Source: an uncultured delta proteobacterium (GTDB taxonomy: Bacteria; Desulfobacterota; Syntrophia; Syntrophales; Smithellaceae). From it: a DNA stretch of 58,366 nucleotides. The DNA is taken from contig CAIVQG010000033.1 of assembly GCA_903907985.1 (NCBI GenBank), positions 1 through 58,366 of the forward strand, written 5' to 3'. Shown here one piece after another: positions 1-58,366 of the stretch. The notes beneath the pieces were generated by a model, which did no database searches, was not told where the DNA came from, and saw only the letters and a program-made list of their open reading frames with translations. Position 1 is the first letter of the stretch, and each line of letters begins with the position of its first letter. Position numbers and translations under genes: made by a program.

Positions 1-71
1 GCAAGCGCGGTATCGTTTCCATGTGTATCGGCGGTGGTATGGGTGCTGCAGCTATTTTTGAGATGCTGTAG
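1..71 (+). CDS. Thiolase (acetyl-CoA acetyltransferase), C-terminal end only
   Basis: The window opens inside a reading frame that starts at base 3 and stops with TAG at 69-71. The 22 visible residues contain SMCIGGGMGAAAIFE, the C-terminal cysteine and glycine-rich loop typical of thiolases (the Cys that acts as acid/base in Claisen condensation or cleavage). Thiolases cleave 3-ketoacyl-CoA or condense two acetyl-CoA. Only the tail is visible, so chain-length preference cannot be judged. A strong hairpin terminator follows, so the gene ends its transcription unit. It is a conventional thiolase tail, in contrast with the cysteine-poor thiolase-like protein at 11535-12719. Confidence 0.85.
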   Translation, partial: KRGIVSMCIGGGMGAAAIFEML

Positions 72-107
72 AAAATGATATAGTAATTCAAAGCATGATT
101 ATTACAG

Positions 108-148
108 AGTTGGCGGCGCTTTTTGAATAGAGCGCTGCCAACTTTTTT
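108..148 (+). terminator. Rho-independent terminator after the thiolase gene
   Basis: A 13-bp stem (108-120 with 131-143, a single G-T pair) encloses a 10-nt loop and runs into six T residues at 143-148. It ends the thiolase transcript. The A-poor other side is weaker, but the hairpin also lies at the very end of the opposing small gene (stop at 147-149), so it may serve both strands. Confidence 0.85.
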
Positions 149-398
149 AACTATTATCAATATTTACAAAATCAGGAAGATGAACGATAAATACCTCGTC
201 CTTAATTTTTTGCAGATACATTCTTCCCTCTCGGGTAATGTGAATAATACCCTTTAAGTTTAAGGCAACACTTTTCCCGCCGGCCAGATGATGCTCGCAG
301 ACTCTTTTTAAGAGCGGAATGGACTCATCATCGAGTATGCCGTCCACCTCAATGGTAGTGATGTATTTCTGTTGATCAGCTTCTTTGATGTAAATCAT
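147..398 (-). CDS. Small STAS-like protein of unknown function
   Basis: An 83-residue protein if started at the ATG at 396-398; a TTG at 438-440 would add 14 residues. The pattern of a short beta strand (ITTIEVDG), a helix (DESIPLLKRVCEHH), a strand (KSVALNLKGI) and a following helix (REGRMYLQKI) resembles the STAS fold of anti-sigma-factor antagonists. The usual phosphorylatable serine after the second strand is not evident: the equivalent stretch reads IIHITREG. Stand-alone STAS proteins usually work with an anti-sigma kinase, but none is nearby. The gene is convergent with the thiolase and isolated. Function unknown; the family call is tentative. Confidence 0.5.
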   Translation of the reverse strand: MIYIKEADQQKYITTIEVDGILDDESIPLLKRVCEHHLAGGKSVALNLKGIIHITREGRMYLQKIKDEVFIVHLPDFVNIDNS

Positions 399-440
399 GG
401 GAACAGCTTCTTTCGGGTAAATATACTTCTTCGACAACAA

Positions 441-660
441 TAGGCAATTCCTGTGCCGGACAAATTTATTATTTCATAAGTTTGCCCAAGCGCTGTGCGC
501 TACGCCTCTTTTGAGAGTTGAGAACCAGCGCTGAATTGTTCCTACTATTGACAATTTAAGACAATTCAAATCAGAACAAACCGGTAGTAATAAAATATCG
601 AAAATGGTATAAATAAGAATCTGGTTGTATTTTGTCCTAGTGAGAAGGAAAATATAAAAA
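441..660. other. Non-coding upstream region, no gene recognised
   Basis: About 220 bases of AT-rich sequence before the enhancer of the first catabolic operon. One weak inverted repeat (GAATTGT ... ACAATTC, around 534-577) is visible. An opposite-strand frame across 474-713 encodes a low-complexity, unrecognisable peptide that would overlap the enhancer; I do not regard it as a gene. Confidence 0.5.
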
Positions 661-699
661 AGCACAATATGTGGATTATTTTGAACAACATATGGTGCA
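661..699 (+). promoter_or_regulatory. Putative enhancer (UAS) of catabolic operon 1
   Basis: Two 16-bp half-sites face each other: AGCACAATATGTGGAT at 661-676, and at 684-699 the reverse complement of TGCACCATATGTTGTT, with a 7-bp spacer. The same arrangement with closely similar half-sites lies at 7860-7899 upstream of the other -24/-12 promoter. Activators of sigma-54 RNA polymerase bind such dyads 70-200 bp upstream of the promoter. Here the dyad ends 86 bp before the -24 element. The likely binder is the activator encoded at 28690-31869, which is an inference. Confidence 0.65.
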
Positions 700-785
700 A
701 TAAAATGGCACAAGATACGGTAGATGCTAAGTGCTCTAACGATTATCCATCTAATATTTCAGACTTTATAAATTTAAATAGGTTG

Positions 786-802
786 TGGCATCTGTCTTGC
801 AA
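786..802 (+). promoter_or_regulatory. Sigma-54 (-24/-12) promoter of catabolic operon 1
   Basis: TGGCAT at 786-791 and TTGCAA at 797-802 put the invariant GG and GC dinucleotides exactly 10 bp apart, matching the sigma-54 consensus TGGCAC-N5-TTGCW at nearly every position. The expected start of transcription is about 12 bp after the GC, near 812, giving a leader of roughly 70 nt before the livF start at 882. A dyad enhancer lies upstream at 661-699. Confidence 0.8.
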
Positions 803-881
803 TTCGAGATGTTGTTATTCGTTCTAATTGTGCTTTACTAGGGTTGTATTTGTTTCAACACAACGGTGTTAGGAGCTGTCA

Positions 882-1676
882 ATGCTGAAAGTTACAAATC
901 TCGAAACGACCTATAATGATATTATCCTGTCGCTCAAGGGGATTTCCCTTGAAGTTCCACCTGCTAAAATCGTTGCTCTGCTCGGGGCCAACGGTTCCGG
1001 CAAAACTACCACACTCAATACAATTTCCGGTATCCGCAAGACGATTGATCTAGCTGTCGAAGACGGCGTAATCGAATTCGAAGGTCAGGTCATCAATGAA
1101 AAAGAGCCTTATCGTATCGTTTCCATGGGCATCTCCCAGGTTCCTGAGGGAAGGCGGATTTTTGCCGAACTGACCGTTGAGGAAAATATCATGATTGGTT
1201 CCTATGTCCTGGCCGATCGCAAGAAATTTCCCCTCAGTCTGGAGACGGTCTTTGGCTACTTCCCCATACTGAAAGAACGCCGCCGTCAGCTGGCCGGTTA
1301 CCTCAGTGGCGGGGAGCAGCAGATGCTGGCTATTGCCCGGGCTCTCATCGCCGATCCCCGGCTTATTATGCTGGACGAACCGTCCCTCGGGATTGCGCCT
1401 CTGGTCGTAAAAGAAATATTCGAAATTGTCAGTACCATCAATAAGGAAAGAGGTGTGGCCATTTTGTTGGTGGAGCAGAACGCCAATGTTGCCTTATCGA
1501 TCGCCCATTATGGTTACATTCTGGAGAACGGCAGAATCGTGATGGAAGGATCAAGCGAAGTATTGCGTGAAAACAAGGATATCAAGGAGTTTTACCTTGG
1601 TCTGACGGATGTGGGCACCAAGAAAAGTTTCCGGGACGTTAAACATTACAAAAGAAGGAAAAGATGGCTGTCATGA
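882..1676 (+). CDS. livF: ABC transporter ATP-binding protein, LivF type
   Basis: One of two ATPases driving a Liv/HAAT-family importer at the cytoplasmic membrane. The 264-residue protein has Walker A GANGSGKT at residues 35-42, the signature LSGGEQQ from about residue 141 and Walker B LIMLDEPS from about 161, followed by the LivF-type EQN switch region. An AGGAG ribosome site precedes the ATG. It is the first gene of the operon and overlaps livG by 13 bp. Compared with classical LivF (about 235 aa) it carries a basic C-terminal tail ending in YKRRKRWLS; the second LivF of the window ends similarly. Because an acyl-CoA ligase sits in the same operon, the cargo is more likely an organic acid than an amino acid (inference). 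Confidence 0.9.
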   Translation: MLKVTNLETTYNDIILSLKGISLEVPPAKIVALLGANGSGKTTTLNTISGIRKTIDLAVEDGVIEFEGQVINEKEPYRIVSMGISQVPEGRRIFAELTVEENIMIGSYVLADRKKFPLSLETVFGYFPILKERRRQLAGYLSGGEQQMLAIARALIADPRLIMLDEPSLGIAPLVVKEIFEIVSTINKERGVAILLVEQNANVALSIAHYGYILENGRIVMEGSSEVLRENKDIKEFYLGLTDVGTKKSFRDVKHYKRRKRWLS

Positions 1677-2452
1677 ATCAGGACAAATCGCTTCAACTGG
1701 AGATAAAAGATCTTTCCATGAGCTTCGGTGGAATTAAGGCCATTCGGAATGTTTCCATCAGTGTGCAGGCAGGGGAAATCTATTCGATCATCGGGCCGAA
1801 CGGAGCCGGCAAGACAACCATCTTTAATTGTATCAGCGGTATCTACAAGGCCCAACAGGGCAGCATTCGGTTTGAAGATCGGGAGTTGCTCGGAGTAAAG
1901 CCGGACCGGATTGCGCAAATGGGTGTGGCTAGAGCTTTTCAGAACATTGCCCTTTTCAAAGGAATGACGGTTCTGGATAATCTGATGTCCGCACGGGTCC
2001 ATCTCATGAAATACGGACTTTTAGGGGCGGCCCTATACCTTGGCGCCTGCCAGCGTGAGGAGGTTCAAAACCGCGATGCCGTGGAGGATGTAATTGAGTT
2101 TCTGGATTTGCAGTCTGTGCGGAAGTCACCCGTAAGTAGTCTGTCTTATGGTCTCCAGAAACGGGTGGAACTGGCGCGTGCCCTGGCCATGAAACCGAAG
2201 ATCCTGCTGGTTGACGAGCCTGTCAGCGGAATGAATCTGGAAGAGCGGGAAGATATGGCAAGGTACATAATCGATATCAATGAAGAAATGGAAATAACGG
2301 TTGTGCTGATCGAACACGACATGGGGCTGGTCATGGACCTGTCCGATCGGGTTACTGTGCTTAATTTCGGCACCAAAATCGCTGAAGGCACACCTGGAGA
2401 AGTAAGTTCGAATCCGGAGGTGGTCAAGGCCTACTTGGGAGACGAACAATGA
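1664..2452 (+). CDS. livG: ABC transporter ATP-binding protein, LivG type
   Basis: Second ATPase of the importer, 262 residues. Walker A GPNGAGKT lies near residues 44-51, the signature LSYGLQKRVE near 160 and Walker B LLVDEPVSG near 181. The LivG-type H-loop is IEHDM. The start overlaps the end of livF, which indicates translational coupling; AAGGAAAAG precedes the ATG at 1664, and a second ATG lies at 1673. The signature reads LQKRVE where many LivG proteins have QQRRLE, a feature shared with the second LivG at 21396, so the two systems belong to one subfamily. Confidence 0.9.
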   Translation: MAVMNQDKSLQLEIKDLSMSFGGIKAIRNVSISVQAGEIYSIIGPNGAGKTTIFNCISGIYKAQQGSIRFEDRELLGVKPDRIAQMGVARAFQNIALFKGMTVLDNLMSARVHLMKYGLLGAALYLGACQREEVQNRDAVEDVIEFLDLQSVRKSPVSSLSYGLQKRVELARALAMKPKILLVDEPVSGMNLEEREDMARYIIDINEEMEITVVLIEHDMGLVMDLSDRVTVLNFGTKIAEGTPGEVSSNPEVVKAYLGDEQ

Positions 2453-2501
2453 GGGCCAAGCGTTTATTAACGATGATCAGCAGGCGGGGGGAGCAACATT
2501 C

Positions 2502-4313
2502 ATGGAGAGGGTAAATACGACATTACCGAAGCTTCTGCTGGAAAAAGTGGAGCTTTATCAAGACCGGGTTGCCATGCGCGAAAAGTTCAAAGGCATCTGG
2601 CAGGAAATCTCTTGGAATATGTACTTGGGAAAGGTCCGTGAATTCTGTCTGGGTTTGGTGGATCTGGGCATGAAAAAAGGAGACCAGGCCTCGATTTTGG
2701 GCGAGAACTGTCCGGAATGGCTTTTTGCCGACTTGGGAATCCAGAGCCTGGGGGGAGTGGCGGTCGGTATTTATCCCACAAATTCGGCGGAACAGGTGAA
2801 ATATATTCTCGAGCACTCCGAATCGAGATTTGTTGTTGTCAAGGATCAGGAACAGGCGGATAAGGTTCTGGCTGTTAAGGAAGAATTGCCGCAGCTCAAA
2901 AAGATCATAGTTATCGATATAAAAGGATTGCGTCACTACAATGAACCCCTGATCATTAGTTATAAGGATGTAGAAGCTTTAGGCAGGGAAGTCCTCCGGA
3001 AAGACCCGGCGGCTTTTACCCGTCTTGTTGCGCAGGGCCAGACGGAAGATGTGGCTTTTATAGTCTATACGTCGGGAACAACGGGACATCCCAAAGGTGC
3101 CATGCTTTCACATCGTAATGTCATTCACCAGGCTGTATCTGCGCTGCAGCCGGTATTGCAGTTTACTGATCGTGATACACTGGTCTCCTATTTACCGCTG
3201 TGCCACATCCTCGAGAGAAGCCTTACCATGAGCATGCCGCTGGTGTTCGGCTATACGGTAAGTTTTGCCGAATCGATCGATACGGTTCAGCAGAACATCC
3301 AAGAGATTCGCCCCTCGTTTTTTGCCGCCGTTCCGCGCATTTTGGAAAAACTTCACTCCGGCGTATTAATCAAGATGGAAGACACGACCCGTTTTAAGAA
3401 ATTCATGTATAACTTCTGGCAGCCCGTTGGCCTGCGGGTATCAAGCTACCGAATGAATAACGAGAAGGTTCCGCTGCAATGGCTTTTGTTATATGCGTTG
3501 GGGTATCTCTGGAGTTTTCGATCCGTCCGCGATAAGATCGGGATGATCAACTGCCGGTGTCTCATGAGCGGCGGTGCGCCGATTGCCCCGGAGGTCCTGA
3601 CATTTTTCCGCTCGCTGGGTGTGCGGACCGTGGAGATGTATGGAGCTACGGAAACGTCCGGAACGATTTCCGGTCCCCATAAGAAAATCAAACATGGATC
3701 TGTGGGAGAGCCTTGCCAAGGGCTGGAATTCAAACTGGCTGATGATGGGGAAATTCAGGTTAAGGGAGATTCCATCTTTGTCGGTTATTACCGCGACCCC
3801 GAAGCCACATGTGAGGTCGTGCGTGACGGCTGGTATTGTACGGGTGATGTGGGCCAACTCGATGAGGACAATCACCTTTACATCGTTGATCGTAAGAAGG
3901 ATATCATTATCACTTCCGGAGGGAAGAATATCTCACCGTCGGAAATTGAAAACAAGCTTAAATGCAGCATGTATATAAAAGAGGCGATTGCCATTGGTGA
4001 CCGCCGAAAGTATATAAGCGCGCTCATTCAGATCGACTACGAAAACGTGGGGAACTGGGCGCAGAAGAACAAAATTGCCTATACGACCTATCGGAGTCTG
4101 GCGGAAAACCCGAAGGTTAAGGAACTGATTAAGCAGGAGATTGACGTGGCGAATGAAGGCCTGGCCAATGTGGAAAGCGTCAAGAAGTTCAAGATTCTAG
4201 AGAAAGAACTCGACCAGGACGACGAGGAGTTGACCGCCACACAGAAAGTGAAACGCAAAACAATAGAGAAGGTGTTTGCGAAGGAAATTGCGGAAATGTA
4301 CGGCGGCCGCTGA
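2502..4313 (+). CDS. AMP-forming acyl-CoA synthetase (long-chain FadD15-like), transporter-linked
   Basis: Activates a carboxylic acid to its CoA thioester with ATP via an acyl-adenylate. The 603-residue protein shows the adenylate-forming motifs in order: P-loop YTSGTTGHPKG at about 189-199, YGATETSG near 380, YCTGDVG, the hinge DRKKDIIITSGGKN ending near 476, and the C-terminal KVKRKTI lysine region. GGGGGAG precedes the ATG. It lies between the ATPase and permease genes of a Liv-type importer, so it probably captures the imported acid as it enters the cell (vectorial acylation, inferred). The exact substrate (fatty, alicyclic or aryl-alkyl acid) cannot be read from the sequence. Confidence 0.88.
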   Translation: MERVNTTLPKLLLEKVELYQDRVAMREKFKGIWQEISWNMYLGKVREFCLGLVDLGMKKGDQASILGENCPEWLFADLGIQSLGGVAVGIYPTNSAEQVKYILEHSESRFVVVKDQEQADKVLAVKEELPQLKKIIVIDIKGLRHYNEPLIISYKDVEALGREVLRKDPAAFTRLVAQGQTEDVAFIVYTSGTTGHPKGAMLSHRNVIHQAVSALQPVLQFTDRDTLVSYLPLCHILERSLTMSMPLVFGYTVSFAESIDTVQQNIQEIRPSFFAAVPRILEKLHSGVLIKMEDTTRFKKFMYNFWQPVGLRVSSYRMNNEKVPLQWLLLYALGYLWSFRSVRDKIGMINCRCLMSGGAPIAPEVLTFFRSLGVRTVEMYGATETSGTISGPHKKIKHGSVGEPCQGLEFKLADDGEIQVKGDSIFVGYYRDPEATCEVVRDGWYCTGDVGQLDEDNHLYIVDRKKDIIITSGGKNISPSEIENKLKCSMYIKEAIAIGDRRKYISALIQIDYENVGNWAQKNKIAYTTYRSLAENPKVKELIKQEIDVANEGLANVESVKKFKILEKELDQDDEELTATQKVKRKTIEKVFAKEIAEMYGGR

Positions 4314-4354
4314 GAGTCCAGCCGGGAGGAAAATTCAGAGAGGGTATTGCAATA

Positions 4355-5254
4355 ATGGAAAAGATTATCGAGATTCTGTTTAACGGTTTGTCCATGGGGG
4401 CGATTTACGCCCTGATGGCCCTGGGTTTTGTTCTCATCTTTAAATCGACTGGCGTGATTAACTTTGCCCAGGGGGAGTTAGCCATGGTCGGTGCCTTTAT
4501 TTGTTACAGCTTTGCCACCATGATGAACGTTCCATATATTTATGCCTTCTTTATCGCTCTGATCGGCGGCCTGATTCTGGGTGCGGTTGTTTACCAGGTC
4601 TTCTTTAGGACCATGGTGGGTGAACCACTTTTTTCCACGATTATGGTCACCGTCGGCCTCGCAAGCATCCTCACGTGTCTCGCGGGACTTATCTGGGGGC
4701 ACGATGTTTACTCGCTCAATTCCCCTTTTACAGACAAGGTTATTCACCTGGATAAGATTACTTTTGCCCAGGGTTCGATCTCCACTATTATTGTGTCCAT
4801 TGTTCTGTTTGTCATTGTCATTCTGTTTTTTAACCGCTCTCTGCTGGGAATCTCCATGCGGGGTTCCGCGGAAGACCCGGATACAGCGGGACTCATGGGC
4901 ATCAACGTGAAGAAAATTCATATGGTGGCCTGGGCGTTGGGAGGGCTGGTGGCGGCTGTGGCCGGTATGTTCCTCGCGGAGCAAAGCTTCGTCCGGCTGG
5001 CGATGAGCAATGTGGGGCTCAAGGCCATGGCGGCGGCGATTCTCGGAGGAATGGAAAGCATCAGCGGGGCTATTGTGGGCGGCATCATTATTGGCGTTGT
5101 CGAGGGGTTGGCGGCGAATTATTTGAGTGGCATGTCGCTGGGTAATTTCCATATGGGTGATATCAAGGACGTGGCCGCCTTTGTGATTATGATCATCGTT
5201 CTGATGATCCGGCCGCACGGCATTTTCGGCAAGGAAAAAGTGGAAAGGGTGTAA
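4355..5254 (+). CDS. livH: Branched-chain/organic-acid ABC permease, LivH type
   Basis: Membrane permease of 299 residues with about eight hydrophobic segments and the LivH hallmarks GLSMGAIYALMALG near the N-terminus and INFAQGELAMVG. The loop toward the ATPases contains the conserved MGINVKK segment. It forms the translocation pore with LivM (next gene, 8-bp gap). The ribosome site is weak (AGAGGG, about 14 nt upstream of ATG 4355), suggesting translation coupled to the ligase upstream. Operon 1 has the order F-G-ligase-H-M-binding protein. Confidence 0.9.
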   Translation: MEKIIEILFNGLSMGAIYALMALGFVLIFKSTGVINFAQGELAMVGAFICYSFATMMNVPYIYAFFIALIGGLILGAVVYQVFFRTMVGEPLFSTIMVTVGLASILTCLAGLIWGHDVYSLNSPFTDKVIHLDKITFAQGSISTIIVSIVLFVIVILFFNRSLLGISMRGSAEDPDTAGLMGINVKKIHMVAWALGGLVAAVAGMFLAEQSFVRLAMSNVGLKAMAAAILGGMESISGAIVGGIIIGVVEGLAANYLSGMSLGNFHMGDIKDVAAFVIMIIVLMIRPHGIFGKEKVERV

Positions 5255-5262
5255 AAACGTTT

Positions 5263-6297
5263 ATGGCGAATTTTAAAGTCAATTACCGGGAAGATACGGC
5301 GCTTTTCCAGAACCTATGGGTCAAGTCATGGTTGGTTATCTTTATCGTGACGATGCTGGTGCTCCCTTTTCTGCTGTCCCGCTATCAGTTGAGTATTCTC
5401 GACGAGATGGGGATTGCCGTGATCGGCGCTTTGGGACTCAATCTCCTGATCGGTTATACAGGGCAGATTTCGTTGGGGCACGGGGCCTTCGTGGCCATCG
5501 GGGCCTACACGTCGGGTCTGCTGGCGGGAACGCTGGGAGTACCCTTTATAATTTCGCTGCCTCTTTCCGGCATGACCGCAGCCTTGCTGAGCTTGATCGT
5601 GGGCGTTCCTTCTCTGCGGCTGAAAGGACTGTATCTGGCCCTCGGTACATTGGCCTTTGGTTTTATTATAGAGTATATCCTGTTTCATTGGGATCTTACC
5701 AGGGGAGATACAGGCATGGCCGTTCCCAAGATCGGAACGGAAGGATTTTTTATTGAAACGGAACGGCAGTTCTTTTACCTGATCATGTTTTTTGCGGCCG
5801 TTGCCACACTTGTGGCGAAGAACCTCGCCCGGACGAAAATTGGCCGTTCTTTTGTAGCCATCCGCGATCGCGATATAGCGGCGGAGGCCATGGGGATTTC
5901 ACTTAGCAAATATAAAATAATGGCTTTTGCCGTTGCCGCCTTCTATGCCGGCGTGGCGGGAAGCCTGATGGCATATTACCAGAAATGGATCGTGCCCGGT
6001 AACTTTGATATTACCTTGTCTATCGCCTATATTGCCATGATCGTTCTCGGAGGCATGGGAACTGTTCTGGGTTCAATCCTGGGTGCCATTCTGATCACCG
6101 GCATTCCCCACGCGATCGTTTACCTGACCGACGCACTTCGCGGTACATATCCCAATCTCAGCAACTTGATCGTGGATTTAAAACTTGGCATCTTCGGTCT
6201 GGTCATTGTCCTGACGCTCCTGCTCGAACCACAGGGTCTTGTTGGCATCTATCGACGCATCAAGGTTTACTGGAAGACCTGGCCCTTTAAGTATTAA
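5263..6297 (+). CDS. livM: Branched-chain/organic-acid ABC permease, LivM type
   Basis: Second permease, 344 residues and very hydrophobic, with the LivM markers GLNLLIGYTGQISLGHGAF and AIRDRDIAAEAMGI (the coupling-helix region). The N-terminal 25 residues are polar and cytoplasmic. The protein ends with a short conserved tail YWKTWPFKY; the LivM of set 2 ends YRNWPFR. This tail is not needed for the pore and may be a docking element (inference). No strong ribosome site is seen, as expected for a gene 8 bp after its neighbour. Confidence 0.9.
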   Translation: MANFKVNYREDTALFQNLWVKSWLVIFIVTMLVLPFLLSRYQLSILDEMGIAVIGALGLNLLIGYTGQISLGHGAFVAIGAYTSGLLAGTLGVPFIISLPLSGMTAALLSLIVGVPSLRLKGLYLALGTLAFGFIIEYILFHWDLTRGDTGMAVPKIGTEGFFIETERQFFYLIMFFAAVATLVAKNLARTKIGRSFVAIRDRDIAAEAMGISLSKYKIMAFAVAAFYAGVAGSLMAYYQKWIVPGNFDITLSIAYIAMIVLGGMGTVLGSILGAILITGIPHAIVYLTDALRGTYPNLSNLIVDLKLGIFGLVIVLTLLLEPQGLVGIYRRIKVYWKTWPFKY

Positions 6298-6460
6298 GTG
6301 GATTGCGCAGCTTCCCCTTGCTGATCCAGGGAATCGGGAACGGATTAGCAATAAAGGGAGGAATATTTTTATTATTAGGATTGAAAAAGGGCTGTTGATC
6401 AACGCGGGAGGATCGATGGCAAAGTGTTGTTGACCACATTATGACCAGAGGAGGAAAGAG

Positions 6461-7672
6461 ATGAGAAACAAATTGTGGGGATGGAGCGTGTTGTTGGCGG
6501 TTGTCCTGTGTCTGTCGGTGAACAGCGTCTGGGCAGCAACCGTGCGCGGCGTTACGGATAAGGAAATCAAAATAGCCTGTCTTGTCGATCTCTCGGGGCC
6601 GGGGAAATACGGCGGTCCGCCGATAGCCGATGCGTTTCGGGATTATGTGGCATGGGTAAATGATACGGGAGGAATTAACGGCAGAAAAATCGATCTGATT
6701 GTCGAAGACAACGGTATCCTGCCCACCACGACGATGAATGCGGCCAAGAAAGTGATCCTGAAAGATGAGGTCCTGGCCATCGCCTTCAACCTGGGTAGTG
6801 CCGGTTCCAGCGCCATAGTGCCTCTGTGTGCCGAGAACAAGGTCGTCCTCATGCCCCACGGGGCCAACAAGGGATTCTATCATCCCGGCAATAAATGGGT
6901 TTTTGTGCCTCATACTGTTCAGTTCAGTATGGCTTCCCGTGCGGTTGAGTATATTCTGAGTAAAAATAGCAAGGCGCGGATCGGAGTCATCTATCAGGAC
7001 GATGATTTCGGCAAGGAAGGCCTGGAGGGAGCCGGCGCAGCAGCCACGTTCATGAAGACCAAACTGGTGGCACAGGCTCCTTACAAAACCGGTACAATCG
7101 ATTTCACACCGCATATGAATACGATGAAGGAAGCCAACGTGGACGCCATCGTGCTTTGGACTTACCTGCCCCAGTCAGCAGCGATCATTAAACAGAAGGT
7201 CAAGATGGCCTGGGATGTTCAGTTAATATCTAACAATACCACAGGCGTCCCGCCGCTTTTTGCCTTGACCGGTGAGGCGGCAGACGGTTATATGCTAGTC
7301 ACGCCTTACGCGCCGGTGCACACGGATCTGCCGGGGATTAAACGCATCAAGGATATCAACAAGAAATACGGCAATGCAGCCAAGACCTTGGAAAATCCAG
7401 CGTACCCGGACTATCTGTATCTGGCCGGTTGGGGTTACATTGAGGCCATGGTTCAGGGTCTTCGTAAGGCCGGTAAGGATTTGAATCCCGAAACCCTGGT
7501 GAAAGGACTGGAAAGCGTCCATAATTTTGATATGGGCGGCCTTTGTCCGAACATTACTTTTGGACCCAAGCAACATGTGAGCAGTTTCTCCAGCCTGATC
7601 CTTAAGGCGGACGGTAAAGCCAAGCGTTTTGTCATTGTCGATTCCATTAAGGCGCCTAAGACGCCGCAATAA
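6461..7672 (+). CDS. Periplasmic solute-binding protein of Liv-type ABC importer
   Basis: Type I periplasmic binding protein that delivers the ligand to the LivH/LivM pore. The 403 residues begin with a signal peptide (positive MRNK, hydrophobic core, cleavage after VWA near residue 25), followed by the family start VTDKEIKIACLVDLSGPG. Further marks are INGRKIDLIVEDN and the Asp/Gly-rich hinge IYQDDDFGKEG. AGGAGG precedes the ATG at 6461. It is the last gene of operon 1. The ligand cannot be assigned from sequence; linkage to acyl-CoA ligase and beta-oxidation genes suggests a carboxylate. Confidence 0.88.
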   Translation: MRNKLWGWSVLLAVVLCLSVNSVWAATVRGVTDKEIKIACLVDLSGPGKYGGPPIADAFRDYVAWVNDTGGINGRKIDLIVEDNGILPTTTMNAAKKVILKDEVLAIAFNLGSAGSSAIVPLCAENKVVLMPHGANKGFYHPGNKWVFVPHTVQFSMASRAVEYILSKNSKARIGVIYQDDDFGKEGLEGAGAAATFMKTKLVAQAPYKTGTIDFTPHMNTMKEANVDAIVLWTYLPQSAAIIKQKVKMAWDVQLISNNTTGVPPLFALTGEAADGYMLVTPYAPVHTDLPGIKRIKDINKKYGNAAKTLENPAYPDYLYLAGWGYIEAMVQGLRKAGKDLNPETLVKGLESVHNFDMGGLCPNITFGPKQHVSSFSSLILKADGKAKRFVIVDSIKAPKTPQ

Positions 7673-7859
7673 TAGCCGGATGGATTTTCCGTCTGACCGG
7701 GGATTGAGATTTATTAATGTCAGGGGGCAGGTAGGATCAGCCTCCTGACATTAACCGTTTGTCGGAAGTTGAATTGCGAACACGGGGAGGGCTTTTTGCC
7801 GTGCTCCTTGGAGGGAAAGCAAAGGGTTTGATCTGCCGGAGTGCTAAAAGGGGTGTGTC
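7673..7859. repeat. Intergenic stretch with an 11-bp perfect inverted repeat
   Basis: TTAATGTCAGG at 7714-7724 pairs perfectly with CCTGACATTAA at 7744-7754 across a 19-nt loop. It starts 42 nt after the binding-protein stop. No T-run follows, so it is not a classical terminator. It could be an mRNA 3'-end stabiliser or an operator. The rest of the stretch, to the enhancer at 7860, holds nothing I recognise. Confidence 0.6.
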
Positions 7860-7899
7860 TGCGCAATATATGGGTGGCCACAAAACCGTATGTTGTGCA
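7860..7899 (+). promoter_or_regulatory. Putative enhancer (UAS) of catabolic operon 2
   Basis: Half-sites TGCGCAATATATGGGT at 7860-7875 and, on the other strand, TGCACAACATACGGTT at 7884-7899, separated by 8 bp. They agree with each other at 12 of 16 positions and closely with the two half-sites at 661-699. The dyad ends 72 bp before the -24 element at 7972. This is the expected position for a sigma-54 activator site. Confidence 0.7.
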
Positions 7900-7971
7900 A
7901 GCTTAGATGTTTTCGGGGAGACTTCCAGGTCAAGCCTTTGAAATAAAAAGCACTTAATGTAATCAGATGGT

Positions 7972-7987
7972 TGGCATTTATCTTGCA
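7972..7987 (+). promoter_or_regulatory. Sigma-54 (-24/-12) promoter of catabolic operon 2
   Basis: TGGCAT at 7972-7977 and TTGCA at 7983-7987 place GG and GC exactly 10 bp apart. The core is nearly identical to the promoter at 786 (both TGGCAT ... CTTGCA). The predicted start is near 7998, about 48 nt before the GTG start of the first gene of the beta-oxidation operon. Confidence 0.82.
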
Positions 7988-8045
7988 GTAAGTGCTGTCT
8001 GTTCGTATTGTCTGGCAATAAATATTCGGAAAAGGAGAATAAATC

Positions 8046-8810
8046 GTGGATACATCCTATTTATCATTGGAAGGGAAAGTAGCAGTTGTTACCGGAGGGA
8101 GCCGGGGCATTGGTGAGGCTATAGCATTGGTTTTTGCTGATGCGGGAGCCGATGTGGCTATTTGCAGCCGTAAACTGGAAGATCTGGAAAAGGTTGCTGT
8201 GAAAATCAGGGCCATGGGACGTAAAGCCCTTGCCGTGCCTATGCACAACCGGGAAATAGACAGTGTAAAGAGCGGAGTTGAAGCTATCATCAAAGAATTC
8301 GGGCGGATTGATATTCTGGTGAATAATGCGGCCACCAATCCCGGCATGGGATACCTCGTTGATATGGACGAGAAAATGTATGACCAGATCATGGTCACCA
8401 ATCTAAAAGGCTATACCATAATGAGCCAGTTAGTCGGCAAGATTATGCGCGAGCAGAAGAGCGGCAATATAGTTAATGTCTCTTCTGTCGGCGGTGTGAC
8501 CCCGGATAAAGGTTTGGGATTGTATTGTATCAGTAAGGCAGGCATCGGTATGCTGACTCGCGCCATGGCCAAGGAAATGGGCGAATTCGGTGTGCGTGTG
8601 AACTGTCTCGCCCCGGGCGTGACAAGGACTAAATTCAGCAAGGCTCTCTGGAGCAACGAAGAGCTGATGAAGGTGGAAATGGCTCATATGCCGATTAAAC
8701 GTGTTGCAGAGCCGGTAGAAATGGGTCGTATAGCATTATTCCTTGCATCGGAGGCATCGGCATACATGACGGGACAGATTCTTGTTGCGGACGGTGGCGG
8801 ATCGATCTAA
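8046..8810 (+). CDS. Short-chain dehydrogenase/reductase (SDR)
   Basis: NAD(P)-dependent alcohol/ketone oxidoreductase of the classical SDR family, 254 residues. The cofactor motif TGGSRGIG is near residue 17, NNAA near 95, and the catalytic Ser and YCISK (YxxxK) near 145-165. The start codon is GTG at 8046, 7 nt after AAGGAG. It is the first gene after the sigma-54 promoter, which suggests a role as 3-hydroxyacyl-CoA or related hydroxy-intermediate dehydrogenase for the substrate of this operon (inference). The substrate is unknown. Confidence 0.88.
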   Translation: MDTSYLSLEGKVAVVTGGSRGIGEAIALVFADAGADVAICSRKLEDLEKVAVKIRAMGRKALAVPMHNREIDSVKSGVEAIIKEFGRIDILVNNAATNPGMGYLVDMDEKMYDQIMVTNLKGYTIMSQLVGKIMREQKSGNIVNVSSVGGVTPDKGLGLYCISKAGIGMLTRAMAKEMGEFGVRVNCLAPGVTRTKFSKALWSNEELMKVEMAHMPIKRVAEPVEMGRIALFLASEASAYMTGQILVADGGGSI

Positions 8811-8996
8811 TTGAAGTGTACAAGGTGATGTGTTTATCAGAAGGAATTCCCTGTTTATTGTCGCGGTAATTCCAGACTGAAAACAGGGTGATCGATTGGA
8901 AAAACGGCCCGTCTGCGGGTCGGCAGTCCCCATTTGGGGAAATCAGATCATCAAAATAACCCGTGAAGGGTAAAAAATCAGGAGGTATAAATTACA
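8811..8996. other. Intergenic with two small hairpins
   Basis: Contains a CCCG/CGGG-type small stem around 8904-8920 and a TCCCC-ATTT-GGGGA stem-loop at about 8927-8941, then the ribosome site AGGAGG of the next gene. There is no T-run. The hairpins may tune expression between the SDR gene and the gene at 8997. No promoter is obvious. Confidence 0.4.
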
Positions 8997-10439
8997 ATGG
9001 GCTTAATGACAGCAGATCAATATAGAGAGAGTTTAAACGACGGCAGGGTCGTCTATTACAAGGGCAAGAAGATCGATAATGTGCTTAAGGATCCAGATAT
9101 CCTGGCCTGTGTCAATACGGTGGCCGTGGATTATGAAATGGCTCACGATCCGCAGTACAAGGACCTGGCGCTTGTTTACGATGAAGAACTCAAGGAAAAT
9201 ATCAGCAGGTACAATCATATTCCCAAAAACGGCCAGGACCTGTTGAAGCATCTGGAACTTATCATCAAGGCAACGGAACTGGGTGAAGGCTACATTCCCC
9301 TGGCTCACGATATCGGCGCCGATGCCATGAACGCCATTGCCATTACCGCCAGAACGATGGGCGAGGCCGGCAAAGAGTATGCCGCACGCATCGAAAATTA
9401 TCGAACGTACCTGAAGAAGACGGATAAGTGTGTTGTAGCAGGAGTTACCGATGTAAAAGGTGACCGGCATCTTAAACCTTCCGACCCTGGTCAGGCGCAT
9501 CCTGACTTTCAGGTTCGTCTGGTAAGTAAAGATGATAAAGGGATTATCGTCCGGGGCGCCAAGGTTCACATAACTGGAGCCGCCTACTGCAACGAATTCT
9601 TCGTTATTCCCTGCAAGGCCATGAGCGGCCCCGAGGAAGCTCCCTACGCTGTTGCATTTGCCATTCAGGCCAACGCGAAGGGTGTCCGGCAGATCATCCG
9701 TCCGTTCCATGGCCGGATCAGTCAGGATGAATTCCCGCTGTCAAACATGGAAAGAAAAATGCATACGGATTCCCTGATTATCTTCGACGATGTTTTTGTA
9801 CCGTGGGACAGAGTATTCCTGTGCGGCGAGTGGAAGTTTGCAGCGACGATGGTTTACAACTTCGCTCTGATGCATCGCCGAACTGGTTGCGCTTATCGCA
9901 TACCCATGAGCGAACAGTTATTGGGTATTGCCCAGGCTATTGCCGAATATAACGGCATTGCCGATGCCCCTCACGTCAAGGAAAAGATCACCGAGATCGT
10001 GATTTATCTGGAAACGCTCAATGCACTGTCGAGGTCGGCCTGTCTGGATTTTGTGGATCATGCCGGTATTCCCGTTCCCAATCCCATCACCACGAACATT
10101 GCCAAGTACCATTTTGCGCACAACTACCACAAGATTGTCGAGATCATTCAGGATCTTTCCGGCGGGCTTCTGGTGACCGCTCCGACCTACAGAGACTGGA
10201 TGAATCCCGAAACGCACGATGATATTGATAAATATCTTAAGGCCAATCCAAAAGTTTCCACGGAGAATAGATTGAGAATGTTTGACCTCATTCGACGGTT
10301 GACCGCAGGCGACTTGGAAACTATTTGTCTCCATGGCGAAGGTTCTCCTTTTGCGGAAAGAATGACCATTCTCATGGAAGCGAGGAAGGTCATTGCCCGG
10401 TGCAAGAAGCTTGCTGAGGAAATGGCTGGTATTAAATAA
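8997..10439 (+). CDS. HpaB/AbfD-family flavoprotein (4-hydroxybutyryl-CoA dehydratase-like), cluster ligands incomplete
   Basis: A 480-residue member of the family holding 4-hydroxyphenylacetate 3-monooxygenase and 4-hydroxybutyryl-CoA dehydratase/vinylacetyl-CoA isomerase. The N-terminus MTADQYRESL, the segment ITDPKGDR-like VTDVKGDR, and HGAGSP-like HGEGSP near the end all resemble the dehydratase. In that enzyme Cys99, Cys103, His292 and Cys299 bind the [4Fe-4S] cluster. Here His293 and Cys298 are plausible counterparts, but the first two positions are Pro101 and Asp105. It may therefore lack the cluster and act as a flavin-only isomerase, dehydratase or dehydrogenase on a CoA ester. AGGAGG precedes the ATG. 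It belongs to the beta-oxidation operon, so an acyl-CoA substrate is likely (inference). Confidence 0.75.
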   Translation: MGLMTADQYRESLNDGRVVYYKGKKIDNVLKDPDILACVNTVAVDYEMAHDPQYKDLALVYDEELKENISRYNHIPKNGQDLLKHLELIIKATELGEGYIPLAHDIGADAMNAIAITARTMGEAGKEYAARIENYRTYLKKTDKCVVAGVTDVKGDRHLKPSDPGQAHPDFQVRLVSKDDKGIIVRGAKVHITGAAYCNEFFVIPCKAMSGPEEAPYAVAFAIQANAKGVRQIIRPFHGRISQDEFPLSNMERKMHTDSLIIFDDVFVPWDRVFLCGEWKFAATMVYNFALMHRRTGCAYRIPMSEQLLGIAQAIAEYNGIADAPHVKEKITEIVIYLETLNALSRSACLDFVDHAGIPVPNPITTNIAKYHFAHNYHKIVEIIQDLSGGLLVTAPTYRDWMNPETHDDIDKYLKANPKVSTENRLRMFDLIRRLTAGDLETICLHGEGSPFAERMTILMEARKVIARCKKLAEEMAGIK

Positions 10440-10458
10440 TTAAATTAACATTGGCTGA

Positions 10459-10492
10459 CGGATGCGGCGACCGTAAATGGTGGTCGCATCCG
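10459..10492 (+). repeat. Intergenic hairpin within operon 2
   Basis: GGATGCGGCGACC pairs with GGTGGTCGCATCC across a 6-nt loop, a 13-bp stem with one mismatch and one G-T pair. It lies 20 nt after the HpaB-like gene. No T-run follows, so it is more likely an RNA-processing or stabilising element than a terminator. Confidence 0.5.
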
Positions 10493-10570
10493 GAAGGCCA
10501 GGTGTTCTTGGCGGGGCTGATTTGAAGGAGCATTAGAAAACAAGAATGGCCCGTGTCAAAAATTTTTCTC

Positions 10571-10588
10571 GTCACTTTTAAAAGTGAC
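10571..10588. promoter_or_regulatory. 18-bp perfect palindrome upstream of the flavin oxidoreductase
   Basis: GTCACTTTTAAAAGTGAC is its own reverse complement over all 18 bp. It ends 18 bp before the chosen ATG at 10607. A perfect dyad of this size in an operon gap looks like the operator of a dimeric regulator; no matching second copy was seen in the window. It supports the later start of the next gene, because the longer frame would have to encode it. Confidence 0.55.
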
Positions 10589-10606
10589 AGCAATAAAGGA
10601 CAAATT

Positions 10607-11515
10607 ATGGTGTCCCGAATTTCAACAGAATTCACGGCTATGATGGGAATTCGTTATCCAATCATCGGGGCGCCAATGTTTTTGGTATCATATGAAGAAC
10701 TAGTGGTCGGCGTCTGCAATGCCGGAGGATTGGGGATGCTTCCCCTGCCGAATTACCGCACGACGGAACAGTTGCGGCAGGCCATGGAAATCATCCGTTC
10801 CCAAACGGAGGCGCCGGTGGGTGTTAATATTCATCTCTCCGGGAAGTTTCCCTGGCAGGAACAACTCTCCATCTGCCTCGATTACGGTGTTAAATTTTTC
10901 ATTACATCTCTGGGAGATCCCCGCCTGATTCTGGATGCCGTGCATGCCCGCGGGGGATTGGTTTTTGCTGATGTAGTTTCCCTGGCCCAGGGGCTCAAAG
11001 CCCGCGAGGGCGGCTTAGATGGTTTGGTTGCTGTAGGGGCAGGGGCAGGGGGGCATGGCGGTCGGGTGTCAACACTGATCCTCGTGCCCTATCTTCGGGA
11101 GAATATCGGACTGCCTGTTATTGCGGCCGGTGGAATCAGTACCGGCGCGCAAATGGCCGCAGCTATTGCCTGCGGCGCCTGTGCGGTGATAGTGGGGACG
11201 CGGTTTGTCGCCACACCAGAATCCCGTGCTTCTGAGCCTTATAAACAGGCGCTTATCGATACTGATCCCGATGGGATCATCTGCACGAACCGGGTAACGG
11301 GAAATCCGGCAAACTGGATCGCTGCAAGTATCGCGGATATGGAAGAGAGGCCGCCGCTGACGTCGAAAAAGTGGCTTGATTTTTGGAGTGCCGGGCAGAG
11401 TGTCGCCCAGGTGCAAGACATTAAACCGGCGGCACAGATTGTCGCCGAAATGGTAGCTGAATATTGCGAAACGTGCCGGCGGCTGCCGGGCACGTTGGTG
11501 TCAGACGAATTGTGA
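10607..11515 (+). CDS. Nitronate monooxygenase / FabK-like FMN oxidoreductase
   Basis: TIM-barrel flavoprotein of the 2-nitropropane dioxygenase/enoyl-ACP reductase II family, 302 residues from the ATG at 10607 (AAAGGA upstream). The frame is open to 10553, but that would run through the perfect palindrome at 10571-10588. Family marks: GIRYPIIGAPMF at the N-terminus, and GAGAGGHGG, the FMN phosphate loop containing the conserved His. Family members oxidise nitronates or reduce enoyl thioesters with NAD(P)H. In a beta-oxidation operon, a 2-enoyl-CoA reductase or flavin-dependent CoA-ester role is plausible but unproven. The Glu that usually precedes AGGH is an Ala here. Confidence 0.75.
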   Translation: MVSRISTEFTAMMGIRYPIIGAPMFLVSYEELVVGVCNAGGLGMLPLPNYRTTEQLRQAMEIIRSQTEAPVGVNIHLSGKFPWQEQLSICLDYGVKFFITSLGDPRLILDAVHARGGLVFADVVSLAQGLKAREGGLDGLVAVGAGAGGHGGRVSTLILVPYLRENIGLPVIAAGGISTGAQMAAAIACGACAVIVGTRFVATPESRASEPYKQALIDTDPDGIICTNRVTGNPANWIAASIADMEERPPLTSKKWLDFWSAGQSVAQVQDIKPAAQIVAEMVAEYCETCRRLPGTLVSDEL

Positions 11516-11534
11516 TCATGTAAGGAGGTCAACC

Positions 11535-12719
11535 ATGAGTAAACTGAAAGGTAAGGTGGCGTTTATCGGCATTGGCGAAGTGCCTACGGGACGCTTCCCG
11601 GAGACAGCGGCGATCTATCATGCGATAGAATCCGCTAAGCTGGCGATACGTGATGCGGGGATAAACAAGGATGAGATTGATTATGTGCTGCCTTGTGCGG
11701 CGTTGTTCAGTCCGCAGTTCAATACGGAGCTGGTGACCTGCCGGATTGTGGAAGAGCTGGGGCTGAAGAATGTGAAGAAGAACTGCCAGATATTTGCGGG
11801 TGGTTCGAGCAGTACCTGCGCGACGGATATAGCGGCGAGCCTGATCAACAGTGGCTCGGCCTCGACTATTTTATTTGTTCATGCTGATCGTCTGGGGACA
11901 GGAGTGAGTCTTCAGGGTGGCATTGATCTTTTTTCCACAGCTGGGATTTCATCGGAATGGGAAGTGCCGTACGGTCAGCACTATTCTTCCATAGCGGCGC
12001 TGTCCACAATGCGTTACAAGCATGAGACGGGATGCACGGATGAGCAACTGGCGGCGGTCTGTGTGTCGAACCGGAAATGGGCAGAGCTCAATCCGAACGC
12101 GTTTTTCCGGAAGCCTTTGACGCTGGAAGAGGTGATGGCATCCAAGATGCTGTCAACGCCGTTGCGGGCAAAAATGTCGAATATGCTTTTCGATGGCGGC
12201 TGTGCTTTTATTATCACGTCGGCGGAGCGTGCCCGGGCTGTTACTCAGAAGCCGGTGTATCTGCTGGGTGAGGGAGGTGTGGTGACGCACTTTGTGTTTT
12301 CCCAGGAGCCGGATGTGTCACGTTTCGGCTGGGCGCGAGCGGGGAAGGCCGCGTTTGAGATGGCGGGGCTTAAGCCACAGGACATGGATATTGCGGAGAT
12401 TTATGATTCCTATCCCATCTATCAGATGATCGGATTTGAAGAGCTGGGCTTTGCCAAGCGCGGCGAGGGTGGCGAGATGTTCCTCAAGGGTGATACGTGG
12501 CCCGGTGGTAAGATGCCGACGACGACCAATGGCGGGATGCTGTCGCAGGGTCATACGGGAGCAGGTGGCGCCTGCGCTCTAATAGTGGAGACGGTGCGTC
12601 AGCTGATGGGCAAAGCCGGAGATCGTCAGGTAAAGGATGCGAAATTCGCCGTGGAAACGGCTGTTGGAGGAACCTACATGGATGCCCAGGTGACAATTCT
12701 GGGAACAGAGATTCCGTAG
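11535..12719 (+). CDS. Thiolase-like protein (SCP-x/Ltp2 type) lacking thiolase cysteines
   Basis: A 394-residue thiolase-superfamily protein of the lipid-transfer/SCP-x branch. The segment that carries the nucleophilic Cys in thiolases (C-A-S-G-L) reads GSSST around residues 90-94, so the Cys is a Gly at residue 90; a Cys95 lies further on. The C-terminal Cys-Gly loop reads AVGGTYMDAQ, also without Cys. The His motif is kept as GQGHTGAGG-like SQGHTGAGG. It sits directly before a DUF35 gene and a MaoC gene. This order matches the Ltp2-DUF35 retro-aldolase of steroid side-chain breakdown and resembles the thiolase-DUF35 pair BbsB-BbsA of toluene degradation. A carbon-carbon lyase without a covalent acyl-enzyme is a fair guess. 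AAGGAGG precedes the ATG. Confidence 0.8.
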   Translation: MSKLKGKVAFIGIGEVPTGRFPETAAIYHAIESAKLAIRDAGINKDEIDYVLPCAALFSPQFNTELVTCRIVEELGLKNVKKNCQIFAGGSSSTCATDIAASLINSGSASTILFVHADRLGTGVSLQGGIDLFSTAGISSEWEVPYGQHYSSIAALSTMRYKHETGCTDEQLAAVCVSNRKWAELNPNAFFRKPLTLEEVMASKMLSTPLRAKMSNMLFDGGCAFIITSAERARAVTQKPVYLLGEGGVVTHFVFSQEPDVSRFGWARAGKAAFEMAGLKPQDMDIAEIYDSYPIYQMIGFEELGFAKRGEGGEMFLKGDTWPGGKMPTTTNGGMLSQGHTGAGGACALIVETVRQLMGKAGDRQVKDAKFAVETAVGGTYMDAQVTILGTEIP

Positions 12720-12738
12720 GATGAAAGGAGATACGAAG

Positions 12739-13164
12739 ATGGATACACCCGTAAAACCAAAACCGGTTCCCGTAGTCAATCCCTGGGCGAAGCCCTTTTG
12801 GGATGCTGCCCGGGAAGATAAGCTGGTGATTCAGCATTGCAAGGACTGTGGCTCGAATATTTTTTATCCGCGGATTGCCTGTCCGAATTGTTTTTCGGAT
12901 AATGTGGAGTGGATTCAGGCGTCGGGAAAAGCGACCGTTTATACCTACACGGTGGTGGAGAGCAATCCCCCGTCGGCTTTTATTGTCGACCTTCCGTATG
13001 TGGTAGCGGTGGTCAAACTGGCGGAAGGGGTTCAGATGTTGAGCAATATAGTGGGTTGCAAGCCGGAGGATGTGCGTTGCGACATGCCTGTGGAGGTGGT
13101 GTTCGAGACGCTCAACGAGGAATTTAAGCTTCCCAAGTTCCGTCCCGTGAGTAAGCCGTTGTAG
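12739..13164 (+). CDS. DUF35 OB-fold zinc-finger protein, partner of the thiolase-like protein
   Basis: A 141-residue protein with a rubredoxin-like zinc ribbon, Cys34-x2-Cys37 and Cys48-x2-Cys51, followed by an OB-fold (ATVYTYTVVE onward). DUF35 proteins bind thiolase-fold partners and hold the CoA end of the substrate. ATG 12739 is chosen because GGAG lies 8 nt upstream; the earlier ATG at 12721 has the ribosome site inside the coding sequence. It starts 19 nt after the thiolase-like gene, as expected for the two subunits of one complex. Confidence 0.85.
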   Translation: MDTPVKPKPVPVVNPWAKPFWDAAREDKLVIQHCKDCGSNIFYPRIACPNCFSDNVEWIQASGKATVYTYTVVESNPPSAFIVDLPYVVAVVKLAEGVQMLSNIVGCKPEDVRCDMPVEVVFETLNEEFKLPKFRPVSKPL

Positions 13165-13287
13165 AAGATAACTAGGTCGTTTAAATGGCACGACGGCATA
13201 AGGATCCGTAACGTAGTGGTCAAGAAAATAACATTTATTATGTAACGGCTCCTAAATAGGGAACTGATATTTTAAGGAGAGTCAACG

Positions 13288-13743
13288 ATGACGCAGAAAT
13301 ATTACGAAGATTTTGATATCGGGTTTAATTTCAAGACGCTGTCCATTACGGTGACGGAAACACATGTGGTAAACTGGGCCGGTCTGACAATGGATTTTTA
13401 CCCTCTGCATATGGACAGTGAGTATTGTGCGAAGACAGTATTCAAGGAGCGGATCGCCCATGGTCCTTTGATTTTCGGAATGGCCGTTGGTATGGTTGGT
13501 CTGGCGAAGGTGGAGGGCAGTTCGATCATCGCCTGGATGGGCGTTGACAAAATGAGGATGTTGGCCCCGGTCAAGTTCGGGGACACGATTACTGTTCATG
13601 TGGAAGTAGTGGAGCGGAAGGAAACGAGTAAGCCGTCGCAGGGATTGCAGACTTGGCGCTATACGATTAAGAACCAGCGCGACGAGGCCGTCATGGTTCT
13701 CGATATGAAGTTTCTCATGCACCGGAAGGTTGCAAACGCCTGA
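13288..13743 (+). CDS. MaoC-like (R)-hydratase, hot-dog fold
   Basis: A 151-residue single hot-dog domain. The hydratase-2 catalytic pair is seen as Asp36 and His41 (D-x4-H in MDFYPLH), followed by ERIAHGPL, which is typical of MaoC dehydratases. These enzymes hydrate trans-2-enoyl-CoA to the (R)-3-hydroxyacyl-CoA. AAGGAG precedes the ATG. In steroid-degrading bacteria a MaoC hydratase forms a complex with a DUF35 protein and feeds a thiolase-like aldolase; the same three gene types are adjacent here. The 123-bp gap before it holds nothing distinctive. Confidence 0.85.
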   Translation: MTQKYYEDFDIGFNFKTLSITVTETHVVNWAGLTMDFYPLHMDSEYCAKTVFKERIAHGPLIFGMAVGMVGLAKVEGSSIIAWMGVDKMRMLAPVKFGDTITVHVEVVERKETSKPSQGLQTWRYTIKNQRDEAVMVLDMKFLMHRKVANA

Positions 13744-13802
13744 TCGATTCGGCTTGACCACTTGGGGAAGGCCGAACTGAAATCTTCGGGAGGAGATCTA
13801 AA

Positions 13803-14951
13803 GTGGATTTTAATTTTACAGATAAACAGAATGCATTGCGCGACAAGGTGCGGGGATATGTTGATGCTAATATTACCCCGGCCGTGATCCGAGAAATTGA
13901 AGAAAAGGATGAATTTCCCCATGATCTGGTGAAGAAATTCTGTGATCTGGGTCTGGCCAAAGTAAATATACCTGAGGCTTACGGCGGCCTGGGCGGAGAC
14001 ATTGTAGACCTGATGATCGTCTTTGAGGAGATCGCCAAAAAACTTCCGGTATTGTGCTGGAACCTGGGCAACATCCTCTTGTATGGCAATGAAATTATCG
14101 GAGTGAACGGTAATCAGGAACAAAAGGATGAATTCCTGCCGAAACTGGCCCGGGGCGAAATCATGTTCAGTTTTGCCATTACGGAACCGAATGCCGGGTC
14201 CGATGCCGCCAGTATTAAAACGCGGGCATTTTTCGATAACGGTCATTATGTGATCAATGGCGGCAAGATGTTCATTACCGGTGCGGGTGTTTCGACCTAT
14301 GCGGTGACGTTTGCCCGGACGGCCGAATCGAAATACGGTGGCATCACGTCCTTTATCGTTGACAAGACTCTGGAAGGCTACAGCGCTAAAAACATCAAAA
14401 AGCTCGGTTTTCACGGCTCCAATACCTGTGAAGTGGTTTATGACAACGTTCGGGTGTTGCCGCGTTTCATTCTGGGCGGCGAAGAAAAGGGACTTAACAA
14501 CGGCTGGAAGCAGGAGATGAAGCTTTTGAATCAGGAACGCCTGGTCCTGTCTTCCATGACACTGGGGATGGCGCAGGCCTCGTTCGATGAGGCGCTGAAG
14601 TTCGCCCGCGAGAAGATGAAACGGACGAGTCCGTCGACGGATGTGCAGTCCATTCAGCACGACATCGCTGAAATGGCGTCCGAGCTCGAGGCGATGAAGG
14701 TACTGGCCTATAGCACCGCCTGGAAAGAGGCTCAGGGATTGGACCCGGTTCGGGAAACCTCTATGACCAAGTACTTCTGCGCCGAAACGGCCAAGCACAT
14801 TATCATGAAGGGCATGAACGTTCTGGGTGAGAACGGCGCTTCGATGGACTACGATATGCAGAGAAATCTGAGAGAAATTCTTATTTTTTCTATCGGCGGC
14901 GGTACTTCACAGATACAGAAGAACATCATCTGCAAGACGTTCGGACTGTAA
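13803..14951 (+). CDS. Acyl-CoA dehydrogenase
   Basis: FAD-dependent alpha,beta-desaturase of acyl-CoA, 382 residues, with a GTG start at 13803 behind GGGAGGAG. N-terminal helices, the middle-domain motif FAITEPNAGSDAASI and the C-terminal MNVLGENGASMDY are canonical. The usual catalytic Glu (YEGTSE) is replaced: the segment reads IGGGTSQIQ. A Glu is present in QERLVL in helix G, the position used by isovaleryl-CoA-type enzymes. The usual RxQFGxPI FAD/ligand motif has degenerated to KRTSPSTDVQ. Substrate unknown; electrons would pass to an ETF not found in this window. Confidence 0.88.
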   Translation: MDFNFTDKQNALRDKVRGYVDANITPAVIREIEEKDEFPHDLVKKFCDLGLAKVNIPEAYGGLGGDIVDLMIVFEEIAKKLPVLCWNLGNILLYGNEIIGVNGNQEQKDEFLPKLARGEIMFSFAITEPNAGSDAASIKTRAFFDNGHYVINGGKMFITGAGVSTYAVTFARTAESKYGGITSFIVDKTLEGYSAKNIKKLGFHGSNTCEVVYDNVRVLPRFILGGEEKGLNNGWKQEMKLLNQERLVLSSMTLGMAQASFDEALKFAREKMKRTSPSTDVQSIQHDIAEMASELEAMKVLAYSTAWKEAQGLDPVRETSMTKYFCAETAKHIIMKGMNVLGENGASMDYDMQRNLREILIFSIGGGTSQIQKNIICKTFGL

Positions 14952-14978
14952 AAATCGAAAAAGGGAGGATATCAATAC

Positions 14979-16988
14979 ATGGGACAGATTTTTGCCTGTG
15001 AAAATCAGGATGGTATAGCCGTAGTACGGTTTGATGTGCCCGGCGAACAGATGAATACGTGGACGGAAGCAGCCATTGCTGATTTTGCCGTCACGTTGAC
15101 ATCATTGGAAAAAGAAAAAAGCGCCTATAAAGGAGTGATCTTCATCTCCGGTAAAGAATCGAATTTTCATGCCGGCGCCAATCTGAATATGCTGGGTTCG
15201 GAAAAGAATCTCGACGACTTCCGTAAGGGATGCGATGAGTTTAACGGTATGTTTGTCCGTCTGGAAAATCTCGGAATTCCTACGGTGGCCGCCATTAATG
15301 GCCCCTGCATGGGTGGGGGTTATGAATTTGCCCTCACGATGACGGCACGGATTGCGACGGATAGCAAGCGGACGACCATCGGTCTGCCCGAGTGTAATGT
15401 CGGTGTGATTCCCGGCGCGGGCGGAACGCAGCGTCTTCCCCGGCTGATCGGCTATCCGGCCCTGGATTTCATCCCCCGTGGCGCGGTGTTGCCGGCAGTC
15501 AAGGCAATGGAAGCAGGCATGATCGACCGGGTTATCCCGGAAGGTGACAATCTGTTGGCGAAGGCGAAAGAATTTTTGTTGGAAATCATTGCCGGTACGG
15601 CCGGATTAAAGAGGGCGAAGCCGGACCTTTCCGCTCTGGATGCCGCCCTGGAGACGGCGAAAAAGAATGTGCTGAAGGCAACACGGGGCCGGGCGATTCC
15701 GGCGCCGATGCTGGCCCTCAAGGCTATGAGCGAAGGTTTGAAGGTATCGATTGAACAGGGCCTGAAGATTGAAACGGATTGTTTTATCGAAGCACTCAAA
15801 GCGCCTGAATCCAAGGGGACAATCAACACGTTCTTCCTGAAAACCATGTCCGACAAACCTAAGGCAATGATTCCCAAAGGTTTTGAACCCAAGCCCATCC
15901 GGAAATTCGGTGTTCTTGGTTTCGGCACGATGGGGCGGGGGATCATCATCAACATCCTTACCAGAACCAAACTGCCGGTTGTCGTCAAGGATGTTCCCGA
16001 GGCTTTGGAGCCGGGAATGGGATTCGTTCGCAAGATTCTGGAAGGGATGGCGGCAAAGAACCGTCTTAAAGATACCGTCGATAGTCTTATGGCCCTGGTG
16101 AAACCGGTGGCGGAATGGACGGATGATTTTAAGGATGTCGATGTGGTTATCGAGGCCGTCTTCGAGGATCCCGCCATCAAAGATAAAGTTTACAAGGAGC
16201 TGTGCCAGGTTGTGGCGAAAGACTGCCTCCTGGCGACGAATACATCGAGCCTGCCGGTCGATACACTCGCGGGAAGCGTCCTGAATCCGGAGCGGTTTAT
16301 CGGCGCCCACTTCTTTTCCCCGGTTTGGATGATGGAACTCCTCGAGGTGATCCGGGGCAAAGCGACCAGCGAAGACGCAGTGAACAACATGCTGGCGGTC
16401 TGTGCGGCACTGGGCAAGCGCCCGGTCGTCTGCAATGACAACCCCGGGTTTGTGGTCAATGCGATGCTCTTCCCCTACTTCATCAAATCCTTTGAGCTCC
16501 TGGCAGAGGGCGTGGCGATGGAAAAGATCGATGCCGCCATGATGAAGTTCGGCCTGCCCGTGGGCCCCATCCGCCTGACCGACGAGGTTGGAATCGACGT
16601 TTCTTATCTTGTTCTGACGAAATCTTTAGGAATGGTGCCGCCTGTGGCTCTGGAAAATATTTACAAGGCCGGCCGTTACGGACGCAACAAGAACGGTAAA
16701 GGATTCTATACACAGGAAGGAGCCCCCGATCCGGAGGCTCTGCCCCTGATCAACCCGGCCAATAAACAAAAGGAATATTCTGTCGCCGAGCTGCAGGACA
16801 TGCTCTTTACTCCCTTTGTCAAAACCGGATATGAGCTCTTGCAGAAGAAGGTAGTTGCCGACCCCCGGTCGATCGACATCGGCGCCATTTGGGGAATTGG
16901 CTTCCCCTCGGATAAGGGTGGTCCGATGAAATGGGCCGATCTTATCGGGTTGAGTGAGAAGCTTTATGGAAAGAAATTTTATAAATAA
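14979..16988 (+). CDS. Fused enoyl-CoA hydratase / 3-hydroxyacyl-CoA dehydrogenase (FadB/FadJ-like)
   Basis: Two consecutive beta-oxidation steps in one 669-residue polypeptide. The N-terminal crotonase domain (about 1-190) keeps both acid/base Glu residues, in GGGYEF and GLPECNVG, and the oxyanion loops HAGANL and GPCMGGG. A linker leads to the NAD-binding Rossmann motif GVLGFGTMGRG near 307-317, then NTSSLPVD, catalytic His in GAHFFSPV and DNPGFVVN, and the C-terminal helical domain ending in GIGFPSDKGGP. It is slightly shorter than E. coli FadB (729 aa). GGGAGG lies before ATG 14979. It follows the acyl-CoA dehydrogenase directly, giving the order of the pathway. Confidence 0.92.
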   Translation: MGQIFACENQDGIAVVRFDVPGEQMNTWTEAAIADFAVTLTSLEKEKSAYKGVIFISGKESNFHAGANLNMLGSEKNLDDFRKGCDEFNGMFVRLENLGIPTVAAINGPCMGGGYEFALTMTARIATDSKRTTIGLPECNVGVIPGAGGTQRLPRLIGYPALDFIPRGAVLPAVKAMEAGMIDRVIPEGDNLLAKAKEFLLEIIAGTAGLKRAKPDLSALDAALETAKKNVLKATRGRAIPAPMLALKAMSEGLKVSIEQGLKIETDCFIEALKAPESKGTINTFFLKTMSDKPKAMIPKGFEPKPIRKFGVLGFGTMGRGIIINILTRTKLPVVVKDVPEALEPGMGFVRKILEGMAAKNRLKDTVDSLMALVKPVAEWTDDFKDVDVVIEAVFEDPAIKDKVYKELCQVVAKDCLLATNTSSLPVDTLAGSVLNPERFIGAHFFSPVWMMELLEVIRGKATSEDAVNNMLAVCAALGKRPVVCNDNPGFVVNAMLFPYFIKSFELLAEGVAMEKIDAAMMKFGLPVGPIRLTDEVGIDVSYLVLTKSLGMVPPVALENIYKAGRYGRNKNGKGFYTQEGAPDPEALPLINPANKQKEYSVAELQDMLFTPFVKTGYELLQKKVVADPRSIDIGAIWGIGFPSDKGGPMKWADLIGLSEKLYGKKFYK

Positions 16989-17009
16989 TAACTGAATCGT
17001 CAGCCGCCG

Positions 17010-17029
17010 GATCGCCTGTTGTGGCGATC
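17010..17029 (+). repeat. Small intergenic stem-loop
   Basis: GATCGCC at 17010-17016 pairs with GGCGATC at 17023-17029 across 6 nt, in the gap before the ligase at 17060. No T-run. Possibly a processing or attenuation element; weak. Confidence 0.35.
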
Positions 17030-17059
17030 AGGATGACCGGCGAAAAGAGGAGGACTATT

Positions 17060-18643
17060 ATGACAACAATGTTTCACGGTATCAGCTGTGCGGACTTGTA
17101 TGACCGTTCGGTCGCGGCTTTCCGGCAAAATACCGCCATTCTTTTCAACGATGAAAAATATACCTACGATGACCTGCAGAAGAACGCCTATTCGTTGGCT
17201 AACGCCATGCACAAGCTGGGGCTCAAGAAGGGCGATCGGGTTGGTTTTCTTATGGCCAACTGTCCGCAGTATATTTTCTCTGAGTACGCCCTGGGAAAGT
17301 TGGGGATGGTTCGTGTTCCTCTGGCCGTCCTGCTCAATTCCAATGATCACATTTACATGATGAACCAGGCCGAATGCAAAGTGCTGATCTATCATGAGAA
17401 GATGGCTACCCGGGTGCAGGAGATGATCCCCTCACTCGAGACGGTTAAACATTTCATTTGCGTGGCTAATGATCCGGCGAATGTTCCGGCTGGCCATGAG
17501 CACATGCAGAGTCTCATCGACAAAAATCCACCGGAAGTGCCCAAGGTCGAGCATGATTGCGAAGATCTGGTCGGTATTTTTTATACCGGCGGTACTACGG
17601 GCCTTCCCAAAGGCGTGATGCTGACCCAGAATACCTGGGTGGGAACCTTTATCAGCGAGATGCTGCACCTTGGTCTGGATTGGGATGAAACATTTGCCTT
17701 TGCCACGCCGTTGACGCATGCGGGAGGATGTTTGATCCTGCCGGTTCTTCTGAAACGGGGAATCTGCGAGATCCATGACCATTTTGACCCGAAGATCTTT
17801 CTGGAACGGGTGGAGAAGGTGAAGATCACTTCGACCTTCATTGTGCCCACGATGATCTATGTTCTGCTCGACCATCCGGACCTCAAGAAATACGACCTGT
17901 CGAGCCTGCGCAATATCATTTACGGTGCATCCGCGATTGCTCCGGCCCGCCTGAAGCAGGCAGTAGATACCCTGGGGCCGATATTTACCCAGCTTTTCGG
18001 CCAGACAGAAACTCCCATGATGATCAGTGCCCTGTCCCGCCAGGAACATGTCATTGCCGATCCGGAAAAGCGGATGAAGATTTACACATCCTGCGGCAGG
18101 CCGGTGATGTCAGCCGATGTGCGCATTATCGGTGAAGACGGCAAGGAAGTTCCTCAGGGAGAATCCGGCGATATCGTCTGCCGGACGATCAACATGATGT
18201 CCGGCTATCTCAAGAATCCCGAACAGACGGCGGAGACGATCAAGGGCGGATTTTTGTGGACCGGAGATGTGGGCAAGTTTGATGAAGAAGGCTATTTATA
18301 TATAGTTGACCGTTCCAAGGACATGATTGTCAGCGGCGGCTTCAACATCTTCCCCCGGGAGATTGAGGATGTTCTTCATGAACACCCGGCAGTGAAGAGT
18401 GCGGCAGTTATTGGTGTTCCGCATGAAAAATGGGGCGAGCTGGTAAAGGCCATTGTTGTTTTGCACAAGGATAAGCCGGCCACAGAAGAAGAATTGATCA
18501 ATTTTGTGAAGTCGAAAAAGGGAAGTCTGGTTACCCCGAAGAGTGTTGAGTTCTGGGAGGAGATTCCGCTGACGAATCTGGGAAAGATTGATAAGAAAAA
18601 GATCCGGGCACCCTTCTGGAAAGGTCATGATCGTAAAGTGTAA
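17060..18643 (+). CDS. AMP-forming acyl-CoA ligase (medium-chain/alicyclic FadD-type, about 530 aa)
   Basis: Acid-thiol ligase of 527 residues, about 75 shorter than the transporter-linked ligases and of a different subclass. Motifs: P-loop YTGGTTGLPKG, QLFGQTETPM, WTGDVG, DRSKDMIVSGGFNI and the C-terminal catalytic Lys in GKIDKK. The ATG at 17060 is chosen because AGGAGG lies 6 nt upstream; the frame is open to 17021. It lies between the hydratase/dehydrogenase and the second acyl-CoA dehydrogenase, so it probably activates the substrate or a cleavage product of this pathway. Confidence 0.88.
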   Translation: MTTMFHGISCADLYDRSVAAFRQNTAILFNDEKYTYDDLQKNAYSLANAMHKLGLKKGDRVGFLMANCPQYIFSEYALGKLGMVRVPLAVLLNSNDHIYMMNQAECKVLIYHEKMATRVQEMIPSLETVKHFICVANDPANVPAGHEHMQSLIDKNPPEVPKVEHDCEDLVGIFYTGGTTGLPKGVMLTQNTWVGTFISEMLHLGLDWDETFAFATPLTHAGGCLILPVLLKRGICEIHDHFDPKIFLERVEKVKITSTFIVPTMIYVLLDHPDLKKYDLSSLRNIIYGASAIAPARLKQAVDTLGPIFTQLFGQTETPMMISALSRQEHVIADPEKRMKIYTSCGRPVMSADVRIIGEDGKEVPQGESGDIVCRTINMMSGYLKNPEQTAETIKGGFLWTGDVGKFDEEGYLYIVDRSKDMIVSGGFNIFPREIEDVLHEHPAVKSAAVIGVPHEKWGELVKAIVVLHKDKPATEEELINFVKSKKGSLVTPKSVEFWEEIPLTNLGKIDKKKIRAPFWKGHDRKV

Positions 18644-18671
18644 ATAATTATCCTTACGGGGATATGGGGAC

Positions 18672-18696
18672 AGGCAGACCGGTAGAGGTCTGCCTT
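18672..18696 (+). terminator. Hairpin after the ligase gene (weak terminator or stabiliser)
   Basis: AGGCAGACC and GGTCTGCCTT form a 9-bp GC-rich stem with a 6-nt loop, starting 29 nt after the ligase stop. The following TTCCTA is a poor T-tract, so read-through to the dehydrogenase at 18731 is likely. Confidence 0.45.
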
Positions 18697-18730
18697 CCTA
18701 AACTAAGAATGGAAAGAAAAGGAATAAAAA

Positions 18731-19873
18731 ATGGATTTCGCACTGACTGAAGAACAGGGATTTGTTAAAGATACGATAAAGAAGTTTGTGGCGAAAGAGT
18801 GTGAGCGGGAAGCCATTAAAAAAATGGATGAAGAAGGGATGTTCCCAGGAAAGCTCTTTAGCAATGTGGCCGATATTGGTCTTTGCGCGTTGACCGTTCC
18901 CGAAGCCTATGGCGGCGGTGGCCCCAATACATTGGGCGCGGTGATTGTGACCGCGGAACTTGCGGCCATTTATCCCGCATTAGCCGGAGCTTTTGCCACC
19001 CAAAGCCTTTGCGGGGGCAAGGTGATTGCCGATGTGGGGACCGAGGCGCAAAAAAACAAATATCTTCCCGGTGTGATCGATGGATCAGCACTGATTACGC
19101 TCGCCCTGATGGAACCGGAGCAGGGTTATGAGGAAACGGGCAATAATACGATAGCCCGGCCGGATGGTGAACAGATAATTCTCGACGGGACAAAAACTTT
19201 TGTGCGTTTGGCCGATCGGGCCGCTTTTATGATTACACGCGTTGCGACGGGCAGCGCCGAAGGCACTCCGGCGTTTATGATTGTCGATATGAAGGTCCCG
19301 GGGATCAGTGTCCGTTCGCTCGACCAGGTCGGATTTCACGGCATGAGTCTGTGTGAGGTATCGTTGAAATCTGTTGCCGTGGGGTCAAGTGAGCGGCTGG
19401 GTGGTGATGCCGACGCAGCCACTGAACGGAAGAAATTCGAACTGATCATGAGCGCCGAACATCTGGCCGTGGCGGCCTGCGGTATGGGACTGGCGAAGGG
19501 CGCTTATGAATATGCCCTCAATTATGCCAGGGAGCGCTCACAGTTCGGCCGGCCGATTATCAAATTCGGAGCCGTTCAGGAGATGTTGGTGGATATGGCC
19601 CAACATGCCCGTGTGGCTGAACTGATGACCTGTCAGGCTGCTTCTCTGGTTGATCAGGGAAAGGATTGTCTGTCTGAAATCATTCAGGCGCGGCTGGTGG
19701 CAACGGAGGCGGCGCGCAAAGCATCACTGCATTGTGTACAGATTTTTGGCGGCTACGGTTATGCTATGGAATACGATGCTCAACGTTATCTAAGGGATGC
19801 CATGGTCGTCCTCAGTGGCGGAGGAACCAAGCAGGTCTTGAGCAACACACTGGCTTCCCTCTGGGGTTATTGA
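18731..19873 (+). CDS. Acyl-CoA dehydrogenase
   Basis: Second FAD-dependent desaturase of the operon, 380 residues, with motifs LALMEPEQGYE (middle domain), RERSQFGRPI (canonical FAD/dimer motif), and FGGYGYAMEYDAQRYLRD near the C-terminus. The end reads VLSGGGTKQ, so the standard catalytic Glu of YEGTSE is absent; SAEHLA in helix G offers a Glu at the isovaleryl-CoA-type position. AAAAGGAATAAAAA precedes ATG. It differs clearly from the dehydrogenase at 13803, so the pathway may have two desaturation steps. Confidence 0.88.
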   Translation: MDFALTEEQGFVKDTIKKFVAKECEREAIKKMDEEGMFPGKLFSNVADIGLCALTVPEAYGGGGPNTLGAVIVTAELAAIYPALAGAFATQSLCGGKVIADVGTEAQKNKYLPGVIDGSALITLALMEPEQGYEETGNNTIARPDGEQIILDGTKTFVRLADRAAFMITRVATGSAEGTPAFMIVDMKVPGISVRSLDQVGFHGMSLCEVSLKSVAVGSSERLGGDADAATERKKFELIMSAEHLAVAACGMGLAKGAYEYALNYARERSQFGRPIIKFGAVQEMLVDMAQHARVAELMTCQAASLVDQGKDCLSEIIQARLVATEAARKASLHCVQIFGGYGYAMEYDAQRYLRDAMVVLSGGGTKQVLSNTLASLWGY

Positions 19874-20186
19874 AGCATCGAAGGTAGGGTGGCAACCCGA
19901 TTACAGCCACGTTCTTTGGAAAGAAAAAGCTCTTTATTTATGGGACGATGTGCCAGTAATTCCCATAATGCGTATGTAATAGTATCAGTATCAACTTGAT
20001 TGCAAATTGAAATCAGAGGCTGTGGCCGTATTAGCGCTGCCTGGAACAGTTACATTATTCTGATTGATGAGGTCGCAGGAAAGGGGGCTGATGTCCGAAA
20101 AAGGACATTTCGCCTTTTCAAGGGGGGGGAGAGTATGGACTTTCCTCGAAGGAAGCTTTGATACTTTATTGTTGAGGAGGTTACGT
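19874..20186. other. 313-bp gap between the oxidation genes and transporter set 2
   Basis: No gene recognised. A sequence at 20023-20038 (TGGCC ... GCGCT) has GG and GC at sigma-54 spacing but lacks the TT of the -12 box and the enhancer dyad, so I do not call it a promoter. A separate promoter for set 2 remains possible. GAGGAGG near the end is the ribosome site of the next gene. Confidence 0.4.
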
Positions 20187-21380
20187 ATGAAGAAGGGTTT
20201 GTTTTGGATACTGTTGTTGATCATTTGCATGTCCCTGCCGGTTGCTGCAATGGCGGCCGACTCCCCGGGTGTGACGAAGGACGAGGTCACCATCGGTATG
20301 ACCTGTCCCATGTCCGGACCGGCAGCCCTATGGAGCGCCATGGCACTCGGCAATTCAGCCTGGGCCAAACATATCAATGATCAGGGAGGTATCCACGGAC
20401 GCAAGATTAAATTTGTGGCAAAAGATGACGGGTACAATCCGAGCCGGGCATTAGCCAATCTTACAGAAATGAAGAACGATGTCCTCGCGTTCGGATGCGT
20501 TATTGGATCGGCCACGGCCAATGCCAGCAAGGATTTTCTGTTGACGAGCAAGGTGCCGGTTGTGCATGTTCACGCCAATCCCCGCATCTGGTTAACGACA
20601 CCGGTCGCCCAGCGGCGGCACATTTTTATCGCCTATCCTGACTATGTCGACGAAGCCGAAGCTGTTACCAATTATGCCGTTACCAAGCTGAGTGTCAAAA
20701 CCATCGCTCTTTTCGGCCAGAATGACGACTGGGGAAAGGGTGCCGAGGAAGGCATTCAGAAAGCAATAAAAAAACTGGCCGGTAAAGGAAAATTCGCCGG
20801 TTTCATAACCTTCGAGCCGACAGATCGTGCCGTTGGCGGTCATGCCCTGAAACTCAAGGAATTGAACGCTGACGCCGTTGTCATCTATGGACCGCCTACT
20901 CAGGCGGCACTTATCATTAAAGAAATGTCCAAGATCGGTTATAAACCCAAGATTTTCACCGCCAACCCGCTGGGTGATCCCCTGATGTACAAAATAGCCG
21001 GACCACTGTGGGAAGGTGCCTATCCCGCCGCTTCAGGCAATGTTTCGATGCCCGGTGTCGAGCCTCAGGCGGATAAGGTTGTTGATATTCTGCTGAAGTA
21101 CGAACCGACCTTAAAGGGTCGGGAGTTTCTCGGTGTGACTGGCGCAACGACAATGATGCTGATTGCTGAAGGCCTTAAAAAAGCGGGACCGAACCTGACG
21201 CGTGAGAGTTTCGTTAAAGCGATGGAAAGCATCAAGGATTTCAAATGCGAGGGGATGGGCGCTCCCATTACCTTCTCGGCTTCGCAACACCATGGATTGA
21301 ATGCTATCCGGGTATGCGAGGCGAAAGATGGAAAGCATGTGCCGATCAGCGGGTACATGATCTTTAAACCCCTATTTTAA
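20187..21380 (+). CDS. Periplasmic solute-binding protein of second Liv-type importer
   Basis: Type I periplasmic binding protein, 397 residues from the ATG at 20187 (GAGGAGG 7 nt upstream). The frame is open upstream to 20064, but the signal peptide MKKGLFWILLLIICM... begins exactly at 20187, with cleavage likely after AMA near residue 23. The mature N-terminus VTKDEVTIGMTCPMSG is typical, as is IHGRKIKFVAKDDG. It is divergent from the binding protein at 6461, so the two importers may take different ligands. First gene of transporter set 2. Confidence 0.88.
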   Translation: MKKGLFWILLLIICMSLPVAAMAADSPGVTKDEVTIGMTCPMSGPAALWSAMALGNSAWAKHINDQGGIHGRKIKFVAKDDGYNPSRALANLTEMKNDVLAFGCVIGSATANASKDFLLTSKVPVVHVHANPRIWLTTPVAQRRHIFIAYPDYVDEAEAVTNYAVTKLSVKTIALFGQNDDWGKGAEEGIQKAIKKLAGKGKFAGFITFEPTDRAVGGHALKLKELNADAVVIYGPPTQAALIIKEMSKIGYKPKIFTANPLGDPLMYKIAGPLWEGAYPAASGNVSMPGVEPQADKVVDILLKYEPTLKGREFLGVTGATTMMLIAEGLKKAGPNLTRESFVKAMESIKDFKCEGMGAPITFSASQHHGLNAIRVCEAKDGKHVPISGYMIFKPLF

Positions 21381-21395
21381 GGTGATTTGAAGAAA

Positions 21396-22148
21396 ATGAG
21401 CTTATTGAAGGTAGATAAACTGACCGTTCAGTTCGGGGGTATCAAAGCCCTGACTGCAATCGATTTTGAGATGGAGGAAAAAGAAATCCTCGCCATCATC
21501 GGTCCGAATGGGGCGGGTAAGACCACCCTCTTCAACTGTGTATCCGGAGTTTATCATCCGACCAGTGGAGAGATTCTGTTTGCCGGGGAGAGCCTGCTCG
21601 GGCTCTCCCCCGATAGAATTGCCCAGCGGGGGATCGGCAGAACATTTCAGAATATACGTCTTTTTAATAATATGTCTGTTCTGGACAACCTCATGTTGGG
21701 CCGGCATATGAAGTTCCAGCGGAACATCCTCCAGGCCTTTCTGCGCATACGAAAAGAAGAACTGCTTCATCGGGAGAAGGTGGAAGAAATCATCGACTTT
21801 CTCGATCTGGCGGCCTACCGGCAGGCCCGGGTTATCGATTGCCCCTATGGTGTACAAAAACGAGTGGAACTGGGGCGCGCAATTGTTATGGAACCAAAAC
21901 TCCTCCTCCTGGATGAACCGGTGGCGGGGTTGACGGTTGAGGAAAAGAACCGCGTGGCTTATCTGGTGACGGAGATGCGGGGCCGTTTCGGCTTTGGAAT
22001 CCTGCTCATCGAGCATGATTTGCGCATTGTTTCCCGCCTGGCCGATCGCATGGTGGTTTTGAATTTCGGACAGAAATTAGCAGAAGGCAATCCCGCGGAG
22101 GTGCAGCGAAACCCCGAGGTGATTCGTGCCTACGTCGGTGAAGGATAA
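21396..22148 (+). CDS. livG: ABC transporter ATP-binding protein, LivG type (set 2)
   Basis: ATPase of the second importer, 250 residues from ATG 21396; a TTG at 21387 would add three residues. The start MSLLK is the same as that of the next gene. Walker A GPNGAGKT, signature YGVQKRVELGRA, Walker B LLLDEPVAG and H-loop IEHDL are all present. It follows the binding protein by 15 nt and precedes livF by a single base. Confidence 0.9.
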   Translation: MSLLKVDKLTVQFGGIKALTAIDFEMEEKEILAIIGPNGAGKTTLFNCVSGVYHPTSGEILFAGESLLGLSPDRIAQRGIGRTFQNIRLFNNMSVLDNLMLGRHMKFQRNILQAFLRIRKEELLHREKVEEIIDFLDLAAYRQARVIDCPYGVQKRVELGRAIVMEPKLLLLDEPVAGLTVEEKNRVAYLVTEMRGRFGFGILLIEHDLRIVSRLADRMVVLNFGQKLAEGNPAEVQRNPEVIRAYVGEG

Positions 22149-22149
22149 A

Positions 22150-22923
22150 ATGAGCCTTTTAAAAATAGCCAGTATTGAAACCCTGTATTTCGATCGTATC
22201 TACGCCCTGCAAGGGATTTCCCTGGATGTGAAGGAGAACGACATCTTTGCCGTGCTGGGACCCAACGGGGCAGGGAAGACCACGCTTTTGAAGACTATTG
22301 CGGGGCTCCTCAAAGACCAGCCTAAAAAAGGGATTATAGAGTTTTGCGGTAAAAAGATCAGTGGTCTGTCTCCCGAGAAGATTGCTTCTATGGGCATTGT
22401 TTATGTGCCGGAGGATCGCGGTCTTTTCCGGGAATTGACGGTTAAGGAAAATCTTGATCTAGGCTGCTGGGGCCGCCGCGACAAGGACGTGAAAGACGAC
22501 ATAGACTTTATCTACGATCTCTTTCCTATCCTGAAGGAGCGAGGCGAGCAGCAGGCGGAAACGCTTTCCGGCGGCGAACAGCAGATGCTGGCCATTGGTC
22601 GGGCCATCCTGCGCCGTCCGAAGCTTCTCATGCTGGACGAGCCATCCCTGGGGTTGTCCCCCATTATGGCCCGCACGGTTTACGATACGCTCCGCAAGGT
22701 AAGTAAAAGGGATATGACGATCCTCCTCGTCGAGCAGAATGCGAAGATGGCGCTGGACATTGCCAACTACGGATACATTATGGAGACGGGCCGGATCGTT
22801 CTGAAAGGGACATCTGCCGAGCTCAAAGAGAACGACGATGTGAAGGAACTTTATCTGGGAATGGAGCAACAAGGGGCCTCCGACAAGGGGTACCGTTTTT
22901 ATACGAAGCGGAGGAGATGGTAA
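22150..22923 (+). CDS. livF: ABC transporter ATP-binding protein, LivF type (set 2)
   Basis: Second ATPase of importer 2, 257 residues from ATG 22150, which has AAGGA just upstream and starts 1 nt after the livG stop (the open frame to 22126 overlaps livG). Walker A GPNGAGKT, signature LSGGEQQ, Walker B LLMLDEPSLG, switch EQNAK. As in the first LivF there is a basic tail, here ending in YTKRRRW. The next gene starts immediately after the stop codon. Confidence 0.9.
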   Translation: MSLLKIASIETLYFDRIYALQGISLDVKENDIFAVLGPNGAGKTTLLKTIAGLLKDQPKKGIIEFCGKKISGLSPEKIASMGIVYVPEDRGLFRELTVKENLDLGCWGRRDKDVKDDIDFIYDLFPILKERGEQQAETLSGGEQQMLAIGRAILRRPKLLMLDEPSLGLSPIMARTVYDTLRKVSKRDMTILLVEQNAKMALDIANYGYIMETGRIVLKGTSAELKENDDVKELYLGMEQQGASDKGYRFYTKRRRW

Positions 22924-24735
22924 ATGGAATTTCAGGCAAAAATCATTCCCCGGTCCTTTTTCGAGCAGACGGTGCGCTACCGTGACCGGGTGGCATTGCG
23001 GCACAAGCAGTACGGTATCTGGCACAAGGTTACCTGGGTGGAGTATGGCGACCAGGTGCGCACGGTGGCGTCCGCGATTCTGTCCATGGGCCTGCCGAAA
23101 GGTCAGACGGTCTGCATTCTGGGAGACAACCGTCCGGAGTGGTTAATCTGCCATATGGCGGTTATGACGCTGGGGATGGCCACCTGCGGGATCTATCCGA
23201 CCTCATCGTCCGACGAGATCCGTTACATCATCGATCATTCAGAAGCAAAACTGCTGTTTGTGGAGAACGAGGAACAGCTGGACAAGATCATGGATATTCT
23301 GCCGGAACTCAAGCTGCAGCAGATCGTGGTGTGGGATGCGAAGGGTCTGTGGGGTTACCGGCATGACCAGGTGATCTTTTTTGAGGATTTCCTCAAGCAG
23401 GCCGAGGGGTTTCGGAAGGCGAACCCTGATGCCGTGGACAAGATCGTGGAAACTATCGTGCCCGATGATACGGCGATGGTGATCTACACATCGGGAACGA
23501 CAGGGCGTCCCAAGGGAGCTCTTTTATCCCATAAGAACATCTCCACGGTCATCCAGGCCTTTCTGCAAATTATTCCCATCAACGAGAATGACGAGGTGGT
23601 GTCCTACCTACCTCTGGCCCATATATTCGAGAACGCCGTATCGGTTTTCACACCGGTGTTCACCGGGGCGACGGTGAACTTCGTCGAAAGCATGGATACT
23701 CTGGCGGCGAACCTGCGGGAGACGTCTCCGACGATTTTCGGCAGCGTACCCCGGATTTGGGAGAAGTTCGCCTCGAACATCCACATCAAGATGGACGACT
23801 CCACCTGGCTCAAGCGTTTTCTGTATAAACTCAGCTTCCAGGTGGGGAAGAGATACCTTACGGCCAAGTCGTCGGGGGATGCGTCCCTGACGTTATGGAG
23901 GGTGCTGTATTTTGCCGCCTACTGGGGAGTGTTGTACCATCTGAAGCGGCAGCTGGGTTTCGAACGTATCCGTTGGGCCCTGTGCTCAGCGGCGGCTGCC
24001 TCGAAGGAGCTATTCGAGTTTTTTAACATCCTCGGCATTCCGCTCCGTGACGGGTACGGCCAGACGGAATCGACGGGCATCATTGCCATTCAGCGTCTGA
24101 ACAAACTGCCTCGGTACGGATACGTGGGCGAGGCCCTGCCTGGTCTGGAGATGAAGATATCTGAGGACGGGGAAATCATGGCCCGGGGGCCCGGCGTCTT
24201 CAAAGGGTATTTCAAGAATCCCGAGCTGACAGCGGAGACAATTCGGAACGGCTGGCTGCACACGGGGGACCTGGGGGTCATCGACGAGGGCTGGCTGAAG
24301 ATTGTGGGCCGCATGAAGGACATCATCATCACCTCCGGTGGTAAGAACGTCACGCCGGAGTTCATCGAAAACAAGCTGAAGTTCAGCACGTACATCCAGG
24401 ACGCGGTCATTATCGGTGATGGGAAGCATTACCTGACGGCTCTGATCCTGATTGACGAGGACAATGTGATGAAGTTTGCCCAGGATAACCGGATTCCCTT
24501 CACGACCTACGAGGATCTGACGCAGAACAAGGAGATCAACAAGCTCATCGAAGGGGAGGTTACAGAGGTGAACAAGACCCTAGCCCGGGTTGAGACGATC
24601 AAGAAGTTCCGTCTGATCCCACGGCGGTTCTATGCTGAGGACGGCGATGTCACGCCGACGCAGAAGGTCAAGCGGCGGAATCTGGAGAAGCAGTACAAGG
24701 ATATTATCGATTCCATGTACAAGGGCGGAGAATAA
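22924..24735 (+). CDS. AMP-forming acyl-CoA synthetase (FadD15-like), transporter set 2
   Basis: A 603-residue ligase, same length and subclass as that at 2502. Motifs: YTSGTTGRPKG near 188, DGYGQTESTG, HTGDLG, GRMKDIIITSGGKNV and PTQKVKRRN with the C-terminal lysine region. The ATG abuts the livF stop (TAAATG), behind GGAGGAG located in the livF 3' end, so translation is coupled. Its place between ATPase and permease genes repeats the arrangement of operon 1. Confidence 0.88.
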   Translation: MEFQAKIIPRSFFEQTVRYRDRVALRHKQYGIWHKVTWVEYGDQVRTVASAILSMGLPKGQTVCILGDNRPEWLICHMAVMTLGMATCGIYPTSSSDEIRYIIDHSEAKLLFVENEEQLDKIMDILPELKLQQIVVWDAKGLWGYRHDQVIFFEDFLKQAEGFRKANPDAVDKIVETIVPDDTAMVIYTSGTTGRPKGALLSHKNISTVIQAFLQIIPINENDEVVSYLPLAHIFENAVSVFTPVFTGATVNFVESMDTLAANLRETSPTIFGSVPRIWEKFASNIHIKMDDSTWLKRFLYKLSFQVGKRYLTAKSSGDASLTLWRVLYFAAYWGVLYHLKRQLGFERIRWALCSAAAASKELFEFFNILGIPLRDGYGQTESTGIIAIQRLNKLPRYGYVGEALPGLEMKISEDGEIMARGPGVFKGYFKNPELTAETIRNGWLHTGDLGVIDEGWLKIVGRMKDIIITSGGKNVTPEFIENKLKFSTYIQDAVIIGDGKHYLTALILIDEDNVMKFAQDNRIPFTTYEDLTQNKEINKLIEGEVTEVNKTLARVETIKKFRLIPRRFYAEDGDVTPTQKVKRRNLEKQYKDIIDSMYKGGE

Positions 24736-24800
24736 ACGGGATCGCGCCTCAGCGTCGGAGGCCGGGCCGATACCTTTATGCAAAGTGAGAGTGAACTCCT

Positions 24801-25781
24801 ATGAATTTAGTGGAAAGTTATAAAGACGATCTCAAATTGATTGAAAAACCATGGACGGGATGCTGGATCACGATGACCGTTATTGCCCTGTTATTACTTC
24901 CCTGGTTCGGCAACGAGCATCTGATTTATATGGGCACCCTGATTTTCATCGTTTCCGTCGGTATCATGGGGCAGAATATTTTGATCGGCTACACGGGTCA
25001 GATTTCGTTAGGCCAGGCGGGCTTTCTTGCCATCGGCGCCTTTAGCTTCGGCCATATGGCCCAGATGGGACTACCGATAGGATTGGCGCTTCTGGGGGCG
25101 GGATGCATGGCTGCCTTTTTCGGCGTGTTGGTCGGTTTTCCTTCCCTGCGTCTGAAGGGGCCCTATCTGGCGATCGTAACTCTGGGGTTTGGCATTGCCG
25201 TGTATCAGACCTTTGCCAGTTTTGAGGTCCTTTCCGGTGGCCGGATGGGTCTTGTTATTCCGAAATTTCCCGCTCTCTTCGGTCTTACCCGGGAGGCATC
25301 GATGTACTACTTTTCCCTCTTTTTGGGGATAGCCTTTACGCTGGCCACTTACAATCTCATTTCATCTTATATGGGCCGAGCCTTTGTCGCCATACGGGAC
25401 AACGACATTGCGGCGGAGGTGTTAGGCGTAAATCTCACCAGGTACAAACTCCTGTCCTTCGCCATCAGTTCCTTTTATACGGGGATTCATGGCGCCATGT
25501 TCGCTATGTTCATGGGGTTTATTGATCCCCAGATGTTCAACTTTTCCGAATCCCTGATCATCTTCGTGGCGGTCGTCATTGGCGGTTTAGCTTCGGTGGA
25601 AGGCGCAATCTTCGGAGCTGCTTTCGTCATCCTGGTCCCGCAGGTGTTCAGCGGTTACAAAGAATTCGTTCCCGTAATCTTCGGGGTGACGGTTATTTTT
25701 ATTATGATCTTTGAGCCTCTTGGACTCGCGGGACGATGGTTCAAGATGCGCCTTTACTACCGTAACTGGCCATTCCGCTAA
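24801..25781 (+). CDS. livM: ABC permease, LivM type (set 2)
   Basis: A hydrophobic 326-residue permease with QNILIGYTGQISLGQAGF and AIRDNDIAAEVLGV (coupling helix). The N-terminus is cytoplasmic and polar. The tail ends LYYRNWPFR, parallel to YWKTWPFKY of the first LivM. The ribosome site is weak (GAGTGAAC). It is followed 25 bp later by livH; the order M-H is the reverse of operon 1. Confidence 0.9.
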   Translation: MNLVESYKDDLKLIEKPWTGCWITMTVIALLLLPWFGNEHLIYMGTLIFIVSVGIMGQNILIGYTGQISLGQAGFLAIGAFSFGHMAQMGLPIGLALLGAGCMAAFFGVLVGFPSLRLKGPYLAIVTLGFGIAVYQTFASFEVLSGGRMGLVIPKFPALFGLTREASMYYFSLFLGIAFTLATYNLISSYMGRAFVAIRDNDIAAEVLGVNLTRYKLLSFAISSFYTGIHGAMFAMFMGFIDPQMFNFSESLIIFVAVVIGGLASVEGAIFGAAFVILVPQVFSGYKEFVPVIFGVTVIFIMIFEPLGLAGRWFKMRLYYRNWPFR

Positions 25782-25806
25782 CGATGTCGAGGAGGACGCA
25801 CATAAT

Positions 25807-26688
25807 ATGGTAAATTTCATCCAATATCTTATTTCCGGTTTGTCAGCGGGTAGCCTTTATGCACTGGTGGCCTTAGGCATTGTGCTGATCTACCGCTCTA
25901 CAAGAATCCTGAATTTTGCCCACGGGGACATGGCCACGATGGGAACTTTTTTTGCCTTCAGCCTGCTGTCCTGGCGTTTTCCCTTCTACCTCGCCCTGCC
26001 GCTTAGCATGTTGTTCGGTGCTTTGCTGGCGGTGGCCTTTTATTTCTCCATCATTGTACCGGCGCAACGCCGCGATGCGACTATGCTGGGACAGATTACT
26101 CTTACCGTGGGGTTAAGTATGATCTTTCAGGGGGCCATTATCTATCTGTGGGGTACGGACTCCAAGATGCTGAGCTTTCCCCTTTCGGATACAAAAACCT
26201 GGCAACTGGGGCCGATCTACCTGAACGAATTGAGCGTTGGTACGCTGATTGTCGGCATTCTGGGAAGTCTGCTTCTCTATATCCTTATTCAGAAGACCCG
26301 TCTGGGATTGGCCATGAAGGCCACTTCGGAAAACCTGCCCGCAGCCCAGACACTGGGCATTCCGACGCGGACCATCCTTGCCACATCCTGGGGCCTTGCC
26401 GCCCTTTTGGGGGTTGTGGCGGGGCTCTTTTTGGCGCCGGCCCTGATTCTTGATCCTTTCTTCATGCTGGAGCCGTTCCTGAAGGGATTCGCCGGGGCGA
26501 TTCTGGGAGGAATGAACAGTCTGCCGGGCGCAATTATCGGGGGTCTTTTGATTGGCATTATCGAGAATCTTTGCGGCGGGTACATTTCGCTGGAATTTAA
26601 AAATACGGTGCCCTTCATCATTATCATAATAGTTTTGTTATTTAAACACGAAGGTCTCCTGGGGAAAGAATTCAAGGAACGTATATAA
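25807..26688 (+). CDS. livH: ABC permease, LivH type (set 2)
   Basis: A 293-residue permease from the ATG at 25807, with GAGGAGG upstream; the open frame back to 25711 overlaps livM and is not used. Markers: SGLSAGSLYALVALG, LNFAHGDMATMG, and the LGIPTRT coupling region. It completes importer 2 (binding protein, two ATPases, two permeases). Confidence 0.9.
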   Translation: MVNFIQYLISGLSAGSLYALVALGIVLIYRSTRILNFAHGDMATMGTFFAFSLLSWRFPFYLALPLSMLFGALLAVAFYFSIIVPAQRRDATMLGQITLTVGLSMIFQGAIIYLWGTDSKMLSFPLSDTKTWQLGPIYLNELSVGTLIVGILGSLLLYILIQKTRLGLAMKATSENLPAAQTLGIPTRTILATSWGLAALLGVVAGLFLAPALILDPFFMLEPFLKGFAGAILGGMNSLPGAIIGGLLIGIIENLCGGYISLEFKNTVPFIIIIIVLLFKHEGLLGKEFKERI

Positions 26689-26813
26689 CAAAGTCGGAAC
26701 AAGGAGAAATTACAGACGGGGAAAGTGCTCTGCCAAACATACATGAATATGCCGGTGTATATGGAGGAATCTCTTTTACACAAGCGTAAATGTAATATAA
26801 GAAAAGTGAGGAA

Positions 26814-28619
26814 ATGATGGAAAAATTTAAAGAAGTTTCAATGGCGGCTGTTTTTCGGAATCGGGTTATGGAGCATGGTGATGAGGCGTGTGTGGCTTAT
26901 CGCAATGATGCCGCCGAGTGGTTTGATGTCTCCTGGAACCAGATGAGTGAGATGATTCACAATCTGGCCTATTACCTTATGGAAAAGGGGATTCAGCACG
27001 GTGACAAGGTGGCAGTTTTTTCCCCGAACCGCTATGAATGGTGGGTTGCCGATATGGCGATTCTGTCGATTGGGGCGGTGAACATTCCCATATACGCTAC
27101 GAACACTGCAGAGGAAGTGCGCTATATCCTTGACAACTCCGATTCGCGGATCTGTTTTGTCGGCACTAAGACGCATATGGAAAAGGTCGTTGCCGTGCGC
27201 AACAGGCTGCCGAAACTAATGGAGATAGTCATCTTTGACGATCTGGATAAGAAAGTTGAAGGCGTGATCACCGTCAAGGAGGCCTTCAAATTCGGGAAAG
27301 ATCATGCCGACGAGACTCTCTTCAACCGACGGCTGACGGCGATCAAGCCCGAAGATCTGTGCACCTTCATCTATACCTCCGGGACGACCGGAGATCCCAA
27401 AGGGGTTATGTTGTCGCATAAAAATATTGTCTCCAACGTCCACCAGTTCAACGCCTATTTCCCGGAAATGATCAGCCGCTTCCACAAGGCTCCGTCGTTC
27501 CTCCCCCTTTCTCATGCCGTTGAACGCACCGCTGTTTACTACTGTCAGGTTTTTTGCGCCAACAAGATCCACTTTGTAAAGAGTATCGATACATTGCTGG
27601 AGGACTTGCAGCATATCCACCCGTCCATAATGGCCTCGGTGCCCCGCGTGCTGGAGAAGATGTACGAGGCGATTACAGCCAAAGTGGCCCTGGCGCCGCC
27701 GATCAAGCAGAAGCTTTTTGCTTGGGCGCTGAGTGTCGGTAAAAAGAACGTTCCCTATATCTGCAAAGGGAAACAGCGGACAGGGCTGTTTGCACTGGAG
27801 TACAAACTGGCCGATAAATTGATCTTTTCGAAATTGAAGGCATTGATCGGGCTGGATCAGATCTATTTTATCGGCTTGGGTGGGGCGCCCATGTCTCAAA
27901 AAGTTCTCGAATTCTTCCTGGGAATGGATATTCCCTGCTGCGATGCCTATGGATTAAGTGAAACCTCTCCGATGGTCACCTGCAATTACGTCGGTCACAT
28001 CCAGCCGGGTACCATCGGTGTGCCTGTGATTAATACCGAGGTAAAGCTCAGCGACGAGGGTGAAATTCTTATCAAGGGCCCCCAGGTGATGGTCGGTTAT
28101 TACAAGAATGAAGAAGCCACAAAGGAAGCGATTACACCGGACGGATTCCTGAAAACCGGCGATATGGGCAAATTCGACGCCGAGGGAAATCTGAGCATCA
28201 CCGGCAGGATCAAGGATATCATCATCACTTCGGGCGGGAAGAACATCTCACCGCAGAATATAGAGAACAGTTTGATGTTTTCAGCGTTCATCAATCAGTT
28301 GGCCATTATCGGTGACGGGAGAAAATACCTTTCCGCTCTGATCATCCCGGCCTTCGAGGTTCTGGAACCATGGGCGAAAGACAACGGTATCTCGTTTGCC
28401 AGCCGGGCGGAGTTGATCAAGCATGAGAAAGTCCAGGCGTTGTTTGAGACCCAGATCAAGGAGTACACGAAGGAATACGGACAGGTCGAACAAATCAAGA
28501 AGTTTACCCTCCTGGAAAAGGAGTGGCTGCAGGAAACCGGCGAGTTGACCCCGACCCTCAAGGTTAAGCGGCGCGTGATTACATCGAAATACTCAGAAAT
28601 GATCGATAAAATGTATTAA
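26814..28619 (+). CDS. AMP-forming acyl-CoA synthetase (FadD15-like)
   Basis: A 601-residue ligase with YTSGTTGDPKG, DAYGLSETSP, KTGDMG, GRIKDIIITSGGKNI and PTLKVKRR. It closely resembles the ligase at 39624 (for example both contain RTGLFALEY and SETSP/TETSP blocks), more than those at 2502 and 22924. ATG 26814 or 26817 follows GAGG. A 125-bp gap separates it from livH; a strong bidirectional terminator follows, so it is the last gene of the long rightward run. Confidence 0.88.
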   Translation: MMEKFKEVSMAAVFRNRVMEHGDEACVAYRNDAAEWFDVSWNQMSEMIHNLAYYLMEKGIQHGDKVAVFSPNRYEWWVADMAILSIGAVNIPIYATNTAEEVRYILDNSDSRICFVGTKTHMEKVVAVRNRLPKLMEIVIFDDLDKKVEGVITVKEAFKFGKDHADETLFNRRLTAIKPEDLCTFIYTSGTTGDPKGVMLSHKNIVSNVHQFNAYFPEMISRFHKAPSFLPLSHAVERTAVYYCQVFCANKIHFVKSIDTLLEDLQHIHPSIMASVPRVLEKMYEAITAKVALAPPIKQKLFAWALSVGKKNVPYICKGKQRTGLFALEYKLADKLIFSKLKALIGLDQIYFIGLGGAPMSQKVLEFFLGMDIPCCDAYGLSETSPMVTCNYVGHIQPGTIGVPVINTEVKLSDEGEILIKGPQVMVGYYKNEEATKEAITPDGFLKTGDMGKFDAEGNLSITGRIKDIIITSGGKNISPQNIENSLMFSAFINQLAIIGDGRKYLSALIIPAFEVLEPWAKDNGISFASRAELIKHEKVQALFETQIKEYTKEYGQVEQIKKFTLLEKEWLQETGELTPTLKVKRRVITSKYSEMIDKMY

Positions 28620-28646
28620 TAAACACACCCGGAAAAGGCAGAACGC

Positions 28647-28692
28647 CCATCTATGGATGAGGCCATGGCTTCATCCTATAGATGGTTTTTTA
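28647..28692. terminator. Bidirectional terminator between convergent genes
   Basis: A stem of about 18 bp (from CCATCTATGGATGA to TCATCCTATAGATGG, one bulge) with a small loop, ending in seven T residues on the plus strand. It closes the rightward catabolic run and lies at the 3' end of the activator gene on the minus strand. Confidence 0.85.
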
Positions 28693-31600
28693 TGCTTCCG
28701 GCCCGCCGTGGCTTGCACCTTTAGGCCTGTGGATACCTAGCCTATTCATGCGGAAGGCCAGCGTGGACGGGGGAATGTTGAGGAGTTCCGCCGCTCCGCC
28801 TTTGCCCCTTACCTTCCAGTTCGTTTGTTGCAGCGCCCACAGGATGTGCCGGCGTTCATTTTCCATAAGGGTCATCCCATCCCTGTCGGTGGAGTAGTCT
28901 TTTTGTGTTGATCCGAGGTCGGGTACCCGGAAGAGGGGGCCGGTATTGAGGATCGTTCCTCTTTCGATGATATTCTCCAACTCCCGGACGTTTCCCGGCC
29001 AGTCATAGTGGAGCAGTTTTTCTATTTCAGCATTGGGAATCTTGGAAAAATTCTTTCCCCGTTTCTGGGAGTAGATCTTGAGAAAATAATAGGCCAGGAG
29101 GGGAATGTCTCCTGTTCTTTCCCGCAGGGGCGGCACGTGGATGGGAAAGACGGCAAGACGATAATAGAGATCTGCCCGGAATTTCTGTGTCTTGACATCC
29201 TTTTCCAGATTGCGGTTGGTGGCCACCACAAGACGGAAGTCGGAACGCAGTGTTTCGGTTCCGCCAACCCGCTCAAACTCACCGTTTTGCAGAACCCGCA
29301 GCAGACGAACCTGAATGTCCTGGCTGATCTCGCCGATTTCATCGAGGAAAAGGGTGCCGCCGTTGGCCAGTTCAAAACGTCCCAGACGCCTTTGTGTAGC
29401 GCCGGTGAAGGAGCCCTTTTCATGACCGAACAGCTCGCTGGGGATGAGACTCTCCGGCAGGGCGCTGCAGTTCACCTTGATAAAAGGTTTGTCCTTCCGG
29501 CGGCTATGGCGATGGATGGCCCTGGCTACCAGTTCCTTGCCGGAGCCGGTTTCACCTATGATCATCACAGTGGCGTCGGTTTCCGTCACCTGGTCGACCT
29601 GAGAAAGCACATGCTTGATCTCCGGGCTTTCCCCGACAATGTCTTCAAAATGAAGTGTCTGCAGGTGTTCTTCTTTGTAATAGAGGGTTTCCTCGCTGAG
29701 ATTCTGATTCAATCGCCTGATCTCTTCGTAGGCCTTGACATTATCCAGCGCAAATGCGGCCAGCGCGGCGAAATAAGAGAGTAGTTCCAGGTCGGATTCC
29801 CGAAAGGCACTGCTGAGCAGGCGATTGTCGTGATAGAGAACTCCCACGGTTTTGCCGCGGAGGATCATGGGAACGCAAATGCGGGAGCGGATGGCCGAAG
29901 AAGCAACGGAATTTTCGTTTTCCTCCGTGCCGAGAATACGGCCCGTTCCCTTTGACGCAACTTCCTTGATTAGTTTCATGGAAGAGGAAAACCCGTCATT
30001 TCCAATCTGTTCCGTGGTGAGGTTCTTGGAGGCCCTCAACAATAGCTTTGGAAGATGTTTATCGTCCTCGAGCAGGAAGATGGCGCCCCTCTCGGCGCCG
30101 GTAATTCTGTTTAATGTAGACAGGATGTGCTGGACGAGGTCTCTGTGGTCCTGAATGGTGACAACCTCCTGTCCGAGGGTCAATATCTCCTTGAGGAGGT
30201 TTTCGTTAAGCGGCCGGTCTTTGATGAGAGCCCGCAGGTCATCCGGTACCAGCGTTTCATTGATGACATCGAGTACCTTGGTGGCAATGAGGGTCAGTTC
30301 CTTAGCCCTGTTATTGTCGCCCAGAAAGAGGTACTGCCGGGCGAGTTCCAGTCGCGATTTGGCCAGCTCAATCTCGCTGCCGGATTCTTCCAGCCACTTG
30401 ATGGAATTCTCCAGCGACGAGATGATTTTCTCCCGGGACTCCCCTGACATTTGCCGGAGGATGGCCTCGTAGCGGTAAGCCACGCCCTTGAGGAGGATGT
30501 TTTTCCCGCGGATCATAGCCTGAATCTCTTTTTCAATAGAGAGTCCCTCCACGGAAGGAAGTTCTCCCATTTTTATGGCCAGGCAGAGTTCCAAAAGGTA
30601 AGCATAGAGATAGACTGTTGTCTGGACCCTGCGGCTCTGTTGCAGGAAGCTCTGGAGGCATTTCGTCGCCTGTTTTTTTTCTCCCTTCAGATAATAGGCA
30701 TAAGCGAGGGACGTTTGCACCGAGATCCATACCCAGTCATTATGGGCCTCCTGCGCCTCCCGCGCCGACCCTTCCAGAAACACGATGGCCTCGTCGATAC
30801 GGCCGATGTCGAGGAGAATGACACCTATATTGCCCTCCGCGTAGGCGGTCAGGTAAACATCACCTTTGTCGAGCCCATGGGTGCGCAGGGCGTCGAGCAT
30901 CCCCAGTCCCTGGGTGATCTGGCCGGTCTGGGCGTAACAGTAGCCGACCGTGATAACGGCCAGGAGGGGAAAACCGCCCTGAGGATATCTTTCGATATCC
31001 GGTACTGATTTTTCGTAGATCCGAATTGCCTCCCGGAAGCGTCCCTGCCAGAAGAGAAAAAAGGTGCTGAAGTTGGTGGCCACCAGCATCAACTCGGGGT
31101 CACCTATTTCATGGGCCAAGGACCAGCCCTCTTCAAAAAATTTCAGGGCACTGGTGTATCGCGAGCGGAGCCATTCATTTTTGGCCATGTGCATCTTCAG
31201 CAAAGCTTGCAGGGCTTTCATGTCCCACTTCTCGGCACGCTTGAGGGCCGATTCCAGAATGGAAAGTACTTTTGTTGTGTCGTGTCTCGCCGTCGAAATT
31301 TTGGAGTATTTAATGGCGGTTTCGCTGAAGAGGCGATCTTCTTCCTCGCCGTTTAAACAGCAAAGATCATCGAGGGCTTTGCTGTAGCACTGCAGGGCAT
31401 GTTCGGCCTGAAAGGTCTTGCGGTGGAGATCGCCTGCTTTGATCAAGAAACGGCACCTTTCCACATCGTTGGCAATATGGACGAGATGATGGGCGACGGC
31501 ATGGGCCTTCTGTTCATCGTCGGGGAGCTGGCGCATCAGAATGTCGGCTATGTGTCCATGAAGCATCTTCTCCTCGGGTTCCGGAAGAAGGCAGATGAAT

Positions 31601-31869
31601 TTTTCCCGTCTTTTTAAATCTTTAAAAATATAAGAACCGGGGGTTTTTTTCAGCAGGATGCCCTCAGTGACGCTTTTTTCCAACTGAGAGATAATCTGGG
31701 ACGGTTTCTTTTCCGAAAGAAGATCAACAAGACAGTCGATAGAGAACTCCCCGTTAAACAAGGCGGCGATGGCCAGCAGGCGCTTGTCATCGTCTAGCTT
31801 GGAATTGCAATTGGCAGTAGACACGCGTTCCTCCGTTGATTCCATTTTACTTATTCCATTCTTCATCAT
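28690..31869 (-). CDS. Sigma-54-dependent transcriptional activator with TPR-rich region, GAF, AAA+ and Fis HTH
   Basis: A 1059-residue enhancer-binding protein. N-terminal roughly 1-560 is helical with TPR-like repeats (as in MalT/LuxR-type regulators). A GAF sensor spans about 580-720. The AAA+ domain has Walker A GETGSGKE near 773, the sigma-54 contact loop GSFTGA near 819 (GAFTGA in most relatives), Walker B GGTLFLDEIGE and the arginine-finger region FRADLYYRLAVF. A Fis-type HTH occupies the last 50 residues. There is no receiver domain, so control is by ligand or protein binding, probably a CoA ester or free acid at GAF/TPR (inference). It lies next to the catabolic genes, whose two -24/-12 promoters share a dyad; it is the obvious candidate regulator. 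The start codon among several close ATGs is uncertain. Confidence 0.9.
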   Translation of the reverse strand: MMKNGISKMESTEERVSTANCNSKLDDDKRLLAIAALFNGEFSIDCLVDLLSEKKPSQIISQLEKSVTEGILLKKTPGSYIFKDLKRREKFICLLPEPEEKMLHGHIADILMRQLPDDEQKAHAVAHHLVHIANDVERCRFLIKAGDLHRKTFQAEHALQCYSKALDDLCCLNGEEEDRLFSETAIKYSKISTARHDTTKVLSILESALKRAEKWDMKALQALLKMHMAKNEWLRSRYTSALKFFEEGWSLAHEIGDPELMLVATNFSTFFLFWQGRFREAIRIYEKSVPDIERYPQGGFPLLAVITVGYCYAQTGQITQGLGMLDALRTHGLDKGDVYLTAYAEGNIGVILLDIGRIDEAIVFLEGSAREAQEAHNDWVWISVQTSLAYAYYLKGEKKQATKCLQSFLQQSRRVQTTVYLYAYLLELCLAIKMGELPSVEGLSIEKEIQAMIRGKNILLKGVAYRYEAILRQMSGESREKIISSLENSIKWLEESGSEIELAKSRLELARQYLFLGDNNRAKELTLIATKVLDVINETLVPDDLRALIKDRPLNENLLKEILTLGQEVVTIQDHRDLVQHILSTLNRITGAERGAIFLLEDDKHLPKLLLRASKNLTTEQIGNDGFSSSMKLIKEVASKGTGRILGTEENENSVASSAIRSRICVPMILRGKTVGVLYHDNRLLSSAFRESDLELLSYFAALAAFALDNVKAYEEIRRLNQNLSEETLYYKEEHLQTLHFEDIVGESPEIKHVLSQVDQVTETDATVMIIGETGSGKELVARAIHRHSRRKDKPFIKVNCSALPESLIPSELFGHEKGSFTGATQRRLGRFELANGGTLFLDEIGEISQDIQVRLLRVLQNGEFERVGGTETLRSDFRLVVATNRNLEKDVKTQKFRADLYYRLAVFPIHVPPLRERTGDIPLLAYYFLKIYSQKRGKNFSKIPNAEIEKLLHYDWPGNVRELENIIERGTILNTGPLFRVPDLGSTQKDYSTDRDGMTLMENERRHILWALQQTNWKVRGKGGAAELLNIPPSTLAFRMNRLGIHRPKGASHGGPEA

Positions 31870-31926
31870 CAGAAGTTATGGAGTATTTATGAAAAAAAGT
31901 CGTAGTGTAGTAATTTTGGATACAGA

Positions 31927-31956
31927 TTTATAGATATAAGTATGATCATAAGTCAA
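31927..31956 (-). promoter_or_regulatory. Probable sigma-70 promoter of the activator gene
   Basis: Read on the minus strand: TTGACT (31956-31951), an 18-bp spacer, and TATAAA (31932-31927), 58 nt before the start at 31869. No -24/-12 site is seen, so the activator is probably made constitutively. Confidence 0.5.
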
Positions 31957-32024
31957 GTCGAATATAAGACATGTGTTTCACCGGCGATGGGCATTAACAA
32001 TGTGGAAAAATGTGGGAAAAGTGA

Positions 32025-32053
32025 TTGACAGGCAAATGGAACTTACCTATATT
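32025..32053 (+). promoter_or_regulatory. Sigma-70 promoter of chemoreceptor gene
   Basis: TTGACA at 32025-32030, a 17-bp spacer and TATATT at 32048-32053, 42 nt before the ATG. The spacer carries ACTTACC just before the -10. Promoters at 33677 and 38342 share this extended pattern (ATTGACAG..AAA ... ACTT). Confidence 0.75.
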
Positions 32054-32095
32054 TCGCCACTCAAAATGCACTATCAAATCAAATCAGGAGGCAAC

Positions 32096-33478
32096 ATGAC
32101 AGGCAAGGGAAACATCTGGCAGCGAATGCGGGAATCCATCATCGGGCGTTACGGCAACAGCGATTATCTTACCCAGCAACGTGCCTGGTATATGTACATT
32201 TTTTTGAGTTTTGCGTTTGTGCTTTTTCTCGGTCTGGCCGTTACTCTTTTTGCAGTCGATCCGGTAAAAGCTAAATTCTCTTCACCTATTCTGATTGTGG
32301 CGTCGGTAATGGGGCTGCTGGCGATATATCTGGTCAGGGCCGGGAAATACAGCTTTGCGGCAAATTTTATTTTGATCTTCCAGTTGCTGGCCGTGGCAGG
32401 AAGTTTTTACGCCAAGACTAAGTCACCGACGATCATTGAGGGATTCACGGCGACATCGTACTTTTTTTTCATCACCATCGCCTTTGCCACACTTTTTTGC
32501 GAAAGGAAAATGATTGTCGTGACGATGGTCTGGACTGTTATTGTGGAGGTGGCCTATTTCCTGGCGATTAAACCACTCATGAGCCCGGATATCCTGGAAA
32601 TCATCACCCGTTCCTTCGCCAACAGCATCGTCTGTCTAACCATCACCGGGCTTCTTTCCTTTATGATTATCACATCGATGAGAAAGGCCAATGTCCGGCT
32701 CATCGATTCCGTTGCCGATGTGAGAACAGCCTCGCAAAAGCTCGACGATATCTCCAGCGTTATGGACTCGGCGAGCCAGAGTCTGGCGAATGGTTCGTCA
32801 ACCCAGGCGACCGCAATGGAAGAGACGGCATCCATGCTGAAGGAAATTTCCGAAAAGACGAAAGCTAATCGGACGGTCGTTGATAAGGCCATTAATCTCA
32901 TGGCCAGCGCCAGCGCGGTTATCTCGCAGACAAACCAGTCGCTGACAAATCTCCGATCATCCATGAATGAAGTCAACGATGCCAGTGAAAAAACGGTGCG
33001 GGTCATCAAAACCATTGACTCGATTGCTTTTCAGACCAATCTGCTCGCCTTGAACGCGGCCGTGGAAGCGGCACGGGCGGGAGAAGCGGGGGCGGGATTC
33101 GCCGTTGTTGCCGAGGAGGTGCGGTCTCTGGCTCGTAAATCGGCAGAAGCGTCAAAAAATTCGCAGGAAATCATTTCCAATAATATCAATAATATCAAGA
33201 AAAGTTCCGATCTGGTCGTCAGTTCGTATGAAGCTTTTTCCATGTTTTCGCAGGTCTCGAGCCAACTGGACGACTACTTGAAGGAAATTAACGCATCTTC
33301 CCGGGAGCAGTCCGACGGCATCATGGAGATTGAAAAAGCTGTCGAAGAAGTGAACCAAATTATTCAGGGGAATGCCGCAAGTTCAGAAGAGGCCGCAGCA
33401 GTGTCTACCGAACTGACAACTATCGCCGATAGTGTAGGTGACTTCGTGGAACATCTCGATAAACTGGTAAATGCCTGA
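32096..33478 (+). CDS. Methyl-accepting chemotaxis protein with polytopic membrane sensor
   Basis: Chemoreceptor of 460 residues from ATG 32096 (AGGAGG upstream); the frame is open to 31973, but that would cover the promoter. About six hydrophobic helices fill residues 32-192 without a periplasmic loop large enough for a ligand domain, so sensing would be within the membrane or through a partner protein. The signalling domain contains the CheA/CheW-binding hairpin tip [19 protein letters not shown], flanked by coiled coil and methylation helices. No HAMP domain and no C-terminal CheR-tethering pentapeptide are seen. It is divergent from the sigma-54 activator and upstream of the Cache array. 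Confidence 0.88.
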
Positions 33479-33510
33479 TCCAATGTCCGGAAAACAGAAT
33501 CGCTTTTTGC

Positions 33511-33542
33511 CGGGGATGAGGATGCCCATCCTCTCCCCGTTT
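33511..33542 (+). terminator. Terminator-like hairpin after the first chemoreceptor
   Basis: CGGGGATGAGGATG pairs with CATCCTCTCCCCG (one bulged T) across three bases, followed by GTTTCTCT. The stem is very stable and the T-tract is interrupted. It starts 33 nt after the chemoreceptor stop and separates it from the Cache array. Confidence 0.65.
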
Positions 33543-33866
33543 CTCTATTCCATATGCCGGAATATTCTCTTCCCTTTCCATAAAATATTGAAGTAACTAT
33601 ATATTTAGTATGTTTGACATTACGAAACGCCTCTCCCTTATTAAGGGAATCTTTATGTTGTCGGTAAAAAAAGTCATTGACAGAAAAATCGAACTTCCTT
33701 ATGGTACAGTTAGTAGAAGTAATGCAAATATTCCTATGCGCATTGGCTTCGATCAGTTTTTTCTGGTATACCGGAAAGGAAGGATTAGTGATCAGCCATC
33801 AAATCACTGCGTTCATCGGCAACCGTCAGGTTTAATAACAATTAAAAATGTTATGGAGGTGAAGTT
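33543..33866. other. Leader region of the Cache array
   Basis: Holds the promoter at 33677-33705, an untranslated leader of about 150 nt and the ribosome site GGAGGTGA before 33867. An open frame across 33610-33870 would run through the promoter and is not regarded as a gene. Confidence 0.5.
33677..33705 (+). promoter_or_regulatory. Sigma-70 promoter of the Cache array
   Basis: TTGACA at 33677-33682, 17-bp spacer and TATGGT at 33700-33705. The flanks AGTCATTGACAGAAAAA and ACTTCC match those of the promoters at 32025 and 38342. The leader to the first Cache gene is about 155 nt, long enough for RNA-level control. Confidence 0.65.
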
Positions 33867-34316
33867 ATGAAAAAAGTTTTGGTGGTTGTTATTATTTGTC
33901 TGCTTACAGTCGGTTTTGTTTGGGCTGCGGAAAAGGGAGCGACCAAGGATGCCCAGGACCTGGTTGACAAAGCCGCTGCCTTCTACAAGTCCAACGGAGC
34001 TGAAAAAACACTGGCGGAGATCAATAACCCTAAAGGGCAATTTATCAAAGGCGACGTCTATGTCTTTATCTGGGGCACTGACTATGTAGTGAAGGCCCAT
34101 CCCACAAATGCGAAGCTCGTAGGAAAAAACCTAAAAGAATTGAAGGATACGGACGGCAAGGCATTTGTCTTTGATGGCGTCGAATTGGCCAAGGCGAAAG
34201 GTTCCGGATGGGTCGATTACAAGTACACGAATCCGGTATCCAAAAAGATCGAGGCAAAAACAACCTATGTGAAAAAAGTAGACGACTTGGTTTTTGCTTG
34301 CGGGATATACAAATAA
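33867..34316 (+). CDS. Secreted single-Cache protein, copy 1
   Basis: A 149-residue periplasmic sensor-type domain without a membrane anchor. A signal peptide (MKKVLVVVIICLL..., cleavage after VWA near residue 21) is followed by one sCache_2-type domain: GAT..AQDLVDKAAAFY helix, NPKGQFIKGDVYVFI, KAHPTNAKLVGKN, SGWVDYKYTNP and the end VFACGIYK. In chemoreceptors this domain binds small organic ligands. This copy keeps the family-typical HPTN loop and is the most divergent of the five tandem copies. GGAGGTGA precedes ATG. Role as a soluble ligand-binding partner of the flanking chemoreceptors is an inference. Confidence 0.85.
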   Translation: MKKVLVVVIICLLTVGFVWAAEKGATKDAQDLVDKAAAFYKSNGAEKTLAEINNPKGQFIKGDVYVFIWGTDYVVKAHPTNAKLVGKNLKELKDTDGKAFVFDGVELAKAKGSGWVDYKYTNPVSKKIEAKTTYVKKVDDLVFACGIYK

Positions 34317-34345
34317 AACAACGAGCGAAGGAAGGGGATGAAGAA

Positions 34346-34825
34346 ATGAAAAAGAAGAAAGAAATAATCAGCAGTGCAAGGATTTTTATCATCACAATGA
34401 TCGGTTGTCTATTGATAGCGAGTGCTGCCTTCGCGGCGGAAAAGGGAACGGCCAAAGAGGCCCAGGACCTGGTGGCGAAAGCCGTTGCTTATTACAAGGC
34501 CGAGGGACAGGAGAGGGCTTTTGCGTCCATTAACGATCCCAAGGGCCAGTTCACCAAAAAAGATCTTTATGTTTTTGTTTTCGACTTCAATGTGGTCTGC
34601 CTGGCCCACGGGGCCAACAAGGCGCTGGTTGGCAAGAACTTCTCTGAGCTCAAAGATTCCACTGGAAAACCGTTCGCGAAAGAAATAGTTGATGGCGCCA
34701 AGAGCAAAGGCAAGGGGTGGGTTGATTATAACTGGACCAATCCGCAAACCAAAAAGATCGAGGCCAAGTCATCTTATTATCAAAAGGATGGTGATTTGGT
34801 TTTCACCTGCGGGATCTACAAATAG
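34346..34825 (+). CDS. Secreted single-Cache protein, copy 2
   Basis: 159 residues from ATG 34346; ten residues longer at the N-terminus than the others, with a polar MKKKKEIISSAR lead before the hydrophobic signal core and cleavage after AFA. Domain marks: AKEAQDLVAKAVAYYKAEG, NDPKGQFTKKDLYVFVFDFN, AHGANKALVGKN, KGWVDYNWTNP, FTCGIYK. The binding-pocket loop is HGAN, as in copies 3-5, instead of HPTN. It begins 29 nt after copy 1 with ribosome site GGAAGGGGA. Confidence 0.85.
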   Translation: MKKKKEIISSARIFIITMIGCLLIASAAFAAEKGTAKEAQDLVAKAVAYYKAEGQERAFASINDPKGQFTKKDLYVFVFDFNVVCLAHGANKALVGKNFSELKDSTGKPFAKEIVDGAKSKGKGWVDYNWTNPQTKKIEAKSSYYQKDGDLVFTCGIYK

Positions 34826-34872
34826 AGGTTCAAAACTATGTGGCCGGCCGGACTTCCTGTTCTTCCGGCTGT
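34826..34872 (+). repeat. Repeated post-gene hairpin block, unit 1
   Basis: After the stop of Cache copy 2 comes a block with GGCCGGCCGGAC; GCCGGA and TCCGGC form a stem-loop. Closely related blocks follow copies 3 and 4 at 35385 and 36022, beginning GATTTGAAA/GGTTTGAAA and continuing CATCATG then CGGCCGGAC. They indicate that gene plus flank was duplicated as one unit. Confidence 0.55.
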
Positions 34873-34934
34873 TAGCAATAGCCTAGATATGATCCTGTAT
34901 GACCTGTATAATATTTAGAAAGGAGCAAAGAGAC

Positions 34935-35384
34935 ATGAAAAAAATTTTGATGGCGGCACTTATTTGTTTGATGACTGTTAGTTTTGCTTTTGCTCAGGAA
35001 AAGGGAACGGCCAAGGAGGCCCAGGATCTGGTAACGAAAGCCATTGCCTATTACAAGGCCGAGGGCAAGGACAAGGCATTTGCGGCCATTAATGACCCCA
35101 AGGGCCAGTTTACCAAAAAAGATCTTTATGTTTATGTCGCAGATCTCAATATTGTCGTTTTTGCCCATGGCGCCAATAAGGCTCTGGTTGGCAAGAACTT
35201 GTATGAACTCAAAGATTCCAATGGAAAACCGTTCGCGAAAGAAATAGCCGACGGCGCCAAGAGCAAAGGCAAAGGGTGGGTTGATTATAGCTGGACAAAT
35301 CCGACAACCAAAAAGATCGAGGCCAAGTCATCCTATTTCCAACGGGAAGGGGATCTCGTCTTCGTCTGCGGGTTCTACAAATAG
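34935..35384 (+). CDS. Secreted single-Cache protein, copy 3
   Basis: 149 residues from ATG 34935 (AAAGGAG upstream). Signal peptide MKKILMAALICLMTVSFAFA, then the Cache domain with GTAKEAQDLVTKAIAYY, NDPKGQFTKKDLYVYVADLN, AHGANKALVGKN, GWVDYSWTNP, ending VFVCGFYK. The strand after KKDLYVY reads VADLNIVVF, whereas copies 2, 4 and 5 read VFDFN..CL, so the pocket differs. Preceded by a 109-nt spacer whose last part (GATCCTGTATGACC ... AATATT) recurs before copy 5. Confidence 0.87.
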   Translation: MKKILMAALICLMTVSFAFAQEKGTAKEAQDLVTKAIAYYKAEGKDKAFAAINDPKGQFTKKDLYVYVADLNIVVFAHGANKALVGKNLYELKDSNGKPFAKEIADGAKSKGKGWVDYSWTNPTTKKIEAKSSYFQREGDLVFVCGFYK

Positions 35385-35421
35385 CCGATTTGAAACCATC
35401 ATGGCCGGCCGGACCCCGGTC
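35385..35421 (+). repeat. Repeated post-gene hairpin block, unit 2
   Basis: Second copy of the block: CGATTTGAAACCATCATG followed by GGCCGGCCGGACCCCGGTCC, where GGAC and GTCC form a small stem. It begins directly after the stop codon of Cache copy 3. Confidence 0.55.
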
Positions 35422-35571
35422 CATCGAGTATCTCACAATATCCGGGACATTGTCCTGTATTCTCTGCACACTCCTGATCTGCAGGGGAGAAGACACATAG
35501 GGACCTTTGCTTCCGGGTTAAAATATATTTATTGATTTTAAAAAACTAAAACAAAAGGAGAAAAGAAGAAA

Positions 35572-36021
35572 ATGAAAAAAATTTTGATGGCGGTTATTAT
35601 TTGTTTGCTTACGGCGAGTTTTGTTTTCGCTGCGGAAAAGGGAACGGCCAAGGATGCCCAGGATCTGGTGGCGAAAGCAGTTGCCTATTATAAGGCCGAG
35701 GGTAAGGACAAGGCATTTGCGGCCATTAATGACCCCAAAGGTCAGTTCGCCAAGAAGGATCTTTATGTTTTTGTTTTCGACTTCAATACCGTCTGTCTGG
35801 CCCATGGTGCTAACAAAGCGCTGGTCGGTAAGAATCTTAAAGAACTCAAGGACAGCAATGGAAAACAATTCATGAATGAAATGACCCAAGATGCCAAAAC
35901 CAAAGGCAAAGGATGGGTTGATTATCAATGGACAAACCCGACAACTAAAAAGATCGAAGCGAAGTCATCCTATTATCAAAAGGAAGGCGATATTTACTTC
36001 GGTTGTGGTATCTACAAATAA
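35572..36021 (+). CDS. Secreted single-Cache protein, copy 4
   Basis: 149 residues. Signal peptide MKKILMAVIICLLTASFVFA, then GTAKDAQDLVAKAVAYY, NDPKGQFAKKDLYVFVFDFN, AHGANKALVGKN, GWVDYQWTNP, ending YFGCGIYK. It is preceded by the longest spacer of the array (187 nt), AT-rich near its end, with ribosome site AAAAGGAG. Nearest relative is copy 5. Confidence 0.87.
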   Translation: MKKILMAVIICLLTASFVFAAEKGTAKDAQDLVAKAVAYYKAEGKDKAFAAINDPKGQFAKKDLYVFVFDFNTVCLAHGANKALVGKNLKELKDSNGKQFMNEMTQDAKTKGKGWVDYQWTNPTTKKIEAKSSYYQKEGDIYFGCGIYK

Positions 36022-36060
36022 CCGGTTTGAAAACATCATGATCGGCCGGACTCCGGTCCG
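36022..36060 (+). repeat. Repeated post-gene hairpin block, unit 3
   Basis: Third copy of the block, starting at the stop of Cache copy 4: CCGGTTTGAAAACATCATG, then CGGCCGGACTCCGGTCCG. CGGAC and GTCCG form a 5-bp stem with a TCCG loop. Confidence 0.55.
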
Positions 36061-36129
36061 CTGAGCAGCAGGCAACAGTTGGAAGTGATCCCGTATGGCC
36101 AGTGCAATATTAAAAAGGAGGGAAGCTGT

Positions 36130-36579
36130 ATGAAAAAATTTTTGATGGTGGTTATTATTTGTTTGCTTTCAGCCAGTTTTGTTTTCGCTCAGGAAAAGGG
36201 AACGGCCAAGGAGGCCCAGGACTTGGTGGCGAAAGCCATTGCCTACTACAAGGCCGAGGGCAAGGACAAGGCTTTTGCGGCCATTAACGATTCCAAAGGT
36301 CAGTTCACCAAAAATGATCTTTATGTCTTTGTTTTCGACTTCAACTCTGTCTGCCTGGCCCACGGGGCCAACAAGGCGCTTATTGGCAAGAACTTAAAGG
36401 AACTCAAAGACAGCAATGGAAAGCGGTTCATCGATGAAATGTCCCAAGCGGCCAAAACCAAAGGCAAGGGTTGGATTGATTATACCTGGACAAACCCGAC
36501 AAACAAAAAGATCGAGCCCAAGTCATCCTATTACGTCAAAGAAGGGGATATGTACTTTGGCTGCGGGATCTACAAATAG
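36130..36579 (+). CDS. Secreted single-Cache protein, copy 5
   Basis: 149 residues from ATG 36130 (AAGGAGG upstream). Signal peptide MKKFLMVVIICLLSASFVFA, then GTAKEAQDLVAKAIAYY, NDSKGQFTKNDLYVFVFDFN, AHGANKALIGKN, GWIDYTWTNP, ending YFGCGIYK. The otherwise constant NDPKG is NDSKG here. It is the last copy and is followed at 36650 by a chemoreceptor gene. Confidence 0.87.
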   Translation: MKKFLMVVIICLLSASFVFAQEKGTAKEAQDLVAKAIAYYKAEGKDKAFAAINDSKGQFTKNDLYVFVFDFNSVCLAHGANKALIGKNLKELKDSNGKRFIDEMSQAAKTKGKGWIDYTWTNPTNKKIEPKSSYYVKEGDMYFGCGIYK

Positions 36580-36594
36580 CCTGTTTAAAACCAT

Positions 36595-36629
36595 GATATC
36601 CAGACGGGCCGCAGGTCCGTCTGGATATC
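36595..36629 (+). terminator. 13-bp perfect hairpin between the Cache array and chemoreceptor 2
   Basis: GATATCCAGACGG at 36595-36607 and CCGTCTGGATATC at 36617-36629 pair perfectly across a 9-nt loop. No T-run follows; the ribosome site of the next gene comes 7 nt later. It may stabilise the array transcript or limit read-through into the chemoreceptor gene. It replaces the CGGCCGGAC hairpin block seen after copies 2-4. Confidence 0.6.
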
Positions 36630-36649
36630 ATTCACAGAGGGGATGAAAA

Positions 36650-38233
36650 ATGAGAAGAATTATCAAAAACCTGAAAATGTCACACAAATTAATCCTTACG
36701 CCCATTACTGCCGTTTTCTTTTTATTGTTACTTGCCAGCATTACCTACTATGGGCTCAGCGGCCAGCAGAAGGCCATTGATGACATCTTCAACAACCGTT
36801 TCAAGGGTTATCAGAATAGTTCGGAAATCGTTAAAAACATTGGCAATGTTCATGCCAACCTCTACAAGGTCATCAGTTGGGCCGGGGCAAACATCGGAGC
36901 GGATAAGACCGAAGCTCTGTCCAAGGAACAGCGCAGCGCCCTGGAAAAAACATTAGGTAATGTTAATGATATTCTGAAATCCGCTGCCCTTGCTCCGGAC
37001 GAGAAAAAGCTTTATCAGGACATCCTGCAGCAATTGAAGGACTATCAGTCTCCGGCTGTCGGAATACTGGATATGGCCACGACTGATTTGAATGCTGCAA
37101 CCATGTTCATGGCCAGTACCGATGAAAAATATCAGGTGCTCAACAAGACCCTGGGACAGCTTATGGATCTTGAAACCAGGCTCAGCAAAGAAAAATATGA
37201 TGCGGCAACGGCTAGTTCTGCCAGTGTCCAAAAAATATTTGTGGTTCTGATAATCATTGCCGTGGGATTGTTTGTCCTTATCAACATTTTCATGGCCCGC
37301 ATTATAACCCAGTCCATCATGCAAACGATTGCTGTTGTTCACAATGTGGCTGATGGTGATCTCACCCAAAATATTGATGTAGATTCGACGGACGAGATGG
37401 GTGAACTGGCCAGCTCCGTGAACACCATGCAGAGTAAAATGGGAGAAGCAGTTGGTCAGTCTTTGAGTATTGCGCAGGTTTTGGCCGATGCTTCCTCCCG
37501 GCAGGCGGCTGCCATCGAGCAAACATCGGCGTCTCTTGATGAAATGGCGTCCATGACCAAACGCAACGCCGGCAGCACCAACGAGGCCAACAACCTGATG
37601 AGCACGGCGAAACAGGCTATTCAAAAGGCTAATGTTTCCATGGCTGATCTTACAGTCTCCATGAAGCAGATCGCCTCGGCGAGTGAACAGACCCAGAAAA
37701 TAGTAAAAAGTATCGACGAGATTGCCTTCCAGACCAACCTGCTGGCTTTGAATGCCGCCGTGGAAGCGGCACGTGCCGGTGAGGCCGGCGCTGGATTCGC
37801 CGTAGTTGCCGATGAGGTCCGGAATCTGGCCATGCGCGCCACCGAGGCGGCCCGGAATACCTCGGAATTGATCGACAACATCGCCGGCAAGGTCAAAGAC
37901 GGAGATAATCTGGTAACTATAACCAATGATGTCTTTCAGCAGGTGACAACGAGTTCGGAGAAGGTTGTCCAACTGACGGCGGAGATTGCCTCCGCTTCTC
38001 AGGAACAGTCTCAGGGGATCGATCAGATCAATCGTGCCGTGGCCGAGATGAATCAGGTCACCCAGCAAAATGCGGCCAGCGCTGAAGAACTGACCTCCAT
38101 TATGTCGATGTTCAAGACAAACTATGAGGGAGAACATAAGACCGGGGCATCAAAAGTGAAAAAGTTAACAGCTTTTTCCGGTCGGGGAAATGCCTCCGAA
38201 AAGCTGATTCCGATGAATGACGATAACTTTTAA
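36650..38233 (+). CDS. Methyl-accepting chemotaxis protein with periplasmic four-helix-bundle domain
   Basis: Transmembrane chemoreceptor of 527 residues. TM1 is near residues 12-32, a mostly helical periplasmic domain covers about 33-190 (4HB_MCP-like, with YYGLSGQQKAIDDIF and repeated amphipathic helices), TM2 near 193-215, then a HAMP domain with DGDLTQNIDVDSTDEMGEL. The signalling domain has the hairpin tip [19 protein letters not shown] and EVRNLAMRATEAARN. GAGGGG precedes the ATG. Next to five secreted Cache proteins, its helical periplasmic domain is a candidate docking site for them, as known for some binding-protein-dependent receptors (inference). Confidence 0.9.
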   Translation: MRRIIKNLKMSHKLILTPITAVFFLLLLASITYYGLSGQQKAIDDIFNNRFKGYQNSSEIVKNIGNVHANLYKVISWAGANIGADKTEALSKEQRSALEKTLGNVNDILKSAALAPDEKKLYQDILQQLKDYQSPAVGILDMATTDLNAATMFMASTDEKYQVLNKTLGQLMDLETRLSKEKYDAATASSASVQKIFVVLIIIAVGLFVLINIFMARIITQSIMQTIAVVHNVADGDLTQNIDVDSTDEMGELASSVNTMQSKMGEAVGQSLSIAQVLADASSRQAAAIEQTSASLDEMASMTKRNAGSTNEANNLMSTAKQAIQKANVSMADLTVSMKQIASASEQTQKIVKSIDEIAFQTNLLALNAAVEAARAGEAGAGFAVVADEVRNLAMRATEAARNTSELIDNIAGKVKDGDNLVTITNDVFQQVTTSSEKVVQLTAEIASASQEQSQGIDQINRAVAEMNQVTQQNAASAEELTSIMSMFKTNYEGEHKTGASKVKKLTAFSGRGNASEKLIPMNDDNF

Positions 38234-38259
38234 TTGTAGTTAATTTGATAAGCAATATT

Positions 38260-38295
38260 ATCCGGGTGGCGTGATTTATCCGCCGCCCGGATTTG
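38260..38295 (+). terminator. Terminator-like hairpin after chemoreceptor 2
   Basis: ATCCGGGTGGCG at 38260-38271 pairs with CGCCGCCCGGAT at 38281-38292 (one G-T pair) across a 9-nt loop. Only a short T-tract follows (TTGCGT). It starts 27 nt after the chemoreceptor stop. Confidence 0.65.
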
Positions 38296-38341
38296 CGTGA
38301 TGTCATATAACAATTTTCCGGTATCTTATGGAAAAAAGTAA

Positions 38342-38370
38342 TTGACAGAAAAACGCTACTTCCCTATATT
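38342..38370 (+). promoter_or_regulatory. Sigma-70 promoter of the DapB-like gene
   Basis: TTGACA at 38342-38347, 17-bp spacer and TATATT at 38365-38370. The flanking AAAAAGTAATTGACAGAAAAA and ACTTCCC repeat those of the promoters at 32025 and 33677, linking this gene to the sensory block. The leader to 38485 is about 108 nt. Confidence 0.75.
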
Positions 38371-38484
38371 TCCCCTGTCCCAAAGCAATGTCCTATAAAA
38401 CATACAAACAATATACTTTTCGATAACAGACCAGCAACGCTCGGCCTGATTAAACCTGAAACATGATTATGGAGGGGAAAAAAT

Positions 38485-39525
38485 ATGTACCGCGTCATTC
38501 AATGTGCAACCGGATCAATTGGGCGCTCCACTTTGCGCCGCATTATCGATCATCCCGATCTGGAATTGGTAGGTCTTTTCGTTTACGGAAACAAGGCGGG
38601 GCTTGATGCCGGCCAGATAGCCAAGCGTCCTTCAACCGGCGTTATTGCCACGAGCAAGATGGATGAAATTCTCTCGCTGGAAGCCGACGTCGTTATTCAT
38701 ACCTCCCGTATCACCATACCCTATGCCAAGCAGAATGCCGAAGTTGAACAGTTCCTCGCGTCAGGGAAAAACGTCATCTCTGTTAACGGGTTTTTCTATC
38801 CGGAAGTCCATGGCGAAGCATATGCCGGGCCTTTGCGCGCGGCCTGCGAACGCGGAGGCAGTACGCTGGCCGGCGTGGGCCTCAATCCGGGATTCATCGC
38901 CGAACGTATTGCCCTGGTAATGTCGGGGCTTTGTGCCCAGGTTGACTATCTTGGTTCTTTCGAGATGGTGGACGGATCATATATTGATGCGCCGGATTTT
39001 GTTTTCGGTACAATGGGCTTTGGCACTGATCCCTCCGTGACCGACATCACGAAAGGACCGCTCGCGCAGCTTTATTTCGATCTTTATATCGAAACTTTTG
39101 CTTACGCCGCCGAGGCCATGGGGACGAGTATCGCGTCGATCAAGCCCGACCATCGCCTGACGCTCGCTCCGGAGGATATGAAAATCGCCGCCGGAACCAT
39201 CCGTCAGGGGACCGTTGCCGCTACGGAGTGGCGCTGGAATGCCGAATTTGCCGATGGACGCAGGATGACCCACTCCCTGCTCTGGACAGCTTCGCCACGG
39301 CTGCACGGAGATGATGACCCGGTCCACTGGCGCATCGAAATTAAGGGACGTCCTAATGTTCACTTGTCCTTCAGTCTGGAAGATCCTGATCCCGGGGCTC
39401 CTCCGTCACGCGCCGGAGCTGATGCAACAGCGGCTGCCGTAATTCGGGCCATCCCGGATGTATGCGCGGCCAAACCCGGCTTCTTCCGCTTTGCGCCACT
39501 GGCCCCTTTCCGGGAGAGGTTTTAG
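38485..39525 (+). CDS. DapB-like NAD(P)-dependent oxidoreductase
   Basis: A 346-residue Rossmann-fold protein related to dihydrodipicolinate reductase and 2,4-diaminopentanoate dehydrogenase. The nucleotide motif is QCATGSIGRSTLRRI near residues 6-20, with an N-terminal fold of about 140 residues (VVIHTSRI, NVISVNGF, GVGLNPGF) followed by an unassigned C-terminal catalytic part. The substrate is unknown; DapB-like proteins of this length occur near acyl-CoA and amine catabolic genes. GGAGGGG lies before the ATG. It is followed by an acyl-CoA ligase 98 bp downstream. Confidence 0.75.
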   Translation: MYRVIQCATGSIGRSTLRRIIDHPDLELVGLFVYGNKAGLDAGQIAKRPSTGVIATSKMDEILSLEADVVIHTSRITIPYAKQNAEVEQFLASGKNVISVNGFFYPEVHGEAYAGPLRAACERGGSTLAGVGLNPGFIAERIALVMSGLCAQVDYLGSFEMVDGSYIDAPDFVFGTMGFGTDPSVTDITKGPLAQLYFDLYIETFAYAAEAMGTSIASIKPDHRLTLAPEDMKIAAGTIRQGTVAATEWRWNAEFADGRRMTHSLLWTASPRLHGDDDPVHWRIEIKGRPNVHLSFSLEDPDPGAPPSRAGADATAAAVIRAIPDVCAAKPGFFRFAPLAPFRERF

Positions 39526-39623
39526 CGTCACAGGAAACAGGCGATTTTTGCCGTAGATCATTAAACAAATATTATTATTCCGTCTTGAAATTATAATATA
39601 AACAGGAAAGGGAGAAGGAGAGT

Positions 39624-41444
39624 ATGGCGAATTTGCAGATAGGCAATAAATCAATTCCGGTCATGTTTCGTGAAAATGTAGCCACCAGAGGATCAGCCGC
39701 CATGTGCGCCTACAGAAATGCTGAAGGAAAGTTTGTCGATATATCTTGGCTGGAAATGGACGCCATGTCGCGCGGCCTGGGAAAATACCTCATTTCACGG
39801 GGAATCAAGGCCGGTGATAAGGTGGCGATCTTCTCGGCCAACCGCTATGAGTGGTGGGTGGCGGATCTGGCAATTCTCTCGGCCGGTGCCATCAATGTGC
39901 CCGTTTATCCAACCAACACCACCAAAGAAACACATTACATTCTCAACGATTCCGATGCCCGCATTTGTTTTGTCGGCGCCAAAGAACAAATGCAGAAGGT
40001 GTTGGAAATTATCGACACCCTGCCCATGCTCGAAGAGATCATCATTTTCGACGAACTGGCGAAGGTTCCGCCCAAAGTTGTTGCCTTCTCGAACGCCCTG
40101 GAAACCGGCAAGGCCATCAATGACAATGGCGAACTGGATGGCCGGGTCAAGGACATTGACCCTAATTCCGTGGCGACGTTTATTTATACATCCGGCACAA
40201 CGGGCAACCCCAAGGGGGTTATGCTCAGCCACAACAACATGACGACCAATGCTGAACAGTGGAAGGCGCTCACTCCCGGAGTGCTCGACAGTATGCCGCA
40301 CATAGCTCTTTCCTTCCTGCCCTTGTCTCATGTATTCGAACGCACAATCACTTACTACGGGGCCTGTGTTTCCGCCGGCGCCAAGGTCTATTTCGCCAAG
40401 GACATTACAACCGTATTAACAGACATGATTGAAGTGCGGCCAACCATCTTTGCCAGTGTGCCGCGGGTCTTCGAGAAGATGCGCGGCGGTATTCTGGCCA
40501 AGGTTGGCCAGGCTCCGCCCCTGAAGCAGGCTCTTTTCAACTGGGCCATGGGCGTGGCGAAGAGGAATCTGCCGTATATCTGCAACGGCAAAAAGCGCAC
40601 CGGTCTGTTTGCGCTCGAGTATGCCCTGGCTTACAAGTTGATCATTTCCAAGCTTTTACACGCCATTGGTCTGGACCGTGTAATCATTGGCGGTTCCGGC
40701 GGCGGGCCGCTGTCGGCCGCCGACGCGGAATTCTTTATTGGCATGGGGATGATGGTGCTGGAAGGTTTCGGCATGACCGAGACTTCACCCCTTGCTCTGG
40801 CCAATGTACCCGGCCATATTCGCCCCGGCACGGTCGGGAAGCCCCTTACCAATACCCAGTGCAAGATCGGCGACGGAGGCGAACTCCTGATTAAGGGACC
40901 GCAGGTCATGCTGGGTTATTACAAGAATGATGCAGCCACCAAGGAAACATTCACCTCCGACGGCTTCCTGAAGACGGGTGATATAGCGGAGATTGACAGC
41001 GAGGGCAATTTCAAGATTACCGGGCGCATTAAGGATCTCATCATTACCTCCGGCGGCAAAAACATTTCGCCTCAGAACCTCGAAAACGCCTTGGCGGCCT
41101 CCCTATATATCGAACAGGCCTCGATCATCGGCGACAACCGCAACTATTTGACTGCCCTCATCGTACCGGCCTTCCCGGCGCTGGAAAACTGGGCCAAACA
41201 AAACGGCGTCACTTTTGCGAACCGCGAAGACCTTGTGGCCAATCCTAAGGTCAAGGAGCTCTACAATAAGGACGTCGAGGATAGCATGCAGGAATTTGGA
41301 CGGGTGGAGCAGATCAAAAAGTTCCACCTCCTGACTCAGGAATGGTCTCAGGACACTGGCGAGCTAACCCCGACCATGAAAGTCAAACGGCGGATTGTCA
41401 ACCAGAAGTACGCCCAGGTCATTGAAGATATGTACAAAGAGTAA
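39624..41444 (+). CDS. AMP-forming acyl-CoA synthetase (FadD15-like)
   Basis: The fourth ligase of about 600 residues (606 aa). Motifs: YTSGTTGNPKG, EGFGMTETSP, KTGDIA, GRIKDLIITSGGKNI and PTMKVKRR. It is very similar to the ligase at 26814, including RTGLFALEY and FLKTGD. GGAGAAGGAG precedes the ATG. The two similar ligases flank the activator and chemoreceptor/Cache block. The gene is convergent with the SDR gene at 41453, with only 8 bp between stops. Confidence 0.88.
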   Translation: MANLQIGNKSIPVMFRENVATRGSAAMCAYRNAEGKFVDISWLEMDAMSRGLGKYLISRGIKAGDKVAIFSANRYEWWVADLAILSAGAINVPVYPTNTTKETHYILNDSDARICFVGAKEQMQKVLEIIDTLPMLEEIIIFDELAKVPPKVVAFSNALETGKAINDNGELDGRVKDIDPNSVATFIYTSGTTGNPKGVMLSHNNMTTNAEQWKALTPGVLDSMPHIALSFLPLSHVFERTITYYGACVSAGAKVYFAKDITTVLTDMIEVRPTIFASVPRVFEKMRGGILAKVGQAPPLKQALFNWAMGVAKRNLPYICNGKKRTGLFALEYALAYKLIISKLLHAIGLDRVIIGGSGGGPLSAADAEFFIGMGMMVLEGFGMTETSPLALANVPGHIRPGTVGKPLTNTQCKIGDGGELLIKGPQVMLGYYKNDAATKETFTSDGFLKTGDIAEIDSEGNFKITGRIKDLIITSGGKNISPQNLENALAASLYIEQASIIGDNRNYLTALIVPAFPALENWAKQNGVTFANREDLVANPKVKELYNKDVEDSMQEFGRVEQIKKFHLLTQEWSQDTGELTPTMKVKRRIVNQKYAQVIEDMYKE

Positions 41445-41452
41445 GGTTCGTT

Positions 41453-42220
41453 TCAGGTGAGGAACAATCCTCCGTTAACATGGAAGGTCTGTCCGGTGAT
41501 GTAGCTTGAAGCATCGGAAGCCAGCAGCAAAGCTACGCCGACAAGGTCATCAGGTTGACCAACACGTCGCAGAGGTACTTTGCCGATTACTTTGCGGCGC
41601 TGTTCGGCGGGCATCAGAGCGAGCATGCGCGTATCGATCATGCCGGGGGCAATGCAATTAACGCGAATTCCGCAGGGTCCCAATTCGAGGGCCATGGTCC
41701 GGCTGAGACCTTCAACGCCGGCCTTGGCAGCGGTATAGTGAGCGCTTGTTTCACCGCCCGTATGCGCGATGATGGAGGAGAAGTTAATGATCGAACCCTT
41801 GCGCCGCTCCGTCATCTGCGGCAAAACGGCCTGAGTGCAAAGGAAAACGGACGTCAGGTTAACATCGATCACTTTCTGCCACGAGGCGAGATCCATTTTC
41901 TGGAAAGGAACGGGGTTGCTGATCGCCGCCACGTTGATCAGGACATCCGGAGCGCCGAATGTTTGCAGGCATTGATTCACCATGTCGGCAACATCTGCCG
42001 CCCGGCTTACGTCCACCCGGCATCCCCGGGAATGGCCGTCGTCCGAATGGTCAAAGGCGGAAATGCTCTCATCCATGTCTGCGGCTAATACTTTCGCTCC
42101 GGCCGTGACAAAAGCCCGGGCAATTGCGTTTCCAATGCCCTGGGCAGCGCCGGTGATAAGTACGATTTTGTCCTTAATCTCCGGGAATCCATTTCTCTTC
42201 ATCTGTCTATCGCTGTCCAT
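41453..42220 (-). CDS. Short-chain dehydrogenase/reductase (SDR), probably TetR-controlled
   Basis: Classical SDR of 255 residues from the ATG at 42218-42220, chosen because GGAG lies 8 nt upstream; the open frame starts at 42241. Motifs: TGAAQGIG near 20, NVAAIS in place of the usual NNAG, FSSIIA and the catalytic YTAAK. The C-terminal GQTFHVNGG is FabG-like, so 3-oxoacyl thioester reduction or 3-hydroxyacyl oxidation is plausible. It is divergent from the TetR gene across a 228-bp region that holds a TetR-type operator. Confidence 0.87.
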   Translation of the reverse strand: MDSDRQMKRNGFPEIKDKIVLITGAAQGIGNAIARAFVTAGAKVLAADMDESISAFDHSDDGHSRGCRVDVSRAADVADMVNQCLQTFGAPDVLINVAAISNPVPFQKMDLASWQKVIDVNLTSVFLCTQAVLPQMTERRKGSIINFSSIIAHTGGETSAHYTAAKAGVEGLSRTMALELGPCGIRVNCIAPGMIDTRMLALMPAEQRRKVIGKVPLRRVGQPDDLVGVALLLASDASSYITGQTFHVNGGLFLT

Positions 42221-42375
42221 CAGCATTCTCCATCTATTCATCGTTTTTTTATAGCGTTTCTTATTATATCCAAGAGAATTTTTCTATTAACTTTTTGGAG
42301 ACGATAAATCTTTCTGACTAAGAAACGAATAATTATTGAGGAAATTCATTTTTTTGTCCTAGACGATAATTTTTC

Positions 42376-42404
42376 TTGACAGGGAAAACAATTGCCGTTA
42401 TTTA
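42376..42404 (+). promoter_or_regulatory. Sigma-70 promoter of the tetR gene
   Basis: TTGACA at 42376-42381, a 17-bp spacer and TATTTA at 42399-42404. The -10 overlaps the left edge of the palindromic operator at 42401-42428, so repressor binding would block polymerase directly. Confidence 0.7.
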
Positions 42405-42428
42405 CAGACCGACCAGTCGGTTTGTAAA
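42401..42428. promoter_or_regulatory. TetR-type operator
   Basis: A 28-bp imperfect palindrome with core ACCGACCAGTCGGT; the two 14-bp arms match at 12 positions. ACCGACNNGTCGGT cores are typical of TetR operators of the fatty-acid/aromatic type. It covers the tetR -10 region, indicating autorepression, and it may also affect the divergent SDR gene. Confidence 0.8.
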
Positions 42429-42448
42429 TAAAAAGGGAGTAAAAACAG

Positions 42449-43069
42449 ATGAAGGGAAATACTACAGAGCGGGAATCAGTGAAAAGGGCCTTTATTATTG
42501 ATTGTGCTTTGCGGACGATCTCCGAAAACGGGAGTTTCAACGTCACCATGGATGATATCGCCAAAAGCGCCGGTTTTTCCAAAGGAGGATTGAATCACTA
42601 TTTCTCCTCCAAGGATGAGCTTTTCGAGGCGGCTTTTCAGGAGTACTTCGACAGGATCTTTGTGCGCAGCCAGGAGAGGATCAACAGCTTTTCCGATCCC
42701 ATGGACAAGCTCCTTTCCTTCGATTGGCTTTTTAATTGGGATGATCAAGATGTGAACATCGGCTATCCACTACTGTTCGATTGCCATTCCCTGGCTGTGC
42801 GGAACGATAGTTACCGGAGGATTTTTCATGAGTGGGTGGATCGGTGGGTCGATATGCTCCGGGTTGCGGTAAGCGAAGGCATTGAAAAAGGGATTTTCCC
42901 GAAAATTGATCCCGAGGACACAGCACGGTGCATTTCCGCCATCTATCATGGATTCGCCACGAGGTGGTATCTTGATAAAGAAGGACATTCAACGAAGTGG
43001 GCCATTGAATACTATCGTAAAACCATCACCGGCTTAATAAAGGGTATGGGAGATGATGATATTTTTTAA
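42449..43069 (+). CDS. TetR/AcrR-family transcriptional repressor
   Basis: A 206-residue regulator. The N-terminal HTH (about residues 12-58) contains MDDIAKSAGFSKGGLNHYFSSKDEL, whose recognition helix GLNHYF is standard. The C-terminal 150 residues form the usual helical ligand-binding domain. GGGAG precedes the ATG. It sits 20 bp after its own probable operator. The effector could be an acyl-CoA, given the lipid-type genes around it (inference). Confidence 0.9.
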   Translation: MKGNTTERESVKRAFIIDCALRTISENGSFNVTMDDIAKSAGFSKGGLNHYFSSKDELFEAAFQEYFDRIFVRSQERINSFSDPMDKLLSFDWLFNWDDQDVNIGYPLLFDCHSLAVRNDSYRRIFHEWVDRWVDMLRVAVSEGIEKGIFPKIDPEDTARCISAIYHGFATRWYLDKEGHSTKWAIEYYRKTITGLIKGMGDDDIF

Positions 43070-43266
43070 TCATGCGTAATCTGCGAGTGCATTGCTACCA
43101 TTGAACCAAATTCAAAAGAAGTAGGAAGTGGCAGGGTATGCTCGTTGAACTTGCAACTGTCGCGCCGGCTAAGTTGCACCCATGTTTTTGAGACACTATT
43201 AGCATCGTGATGTTTAAAGATGTGAGGTAGTTCGTAAATTACTATTTAAAGGAGGAGAGACGTTTT
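43070..43266. other. Gap upstream of the carboxylase genes
   Basis: About 200 bp with no clear promoter, hairpin or gene. AAAGGAGGAG just before 43267 is the ribosome site. Confidence 0.4.
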
Positions 43267-44718
43267 ATGGTTAAAAAAGAAAAAGTCAGTTCCGCCGGTG
43301 ACAATGGTACGCTCCAATTGATCGACGAAACACTGCGTGATGGAACACAGAGTTTGTGGGGCATGATGATGAGCTATCATATGATGGAGCCGGTTCTCGG
43401 CGAAATTGCAGAAGCTGGATATTATTCCATCAATGGTCCGTGGCATGGCGCCCAGCCCATGATCAGCGCTCGTTTCTTTAATGAAGATCCTCGCATCATG
43501 TATGCTATGTTCAGGGACAAGCTGAAAAATACTGATTCGAACATTGCGGTAACCACCATGGGTCAGATGGTAACTGTCACGACTCCGCCTGAGAATAGAA
43601 CATTGGTACGGACCTGTTATCAGCAGATAAAAAATTGGTTGCCGAAAATTAACCAGGCTCCGTGCATCTGTTGTACCCGAGATGAGATCAAGAATGAATT
43701 CCCGTTTATATTCCCGATGTTTCGAGCAATGGGGATAGAAACCATACCCTATTTTGCCATCGGGCATGGTCCTCGGCATACCGACGAGTTTTACGGCGCT
43801 CAAGTGAAGGAAGTCGTCGAGAAATACAAGCCGATCAGCCTGTGCATCAAGGATGTGGACGGGTTGCTGACTTCGGAACGTCTCAGGACGCTCATTCCCG
43901 CTATGCAGAAGAATGCGGGCGGCATACCTCTCGAGCTGCATGCTCACGGCATGAACGGCCTGCATACCTATAACGCTACAGTAGCCATGCAGCTGGGTGT
44001 GAGGAAAATAACAACCTGTGTTCCTCCGCTGGCATACAGTTCTTCTCATCCTTCCGTCTTCGATATCATACGCAATGCCGAGGAACTCGGCATAAAACAC
44101 ACCATGAATGTAGAAAAACTGGAAATCATATCGGACCGTCTGACCAAAATTGGTAAGGCTTTTGGCCATCCCGTTGATAATTACCCCCTGCCCTTTGATC
44201 TGACATACTATAAACACCAGATTCCCGGGGGCGTCATTTCCAATACGAAAACACAGCTGGTACAATTGGGCATCCCGGAAAAGCTGCAGGAGGTGCTGGA
44301 TGAAATTCCGCGTATTTTGAAAGAGATGGGGGATCCCGTCATGATTACCCCGTTCTCGCAGTACATTGTGACTCAGGCTGTTCTTAATGTGCAACTGGGA
44401 CGTTGGGAACAATGCATCGACGCCATGGTCGAGCATGCTGCCGGCCTGTTCGGTATCGAAGATTCCGGAATTGCCGATATGGATCAAAATATCAAAGACA
44501 AGCTTTTGAGTCTTCCCCACGCCAAAAAGATAAAAGAAAAGGCTGCTCATATTGTGGAGTATGTAAATTCGGAACCTTCGGTTGAAGAAATAAAGAGAAA
44601 CTTGGGCCTTTCACCCGATGCTTCAGATGAAGACTACGTTCTGCATTTAATTTTGATGGGTGAGGCAATGAAAGACGTCACCCCGGGTGGACCTGATGTT
44701 TATAAAAAATATCTATAA
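43267..44718 (+). CDS. Biotin-dependent carboxyltransferase subunit (PycB/OadA-like), atypical substrate motif
   Basis: A 483-residue TIM-barrel carboxyltransferase of the HMGL/pyruvate-carboxylase type. Metal and catalytic motifs: ETLRDGTQS at residues 21-29, IKDVDG with the conserved Lys, and LHAHG with the metal-binding HxH. The conserved carboxylase domain fills the C-terminal third. In pyruvate/oxaloacetate enzymes the segment after RDxxQS is LATRMRT; here it reads LWGMMMSY, and ING replaces the LEVWGG stretch. A different acceptor than pyruvate is therefore possible. It heads an operon with a biotin carrier and a biotin carboxylase. Confidence 0.85.
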   Translation: MVKKEKVSSAGDNGTLQLIDETLRDGTQSLWGMMMSYHMMEPVLGEIAEAGYYSINGPWHGAQPMISARFFNEDPRIMYAMFRDKLKNTDSNIAVTTMGQMVTVTTPPENRTLVRTCYQQIKNWLPKINQAPCICCTRDEIKNEFPFIFPMFRAMGIETIPYFAIGHGPRHTDEFYGAQVKEVVEKYKPISLCIKDVDGLLTSERLRTLIPAMQKNAGGIPLELHAHGMNGLHTYNATVAMQLGVRKITTCVPPLAYSSSHPSVFDIIRNAEELGIKHTMNVEKLEIISDRLTKIGKAFGHPVDNYPLPFDLTYYKHQIPGGVISNTKTQLVQLGIPEKLQEVLDEIPRILKEMGDPVMITPFSQYIVTQAVLNVQLGRWEQCIDAMVEHAAGLFGIEDSGIADMDQNIKDKLLSLPHAKKIKEKAAHIVEYVNSEPSVEEIKRNLGLSPDASDEDYVLHLILMGEAMKDVTPGGPDVYKKYL

Positions 44719-44852
44719 GAGAAAGTTTGCAGTGGTTATTAACCTTTGTTCATGGTGTCCGCTGCCTGAAACCGTTTCAGTTGAGGCAGTTCCAGACAGT
44801 TGAAGAGAATGAGAATAAAAATTGGCTTTTAGAAATCAGGAGGTTAAGTTTT

Positions 44853-45119
44853 ATGAGTACAGTTAATGCTGATGGCCTTGTGCCCCTTGAAGCATCGGTA
44901 AACAGTGTTTTCTATCGTAGACCCAGTCCCGGAGAGCCTTGTTTCGTGGAGGAAGGTGATCAGGTTAATGAAGATACCGTAGTCTGCTTAATGGAGATAA
45001 TGAAGTGTTTTCGGTCTGTCAGTGCCGGTGCCAAAGGGAAGGTAGAGAAGATTATTGCGGAAAGCGGAAAGCTGGTTAAAAAGGGTGAGGTATTAATGCT
45101 CATCAGACCGGAGAAGTAA
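44853..45119 (+). CDS. Biotin carboxyl carrier protein (stand-alone)
   Basis: An 88-residue biotinyl domain. The biotinylation motif is EIMKC with the target Lys51, 37 residues from the C-terminus as usual; most carriers have AMKM. Beta-hairpin marks EEGDQVNEDT and VKKGEVLMLI are standard. ATG 44853 is chosen for its AGGAGG; the frame is open to 44727. It carries CO2 between the carboxylase (45254) and the carboxyltransferase (43267). Confidence 0.88.
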   Translation: MSTVNADGLVPLEASVNSVFYRRPSPGEPCFVEEGDQVNEDTVVCLMEIMKCFRSVSAGAKGKVEKIIAESGKLVKKGEVLMLIRPEK

Positions 45120-45147
45120 TCAGACAAACCCGGAAGGGGATATTTCC

Positions 45148-45180
45148 AGGCTGGTGGCTATGAGCAATGGTCACCAGCCT
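45148..45180 (+). terminator. Hairpin between carrier and biotin carboxylase
   Basis: AGGCTGGTG at 45148-45156 and CACCAGCCT at 45172-45180 form a 9-bp stem with a 15-nt loop, followed by TCTTG. It is a partial terminator or stabiliser; it lies 29 nt after the carrier stop and could set the ratio of carrier to carboxylase. Confidence 0.5.
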
Positions 45181-45253
45181 TCTTGAAATAAACATGTGGT
45201 AAAGCGAGGGGGGATGAAAAAATCTTTCTTAAGATTTTGAGGTGAAGGGATTT

Positions 45254-46621
45254 ATGAAAAAAAGAAAAGTACTTGTTGCCAACAGAGGTGAGATTGCCGT
45301 TCGCATTATCAAAGCCTGTAAGGAGCTGGGTATAGAGACAGTATTGGTTGTTTCAGAAGCCGATAATGAAAGTATGGGCGCTAGAATGGCCGATGAGGTT
45401 GTCTGTATTGGCCCTCCCCAGGTTAATTTGAGTTATCTTAACATACCGAAGATTATTAATGCTGCTTTAGAGACCGGCGCCGATGCAATTCACCCGGGAT
45501 ATGGATTCCTTGCTGAAAATCCGGAATTGGTTGAAGCATGTGAGAAAAGTGGGATCATTTTTATTGGTCCACGTTCAGCAACGATGAAGCAACTGGGAGA
45601 CAAAATATGTGCGCGCAGTCTGGCCAAGAGTAACAATGTTCCCATGACGGATGGTAGCGAAGGACTAGGCAGTTTCCGTGATGTGGAAGCCGAAGTTCAA
45701 AAAATAGGTTTACCTGTTATTTTTAAGGCGGCGGCCGGCGGCGGTGGGCGTGGGATGCGTATCGTTACGGAACCAGAAAATTTAAAAAATGCTTTCGATA
45801 TGGCTTCTAATGAAGCACTGCAAGCCTTTGGTGACGCGACTCTATTTGTAGAGCGTTATGTTAAGAATGCCCGGCATGTGGAAGTACAGGTTATCGGAGA
45901 TAACTTCGGGAAGGTCATCCATTTGGGACAAAGGGACTGTTCCACGCAGAGGCGTTACCAGAAAGTCATCGAAGAAGCCCATCCGCCCAATCTTCCCGAT
46001 GATTTACGGAATAGAATCTCAGATGCGGCCGTAGCTCTTACTTCGAGTATTGGTTACAACAGTGCGGGTACTGTGGAGTTCCTCGTCGATAAAGATTGTC
46101 ATGAATTTTATTTTATGGAAGTGAACACTCGTATTCAGGTTGAACACCCGGTTACGGAGGAGATAACGGGCATAGACTTGGTCAAGGAGCAGATACAGAT
46201 TGGTTTTGGCGCCCCTCTCTCTGTGAGTCAAGAGGACGTTAAATTCAAAGGCCATGCTATCGAATGTCGCATAACGGCCGATGATGCCAAAGATGATTTT
46301 ATGCCGTCGCCCGGTGACATAACATATTTTGCCTTGCCTCAGGGCAATAATGTCCGGATAGACACACATTGCCATGAGGGATGCACAATCAGCCCATACT
46401 ATGATTCATTACTGGCCAAACTGATCACTACAGGCGATACCCGTGCAGCAGCTTTAGCGAACATGAAAACGGCACTGGCAGATTTTAAAATCGAAGGAAT
46501 AGAAACAAATATTCCCTTCCTGCAGTTCTTGATCGAGCAGCCTGAGTTTAATGCCGGAGATATACACATTAAGTGGGTAGAAAATACAGTCTTACCCAAG
46601 TTTGTAGAATCGCTTAAATAA
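45254..46621 (+). CDS. accC: Biotin carboxylase subunit
   Basis: ATP-grasp enzyme that carboxylates biotin with bicarbonate, 455 residues from ATG 45254 (GAAGGGA upstream; a GTG at 45242 is also in frame). N-terminal KVLVANRGEIAVRI, ATP loop AAAGGGGRGMR, HVEVQVIGD, catalytic EVNTRIQVEHPVTE and the C-terminal biotin carboxylase domain are complete. The length matches AccC. It could serve only the carboxyltransferase upstream or be shared with other carboxylases. Confidence 0.93.
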   Translation: MKKRKVLVANRGEIAVRIIKACKELGIETVLVVSEADNESMGARMADEVVCIGPPQVNLSYLNIPKIINAALETGADAIHPGYGFLAENPELVEACEKSGIIFIGPRSATMKQLGDKICARSLAKSNNVPMTDGSEGLGSFRDVEAEVQKIGLPVIFKAAAGGGGRGMRIVTEPENLKNAFDMASNEALQAFGDATLFVERYVKNARHVEVQVIGDNFGKVIHLGQRDCSTQRRYQKVIEEAHPPNLPDDLRNRISDAAVALTSSIGYNSAGTVEFLVDKDCHEFYFMEVNTRIQVEHPVTEEITGIDLVKEQIQIGFGAPLSVSQEDVKFKGHAIECRITADDAKDDFMPSPGDITYFALPQGNNVRIDTHCHEGCTISPYYDSLLAKLITTGDTRAAALANMKTALADFKIEGIETNIPFLQFLIEQPEFNAGDIHIKWVENTVLPKFVESLK

Positions 46622-46724
46622 GAGAGTCGGGCAAGACGAGAATTATCAATAAGACGAATATGCTGAGTGTATAGAGAATTCGCAGCAGATAAGCCTTATC
46701 CACCTGGGATGTCTGAGGGCTAAA

Positions 46725-47453
46725 ATGGCAAAAACCCGTTATCGGCAAATTGAGAAAATTGAGGCGAAAGAAAATATCGGTTCATATGGGGCATGGCGCA
46801 GGGAATTATGCGGGAAATATCGGGAACTCCTGGTCCAGACCCGCAATAACAGTTACAATACTCTCGTGAAAACTCTTGCTGCAAAAGGCGAGACGGTAGC
46901 CTGCCGGAAGGGGTGTACCTATTGTTGTTTCCACTATGTGGCTGTGCCGTTAACCCATGGAATGGCAATTGTTGATTACTTATATGACAGAAAGGAATTG
47001 CTGAAACAATTTATTTCTAACTACGAAAAGTGGCGTCATAAAGGGTGTGATATTTCAAATGTAATCGATCACACCCGGAGCCATGCCTTCTCGTCATCCA
47101 TGCCCATTAATGATATCATTGCGGTCACCAGGCCCCCGGCCATACGTTATCTTCAAATGGGCATTCCGTGTCCCTTTCTCGTAAATGATACTTGTCTTAT
47201 TTATGCTGTTCGGCCCTTGCCTTGTTCGGGGCAATATTCCGTGACGCCTCCGGATTGGTGTAATCCTGAAGCAGGAGAAAAAGCTGTTATTTATCAGCTG
47301 GTCTCTGATGATGAAGACCTTCTGAAAATTCTGCAACTGGCTGATCCCCAGCTGATGCTTTATGAACTTACTCTCCCAATAATGATATACAAGCTCCTTA
47401 CGGAAGGAGCCTCATTAATAATGGCTGATGCAGGTTATCGGTTGCCCAAATAA
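46725..47453 (+). CDS. YkgJ-family cysteine-cluster protein
   Basis: A 242-residue protein with the Fe/Zn-cluster pattern of this family: CRKGCTYCCFHYV near residue 63-75 and CPFLVNDTCLIYAVRPLPC in the second half. The role of such proteins is poorly known; a metal- or cluster-binding role is assumed. GAGGG lies before the ATG. It is 15 nt upstream of the SDR at 47469 and 103 nt after the biotin carboxylase, so it may belong to this operon. Confidence 0.8.
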   Translation: MAKTRYRQIEKIEAKENIGSYGAWRRELCGKYRELLVQTRNNSYNTLVKTLAAKGETVACRKGCTYCCFHYVAVPLTHGMAIVDYLYDRKELLKQFISNYEKWRHKGCDISNVIDHTRSHAFSSSMPINDIIAVTRPPAIRYLQMGIPCPFLVNDTCLIYAVRPLPCSGQYSVTPPDWCNPEAGEKAVIYQLVSDDEDLLKILQLADPQLMLYELTLPIMIYKLLTEGASLIMADAGYRLPK

Positions 47454-47468
47454 AAAGAGGAGAAAATA

Positions 47469-48266
47469 ATGCGTTCCGTTAAAGGCAGAAATGTTTTAAT
47501 CACCGGAGCGTCGTCCGGCATCGGCAAGGCTCTTTCCGAGGTCTTTGCTAAAGAGGGGGCGCATCTGTTTCTGGGATGCCACCCTGCGGAATCCCCTGCG
47601 CTGTCGGCTTGGGCGGAAGATCTGCAGCGCCGGTACGGCGTCCGTGTTTATACCTATCCCGTCGATCTCGCCGCCGCAAGAGGGCCGGAGACGCTCTATG
47701 AGGAAATCATTAGGACCGGAGAGATCATCCACATCCTCTTGAACAATGCCGGATTGATGGCTTATGGAGACTTTCACCGACTTTCCCTGGACAGGCAGGA
47801 AATGCTCATCAAAGTAAATATTATTGCCTATTTTCGCCTGACCCATCTTTTCGCCGGCTACATGGTCAAAAGAGGGGAAGGGCGGATACTGAACGTGTCC
47901 TCCGTTTCCGCATTTCAACCGTCGGTCCACCAAGCTGTTTATGGCGCAACCAAGGCCTTTATCCAGAACTTCAGCGAAGCAGTAAATCAGGAACTCAAGG
48001 GAACGGGCGTTTCTGTCTGCACGCTGAACCCTTCCTATACCGACACACCTCTGCTGAAGGGCGAGGATTTCCCTGCGCATCTGCGCTGGTATCTTATCTG
48101 CGGACTGAGCTCTCCCGAAGATATTGCGCGTAAAGGACTCCGTGCCTTCCTGAAGGGGAAGACCGTTTATATCCCAGGGCTGCGTAACTGGTTTATTCAT
48201 GACGTTTTGCTGCGCTTTGTTCCCCGACGTCTCGCGCATCAGATATCTTCCTTGGTTCTAAAATGA
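47469..48266 (+). CDS. Short-chain dehydrogenase/reductase (SDR)
   Basis: A 265-residue SDR: TGASSGIG near 13-20, NNAG near 94, NVSSVSAF and catalytic YGATK. The C-terminal part (PRRLAHQISSLVLK) is basic and hydrophobic, as in DltE/YqjQ-type SDRs that act near membranes. GAGGAG precedes the ATG. Substrate unknown. Confidence 0.85.
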   Translation: MRSVKGRNVLITGASSGIGKALSEVFAKEGAHLFLGCHPAESPALSAWAEDLQRRYGVRVYTYPVDLAAARGPETLYEEIIRTGEIIHILLNNAGLMAYGDFHRLSLDRQEMLIKVNIIAYFRLTHLFAGYMVKRGEGRILNVSSVSAFQPSVHQAVYGATKAFIQNFSEAVNQELKGTGVSVCTLNPSYTDTPLLKGEDFPAHLRWYLICGLSSPEDIARKGLRAFLKGKTVYIPGLRNWFIHDVLLRFVPRRLAHQISSLVLK

Positions 48267-48324
48267 CAAGAGACTGAACAGTTGGCTAGGGAACAAAAAC
48301 CTGAAGAGCCATAAGGAGAAAGAA

Positions 48325-49296
48325 ATGGGTATGGAATCGGTTCTAGTCACCGGGGCATCTGGATATATCGCTCAAAAGCTTATCGGCGCATTGGGCGCGT
48401 GCCCGGAGGTCCGGTCCATCATCGGCATCGATATCCGACCGCCAGCGGGAAGTGTGCAGAATTTTCATTTCGTCAAGCTCGATGTCCGGGAGCCGCTTGC
48501 GGATCTGTTTCGGCAGAACCAAATCGACACGGTTGTCCATACGGCCTTTGTTTTGCCCCCGATCCATGACACCAAACTCATGGAGGATATCAATATTAAC
48601 GGAACCAGGAATGTTCTGCTTTCTTCCCTGCAGGCCGGTGTCAAACAGTTTCTCTATACAAGTTCGACGACCGCATACGGTTTTCATCCGGACAATCTTT
48701 GCCCCCTGACGGAAGATAGTCCTCTCCGGGGCAATGATGATCTGGTCTACAGCAAAACAAAAAAGGAAATCGAGATGATCTTTGGTAAACTTGATCTTCC
48801 CGGGAGTTATCCTGATACGGTTCTGACCATTCTCCGTGCCTGCTTCGTTGTCGGACCGGCATTCGATAATCCGCTGGCGAGATATCTCCGGAAGCGGTTT
48901 GTGTTTCTTCCAGTGAGGACGGAGCCCCTGCAGTATGTCCATGAGGACGATCTTATTCGAGCAATGATTCTTCTCCTGCAGAAAAGAAGAGGAGGAGTAT
49001 ACAATGTCGCCGGTGACGGCCTGATAACATTCGACGAGATGGTCCGGCTGCTCGGAAATACGAAAATTCCCCTGCCGTTTGCCCTCATGTACTTTCTCAA
49101 CAAATTTGCCTGGGGCCTGAGGTTGAGATCACTCAGCGAGTTCCCCAGTCCCACGATCAACATGCTCCGCTATCCCTGGTGGGCCGAAAACGACAAGCTG
49201 AAGAAAGATCTCGGCTTCCGATATCAGTATACAACCCAGACGGCCTTTCGCGATTACGCCGCTTTTGTCGCGACGGGCAAAAAAACGAACGGATAA
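48325..49296 (+). CDS. NAD-dependent epimerase/dehydratase (extended SDR)
   Basis: A 323-residue extended SDR. N-terminal VTGASGYIAQKL, DIRPP after the second strand (NAD preference), the Ser in YTSSTTAYG and catalytic YSKTK (YxxxK). The C-terminal half carries HEDDLIRAM and a substrate domain with a hydrophobic stretch near LPFALMYFLNKF. It could act on a sugar nucleotide or on a hydroxy-sterol/hydroxy-acyl substrate. AAGGAG precedes ATG 48325; a second ATG is at 48331. Confidence 0.82.
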   Translation: MGMESVLVTGASGYIAQKLIGALGACPEVRSIIGIDIRPPAGSVQNFHFVKLDVREPLADLFRQNQIDTVVHTAFVLPPIHDTKLMEDININGTRNVLLSSLQAGVKQFLYTSSTTAYGFHPDNLCPLTEDSPLRGNDDLVYSKTKKEIEMIFGKLDLPGSYPDTVLTILRACFVVGPAFDNPLARYLRKRFVFLPVRTEPLQYVHEDDLIRAMILLLQKRRGGVYNVAGDGLITFDEMVRLLGNTKIPLPFALMYFLNKFAWGLRLRSLSEFPSPTINMLRYPWWAENDKLKKDLGFRYQYTTQTAFRDYAAFVATGKKTNG

Positions 49297-49321
49297 CCGG
49301 ATCAAAGCATATTTCCCCCGC

Positions 49322-49350
49322 TTGACAGGGAAACATTGTCGCCCTATACT
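49322..49350 (+). promoter_or_regulatory. Sigma-70 promoter of the crotonase gene
   Basis: TTGACA at 49322-49327, 17-bp spacer and TATACT at 49345-49350, 42 nt before the ATG at 49393. Close to consensus, so the crotonase gene is probably transcribed separately from the genes before it. Confidence 0.8.
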
Positions 49351-49392
49351 GCGCACCATTTGAAAAATCATTATCATTTTCGGAGGTATTTC

Positions 49393-50115
49393 ATGCCTGT
49401 TGTTGAATGGGAAAAAGACGGGGCGGTGGCGGTTATCAGCATGATCAACGGCGAAAACAGAATCAACCCGGTATTCAACAGCGAGTTTTTGCAGGCTTTT
49501 GATGAAATAGAGCAGGATAAAACGATTTCAGCGGTGGTCTTATGTTCGGATGATGAAAAAAACTGGTGTCAGGGAATCGATCTTCTCTGGATGCAGGAAC
49601 GGTTGACTGAAAATGACCGGGCGGGAATTAAGAACTTAATTTTCGGATTGGGCGATATTTTCAAGAGGGTACTTTTCTTTCCATTGCCTGTCATTGCCGC
49701 GATCAGCGGTCATGCCGTGGCCGGCGGCGTTCTTCTGGCCTGTGCCTGCGATTTTCGTTTCATGAGTGCGGACAAAGGATTTTTCTTTCTGAGTGAGGTA
49801 GATGTAGGCGTCCCTTTTCTGCCCAGCGCACTCGCTCTCGTACGAAAAGCTGTTCCGGAATATCAACTCTGCGAAATGCTTTATACGGGGAAGCGTTATA
49901 GAGCTTCCGAGCTGGAACCGCATCACATTCTGCAAGCCTGTGCGGATAAAGAGGCCCTGATGACCGAGGCGATGGCCTTTGCCCGCACCTTCAACAAGAA
50001 ACGCGGCATCTTCGGCGAATTGAAAAAATGCGCCAACAAGGGCATTTCTGATCTTATGGCCGGAGATGACCTGAAACACATCGAAGACTTCAATTTTTTT
50101 GTGAAGGAAGAATAG
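49393..50115 (+). CDS. Enoyl-CoA hydratase/isomerase family protein
   Basis: A 240-residue crotonase from ATG 49393 (CGGAGG upstream; the frame is open to 49336 but covers the promoter). The oxyanion loops are QGIDLLW and GHAVAGG. The first hydratase Glu is a Leu (GGVLLACA), while the second is kept in LSEVDVGV. One Glu instead of two is typical of delta3,delta2-enoyl-CoA isomerases, so isomerase activity is more likely than hydration. Confidence 0.83.
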   Translation: MPVVEWEKDGAVAVISMINGENRINPVFNSEFLQAFDEIEQDKTISAVVLCSDDEKNWCQGIDLLWMQERLTENDRAGIKNLIFGLGDIFKRVLFFPLPVIAAISGHAVAGGVLLACACDFRFMSADKGFFFLSEVDVGVPFLPSALALVRKAVPEYQLCEMLYTGKRYRASELEPHHILQACADKEALMTEAMAFARTFNKKRGIFGELKKCANKGISDLMAGDDLKHIEDFNFFVKEE

Positions 50116-50390
50116 GGAACTCGCAAATAAACTACATCCCAAAGCTGTTAATCCCACGGCCTTGCGGCCAGCATCTTCCCATGATTTTTCACTGCTTCCA
50201 ATGGGTGTTAATCTTACTAAATAGATGAACTTAATATTTTAGAGATTATTTCTTTCTTCCTAAGCGTTGGGCTGACTATTTTCAGTTCTATCGTAGATTT
50301 TTAACGAAAATAATGATAATTAAAATTAATATGCAATTTCGAAAATTACAACCTCGGTTGACATTCTATTATTAGAATAGTGTAACCGTT
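50116..50390. other. Upstream region of chemoreceptor 3
   Basis: AT-rich and without genes. TTGACA at 50358-50363 lies 32 nt before the ribosome site; the expected -10 (TGTAAC) is poor. A small dyad ATTCT ... AGAAT overlaps this region and could be an operator. No terminator is clear after the crotonase gene. Confidence 0.4.
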
Positions 50391-50403
50391 GAGGAGGATG
50401 GAT

Positions 50404-52143
50404 ATGAGGATTACATTATTTAAAAGGGTTCTCGGTTCGATTGCGATTACGGCTGTCCTGGTTGGAGGCGTCGTTTATTGGACAAGCTTTTTCATGATCA
50501 GTCATGCTGTCTATGGACATAGTCAGTCGGAGATAAAAAAACTGGCGGATCTGGTCCAGGGACATATGGACGATCTGAAGGATAAATCGGTAAATACCGC
50601 CGCCATTATGGCGGAAAGTCCGGAGTTGGTCATGGCGATGGAGAAAGGTGACAATGCCGCCGTACAAAGAATATGCAGGGACTACCTTAAGGCCAGCCGG
50701 TTATCCCTTATCACTATTGCCGACAAGGACGGCAATGTCGTGGGCAGGGGGCACTCCGACAAGTCCGGAGACAGTGTCCTGAATCAGGTCAACGTAAAGA
50801 AGGCCCTTGCGGGGCAGGCATCGACAGGCATCGAGGAGGGCACCTTGGTCAAATTATCCCTGCGGGTGGGAAATCCCATCCGTAGGGGAAACCTTGTGGT
50901 CGGTACCGTAACTTCGGGATTTGATCTCTCGGCGGAGTCCTTTGTGGACGAAGTAAAGAAAAACTTCGGTATAGAATGCACGATATTCCAAGGAGATACG
51001 CGGGTATCGACTACTATTATGAAAGATGGCAAGCGGGTCATAGGGACGAAGATGGACAACCCTAAGGTGATAGAAACGGTTATGAAAGGAGGGGGGATGT
51101 TCCTGAACGTCAACAAGATTTTGGGAAGGAATTACGACACCGCCTATTGGCCCCTCAAAGATGTAGATGGAAAAATCATCGGTATGTTTTTTATCGGAAA
51201 GGATCGTGACTTTATCGAACAGGCAATGAAAAACACGATTATTCCCGCCTTTCTCGCCGCTTTGCTCATCGGGTTCATCATGGTAGCCATCAACTTTATT
51301 TCAGTCCGTTCGCTCGTCAATACCCTGAAACGGGCGATCCAGGGCCTCACCGCTTCACACGAACAGGTTGCTGCCGCTTCCGCCTTAGTAGCATCGACCA
51401 GTCAGGAATTAGCCGAGGGGACTTCGACACAGGCCGCATCCCTGGAAGAGACTTCTTCATCCATGGAAGAAATGTCTTCCATGACTAAGCAGAATGCCGA
51501 CAATGCAGCGCAGGCCAAGGTGATGATGCAAGACGCCAAAAATATTGTGGAGAAAGTCAGCGGCCATATGGACGAAATGAGCAAATCCATTGCCGAAATT
51601 ACCAAAACCAGTGAAGAGACCTCCAAGATCATAAAGACCATTGACGAGATCGCTTTCCAGACCAATCTGCTGGCCCTGAACGCGGCAGTGGAAGCGGCTC
51701 GGGCGGGCGAAGCCGGAGCAGGTTTTGCGGTTGTCGCCGATGAGGTCAGAAACCTGGCACTGCGGGCGGCGGAGGCGGCCAAAAACACAAGCCAGCTTAT
51801 TGAGAACACGATCAAGGCGGTAGAAAATGGCAATGAGCTGACCATAGCGACCCAGGCCGCCGTTAAGGATAACGCGGAGATCTCGGTGAAGATAAGCCAG
51901 TTGGTAGAAGAGATTGCCACGGCTTCCCAGGAGCAGGCCCACGGCATAGCTCAGGTGAGTACGACGGTCGCAAACATGGACAAGGTCACACAGCAGCAGG
52001 CGGCCAATGCCGAGGAATCAGCAAGCGCCGCGGAAGAGATGAACGCACAAGCGGCGGAGATGAAGGTATTTGTAACAGATATTATTGCCGTCGTTGATGG
52101 GGCCCGCAACGATACAGGCTTTAACAGCACCGGGCGGAATTGA
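50404..52143 (+). CDS. Methyl-accepting chemotaxis protein with periplasmic Cache domain
   Basis: Chemoreceptor of 579 residues from ATG 50404 (GAGGAGG at 50391-50397; earlier in-frame codons overlap this site). TM1 is near residues 7-27. A Cache-type sensor (about 35-270) contains [16 protein letters not shown] and [19 protein letters not shown]2 is near 277-299. HAMP is not obvious; coiled coil leads to the tip [19 protein letters not shown]. It is the third receptor of the window and the only one with its own large Cache domain. Confidence 0.9.
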
Positions 52144-52820
52144 AAAAGATATTCTTTCAACAATGATCATATGCCTCTCAAGAAGGGTATAGGTGAAAAC
52201 CGGGCGAGGCTCTGATTGTCAATGGTAGAAAGTGTTAGGCAAAGGCCATGATTGCCTGTCCCGTGGAGGTAATTTCCTGAAAAGAAGAAGATTAAAATAG
52301 TTTCTATGGTACCACTTATTGAACCCTGCTTTTTAATCTGGGAAACAGACTTTCAATCAGTGTGGGTTGCTCTTACTATGATCCTGGAAATCCCTGCTCG
52401 CTTGACGTACTTATGGCTGCTTCTGCGGACAAATTGATGTATGAACAGAAGCAAAGTAAGAAGGGCATGAGGATACAATGATCATCTCTTTCAAACAGTA
52501 TTCAATGATTTATAAGATTTACATTTCCAAAGAATTGTAGGTGAAGTCAGCATTTCCGCTGATTTGTAGATTTTTAAAAATAAGTAATCGGGTTTTTATT
52601 TGTTGCTTCCTCTTCTAAGGAAGATGTCATTTCATCGACAAGTATGATGTAAATAACATATTCTGTGAGGTATTGGAGCCAACAGATACATAGTTGAAAT
52701 AATGTTGCACTGGCGGGAAACAATATTTCTGGCAGAGAATTACAAACCTAAACGGGATAGTGCCGGAGAAAACCGACCTACCGACTCAAACAAGGGCATT
52801 ATGCCAAGGAGGGTGAAGCG
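52144..52820. other. 677-bp stretch without a recognisable gene
   Basis: No frame of useful length with a ribosome site. Only small features are seen: a CTTCCT ... AAGGAAG stem-loop around 52606-52623 and a short TCAGC/GCTGA stem near 52547-52562 followed by a T-run at 52571-52575. The end (AAGGAGG) is the ribosome site of 52821. It may be decayed sequence or carry an undetected small RNA. Confidence 0.45.
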
Positions 52821-53276
52821 ATGAACCAAGACGAGTTCAAGAAAATCATTTCTCATGCAATTAGCCAGGAGGTCGAGGCAGTTACATTTTACAGCGCCGT
52901 ATCCGACAGAGCGAAGGATGTAAATATCAAAAGGCTGTTCAAAGACCTTGCTAGAGAAGAGGAAAAACACAAGCGCACACTAGAAGGATACCTTGCGAAA
53001 GGTTCGGAGAAGATACATTTTTCTGAATCAGCAGATTATAAAGTTGTGGATGCGCTTCCTACGCCACTGCTAACTCCCGACATTAAGCCTGTCGACGGGT
53101 TGGTCATTGCCATCAAAAAGGAACTCGAAGCCATGCAGATGTATACCCAACTGGCCAATGCGAGCAAGGACGAAGCTCAGAAGAATATCTTTCTCGAGCT
53201 CGCATCAATGGAACGTGGCCACAAGAGCAAATTGGAAGATATATATACGAACATGGCATTTTCGGAATCCTGGTAG
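52821..53276 (+). CDS. Rubrerythrin-like di-iron ferritin-fold protein
   Basis: A 151-residue four-helix bundle without rubredoxin domain. Iron ligands are suggested by EVEAVTFY (helix 1), E47-x2-H50 in EEEKH (helix 2), KELEAMQMY (helix 3) and ERGH (helix 4). Such proteins reduce peroxide in anaerobes, with electrons from a separate rubredoxin or other donor. AAGGAGG precedes the ATG. It stands alone. Confidence 0.88.
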   Translation: MNQDEFKKIISHAISQEVEAVTFYSAVSDRAKDVNIKRLFKDLAREEEKHKRTLEGYLAKGSEKIHFSESADYKVVDALPTPLLTPDIKPVDGLVIAIKKELEAMQMYTQLANASKDEAQKNIFLELASMERGHKSKLEDIYTNMAFSESW

Positions 53277-53529
53277 CTGTGAACACCCATGCCCAAAACG
53301 AACATGTGGGTTAGCAAGGGCAATTTCTCATAACACGCAGAACAAGGCGACATGCCATGCCAAGGTTAATTGTTTTATTCCTGCTGCTCATGAGAAGTAT
53401 TTGGACAACCCTCCCTTGGTCACAATGCGTTTGGGCTGAAACATTGGTCGTGGTGACCGATGATTTCGATGACCTTATAAACATTGTCATTCTACTTTTT
53501 TACAGGGTTCAAAAAAATAATTAATGGAG
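53277..53529. other. Gap between rubrerythrin and phasin-like gene
   Basis: About 250 bp between convergent genes. No strong hairpin terminator or reading frame with a ribosome site was seen. Confidence 0.4.
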
Positions 53530-53793
53530 CTACTTTGATTCATTAAAAAAATCTTCAGCTTTTCTAAAGTTATCATCCATAATATTTTTAAAATCATCAC
53601 AGCCTTTCTTATACGCCTTTCTCCATTCGGAAATGGATCGTTTCCCTTCTTCGGGGAAAACAGTCGATTTTTCAAAGAACTTGTCGATGAGTCTTTCAGT
53701 TCGTTCCTGTAATGCTTTCAGTGCAATAAAATTATTTTCAAAAGCTGTCTTGTCGAAAGCAATCATTTGTTTGGCGATTTGTTGGGGATCCAT
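53530..53793 (-). CDS. Small phasin-like protein
   Basis: An 87-residue, almost wholly helical charged protein: AKQMIAFDKTAFENNF, LQERTERLIDKFF, RKAYKKGCDDFKNIMDDNF. This pattern resembles phasins (polyhydroxyalkanoate granule-associated proteins). ATG 53793 is chosen since GGAGG lies 6 nt upstream. No PHA synthase gene is nearby, so granule association is only suggested. Confidence 0.6.
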   Translation of the reverse strand: MDPQQIAKQMIAFDKTAFENNFIALKALQERTERLIDKFFEKSTVFPEEGKRSISEWRKAYKKGCDDFKNIMDDNFRKAEDFFNESK

Positions 53794-53937
53794 TTCCAAC
53801 CTCCAGAATAATATTTAAATGGTTATTTTTCCTTGTTTCCCTTTTGTGCCTCTTCTTTTCTGTTTTGACAAAACTAGGGATTACCTTTTGAGAACCTAAA
53901 GGTTCAAATTATTTAATCCTGTATTATTCAACATACC

Positions 53938-54399
53938 CTACGTACGACATGACTCTGGTCTTATAAGGAGCACTGGTGCATAAGAATTATGCATCACCTC
54001 CAACGCCACACTACCGAACATCAGCTTTTTCAAGCCGGTATAACCGTGGGTGGCAATGATGATCAGATCGATACTGTTTTTCTGAGCGTAATCAGCAATA
54101 GTAGCAGCGGGCCGAATGCCCTCCAGAGATTCCGTTTTTACTTTAATGCCCTCAGGGCCAAGACGCGATTTCACATCTGTCAGGTACTTCTGGGAGTCAA
54201 TTAATAGTTCTTCCCTGAGAGCCTCGATATCAAAACCTATGGAAGTATCTGCTTCTCCGATGAAGGGGGTGTTAGCCCAGTAGACGTTTAGAATAGTCAC
54301 CTCTCCGGCGAAACCATCGTTGGCCATATTTTGGGCATGCGACAATGCACACTCCGCTAGTTCTGAACCGTCTAGTGGAACCAAAACTTTCTTATACAT
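53938..54399 (-). CDS. Universal stress protein (UspA family)
   Basis: A 153-residue UspA-fold protein from ATG 54399 (GGAGGTG upstream). N-terminal YKKVLVPLDGSE and C-terminal ATHGYTGLKKLMFGSVA (ATP-binding type glycine motif), then PVLLIR. Likely binds ATP and acts in stress or energy limitation. It is the last of four small genes in a row on this strand (55387 to 53938), with another UspA first. Confidence 0.9.
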   Translation of the reverse strand: MYKKVLVPLDGSELAECALSHAQNMANDGFAGEVTILNVYWANTPFIGEADTSIGFDIEALREELLIDSQKYLTDVKSRLGPEGIKVKTESLEGIRPAATIADYAQKNSIDLIIIATHGYTGLKKLMFGSVALEVMHNSYAPVLLIRPESCRT

Positions 54400-54457
54400 A
54401 GGCAGCACCTCCGTTTCTTTAATTAATTTGTCCAAGAGACTGACTTTTACGCCATTG

Positions 54458-54640
54458 TCAGCCCGGTGTATTCTTCAGCCGGTCAATCAGCTTTTCCAGA
54501 ACTAATTCTCGTTGCTTCAGTTCATGCCGAAAGTCCCTCTTGTCTGTGTTTACGATTTCGACTCTGAGGTTATGATCGGCTCTTTCCAGGATCTCCAAAA
54601 GGAACACCTGTTCCTCGGATGATAATTCTATGGCAGCCAT
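54458..54640 (-). CDS. Small helical protein of the stress cluster
   Basis: A 60-residue acidic/basic helical protein (LSSEEQVFLLEILERADHN, KQRELVLEKLIDRL). A good GGAGG lies 6 nt before ATG 54640. No known family is assigned with confidence. Its position between DUF3303 and UspA genes suggests a shared stress role. Confidence 0.65.
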   Translation of the reverse strand: MAAIELSSEEQVFLLEILERADHNLRVEIVNTDKRDFRHELKQRELVLEKLIDRLKNTPG

Positions 54641-54656
54641 AAATTGCCTCCTTTCT

Positions 54657-54917
54657 CTATGTTTTTAATTGTTTTTTAGTAATGCCCAACGGATAGACCG
54701 GGAAAATTTCAAATTTCATGACATCTATCCAGGCCGCGCGTGTGGCAATTAAACCTTTGGCATCTTTTGTTTGGATGACATAAATGGTCCGGCGACCCTG
54801 AAGATCATAATATTCGCAGATCACCTTGACATCCTCTGGCCATTCCCAACTGACCTTTCGCGTTCTGATCTCCTTCTCATCTTTGGGTTCCCACGTACAA
54901 ATCATCATAAAATACAT
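54657..54917 (-). CDS. DUF3303-like protein
   Basis: 86 residues from ATG 54917 (GGAGGAGGTG upstream). The start MYFMMICTWEP and the later DLQGRRTIYVIQT and IFPVYPL match DUF3303, a small ferredoxin-like-fold domain of unknown function. It starts 3 nt after the UspA stop upstream, so the two are probably co-translated. Confidence 0.75.
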   Translation of the reverse strand: MYFMMICTWEPKDEKEIRTRKVSWEWPEDVKVICEYYDLQGRRTIYVIQTKDAKGLIATRAAWIDVMKFEIFPVYPLGITKKQLKT

Positions 54918-54919
54918 AG

Positions 54920-55387
54920 CTACACCTCCTCCTTCTTGTGGCTGCGGATGAGAAGTACCGGGCATTTTGCCTCTTTCATCACCTTTTCCGCCACACTTCC
55001 GATAAAATATTTCTTCAAACCAGTTTTTCCGTGAGAGGCGATCACGATAAGATCAATTTCTCGCTCGGACGCCTCCTGCAAAATCTCTTCATAGGGCCGA
55101 CCCGTGCGCACATAGTAAAGAACTTTGATATTTCCTATGGCCTGATTTTTCTCAAGTGCCTCCTGTAGTTTTTCATTAGAAAAAACAATGCTTTCATTTA
55201 TAACAAGATCCGCAATATTTTTATTGATACAATAATCAGCCACGCACGGCTGGATTAAGCTGTGGATAACATGAAGCAGGAAGATCCGCGCCTGATACTT
55301 GGACGCAATGCTCAGGGCTATTTGAAAGGCCTGGTCCGCGTCATCTGAAAAATCCATCGGCACAAGTATTTTTTTTGGTCGAAACAC
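54920..55387 (-). CDS. Universal stress protein (UspA family)
   Basis: A 155-residue UspA protein beginning with GTG at 55387 behind AAAGAGGTC. KKILVPMDFSDDA and ASHGKTGLKKYFIGSVAEKV are the family marks. It differs from the Usp at 53938 in its first half, so the pair may form a heterodimer or respond to different cues. First gene of the four-gene stress cluster. Confidence 0.9.
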   Translation of the reverse strand: MFRPKKILVPMDFSDDADQAFQIALSIASKYQARIFLLHVIHSLIQPCVADYCINKNIADLVINESIVFSNEKLQEALEKNQAIGNIKVLYYVRTGRPYEEILQEASEREIDLIVIASHGKTGLKKYFIGSVAEKVMKEAKCPVLLIRSHKKEEV

Positions 55388-55510
55388 AAAGACCTCTTTA
55401 TATTACAGCCCATTCACGGACAGCATTATTTCTTAAGCTATATTTTAAACAGGATTTTCCGCAAAACAATACCGGATGATATTGAGTAAAATATGGGGCA
55501 AAAACAGGGA

Positions 55511-56815
55511 TTATGAAAATTTTAGCAGAAAGGATCTAAGGTTGATTTGGTGGCTCTTAATTCCCAGTTTTTTGCGGAGATTGTCTCTATGGTAATCGAC
55601 AGTTTTTATCGATATCCTGAGGATACTCGCGATTTCCTTGGTCGTATTCCCACTTTTTACTAAATCCGCCACGCGGATCTCCTGTGGCGTGAGATCGAAA
55701 AAGGATTCGGATATGCTGCGGATGAATGGCGAAATAAGCTCTCTTATTTGTCGTTCCAGCATCTCCAGAGAATCCTTCTGATACTGGGTCAGTGTGTTCT
55801 CTCGCAGTTTCTCGATATAAGGAAGGATGGAAGATTTCACATTGGTAAGCACATTTTCTTCAATTTCTTTCCGGTCTTTATCCCTTTGTTTGAGGAGTAC
55901 TTTCAACGCCGTGTTCATCTCCTCAAGATTGCGTGATTTGATGAAGAGTTCCTCTTCTCTTTGTCTCAGGGTCTCCTCGTTTTGCTTGCGCTCCGAAATG
56001 TCCCGCATGGAACCAACGATCCACGGGGGACGCTTTCCATCTCTTTGCTGAATTGTCGCAGTGATCGAACAGGTCCAGGAATATCCACGCCCGTCCTTGA
56101 GCTGGATCTCGAAATCGTGAACGGATCCATTTTCCTGGATTGACTGCAGTAATATTTTTCTTCTGTCTTTATCGACATAAAAATCGTAAATGGACCGCCC
56201 GATCAGATCTTCACGGTTGAAGGGAAAGTATTTCTCAATAGAGGGGGAAAGTTCGATAATTGTGCCATTAAGCTCTATTTCATAGTAGACGTCCTGAATA
56301 CTTTCGAAGATCAGGCGGAATTTCTCTTCGTCCTTAAGGAGCTGAGCTTCAAACTCTTTGTGGCTGGTAATATCGAAGATTGCGCCGATCAAGCCGCTTC
56401 GTTTTCCATCTCGATTATTGAAGGGGGCTTTGCTGAAGACAACATAGTGTTCGGTGCCATCAACATGCCGGAGGGAGCTCTCATAGGTCTGAGCATCTCC
56501 TGTTCGGAGTAGTTCCTGGTCTGCCCGTTCAAATATTTCGGCAAGCTCTGGGGGAACAATTTCCTGGATCGTTTTGCCGGCAAGGTCTTTTGTCTTCAGA
56601 CCGAGAAGGTCCCGGAATTTCTGATTGCCGCCGAGATAGACACCCCGGCTGTTCTGATAAAATATAGGTATGGGAATCGAGTCCAGCAGCAGCTGCAGAA
56701 ATGCGGAAGATCTGGTTTCCTGGTCCCTGTTCTTAGTTGTATTTAATTTCTCGCTCTTCGTTCTTTTTTTTATTACAGAGATCTGCTTCATGCCGTTTTC
56801 CTTTTCATCATCCAT
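55511..56815 (-). CDS. PAS-PAS-LuxR transcriptional regulator
   Basis: 434 residues: a first PAS domain (about 40-155, PIPIFYQNSRGVYLGGNQKF), a second (about 165-285, FESIQDVYYEIELNG), a coiled coil (285-365) and a LuxR-type HTH (about 370-430: LTPQEIRVADLVKSGNTTKEIA and TVDYHRDNLRKKLG). No kinase or receiver domain; signals probably reach the HTH through PAS cofactors or ligands. The ATG at 56791, with AAAAGGA upstream, is a credible alternative start. It may control the adjacent stress genes. Confidence 0.88.
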   Translation of the reverse strand: MDDEKENGMKQISVIKKRTKSEKLNTTKNRDQETRSSAFLQLLLDSIPIPIFYQNSRGVYLGGNQKFRDLLGLKTKDLAGKTIQEIVPPELAEIFERADQELLRTGDAQTYESSLRHVDGTEHYVVFSKAPFNNRDGKRSGLIGAIFDITSHKEFEAQLLKDEEKFRLIFESIQDVYYEIELNGTIIELSPSIEKYFPFNREDLIGRSIYDFYVDKDRRKILLQSIQENGSVHDFEIQLKDGRGYSWTCSITATIQQRDGKRPPWIVGSMRDISERKQNEETLRQREEELFIKSRNLEEMNTALKVLLKQRDKDRKEIEENVLTNVKSSILPYIEKLRENTLTQYQKDSLEMLERQIRELISPFIRSISESFFDLTPQEIRVADLVKSGNTTKEIASILRISIKTVDYHRDNLRKKLGIKSHQINLRSFLLKFS

Positions 56816-56949
56816 GGAATCTTTTCATAGAGCAGTTCTTTCTTTAGAAGGATTATATCACACCTGCTGCAAAATTAATAACTTAAACGTATAGTTATCC
56901 TAAGCAACATAACCAGTGTTTGCCGAATGTAAGAATTATCGTCAGAGAT

Positions 56950-57373
56950 AAAAGGCTAGATATGGAATCACAAAATACGGTTTTGACAAAAAAGATCTCA
57001 CCGTTGCGGAAGCTGTGCGTTAGGGAGTGGCTGATCATTCTGCTGTAAAGATTGTGGGGGAGATTCCTTCCATTCCTCATAACAAGGGTGCCTAATTTGG
57101 GGAAAAATGGGGCTTGCCAAAAAAGTTGATGACGATATGTTTGATCAGCCTTTAGTCAAACCTGTAATCGGCTATGCCAAATGGGACAAATGTATACGAA
57201 GGTGTGCTCCAGGTGTAGTATCGGTTGGGAAGGACGGATTTCCTTCGATTGACGACAAAGAATGCATCCGCTGCTATTGCCGTGAAAAGTACTGCCCATA
57301 CGGCGTGGTCACTCTGCGCGGCAGTGTAGTTAATCATCCGATCCGTGCAGTGCGTGTGATTACAGGAATGTAA
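56950..57373 (+). pseudogene. Decayed DUF362-like gene, ferredoxin-type C-terminus
   Basis: Around 56957-57090 one frame reads TKYGFDKKDLTVAEAVR, a TAG, then GVADHSAVKIVGEIPS, so the protein continues past an in-frame stop. The frame then shifts, and from 57107 an 88-residue part follows with CIRRCAPG, DDKECIRCYCREKYCPYG: a cysteine-rich ferredoxin-type end as found in DUF362 proteins. Several cluster Cys positions look altered (CIRRCAPG lacks the usual CxxC spacing). Stop, frameshift and missing 5' part point to a remnant. The last piece alone could still be translated, but no good ribosome site precedes it. Confidence 0.7.
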
Positions 57374-57419
57374 TATATTTATTGGTACAGTGAGGGCGTA
57401 TAAGGCAACTAGCTTTTAT

Positions 57420-57446
57420 CGAACCGCATGCATGCCAGGCGGTTCG
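57420..57446 (+). repeat. Hairpin before the tRNA fragment
   Basis: CGAACCGC at 57420-57427 and GCGGTTCG at 57439-57446 form a perfect 8-bp stem with an 11-nt loop. No T-run. Confidence 0.5.
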
Positions 57447-57491
57447 TATGTGAATACTTGTTAATAACTGCCTGATATTCGGGAAAATAAT

Positions 57492-57548
57492 TGGTGCCGG
57501 AGGTCGGAATCGAACCGACATGCCCTTGCGAACGGGGGATTTTGAGTC
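57492..57548 (-). tRNA. 3' fragment of tRNA-Leu (CAA), probable attachment site
   Basis: Read on the minus strand from 57548 to 57492: the anticodon loop CTCAAAA (anticodon CAA), the 3' side of its stem TCCCC, a long variable arm, the T-arm TCGGTTCGATTCCGA and the acceptor end CTCCGGC-ACCA. The 5' half is missing: the bases before the loop read AACGA and do not pair with TCCCC, and no GCCGGAG acceptor start is found upstream. Integrases that use tRNA genes leave exactly such a 3' piece at one element end, so this is probably an att site and not a working tRNA. Confidence 0.8.
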
Positions 57549-57985
57549 GTTTCCAAGGCTTAAAGCCCCCCCTTCCTGATGCCCGTGGATAAAGGGAAAG
57601 CTATGATATGGAAAGGAAATATGAAATTATCAATGTTGGCAGGAGTTGGCTCGAGTTGGGTCAGTTTTGTTCGTGGCGGGCACAATTTTAGGCACAGGAG
57701 GTTGCATGAAAGGGATTGGAAGAGTCGCTAAAATATCCGAGGAATTTCAGACACGCCTATCTCCCCTACTCCGCGCATTGCCAAAAGCGGCGCTCATTCC
57801 GTATTAACCTGTTCTCACAAGGGATTATCGGATTACTGCTGCAAATCCAGAAACTTGCTCTCTTTAGAAAATGCAGTGATTTTGATCATTTTACAGGTTT
57901 CGATGTCATATCGGTTTCAGTTTGCCAAAAACGGCACGTATCTCATTGTATTCACAGAGATATTAAAAGAAGGAGGTAATGAAAA
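57549..57985. other. Region beside the att-like tRNA fragment
   Basis: No recognisable gene. A 33-codon frame at 57706-57807 (start MKGIGRVAKISEEF) has AGGAGG 3 nt upstream, but nothing identifies it. Other frames are longer but lack ribosome sites. The region may hold remnants of an integrated element. Confidence 0.4.
57706..57807 (+). CDS. Possible 33-residue peptide, unknown
   Basis: ATG at 57706 with AGGAGG close upstream (57697-57702) and a stop at 57805-57807. The sequence is basic at first and contains SPLLRALPKAALIP. No family recognised. It is near the tRNA fragment and could be a truncated element gene. Confidence 0.3.
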   Translation: MKGIGRVAKISEEFQTRLSPLLRALPKAALIPY

Positions 57986-58228
57986 ATGGATAGAATCGCA
58001 ATTACAATCAGAGTAACCGCCGGTGAGAAACAGATGCTCCGGAAACGGGCGGCAAAGTACGGTTTGACGATCAATTCCTTAATCCGTTTTTGGGTAAATT
58101 CTGAACCAAGTTCACCGCGAGCTTTCAGCAAGGTAAAGTGTGCCACCTGCAACGGCACGGGAAAACTCGCCGGTGAATATTCATGCAATAAATGTCGTGG
58201 AGCTGGGTTCAGCTATTATGAGATATGA
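57986..58228 (+). CDS. Ribbon-helix-helix protein fused to DnaJ-type zinc finger
   Basis: An 80-residue protein. N-terminal 1-40 resembles ribbon-helix-helix DNA binders of plasmid/mobile elements (IAITIRVTAGEKQML, then a helix ending NSLIRFWVN). C-terminal 50-75 has two half zinc fingers of the DnaJ type, CATCNGTG and CNKCRGAG. The combination is unusual. GGAGG lies 9 nt before the ATG. Next to an att-like site, it may be an element-borne regulator or mobilisation accessory factor (inference). Confidence 0.65.
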   Translation: MDRIAITIRVTAGEKQMLRKRAAKYGLTINSLIRFWVNSEPSSPRAFSKVKCATCNGTGKLAGEYSCNKCRGAGFSYYEI

Positions 58229-58290
58229 AGCTGGCGTGAAAAAACGACCGCCGAGGAAAAGCCGCTAATATGTGTTACAAGTATCGGGGG

Positions 58291-58315
58291 CAAGTCATCT
58301 GTTTATGATGACTTG
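58291..58315 (+). repeat. Inverted repeat near the window end
   Basis: CAAGTCATC at 58291-58299 and GATGACTTG at 58307-58315 form a perfect 9-bp stem with a 7-nt loop. No T-run. It could be a terminator of the small gene before it or an element-end repeat. Confidence 0.45.
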
Positions 58316-58366
58316 TGCTGGTGCTGGCCGCTTTACTTTCTCTCTCTGCTCTTTGTTATAAAAATA

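Follow-up and report, generated by a model that had tools for sequence, protein, structure and literature searches.

Predicted secreted single-Cache proteins encoded as a five-gene array beside a Cache-less chemoreceptor: candidate sensors of a split receptor

Five intact tandem genes on the forward strand, at positions 33867-36579 of the window, a stretch of 58,366 nt from an uncultured delta proteobacterium (Smithellaceae), encode predicted exported single-Cache (sCache_2) proteins (Table 1). We consider it somewhat probable that the five proteins act, unattached in the periplasm, as the ligand-binding subunits of a split chemoreceptor that includes MCP2, the presumed partner of the array. 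Many related bacteria likewise encode a free sensor next to a receptor without one, as would be expected of a receptor whose sensing part is a separate protein. The evidence consists of the genes themselves, the fold modelled for copy 4, the residues of the pocket, the repeated occurrence of the gene pair, the lack of Cache matches in paired MCPs and the co-divergence of the Cache with the periplasmic part of the MCP; from these, docking on MCP2 and signalling through it may be supposed.

Table 1 Features in and around the Cache array (positions in the window)
Feature	Position	Strand	Characteristics
Promoter-like element, copy 1 of 3	32018..32050	+	TTGACA-N17-TATATT, conserved spacer
MCP1	32096..33478	+	MCPsignal, E 6.8e-38; six hydrophobic segments
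Promoter-like element, copy 2 of 3	33670..33702	+	Upstream of the Cache array
sCache copy 1	33867..34316	+	Pfam sCache_2; predicted secreted; divergent
sCache copy 2	34346..34825	+	Pfam sCache_2; predicted secreted
sCache copy 3	34935..35384	+	Pfam sCache_2; predicted secreted
sCache copy 4	35572..36021	+	Pfam sCache_2; predicted secreted; AF2 model of mature part
sCache copy 5	36130..36579	+	Pfam sCache_2; predicted secreted; ends 70 nt before MCP2
MCP2	36650..38233	+	4HB_MCP_1 periplasmic bundle, HAMP, MCPsignal
Promoter-like element, copy 3 of 3	38335..38367	+	Upstream of dehydrogenase-like gene 38485-39525

The array appeared in a repeat finder as blocks of 300 nt and 128 nt, five copies each with at least 60% identity, at a spacing of 509/559/637/558. 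The starts of copies 2, 3 and 5 were placed by ribosome-binding sites, the mechanical ORF list giving longer frames. All five copies scored 55.5-78.4 bits against the Pfam model sCache_2 (PF17200; curated cut-off 25), with E-values of 8e-15 to 7e-22. Each begins with MKK and a run of hydrophobic residues that closes with an AxA-like motif, and export of the proteins is predicted from sequence. No output domain was found by Pfam, and a simple hydropathy scan of the five copies found no membrane segment past the N-terminal signal stretch. ORFs, Pfam and hydropathy scan together confirm the initial annotation of five tandem soluble sCache genes with signal-like N-termini and no anchor.

Only copy 4 was modelled; its mature part was predicted by AF2 with a pLDDT of 96.5 as a single-Cache fold, one Cache domain of 129 residues making up the whole mature protein. 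The best structural matches of this model were 4EXO, 4K08, 2QHK and 5G4Y, belonging to PscD (5G4Y/5G4Z), Adeh_3718 (4K08) and V. parahaemolyticus 2QHK/4EXO (Foldseek E 5e-10 to 3e-9, VIA Z 15.7-16.7), while TlpB gave a Z of 12.7-13.0. The residues described as carboxylate-binding in PscD (Tyr90/His103/Tyr143/Lys156) are identical in all five copies, and a small carboxylate would be the expected ligand class. The pocket wall varies among the copies, and the motif differences given in the initial annotation are present, with HPTN in copy 1, a form that PscD also has, HGAN in copies 2-5 and VADLN in copy 3. It is from the pocket-wall differences, and from no other feature, that the copies may be taken as interchangeable or as having different ligands; a division of labour between them is conceivable.

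Neither flanking MCP has a Cache domain, again as annotated: MCP1 shows hydrophobic segments, MCPsignal being its sole Pfam match over cut-off with no periplasmic sensor domain found in that scan, and MCP2 a 4HB-type bundle, its periplasmic domain spanning residues about 33-195. The start of MCP1 is probably ATG 32096, which follows GGAGG, rather than GTG 31973, which precedes the first promoter-like element. That the array serves both flanking receptors is doubtful; across genomes an MCP adjoins the Cache gene more often downstream than upstream, and many of these MCPs have a four-helix bundle. The promoter-like pattern occurred 0 times in 100 shuffles, though it was itself derived from the three sites in Table 1, and four weaker matches lie elsewhere in the genome. 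A role of the element as a shared chemotaxis-regulon promoter was considered and set aside; at the one of the four weaker matches that was read (C39) the next forward gene looks FKBP-like by eye. The genome also contains CheW-domain genes, one of them in a 736-residue frame (CheA size), as well as flagellin matches.

Gene neighbourhoods were compared for 102 clusters of the Cache family from 69 genomes, scoring whether the next ORF of at least 200 aa was an MCP on the same strand; MCPs were identified with a profile built from the retrieved loci. A same-strand MCP lay directly downstream of 36 of 96 clusters (the remaining six of the 102 had no downstream ORF within the stretch examined) and directly upstream of 12 of 99. 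At positions 3-6 the figure was 7 of 286 (Fisher p 6e-18 for the downstream and 5e-4 for the upstream comparison). In 22 of the sampled genomes MCPs make up about 0.3% of the genes, assuming 0.9 genes per kb. Linked clusters were found in 29 of 54 genera. For this survey 100 regions of the phylum were picked by hand as the best standalone ones among the matches listed, by E-value to about 1e-30, and weak family members are therefore under-sampled; a contig-edge match (G217:C82) was excluded. Repeat loci (L001-L012, L017, L021, L022, L024, L027, L036, L037, L039-L041 and L044) were dropped before counting, as were L042, L043 and L045, which are short loci and not repeats. Two apparent true pairs, L097 and L061, were missed by the overlap filter; they stand outside the counts and are labelled as linked in the tree.

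The co-occurrence with chemoreceptors that the initial annotation had proposed as a check thus recurs downstream, but 60 of the 102 clusters (59%) have no adjoining same-strand MCP. Arrays found regularly without receptors had been named as counter-evidence, and such cases were seen in part: among the eight arrays with at least two copies, two lack an adjoining MCP, and at E 1e-20 no MCP was found in 13 of the 159 genomes that carry the family, several of these having strong standalone matches. In the class of Noviherbaspirillum a same-strand MCP adjoins one of 19 standalone loci. In the tree, copies 2-5 belong to a ten-row clade with support 100, and copy 5 is sister to the MCP-adjacent copy of locus L013 (support 96). 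Copy 1 stands apart from them and groups, with support 92, with two Caches from a different family within the phylum.

Cache models matched none of the 45 paired MCPs. These carried 4HB_MCP_1 (25), TarH (5), HBM (3) or CHASE3 (1), with possible overlap, the rest showing no sensor-domain match. By comparison, at least eight of 29 MCPs not adjoining a standalone Cache gene matched a Cache model (p 3e-4), while 4HB was not significantly commoner in paired MCPs (25/45 vs 11/29, p 0.16). What sets paired MCPs apart from unpaired ones is their lack of Cache matches. The unpaired control comprised five MCPs belonging to the genome of the window plus 24, chosen by best signalling-domain score, that came from 19 of the 22 genomes searched. 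Omitted from it were L167, L170, L187, L188, L199, L204 and L212, which a standalone Cache adjoins, L192 (Cache-adjacent in L097), L173 (a fragment of 133 residues) and L176 (another cut of L172). Three control rows that lie close to a Cache cluster without adjoining it on its strand were kept: L202, which is 1.2 kb upstream, L205, and the divergent L196. This control replaced a same-locus one (25 proteins, at least ten with a Cache match) in which 11 proteins (L032, L034, L035) came from loci retrieved for Cache-bearing MCPs and which was discarded for that reason.

Over 35 non-redundant Cache-MCP pairs, Cache distance correlated with the distance of the MCP periplasmic part when the cytoplasmic part was held (partial correlation 0.54, permutation p 0.0005); with the periplasmic part held, the partial correlation with the cytoplasmic part was 0.06. 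In the short-bundle class to which the window belongs the partial correlation was weak (0.26, p 0.051); a cruder cut gave 0.36 (p 0.011). Cache divergence hence follows the periplasmic part of the MCP more than the cytoplasmic part, and weakly so in the window's subclass. Directional pairing, Cache-less paired MCPs and periplasmic co-divergence all speak for the earlier proposal that detached Cache subunits are supplied to Cache-less receptors.

The many clusters away from MCPs, and the genomes showing none, would also fit independent periplasmic carboxylate-binding or buffering proteins, such as transport helpers or scavengers, whose adjacency to MCPs reflects co-regulation of uptake, metabolism and taxis. 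On two Azospirillum plasmids the gene has a PQQ alcohol dehydrogenase/PedF block on one side and an ABC transporter on the other, and L154 is an exported protein with Cache fused to an ABC substrate-binding domain. Still, we regard this explanation as rather unlikely, as it does not predict the MCP bias, the Cache-less paired MCPs or the co-divergence with the periplasmic part. Among non-MCP downstream neighbours (62 of 68 scanned; L087, L091, L092, L104, L116 and L141 were left out, the first five having an upstream MCP), 109 Pfam families occurred, none in more than three members, and no transporter family recurred among the first 25 of them. HisKA was found beside three of the 62; kinases are thus rare there, which counts against general accessory sensors that dock in trans on MCPs, histidine kinases and others, the array also serving receptors elsewhere. 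Nine of the ten rows in the clade of copies 2-5 are MCP-linked, and the contig of the tenth (L015) ends 249 bases further on. We consider such accessory sensors improbable, even though the family occurs in genomes showing no MCP, only one of the five copies adjoins MCP2, and the same Cache family forms an integral periplasmic domain of the large PAS-containing sensor proteins L155 and L149 and a C-terminal domain in ten MCPs.

The fused Caches also count for a tie of the family to MCPs, but they lie at the cytoplasmic end of these receptors and therefore give no evidence of periplasmic docking. A periplasmic Rosetta-stone fusion was sought as a bundle before Cache in the PAS proteins L149, L150 and L155 and was rejected; when the bundles of paired MCPs were compared by hhalign the probability was 0.5%, leaving a fusion of the two partners unsupported. 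A non-functional relic, in which the sensor of a former Cache receptor was severed from its MCP and then multiplied, is a very improbable reading of the array: the copies are intact, with a dN/dS in the mature part of 0.09-0.34 for eight of ten copy pairs (dS being saturated in the other two), the pocket residues are preserved in all, and MCP2 has its own complete bundle with no gap.

In the split chemoreceptor that we favour, each copy would be exported and fold as a single Cache domain, and its conserved Tyr/His/Tyr/Lys set would bind a small carboxylate. One state of the Cache protein, bound or free, would dock on the periplasmic helical bundle of MCP2, which would relay the signal into the CheA pathway, the array providing several sensor variants for one receptor. 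We give an even chance to a widespread two-gene design of this kind, in which a secreted single-Cache protein binds the ligand for a separate helical-bundle MCP and signals by docking on it, not via a membrane helix of its own, here with five sensors of differing pocket walls for one receptor. If true, the ligands of some 4HB chemoreceptors would become testable via a small soluble partner, and detachable sensors would let one receptor gain or swap ligands simply, through gene duplication.

Maltose-binding protein with Tar, and similarly TorT with TorS, combine a soluble periplasmic binding protein with a helical-bundle receptor. Solute-binding proteins are reported to activate receptors (PMC9600550). 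The array resembles binding-protein-dependent chemotaxis in its predicted soluble exported binding proteins and the helical-bundle receptor MCP2, but it has a single Cache of about 129 residues in place of the two-lobed solute-binding-protein fold, and the sensor gene is encoded with the MCP, in five copies. With the integral sCache_2 receptors PscD, Adeh_3718, V. parahaemolyticus 2QHK/4EXO and TlpB the proteins share the fold, as judged from the model, and with PscD the residues described as carboxylate-binding; in those the domain is part of a membrane receptor, whereas here it is free and predicted to be exported.

VtrA/VtrC and ToxR/ToxS are described as co-component systems in which two proteins jointly form a periplasmic sensing unit (PMC9214523). 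A two-protein periplasmic unit is likewise proposed here, though those described are virulence regulators and not chemoreceptors. The folds differ as well. In the description by Upadhyay et al. 2016 (PMC4822843) an extracellular Cache domain sits between two transmembrane helices and the protein has an output domain; the array copies show no hydrophobic segment past the signal stretch and no output domain. A soluble Cache family working with Cache-less MCPs would, if true, contradict both rules given there. Tasneem et al. 2004 (PMC549065) noted a stand-alone Cache gene of Rhodopseudomonas that is predicted to share an operon with a ligand-gated channel. There, as here, a free Cache was proposed from gene order to work with a separate receptor; the case as described concerns one bacterium and an ion-channel partner, with neither MCP pairing nor an array, while the present one would join five predicted free Cache proteins to a chemoreceptor.

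The five-gene sCache array described in the initial annotation is real: five tandem ORFs were found, all of them match Pfam sCache_2 well above the cut-off, and a Pfam scan found no output domain in any copy. The intergenic gaps measure 29, 109, 187 and 108 nt, followed by 70 nt before the gene of the presumed partner chemoreceptor (from here: MCP2). Residue identity is 85% between copies 4 and 5 and 56% between copies 1 and 5. In the mature part dN/dS was 0.09–0.34 (eight pairs of copies with unsaturated dS), and the copies look to be maintained by selection; the array as a whole appears to be selected for. According to a rapid tree, computed from 136 Cache domains with few alignment columns, copies 2 and 3 form a sister pair (support 95), copy 5 pairs as sister with the MCP-adjacent copy in the related locus L013 (support 96), and copy 1 clusters with two Caches from another family of the phylum (support 92). 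The array therefore is a mix of a divergent copy 1 and closer relatives.

Features of the window and of loci of relatives (L-numbers)
Feature	Coordinates	Strand	Remark
Cache array	33867-36579	+	five tandem ORFs of 149, 159, 149, 149 and 149 codons from probable ATG starts
Large TPR-GAF-sigma54 activator, NifA/FhlA-like	28690-31869	-	divergent from MCP1
Third MCP of the window	50389-52143		
MCP with C-terminal Cache	L140:11227-12594		
MCP with C-terminal Cache	L146:4484-6082		
MCP with C-terminal Cache	L147:2852-4453		
MCP with C-terminal Cache	L148:4676-6337		
MCP with C-terminal Cache	L151:872-1984		run of N within the signalling part
MCP with C-terminal Cache	L152:1434-2789		
MCP with C-terminal Cache	L153:3657-5018		
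MCP with C-terminal Cache	L156:3852-5285		
MCP with C-terminal Cache	L157:3827-5278		
MCP with C-terminal Cache	L158:5246-6694		
Exported protein	L154:4962-5951		this Cache domain fused to an ABC substrate-binding domain (PF04392)

The AlphaFold2 model of mature copy 4 reached a mean pLDDT of 96.5. Its best solved relatives in Foldseek were the integral sensor domains 4EXO/2QHK, 4K08, 5G4Y and TlpB (VIA Z 15.7–16.7, for TlpB 12.7–13.0), and a profile search of PDB sequences returned the same set. For the chemoreceptor PscD, Brewster et al. 2016 (PMC5062169) describe a propionate that is held by Tyr90, His103, Tyr143 and Lys156 and lies between Trp92 and Trp145, while Phe126 forms the back wall. 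These positions were mapped onto the copies by hand via a profile alignment. Because the four polar residues are conserved throughout the array, the ligand of the five copies is probably a carboxylate. The wall is variable, with (in the order of copies 1 to 5) F, F, Y, F, F at Trp92, W, F, A, F, F at Asn94, V, A, A, M, I at Phe126, G, I, I, M, M at Met129 and Y, W, W, W, W at Trp145. Ligand size cannot be read from it, since Phe126 is replaced by a smaller residue in all five copies and Asn94 by a large aromatic one in four.

Relatives of the copies were searched with a profile of 33 sequences in 395 genomes of the phylum Desulfobacterota, 159 of which gave matches at E 1e-12. Together with the window, 100 regions chosen around the top standalone matches yielded 102 clusters, which represent 69 genomes of 54 genera; clusters from one genome are non-independent in the following counts. 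When only ORFs of 200 aa or more were counted, the immediate neighbour was a same-strand MCP downstream in 36/96 clusters (37.5%) and upstream in 12/99 (12.1%), against 7/286 (2.4%) for positions 3 to 6 of the two sides combined (Fisher p 6e-18 and 5e-4, respectively); an opposite-strand MCP lay downstream once in 96 clusters. On either side, 42/102 clusters were linked to a same-strand MCP, representing 29/54 genera and 37/69 genomes, as were 10/13 of those nearest the window's family (≥200 bits). Over all loci, an MCP lay directly downstream in 45/125 unique clusters, including two separate pairs in Pannonibacter, one in an Oxalobacteraceae and one in a Nitrospirota bin; an Azospirillum plasmid has the order AMP-binding protein, Cache, MCP. 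Among 62 of the 68 other downstream genes, which were scanned, no recurrent family was found.

MCPsignal was matched by 44 of 45 paired MCPs, 4HB_MCP_1 by 25, TarH by 5, HBM by 3 and CHASE3 by 1; these sensor-domain counts may overlap, and the remaining MCPs had no sensor-domain match. None of the 45 had a Cache hit at E 0.001, whereas at least 8 of 29 MCPs not adjoining a standalone Cache gene did (p 3e-4 on this lower bound). Apart from one of 399 residues, the periplasmic part in 41 paired MCPs comes in two size classes, 138–167 and 266–302 residues. The N-terminal model of MCP2 (pLDDT 83.7, pTM 0.59) has four long helices (residues 10–79, 84–110, 116–142 and 147–234), in agreement with its Pfam 4HB_MCP_1 match.

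Across 43 pairs, Cache distance correlated with the distance of the MCP periplasmic part (r 0.62; 0.59 after correction for that MCP's signalling domain, permutation p 0.0005) and at 0.14 with the signalling domain. A refined test used predicted helices to delimit the periplasmic part, took the entire cytoplasmic part as the control and excluded near-copies (35/41 pairs); it gave 0.54 (p 0.0005) for the periplasmic and 0.06 (p 0.16) for the cytoplasmic part. The long class (16 pairs) gave 0.69 (p 0.0005) for the periplasmic part; the short class, which includes the window (18 pairs), gave 0.26 (p 0.051) and, for the cytoplasmic part, 0.18 (p 0.008), and with a cruder cut 0.36 (p 0.011, 23 pairs). 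Co-divergence is thus clear for the pairs as a whole and weak within the class of the window; it is support for contact, not proof, because fast and slowly evolving regions differ in information.

The same Cache family occurs at the C-terminus of ten MCPs, behind the signalling domain. As these proteins carry two or three hydrophobic segments at the N-terminus and no further one ahead of the Cache, the latter should by topology be cytoplasmic. At L066 and L071, an exported Cache is encoded as a gene of its own 30 nt after a three-helix MCP without C-terminal Cache, and another MCP, with a short periplasmic part, comes next. The fusions connect the family to chemoreceptors, not to periplasmic docking.

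Eight MCP matches occur in the window's genome, three of them within the window; one of the eight is a fragment of 133 residues. Together with CheW-domain genes, one of CheA size, and two flagellin matches, they make a chemotaxis role possible. Three near-identical promoter-like elements (TTGACA-N17-TAT, conserved spacer) precede the upstream receptor gene MCP1 (32018), the Cache array (33670) and a dehydrogenase-like gene (38335); other parts of the genome hold four weaker copies.

The co-occurrence of secreted Cache arrays with chemoreceptors, suggested as a check in the initial annotation, was borne out in part. An MCP lies downstream of 6/8 arrays of at least two copies (L013, L047, L073, L094, L103 and the window) but not of L084 and L115, and 60/102 sampled clusters have no same-strand MCP beside them. 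Linkage, mapped onto the Cache tree, needs 27 changes of state against about 45 with shuffled labels; therefore, linked and unlinked clades exist. No MCP at E 1e-20 was seen in 13/159 family-bearing genomes when two match lists were compared by eye (G005, G066, G082, G127, G200, G226, G242, G262, G274, G282, G321, G357, G360). Genomes without the family lacked one in 73/236 cases (odds ratio 5), a comparison confounded by some family matches that sit inside MCPs. The standalone Cache genes of L098, L107, L110, L117 and L120 (family f39) group in one clade and have no MCP beside them; four of these five genomes show no MCP at 1e-20, G170 being the exception. In the class of Noviherbaspirillum, 13/321 genomes matched at 1e-30, with a same-strand MCP beside 1/19 standalone loci within 1.5 kb on each side (5 in Noviherbaspirillum, 14 in other genomes; L241 and L250 end within ~300 bases downstream). 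On two Azospirillum plasmids (L235, L236) the standalone Cache is flanked by PQQ alcohol dehydrogenase/PedF genes on one side and an ABC transporter on the other, and in Indioceanicola it adjoins esterase and type II secretion genes. These cases speak against an exclusive receptor role. The best supported reading is a split receptor, in which a free periplasmic Cache subunit would act on a separate MCP; we regard it as somewhat more probable than not.

A literature search covering few subscription papers turned up no description of a chemoreceptor that pairs with a secreted Cache protein. Plasmid records label such proteins 'cache domain-containing protein', so they are already annotated; no role for them was found. 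The main text of a solute-binding protein survey of 49 model bacteria and 45 Pfam families (PMC9602780) has 'Cache' once, in a reference title, and lacks PF17200. Among the closest precedents are Tasneem et al. 2004, with a single stand-alone Cache gene next to an ion channel, and Upadhyay et al. 2016, with the membrane-helix rule and with SMP_2 described as a cut-off sensor. The unusual part of the present system is the five-fold expansion on one receptor.
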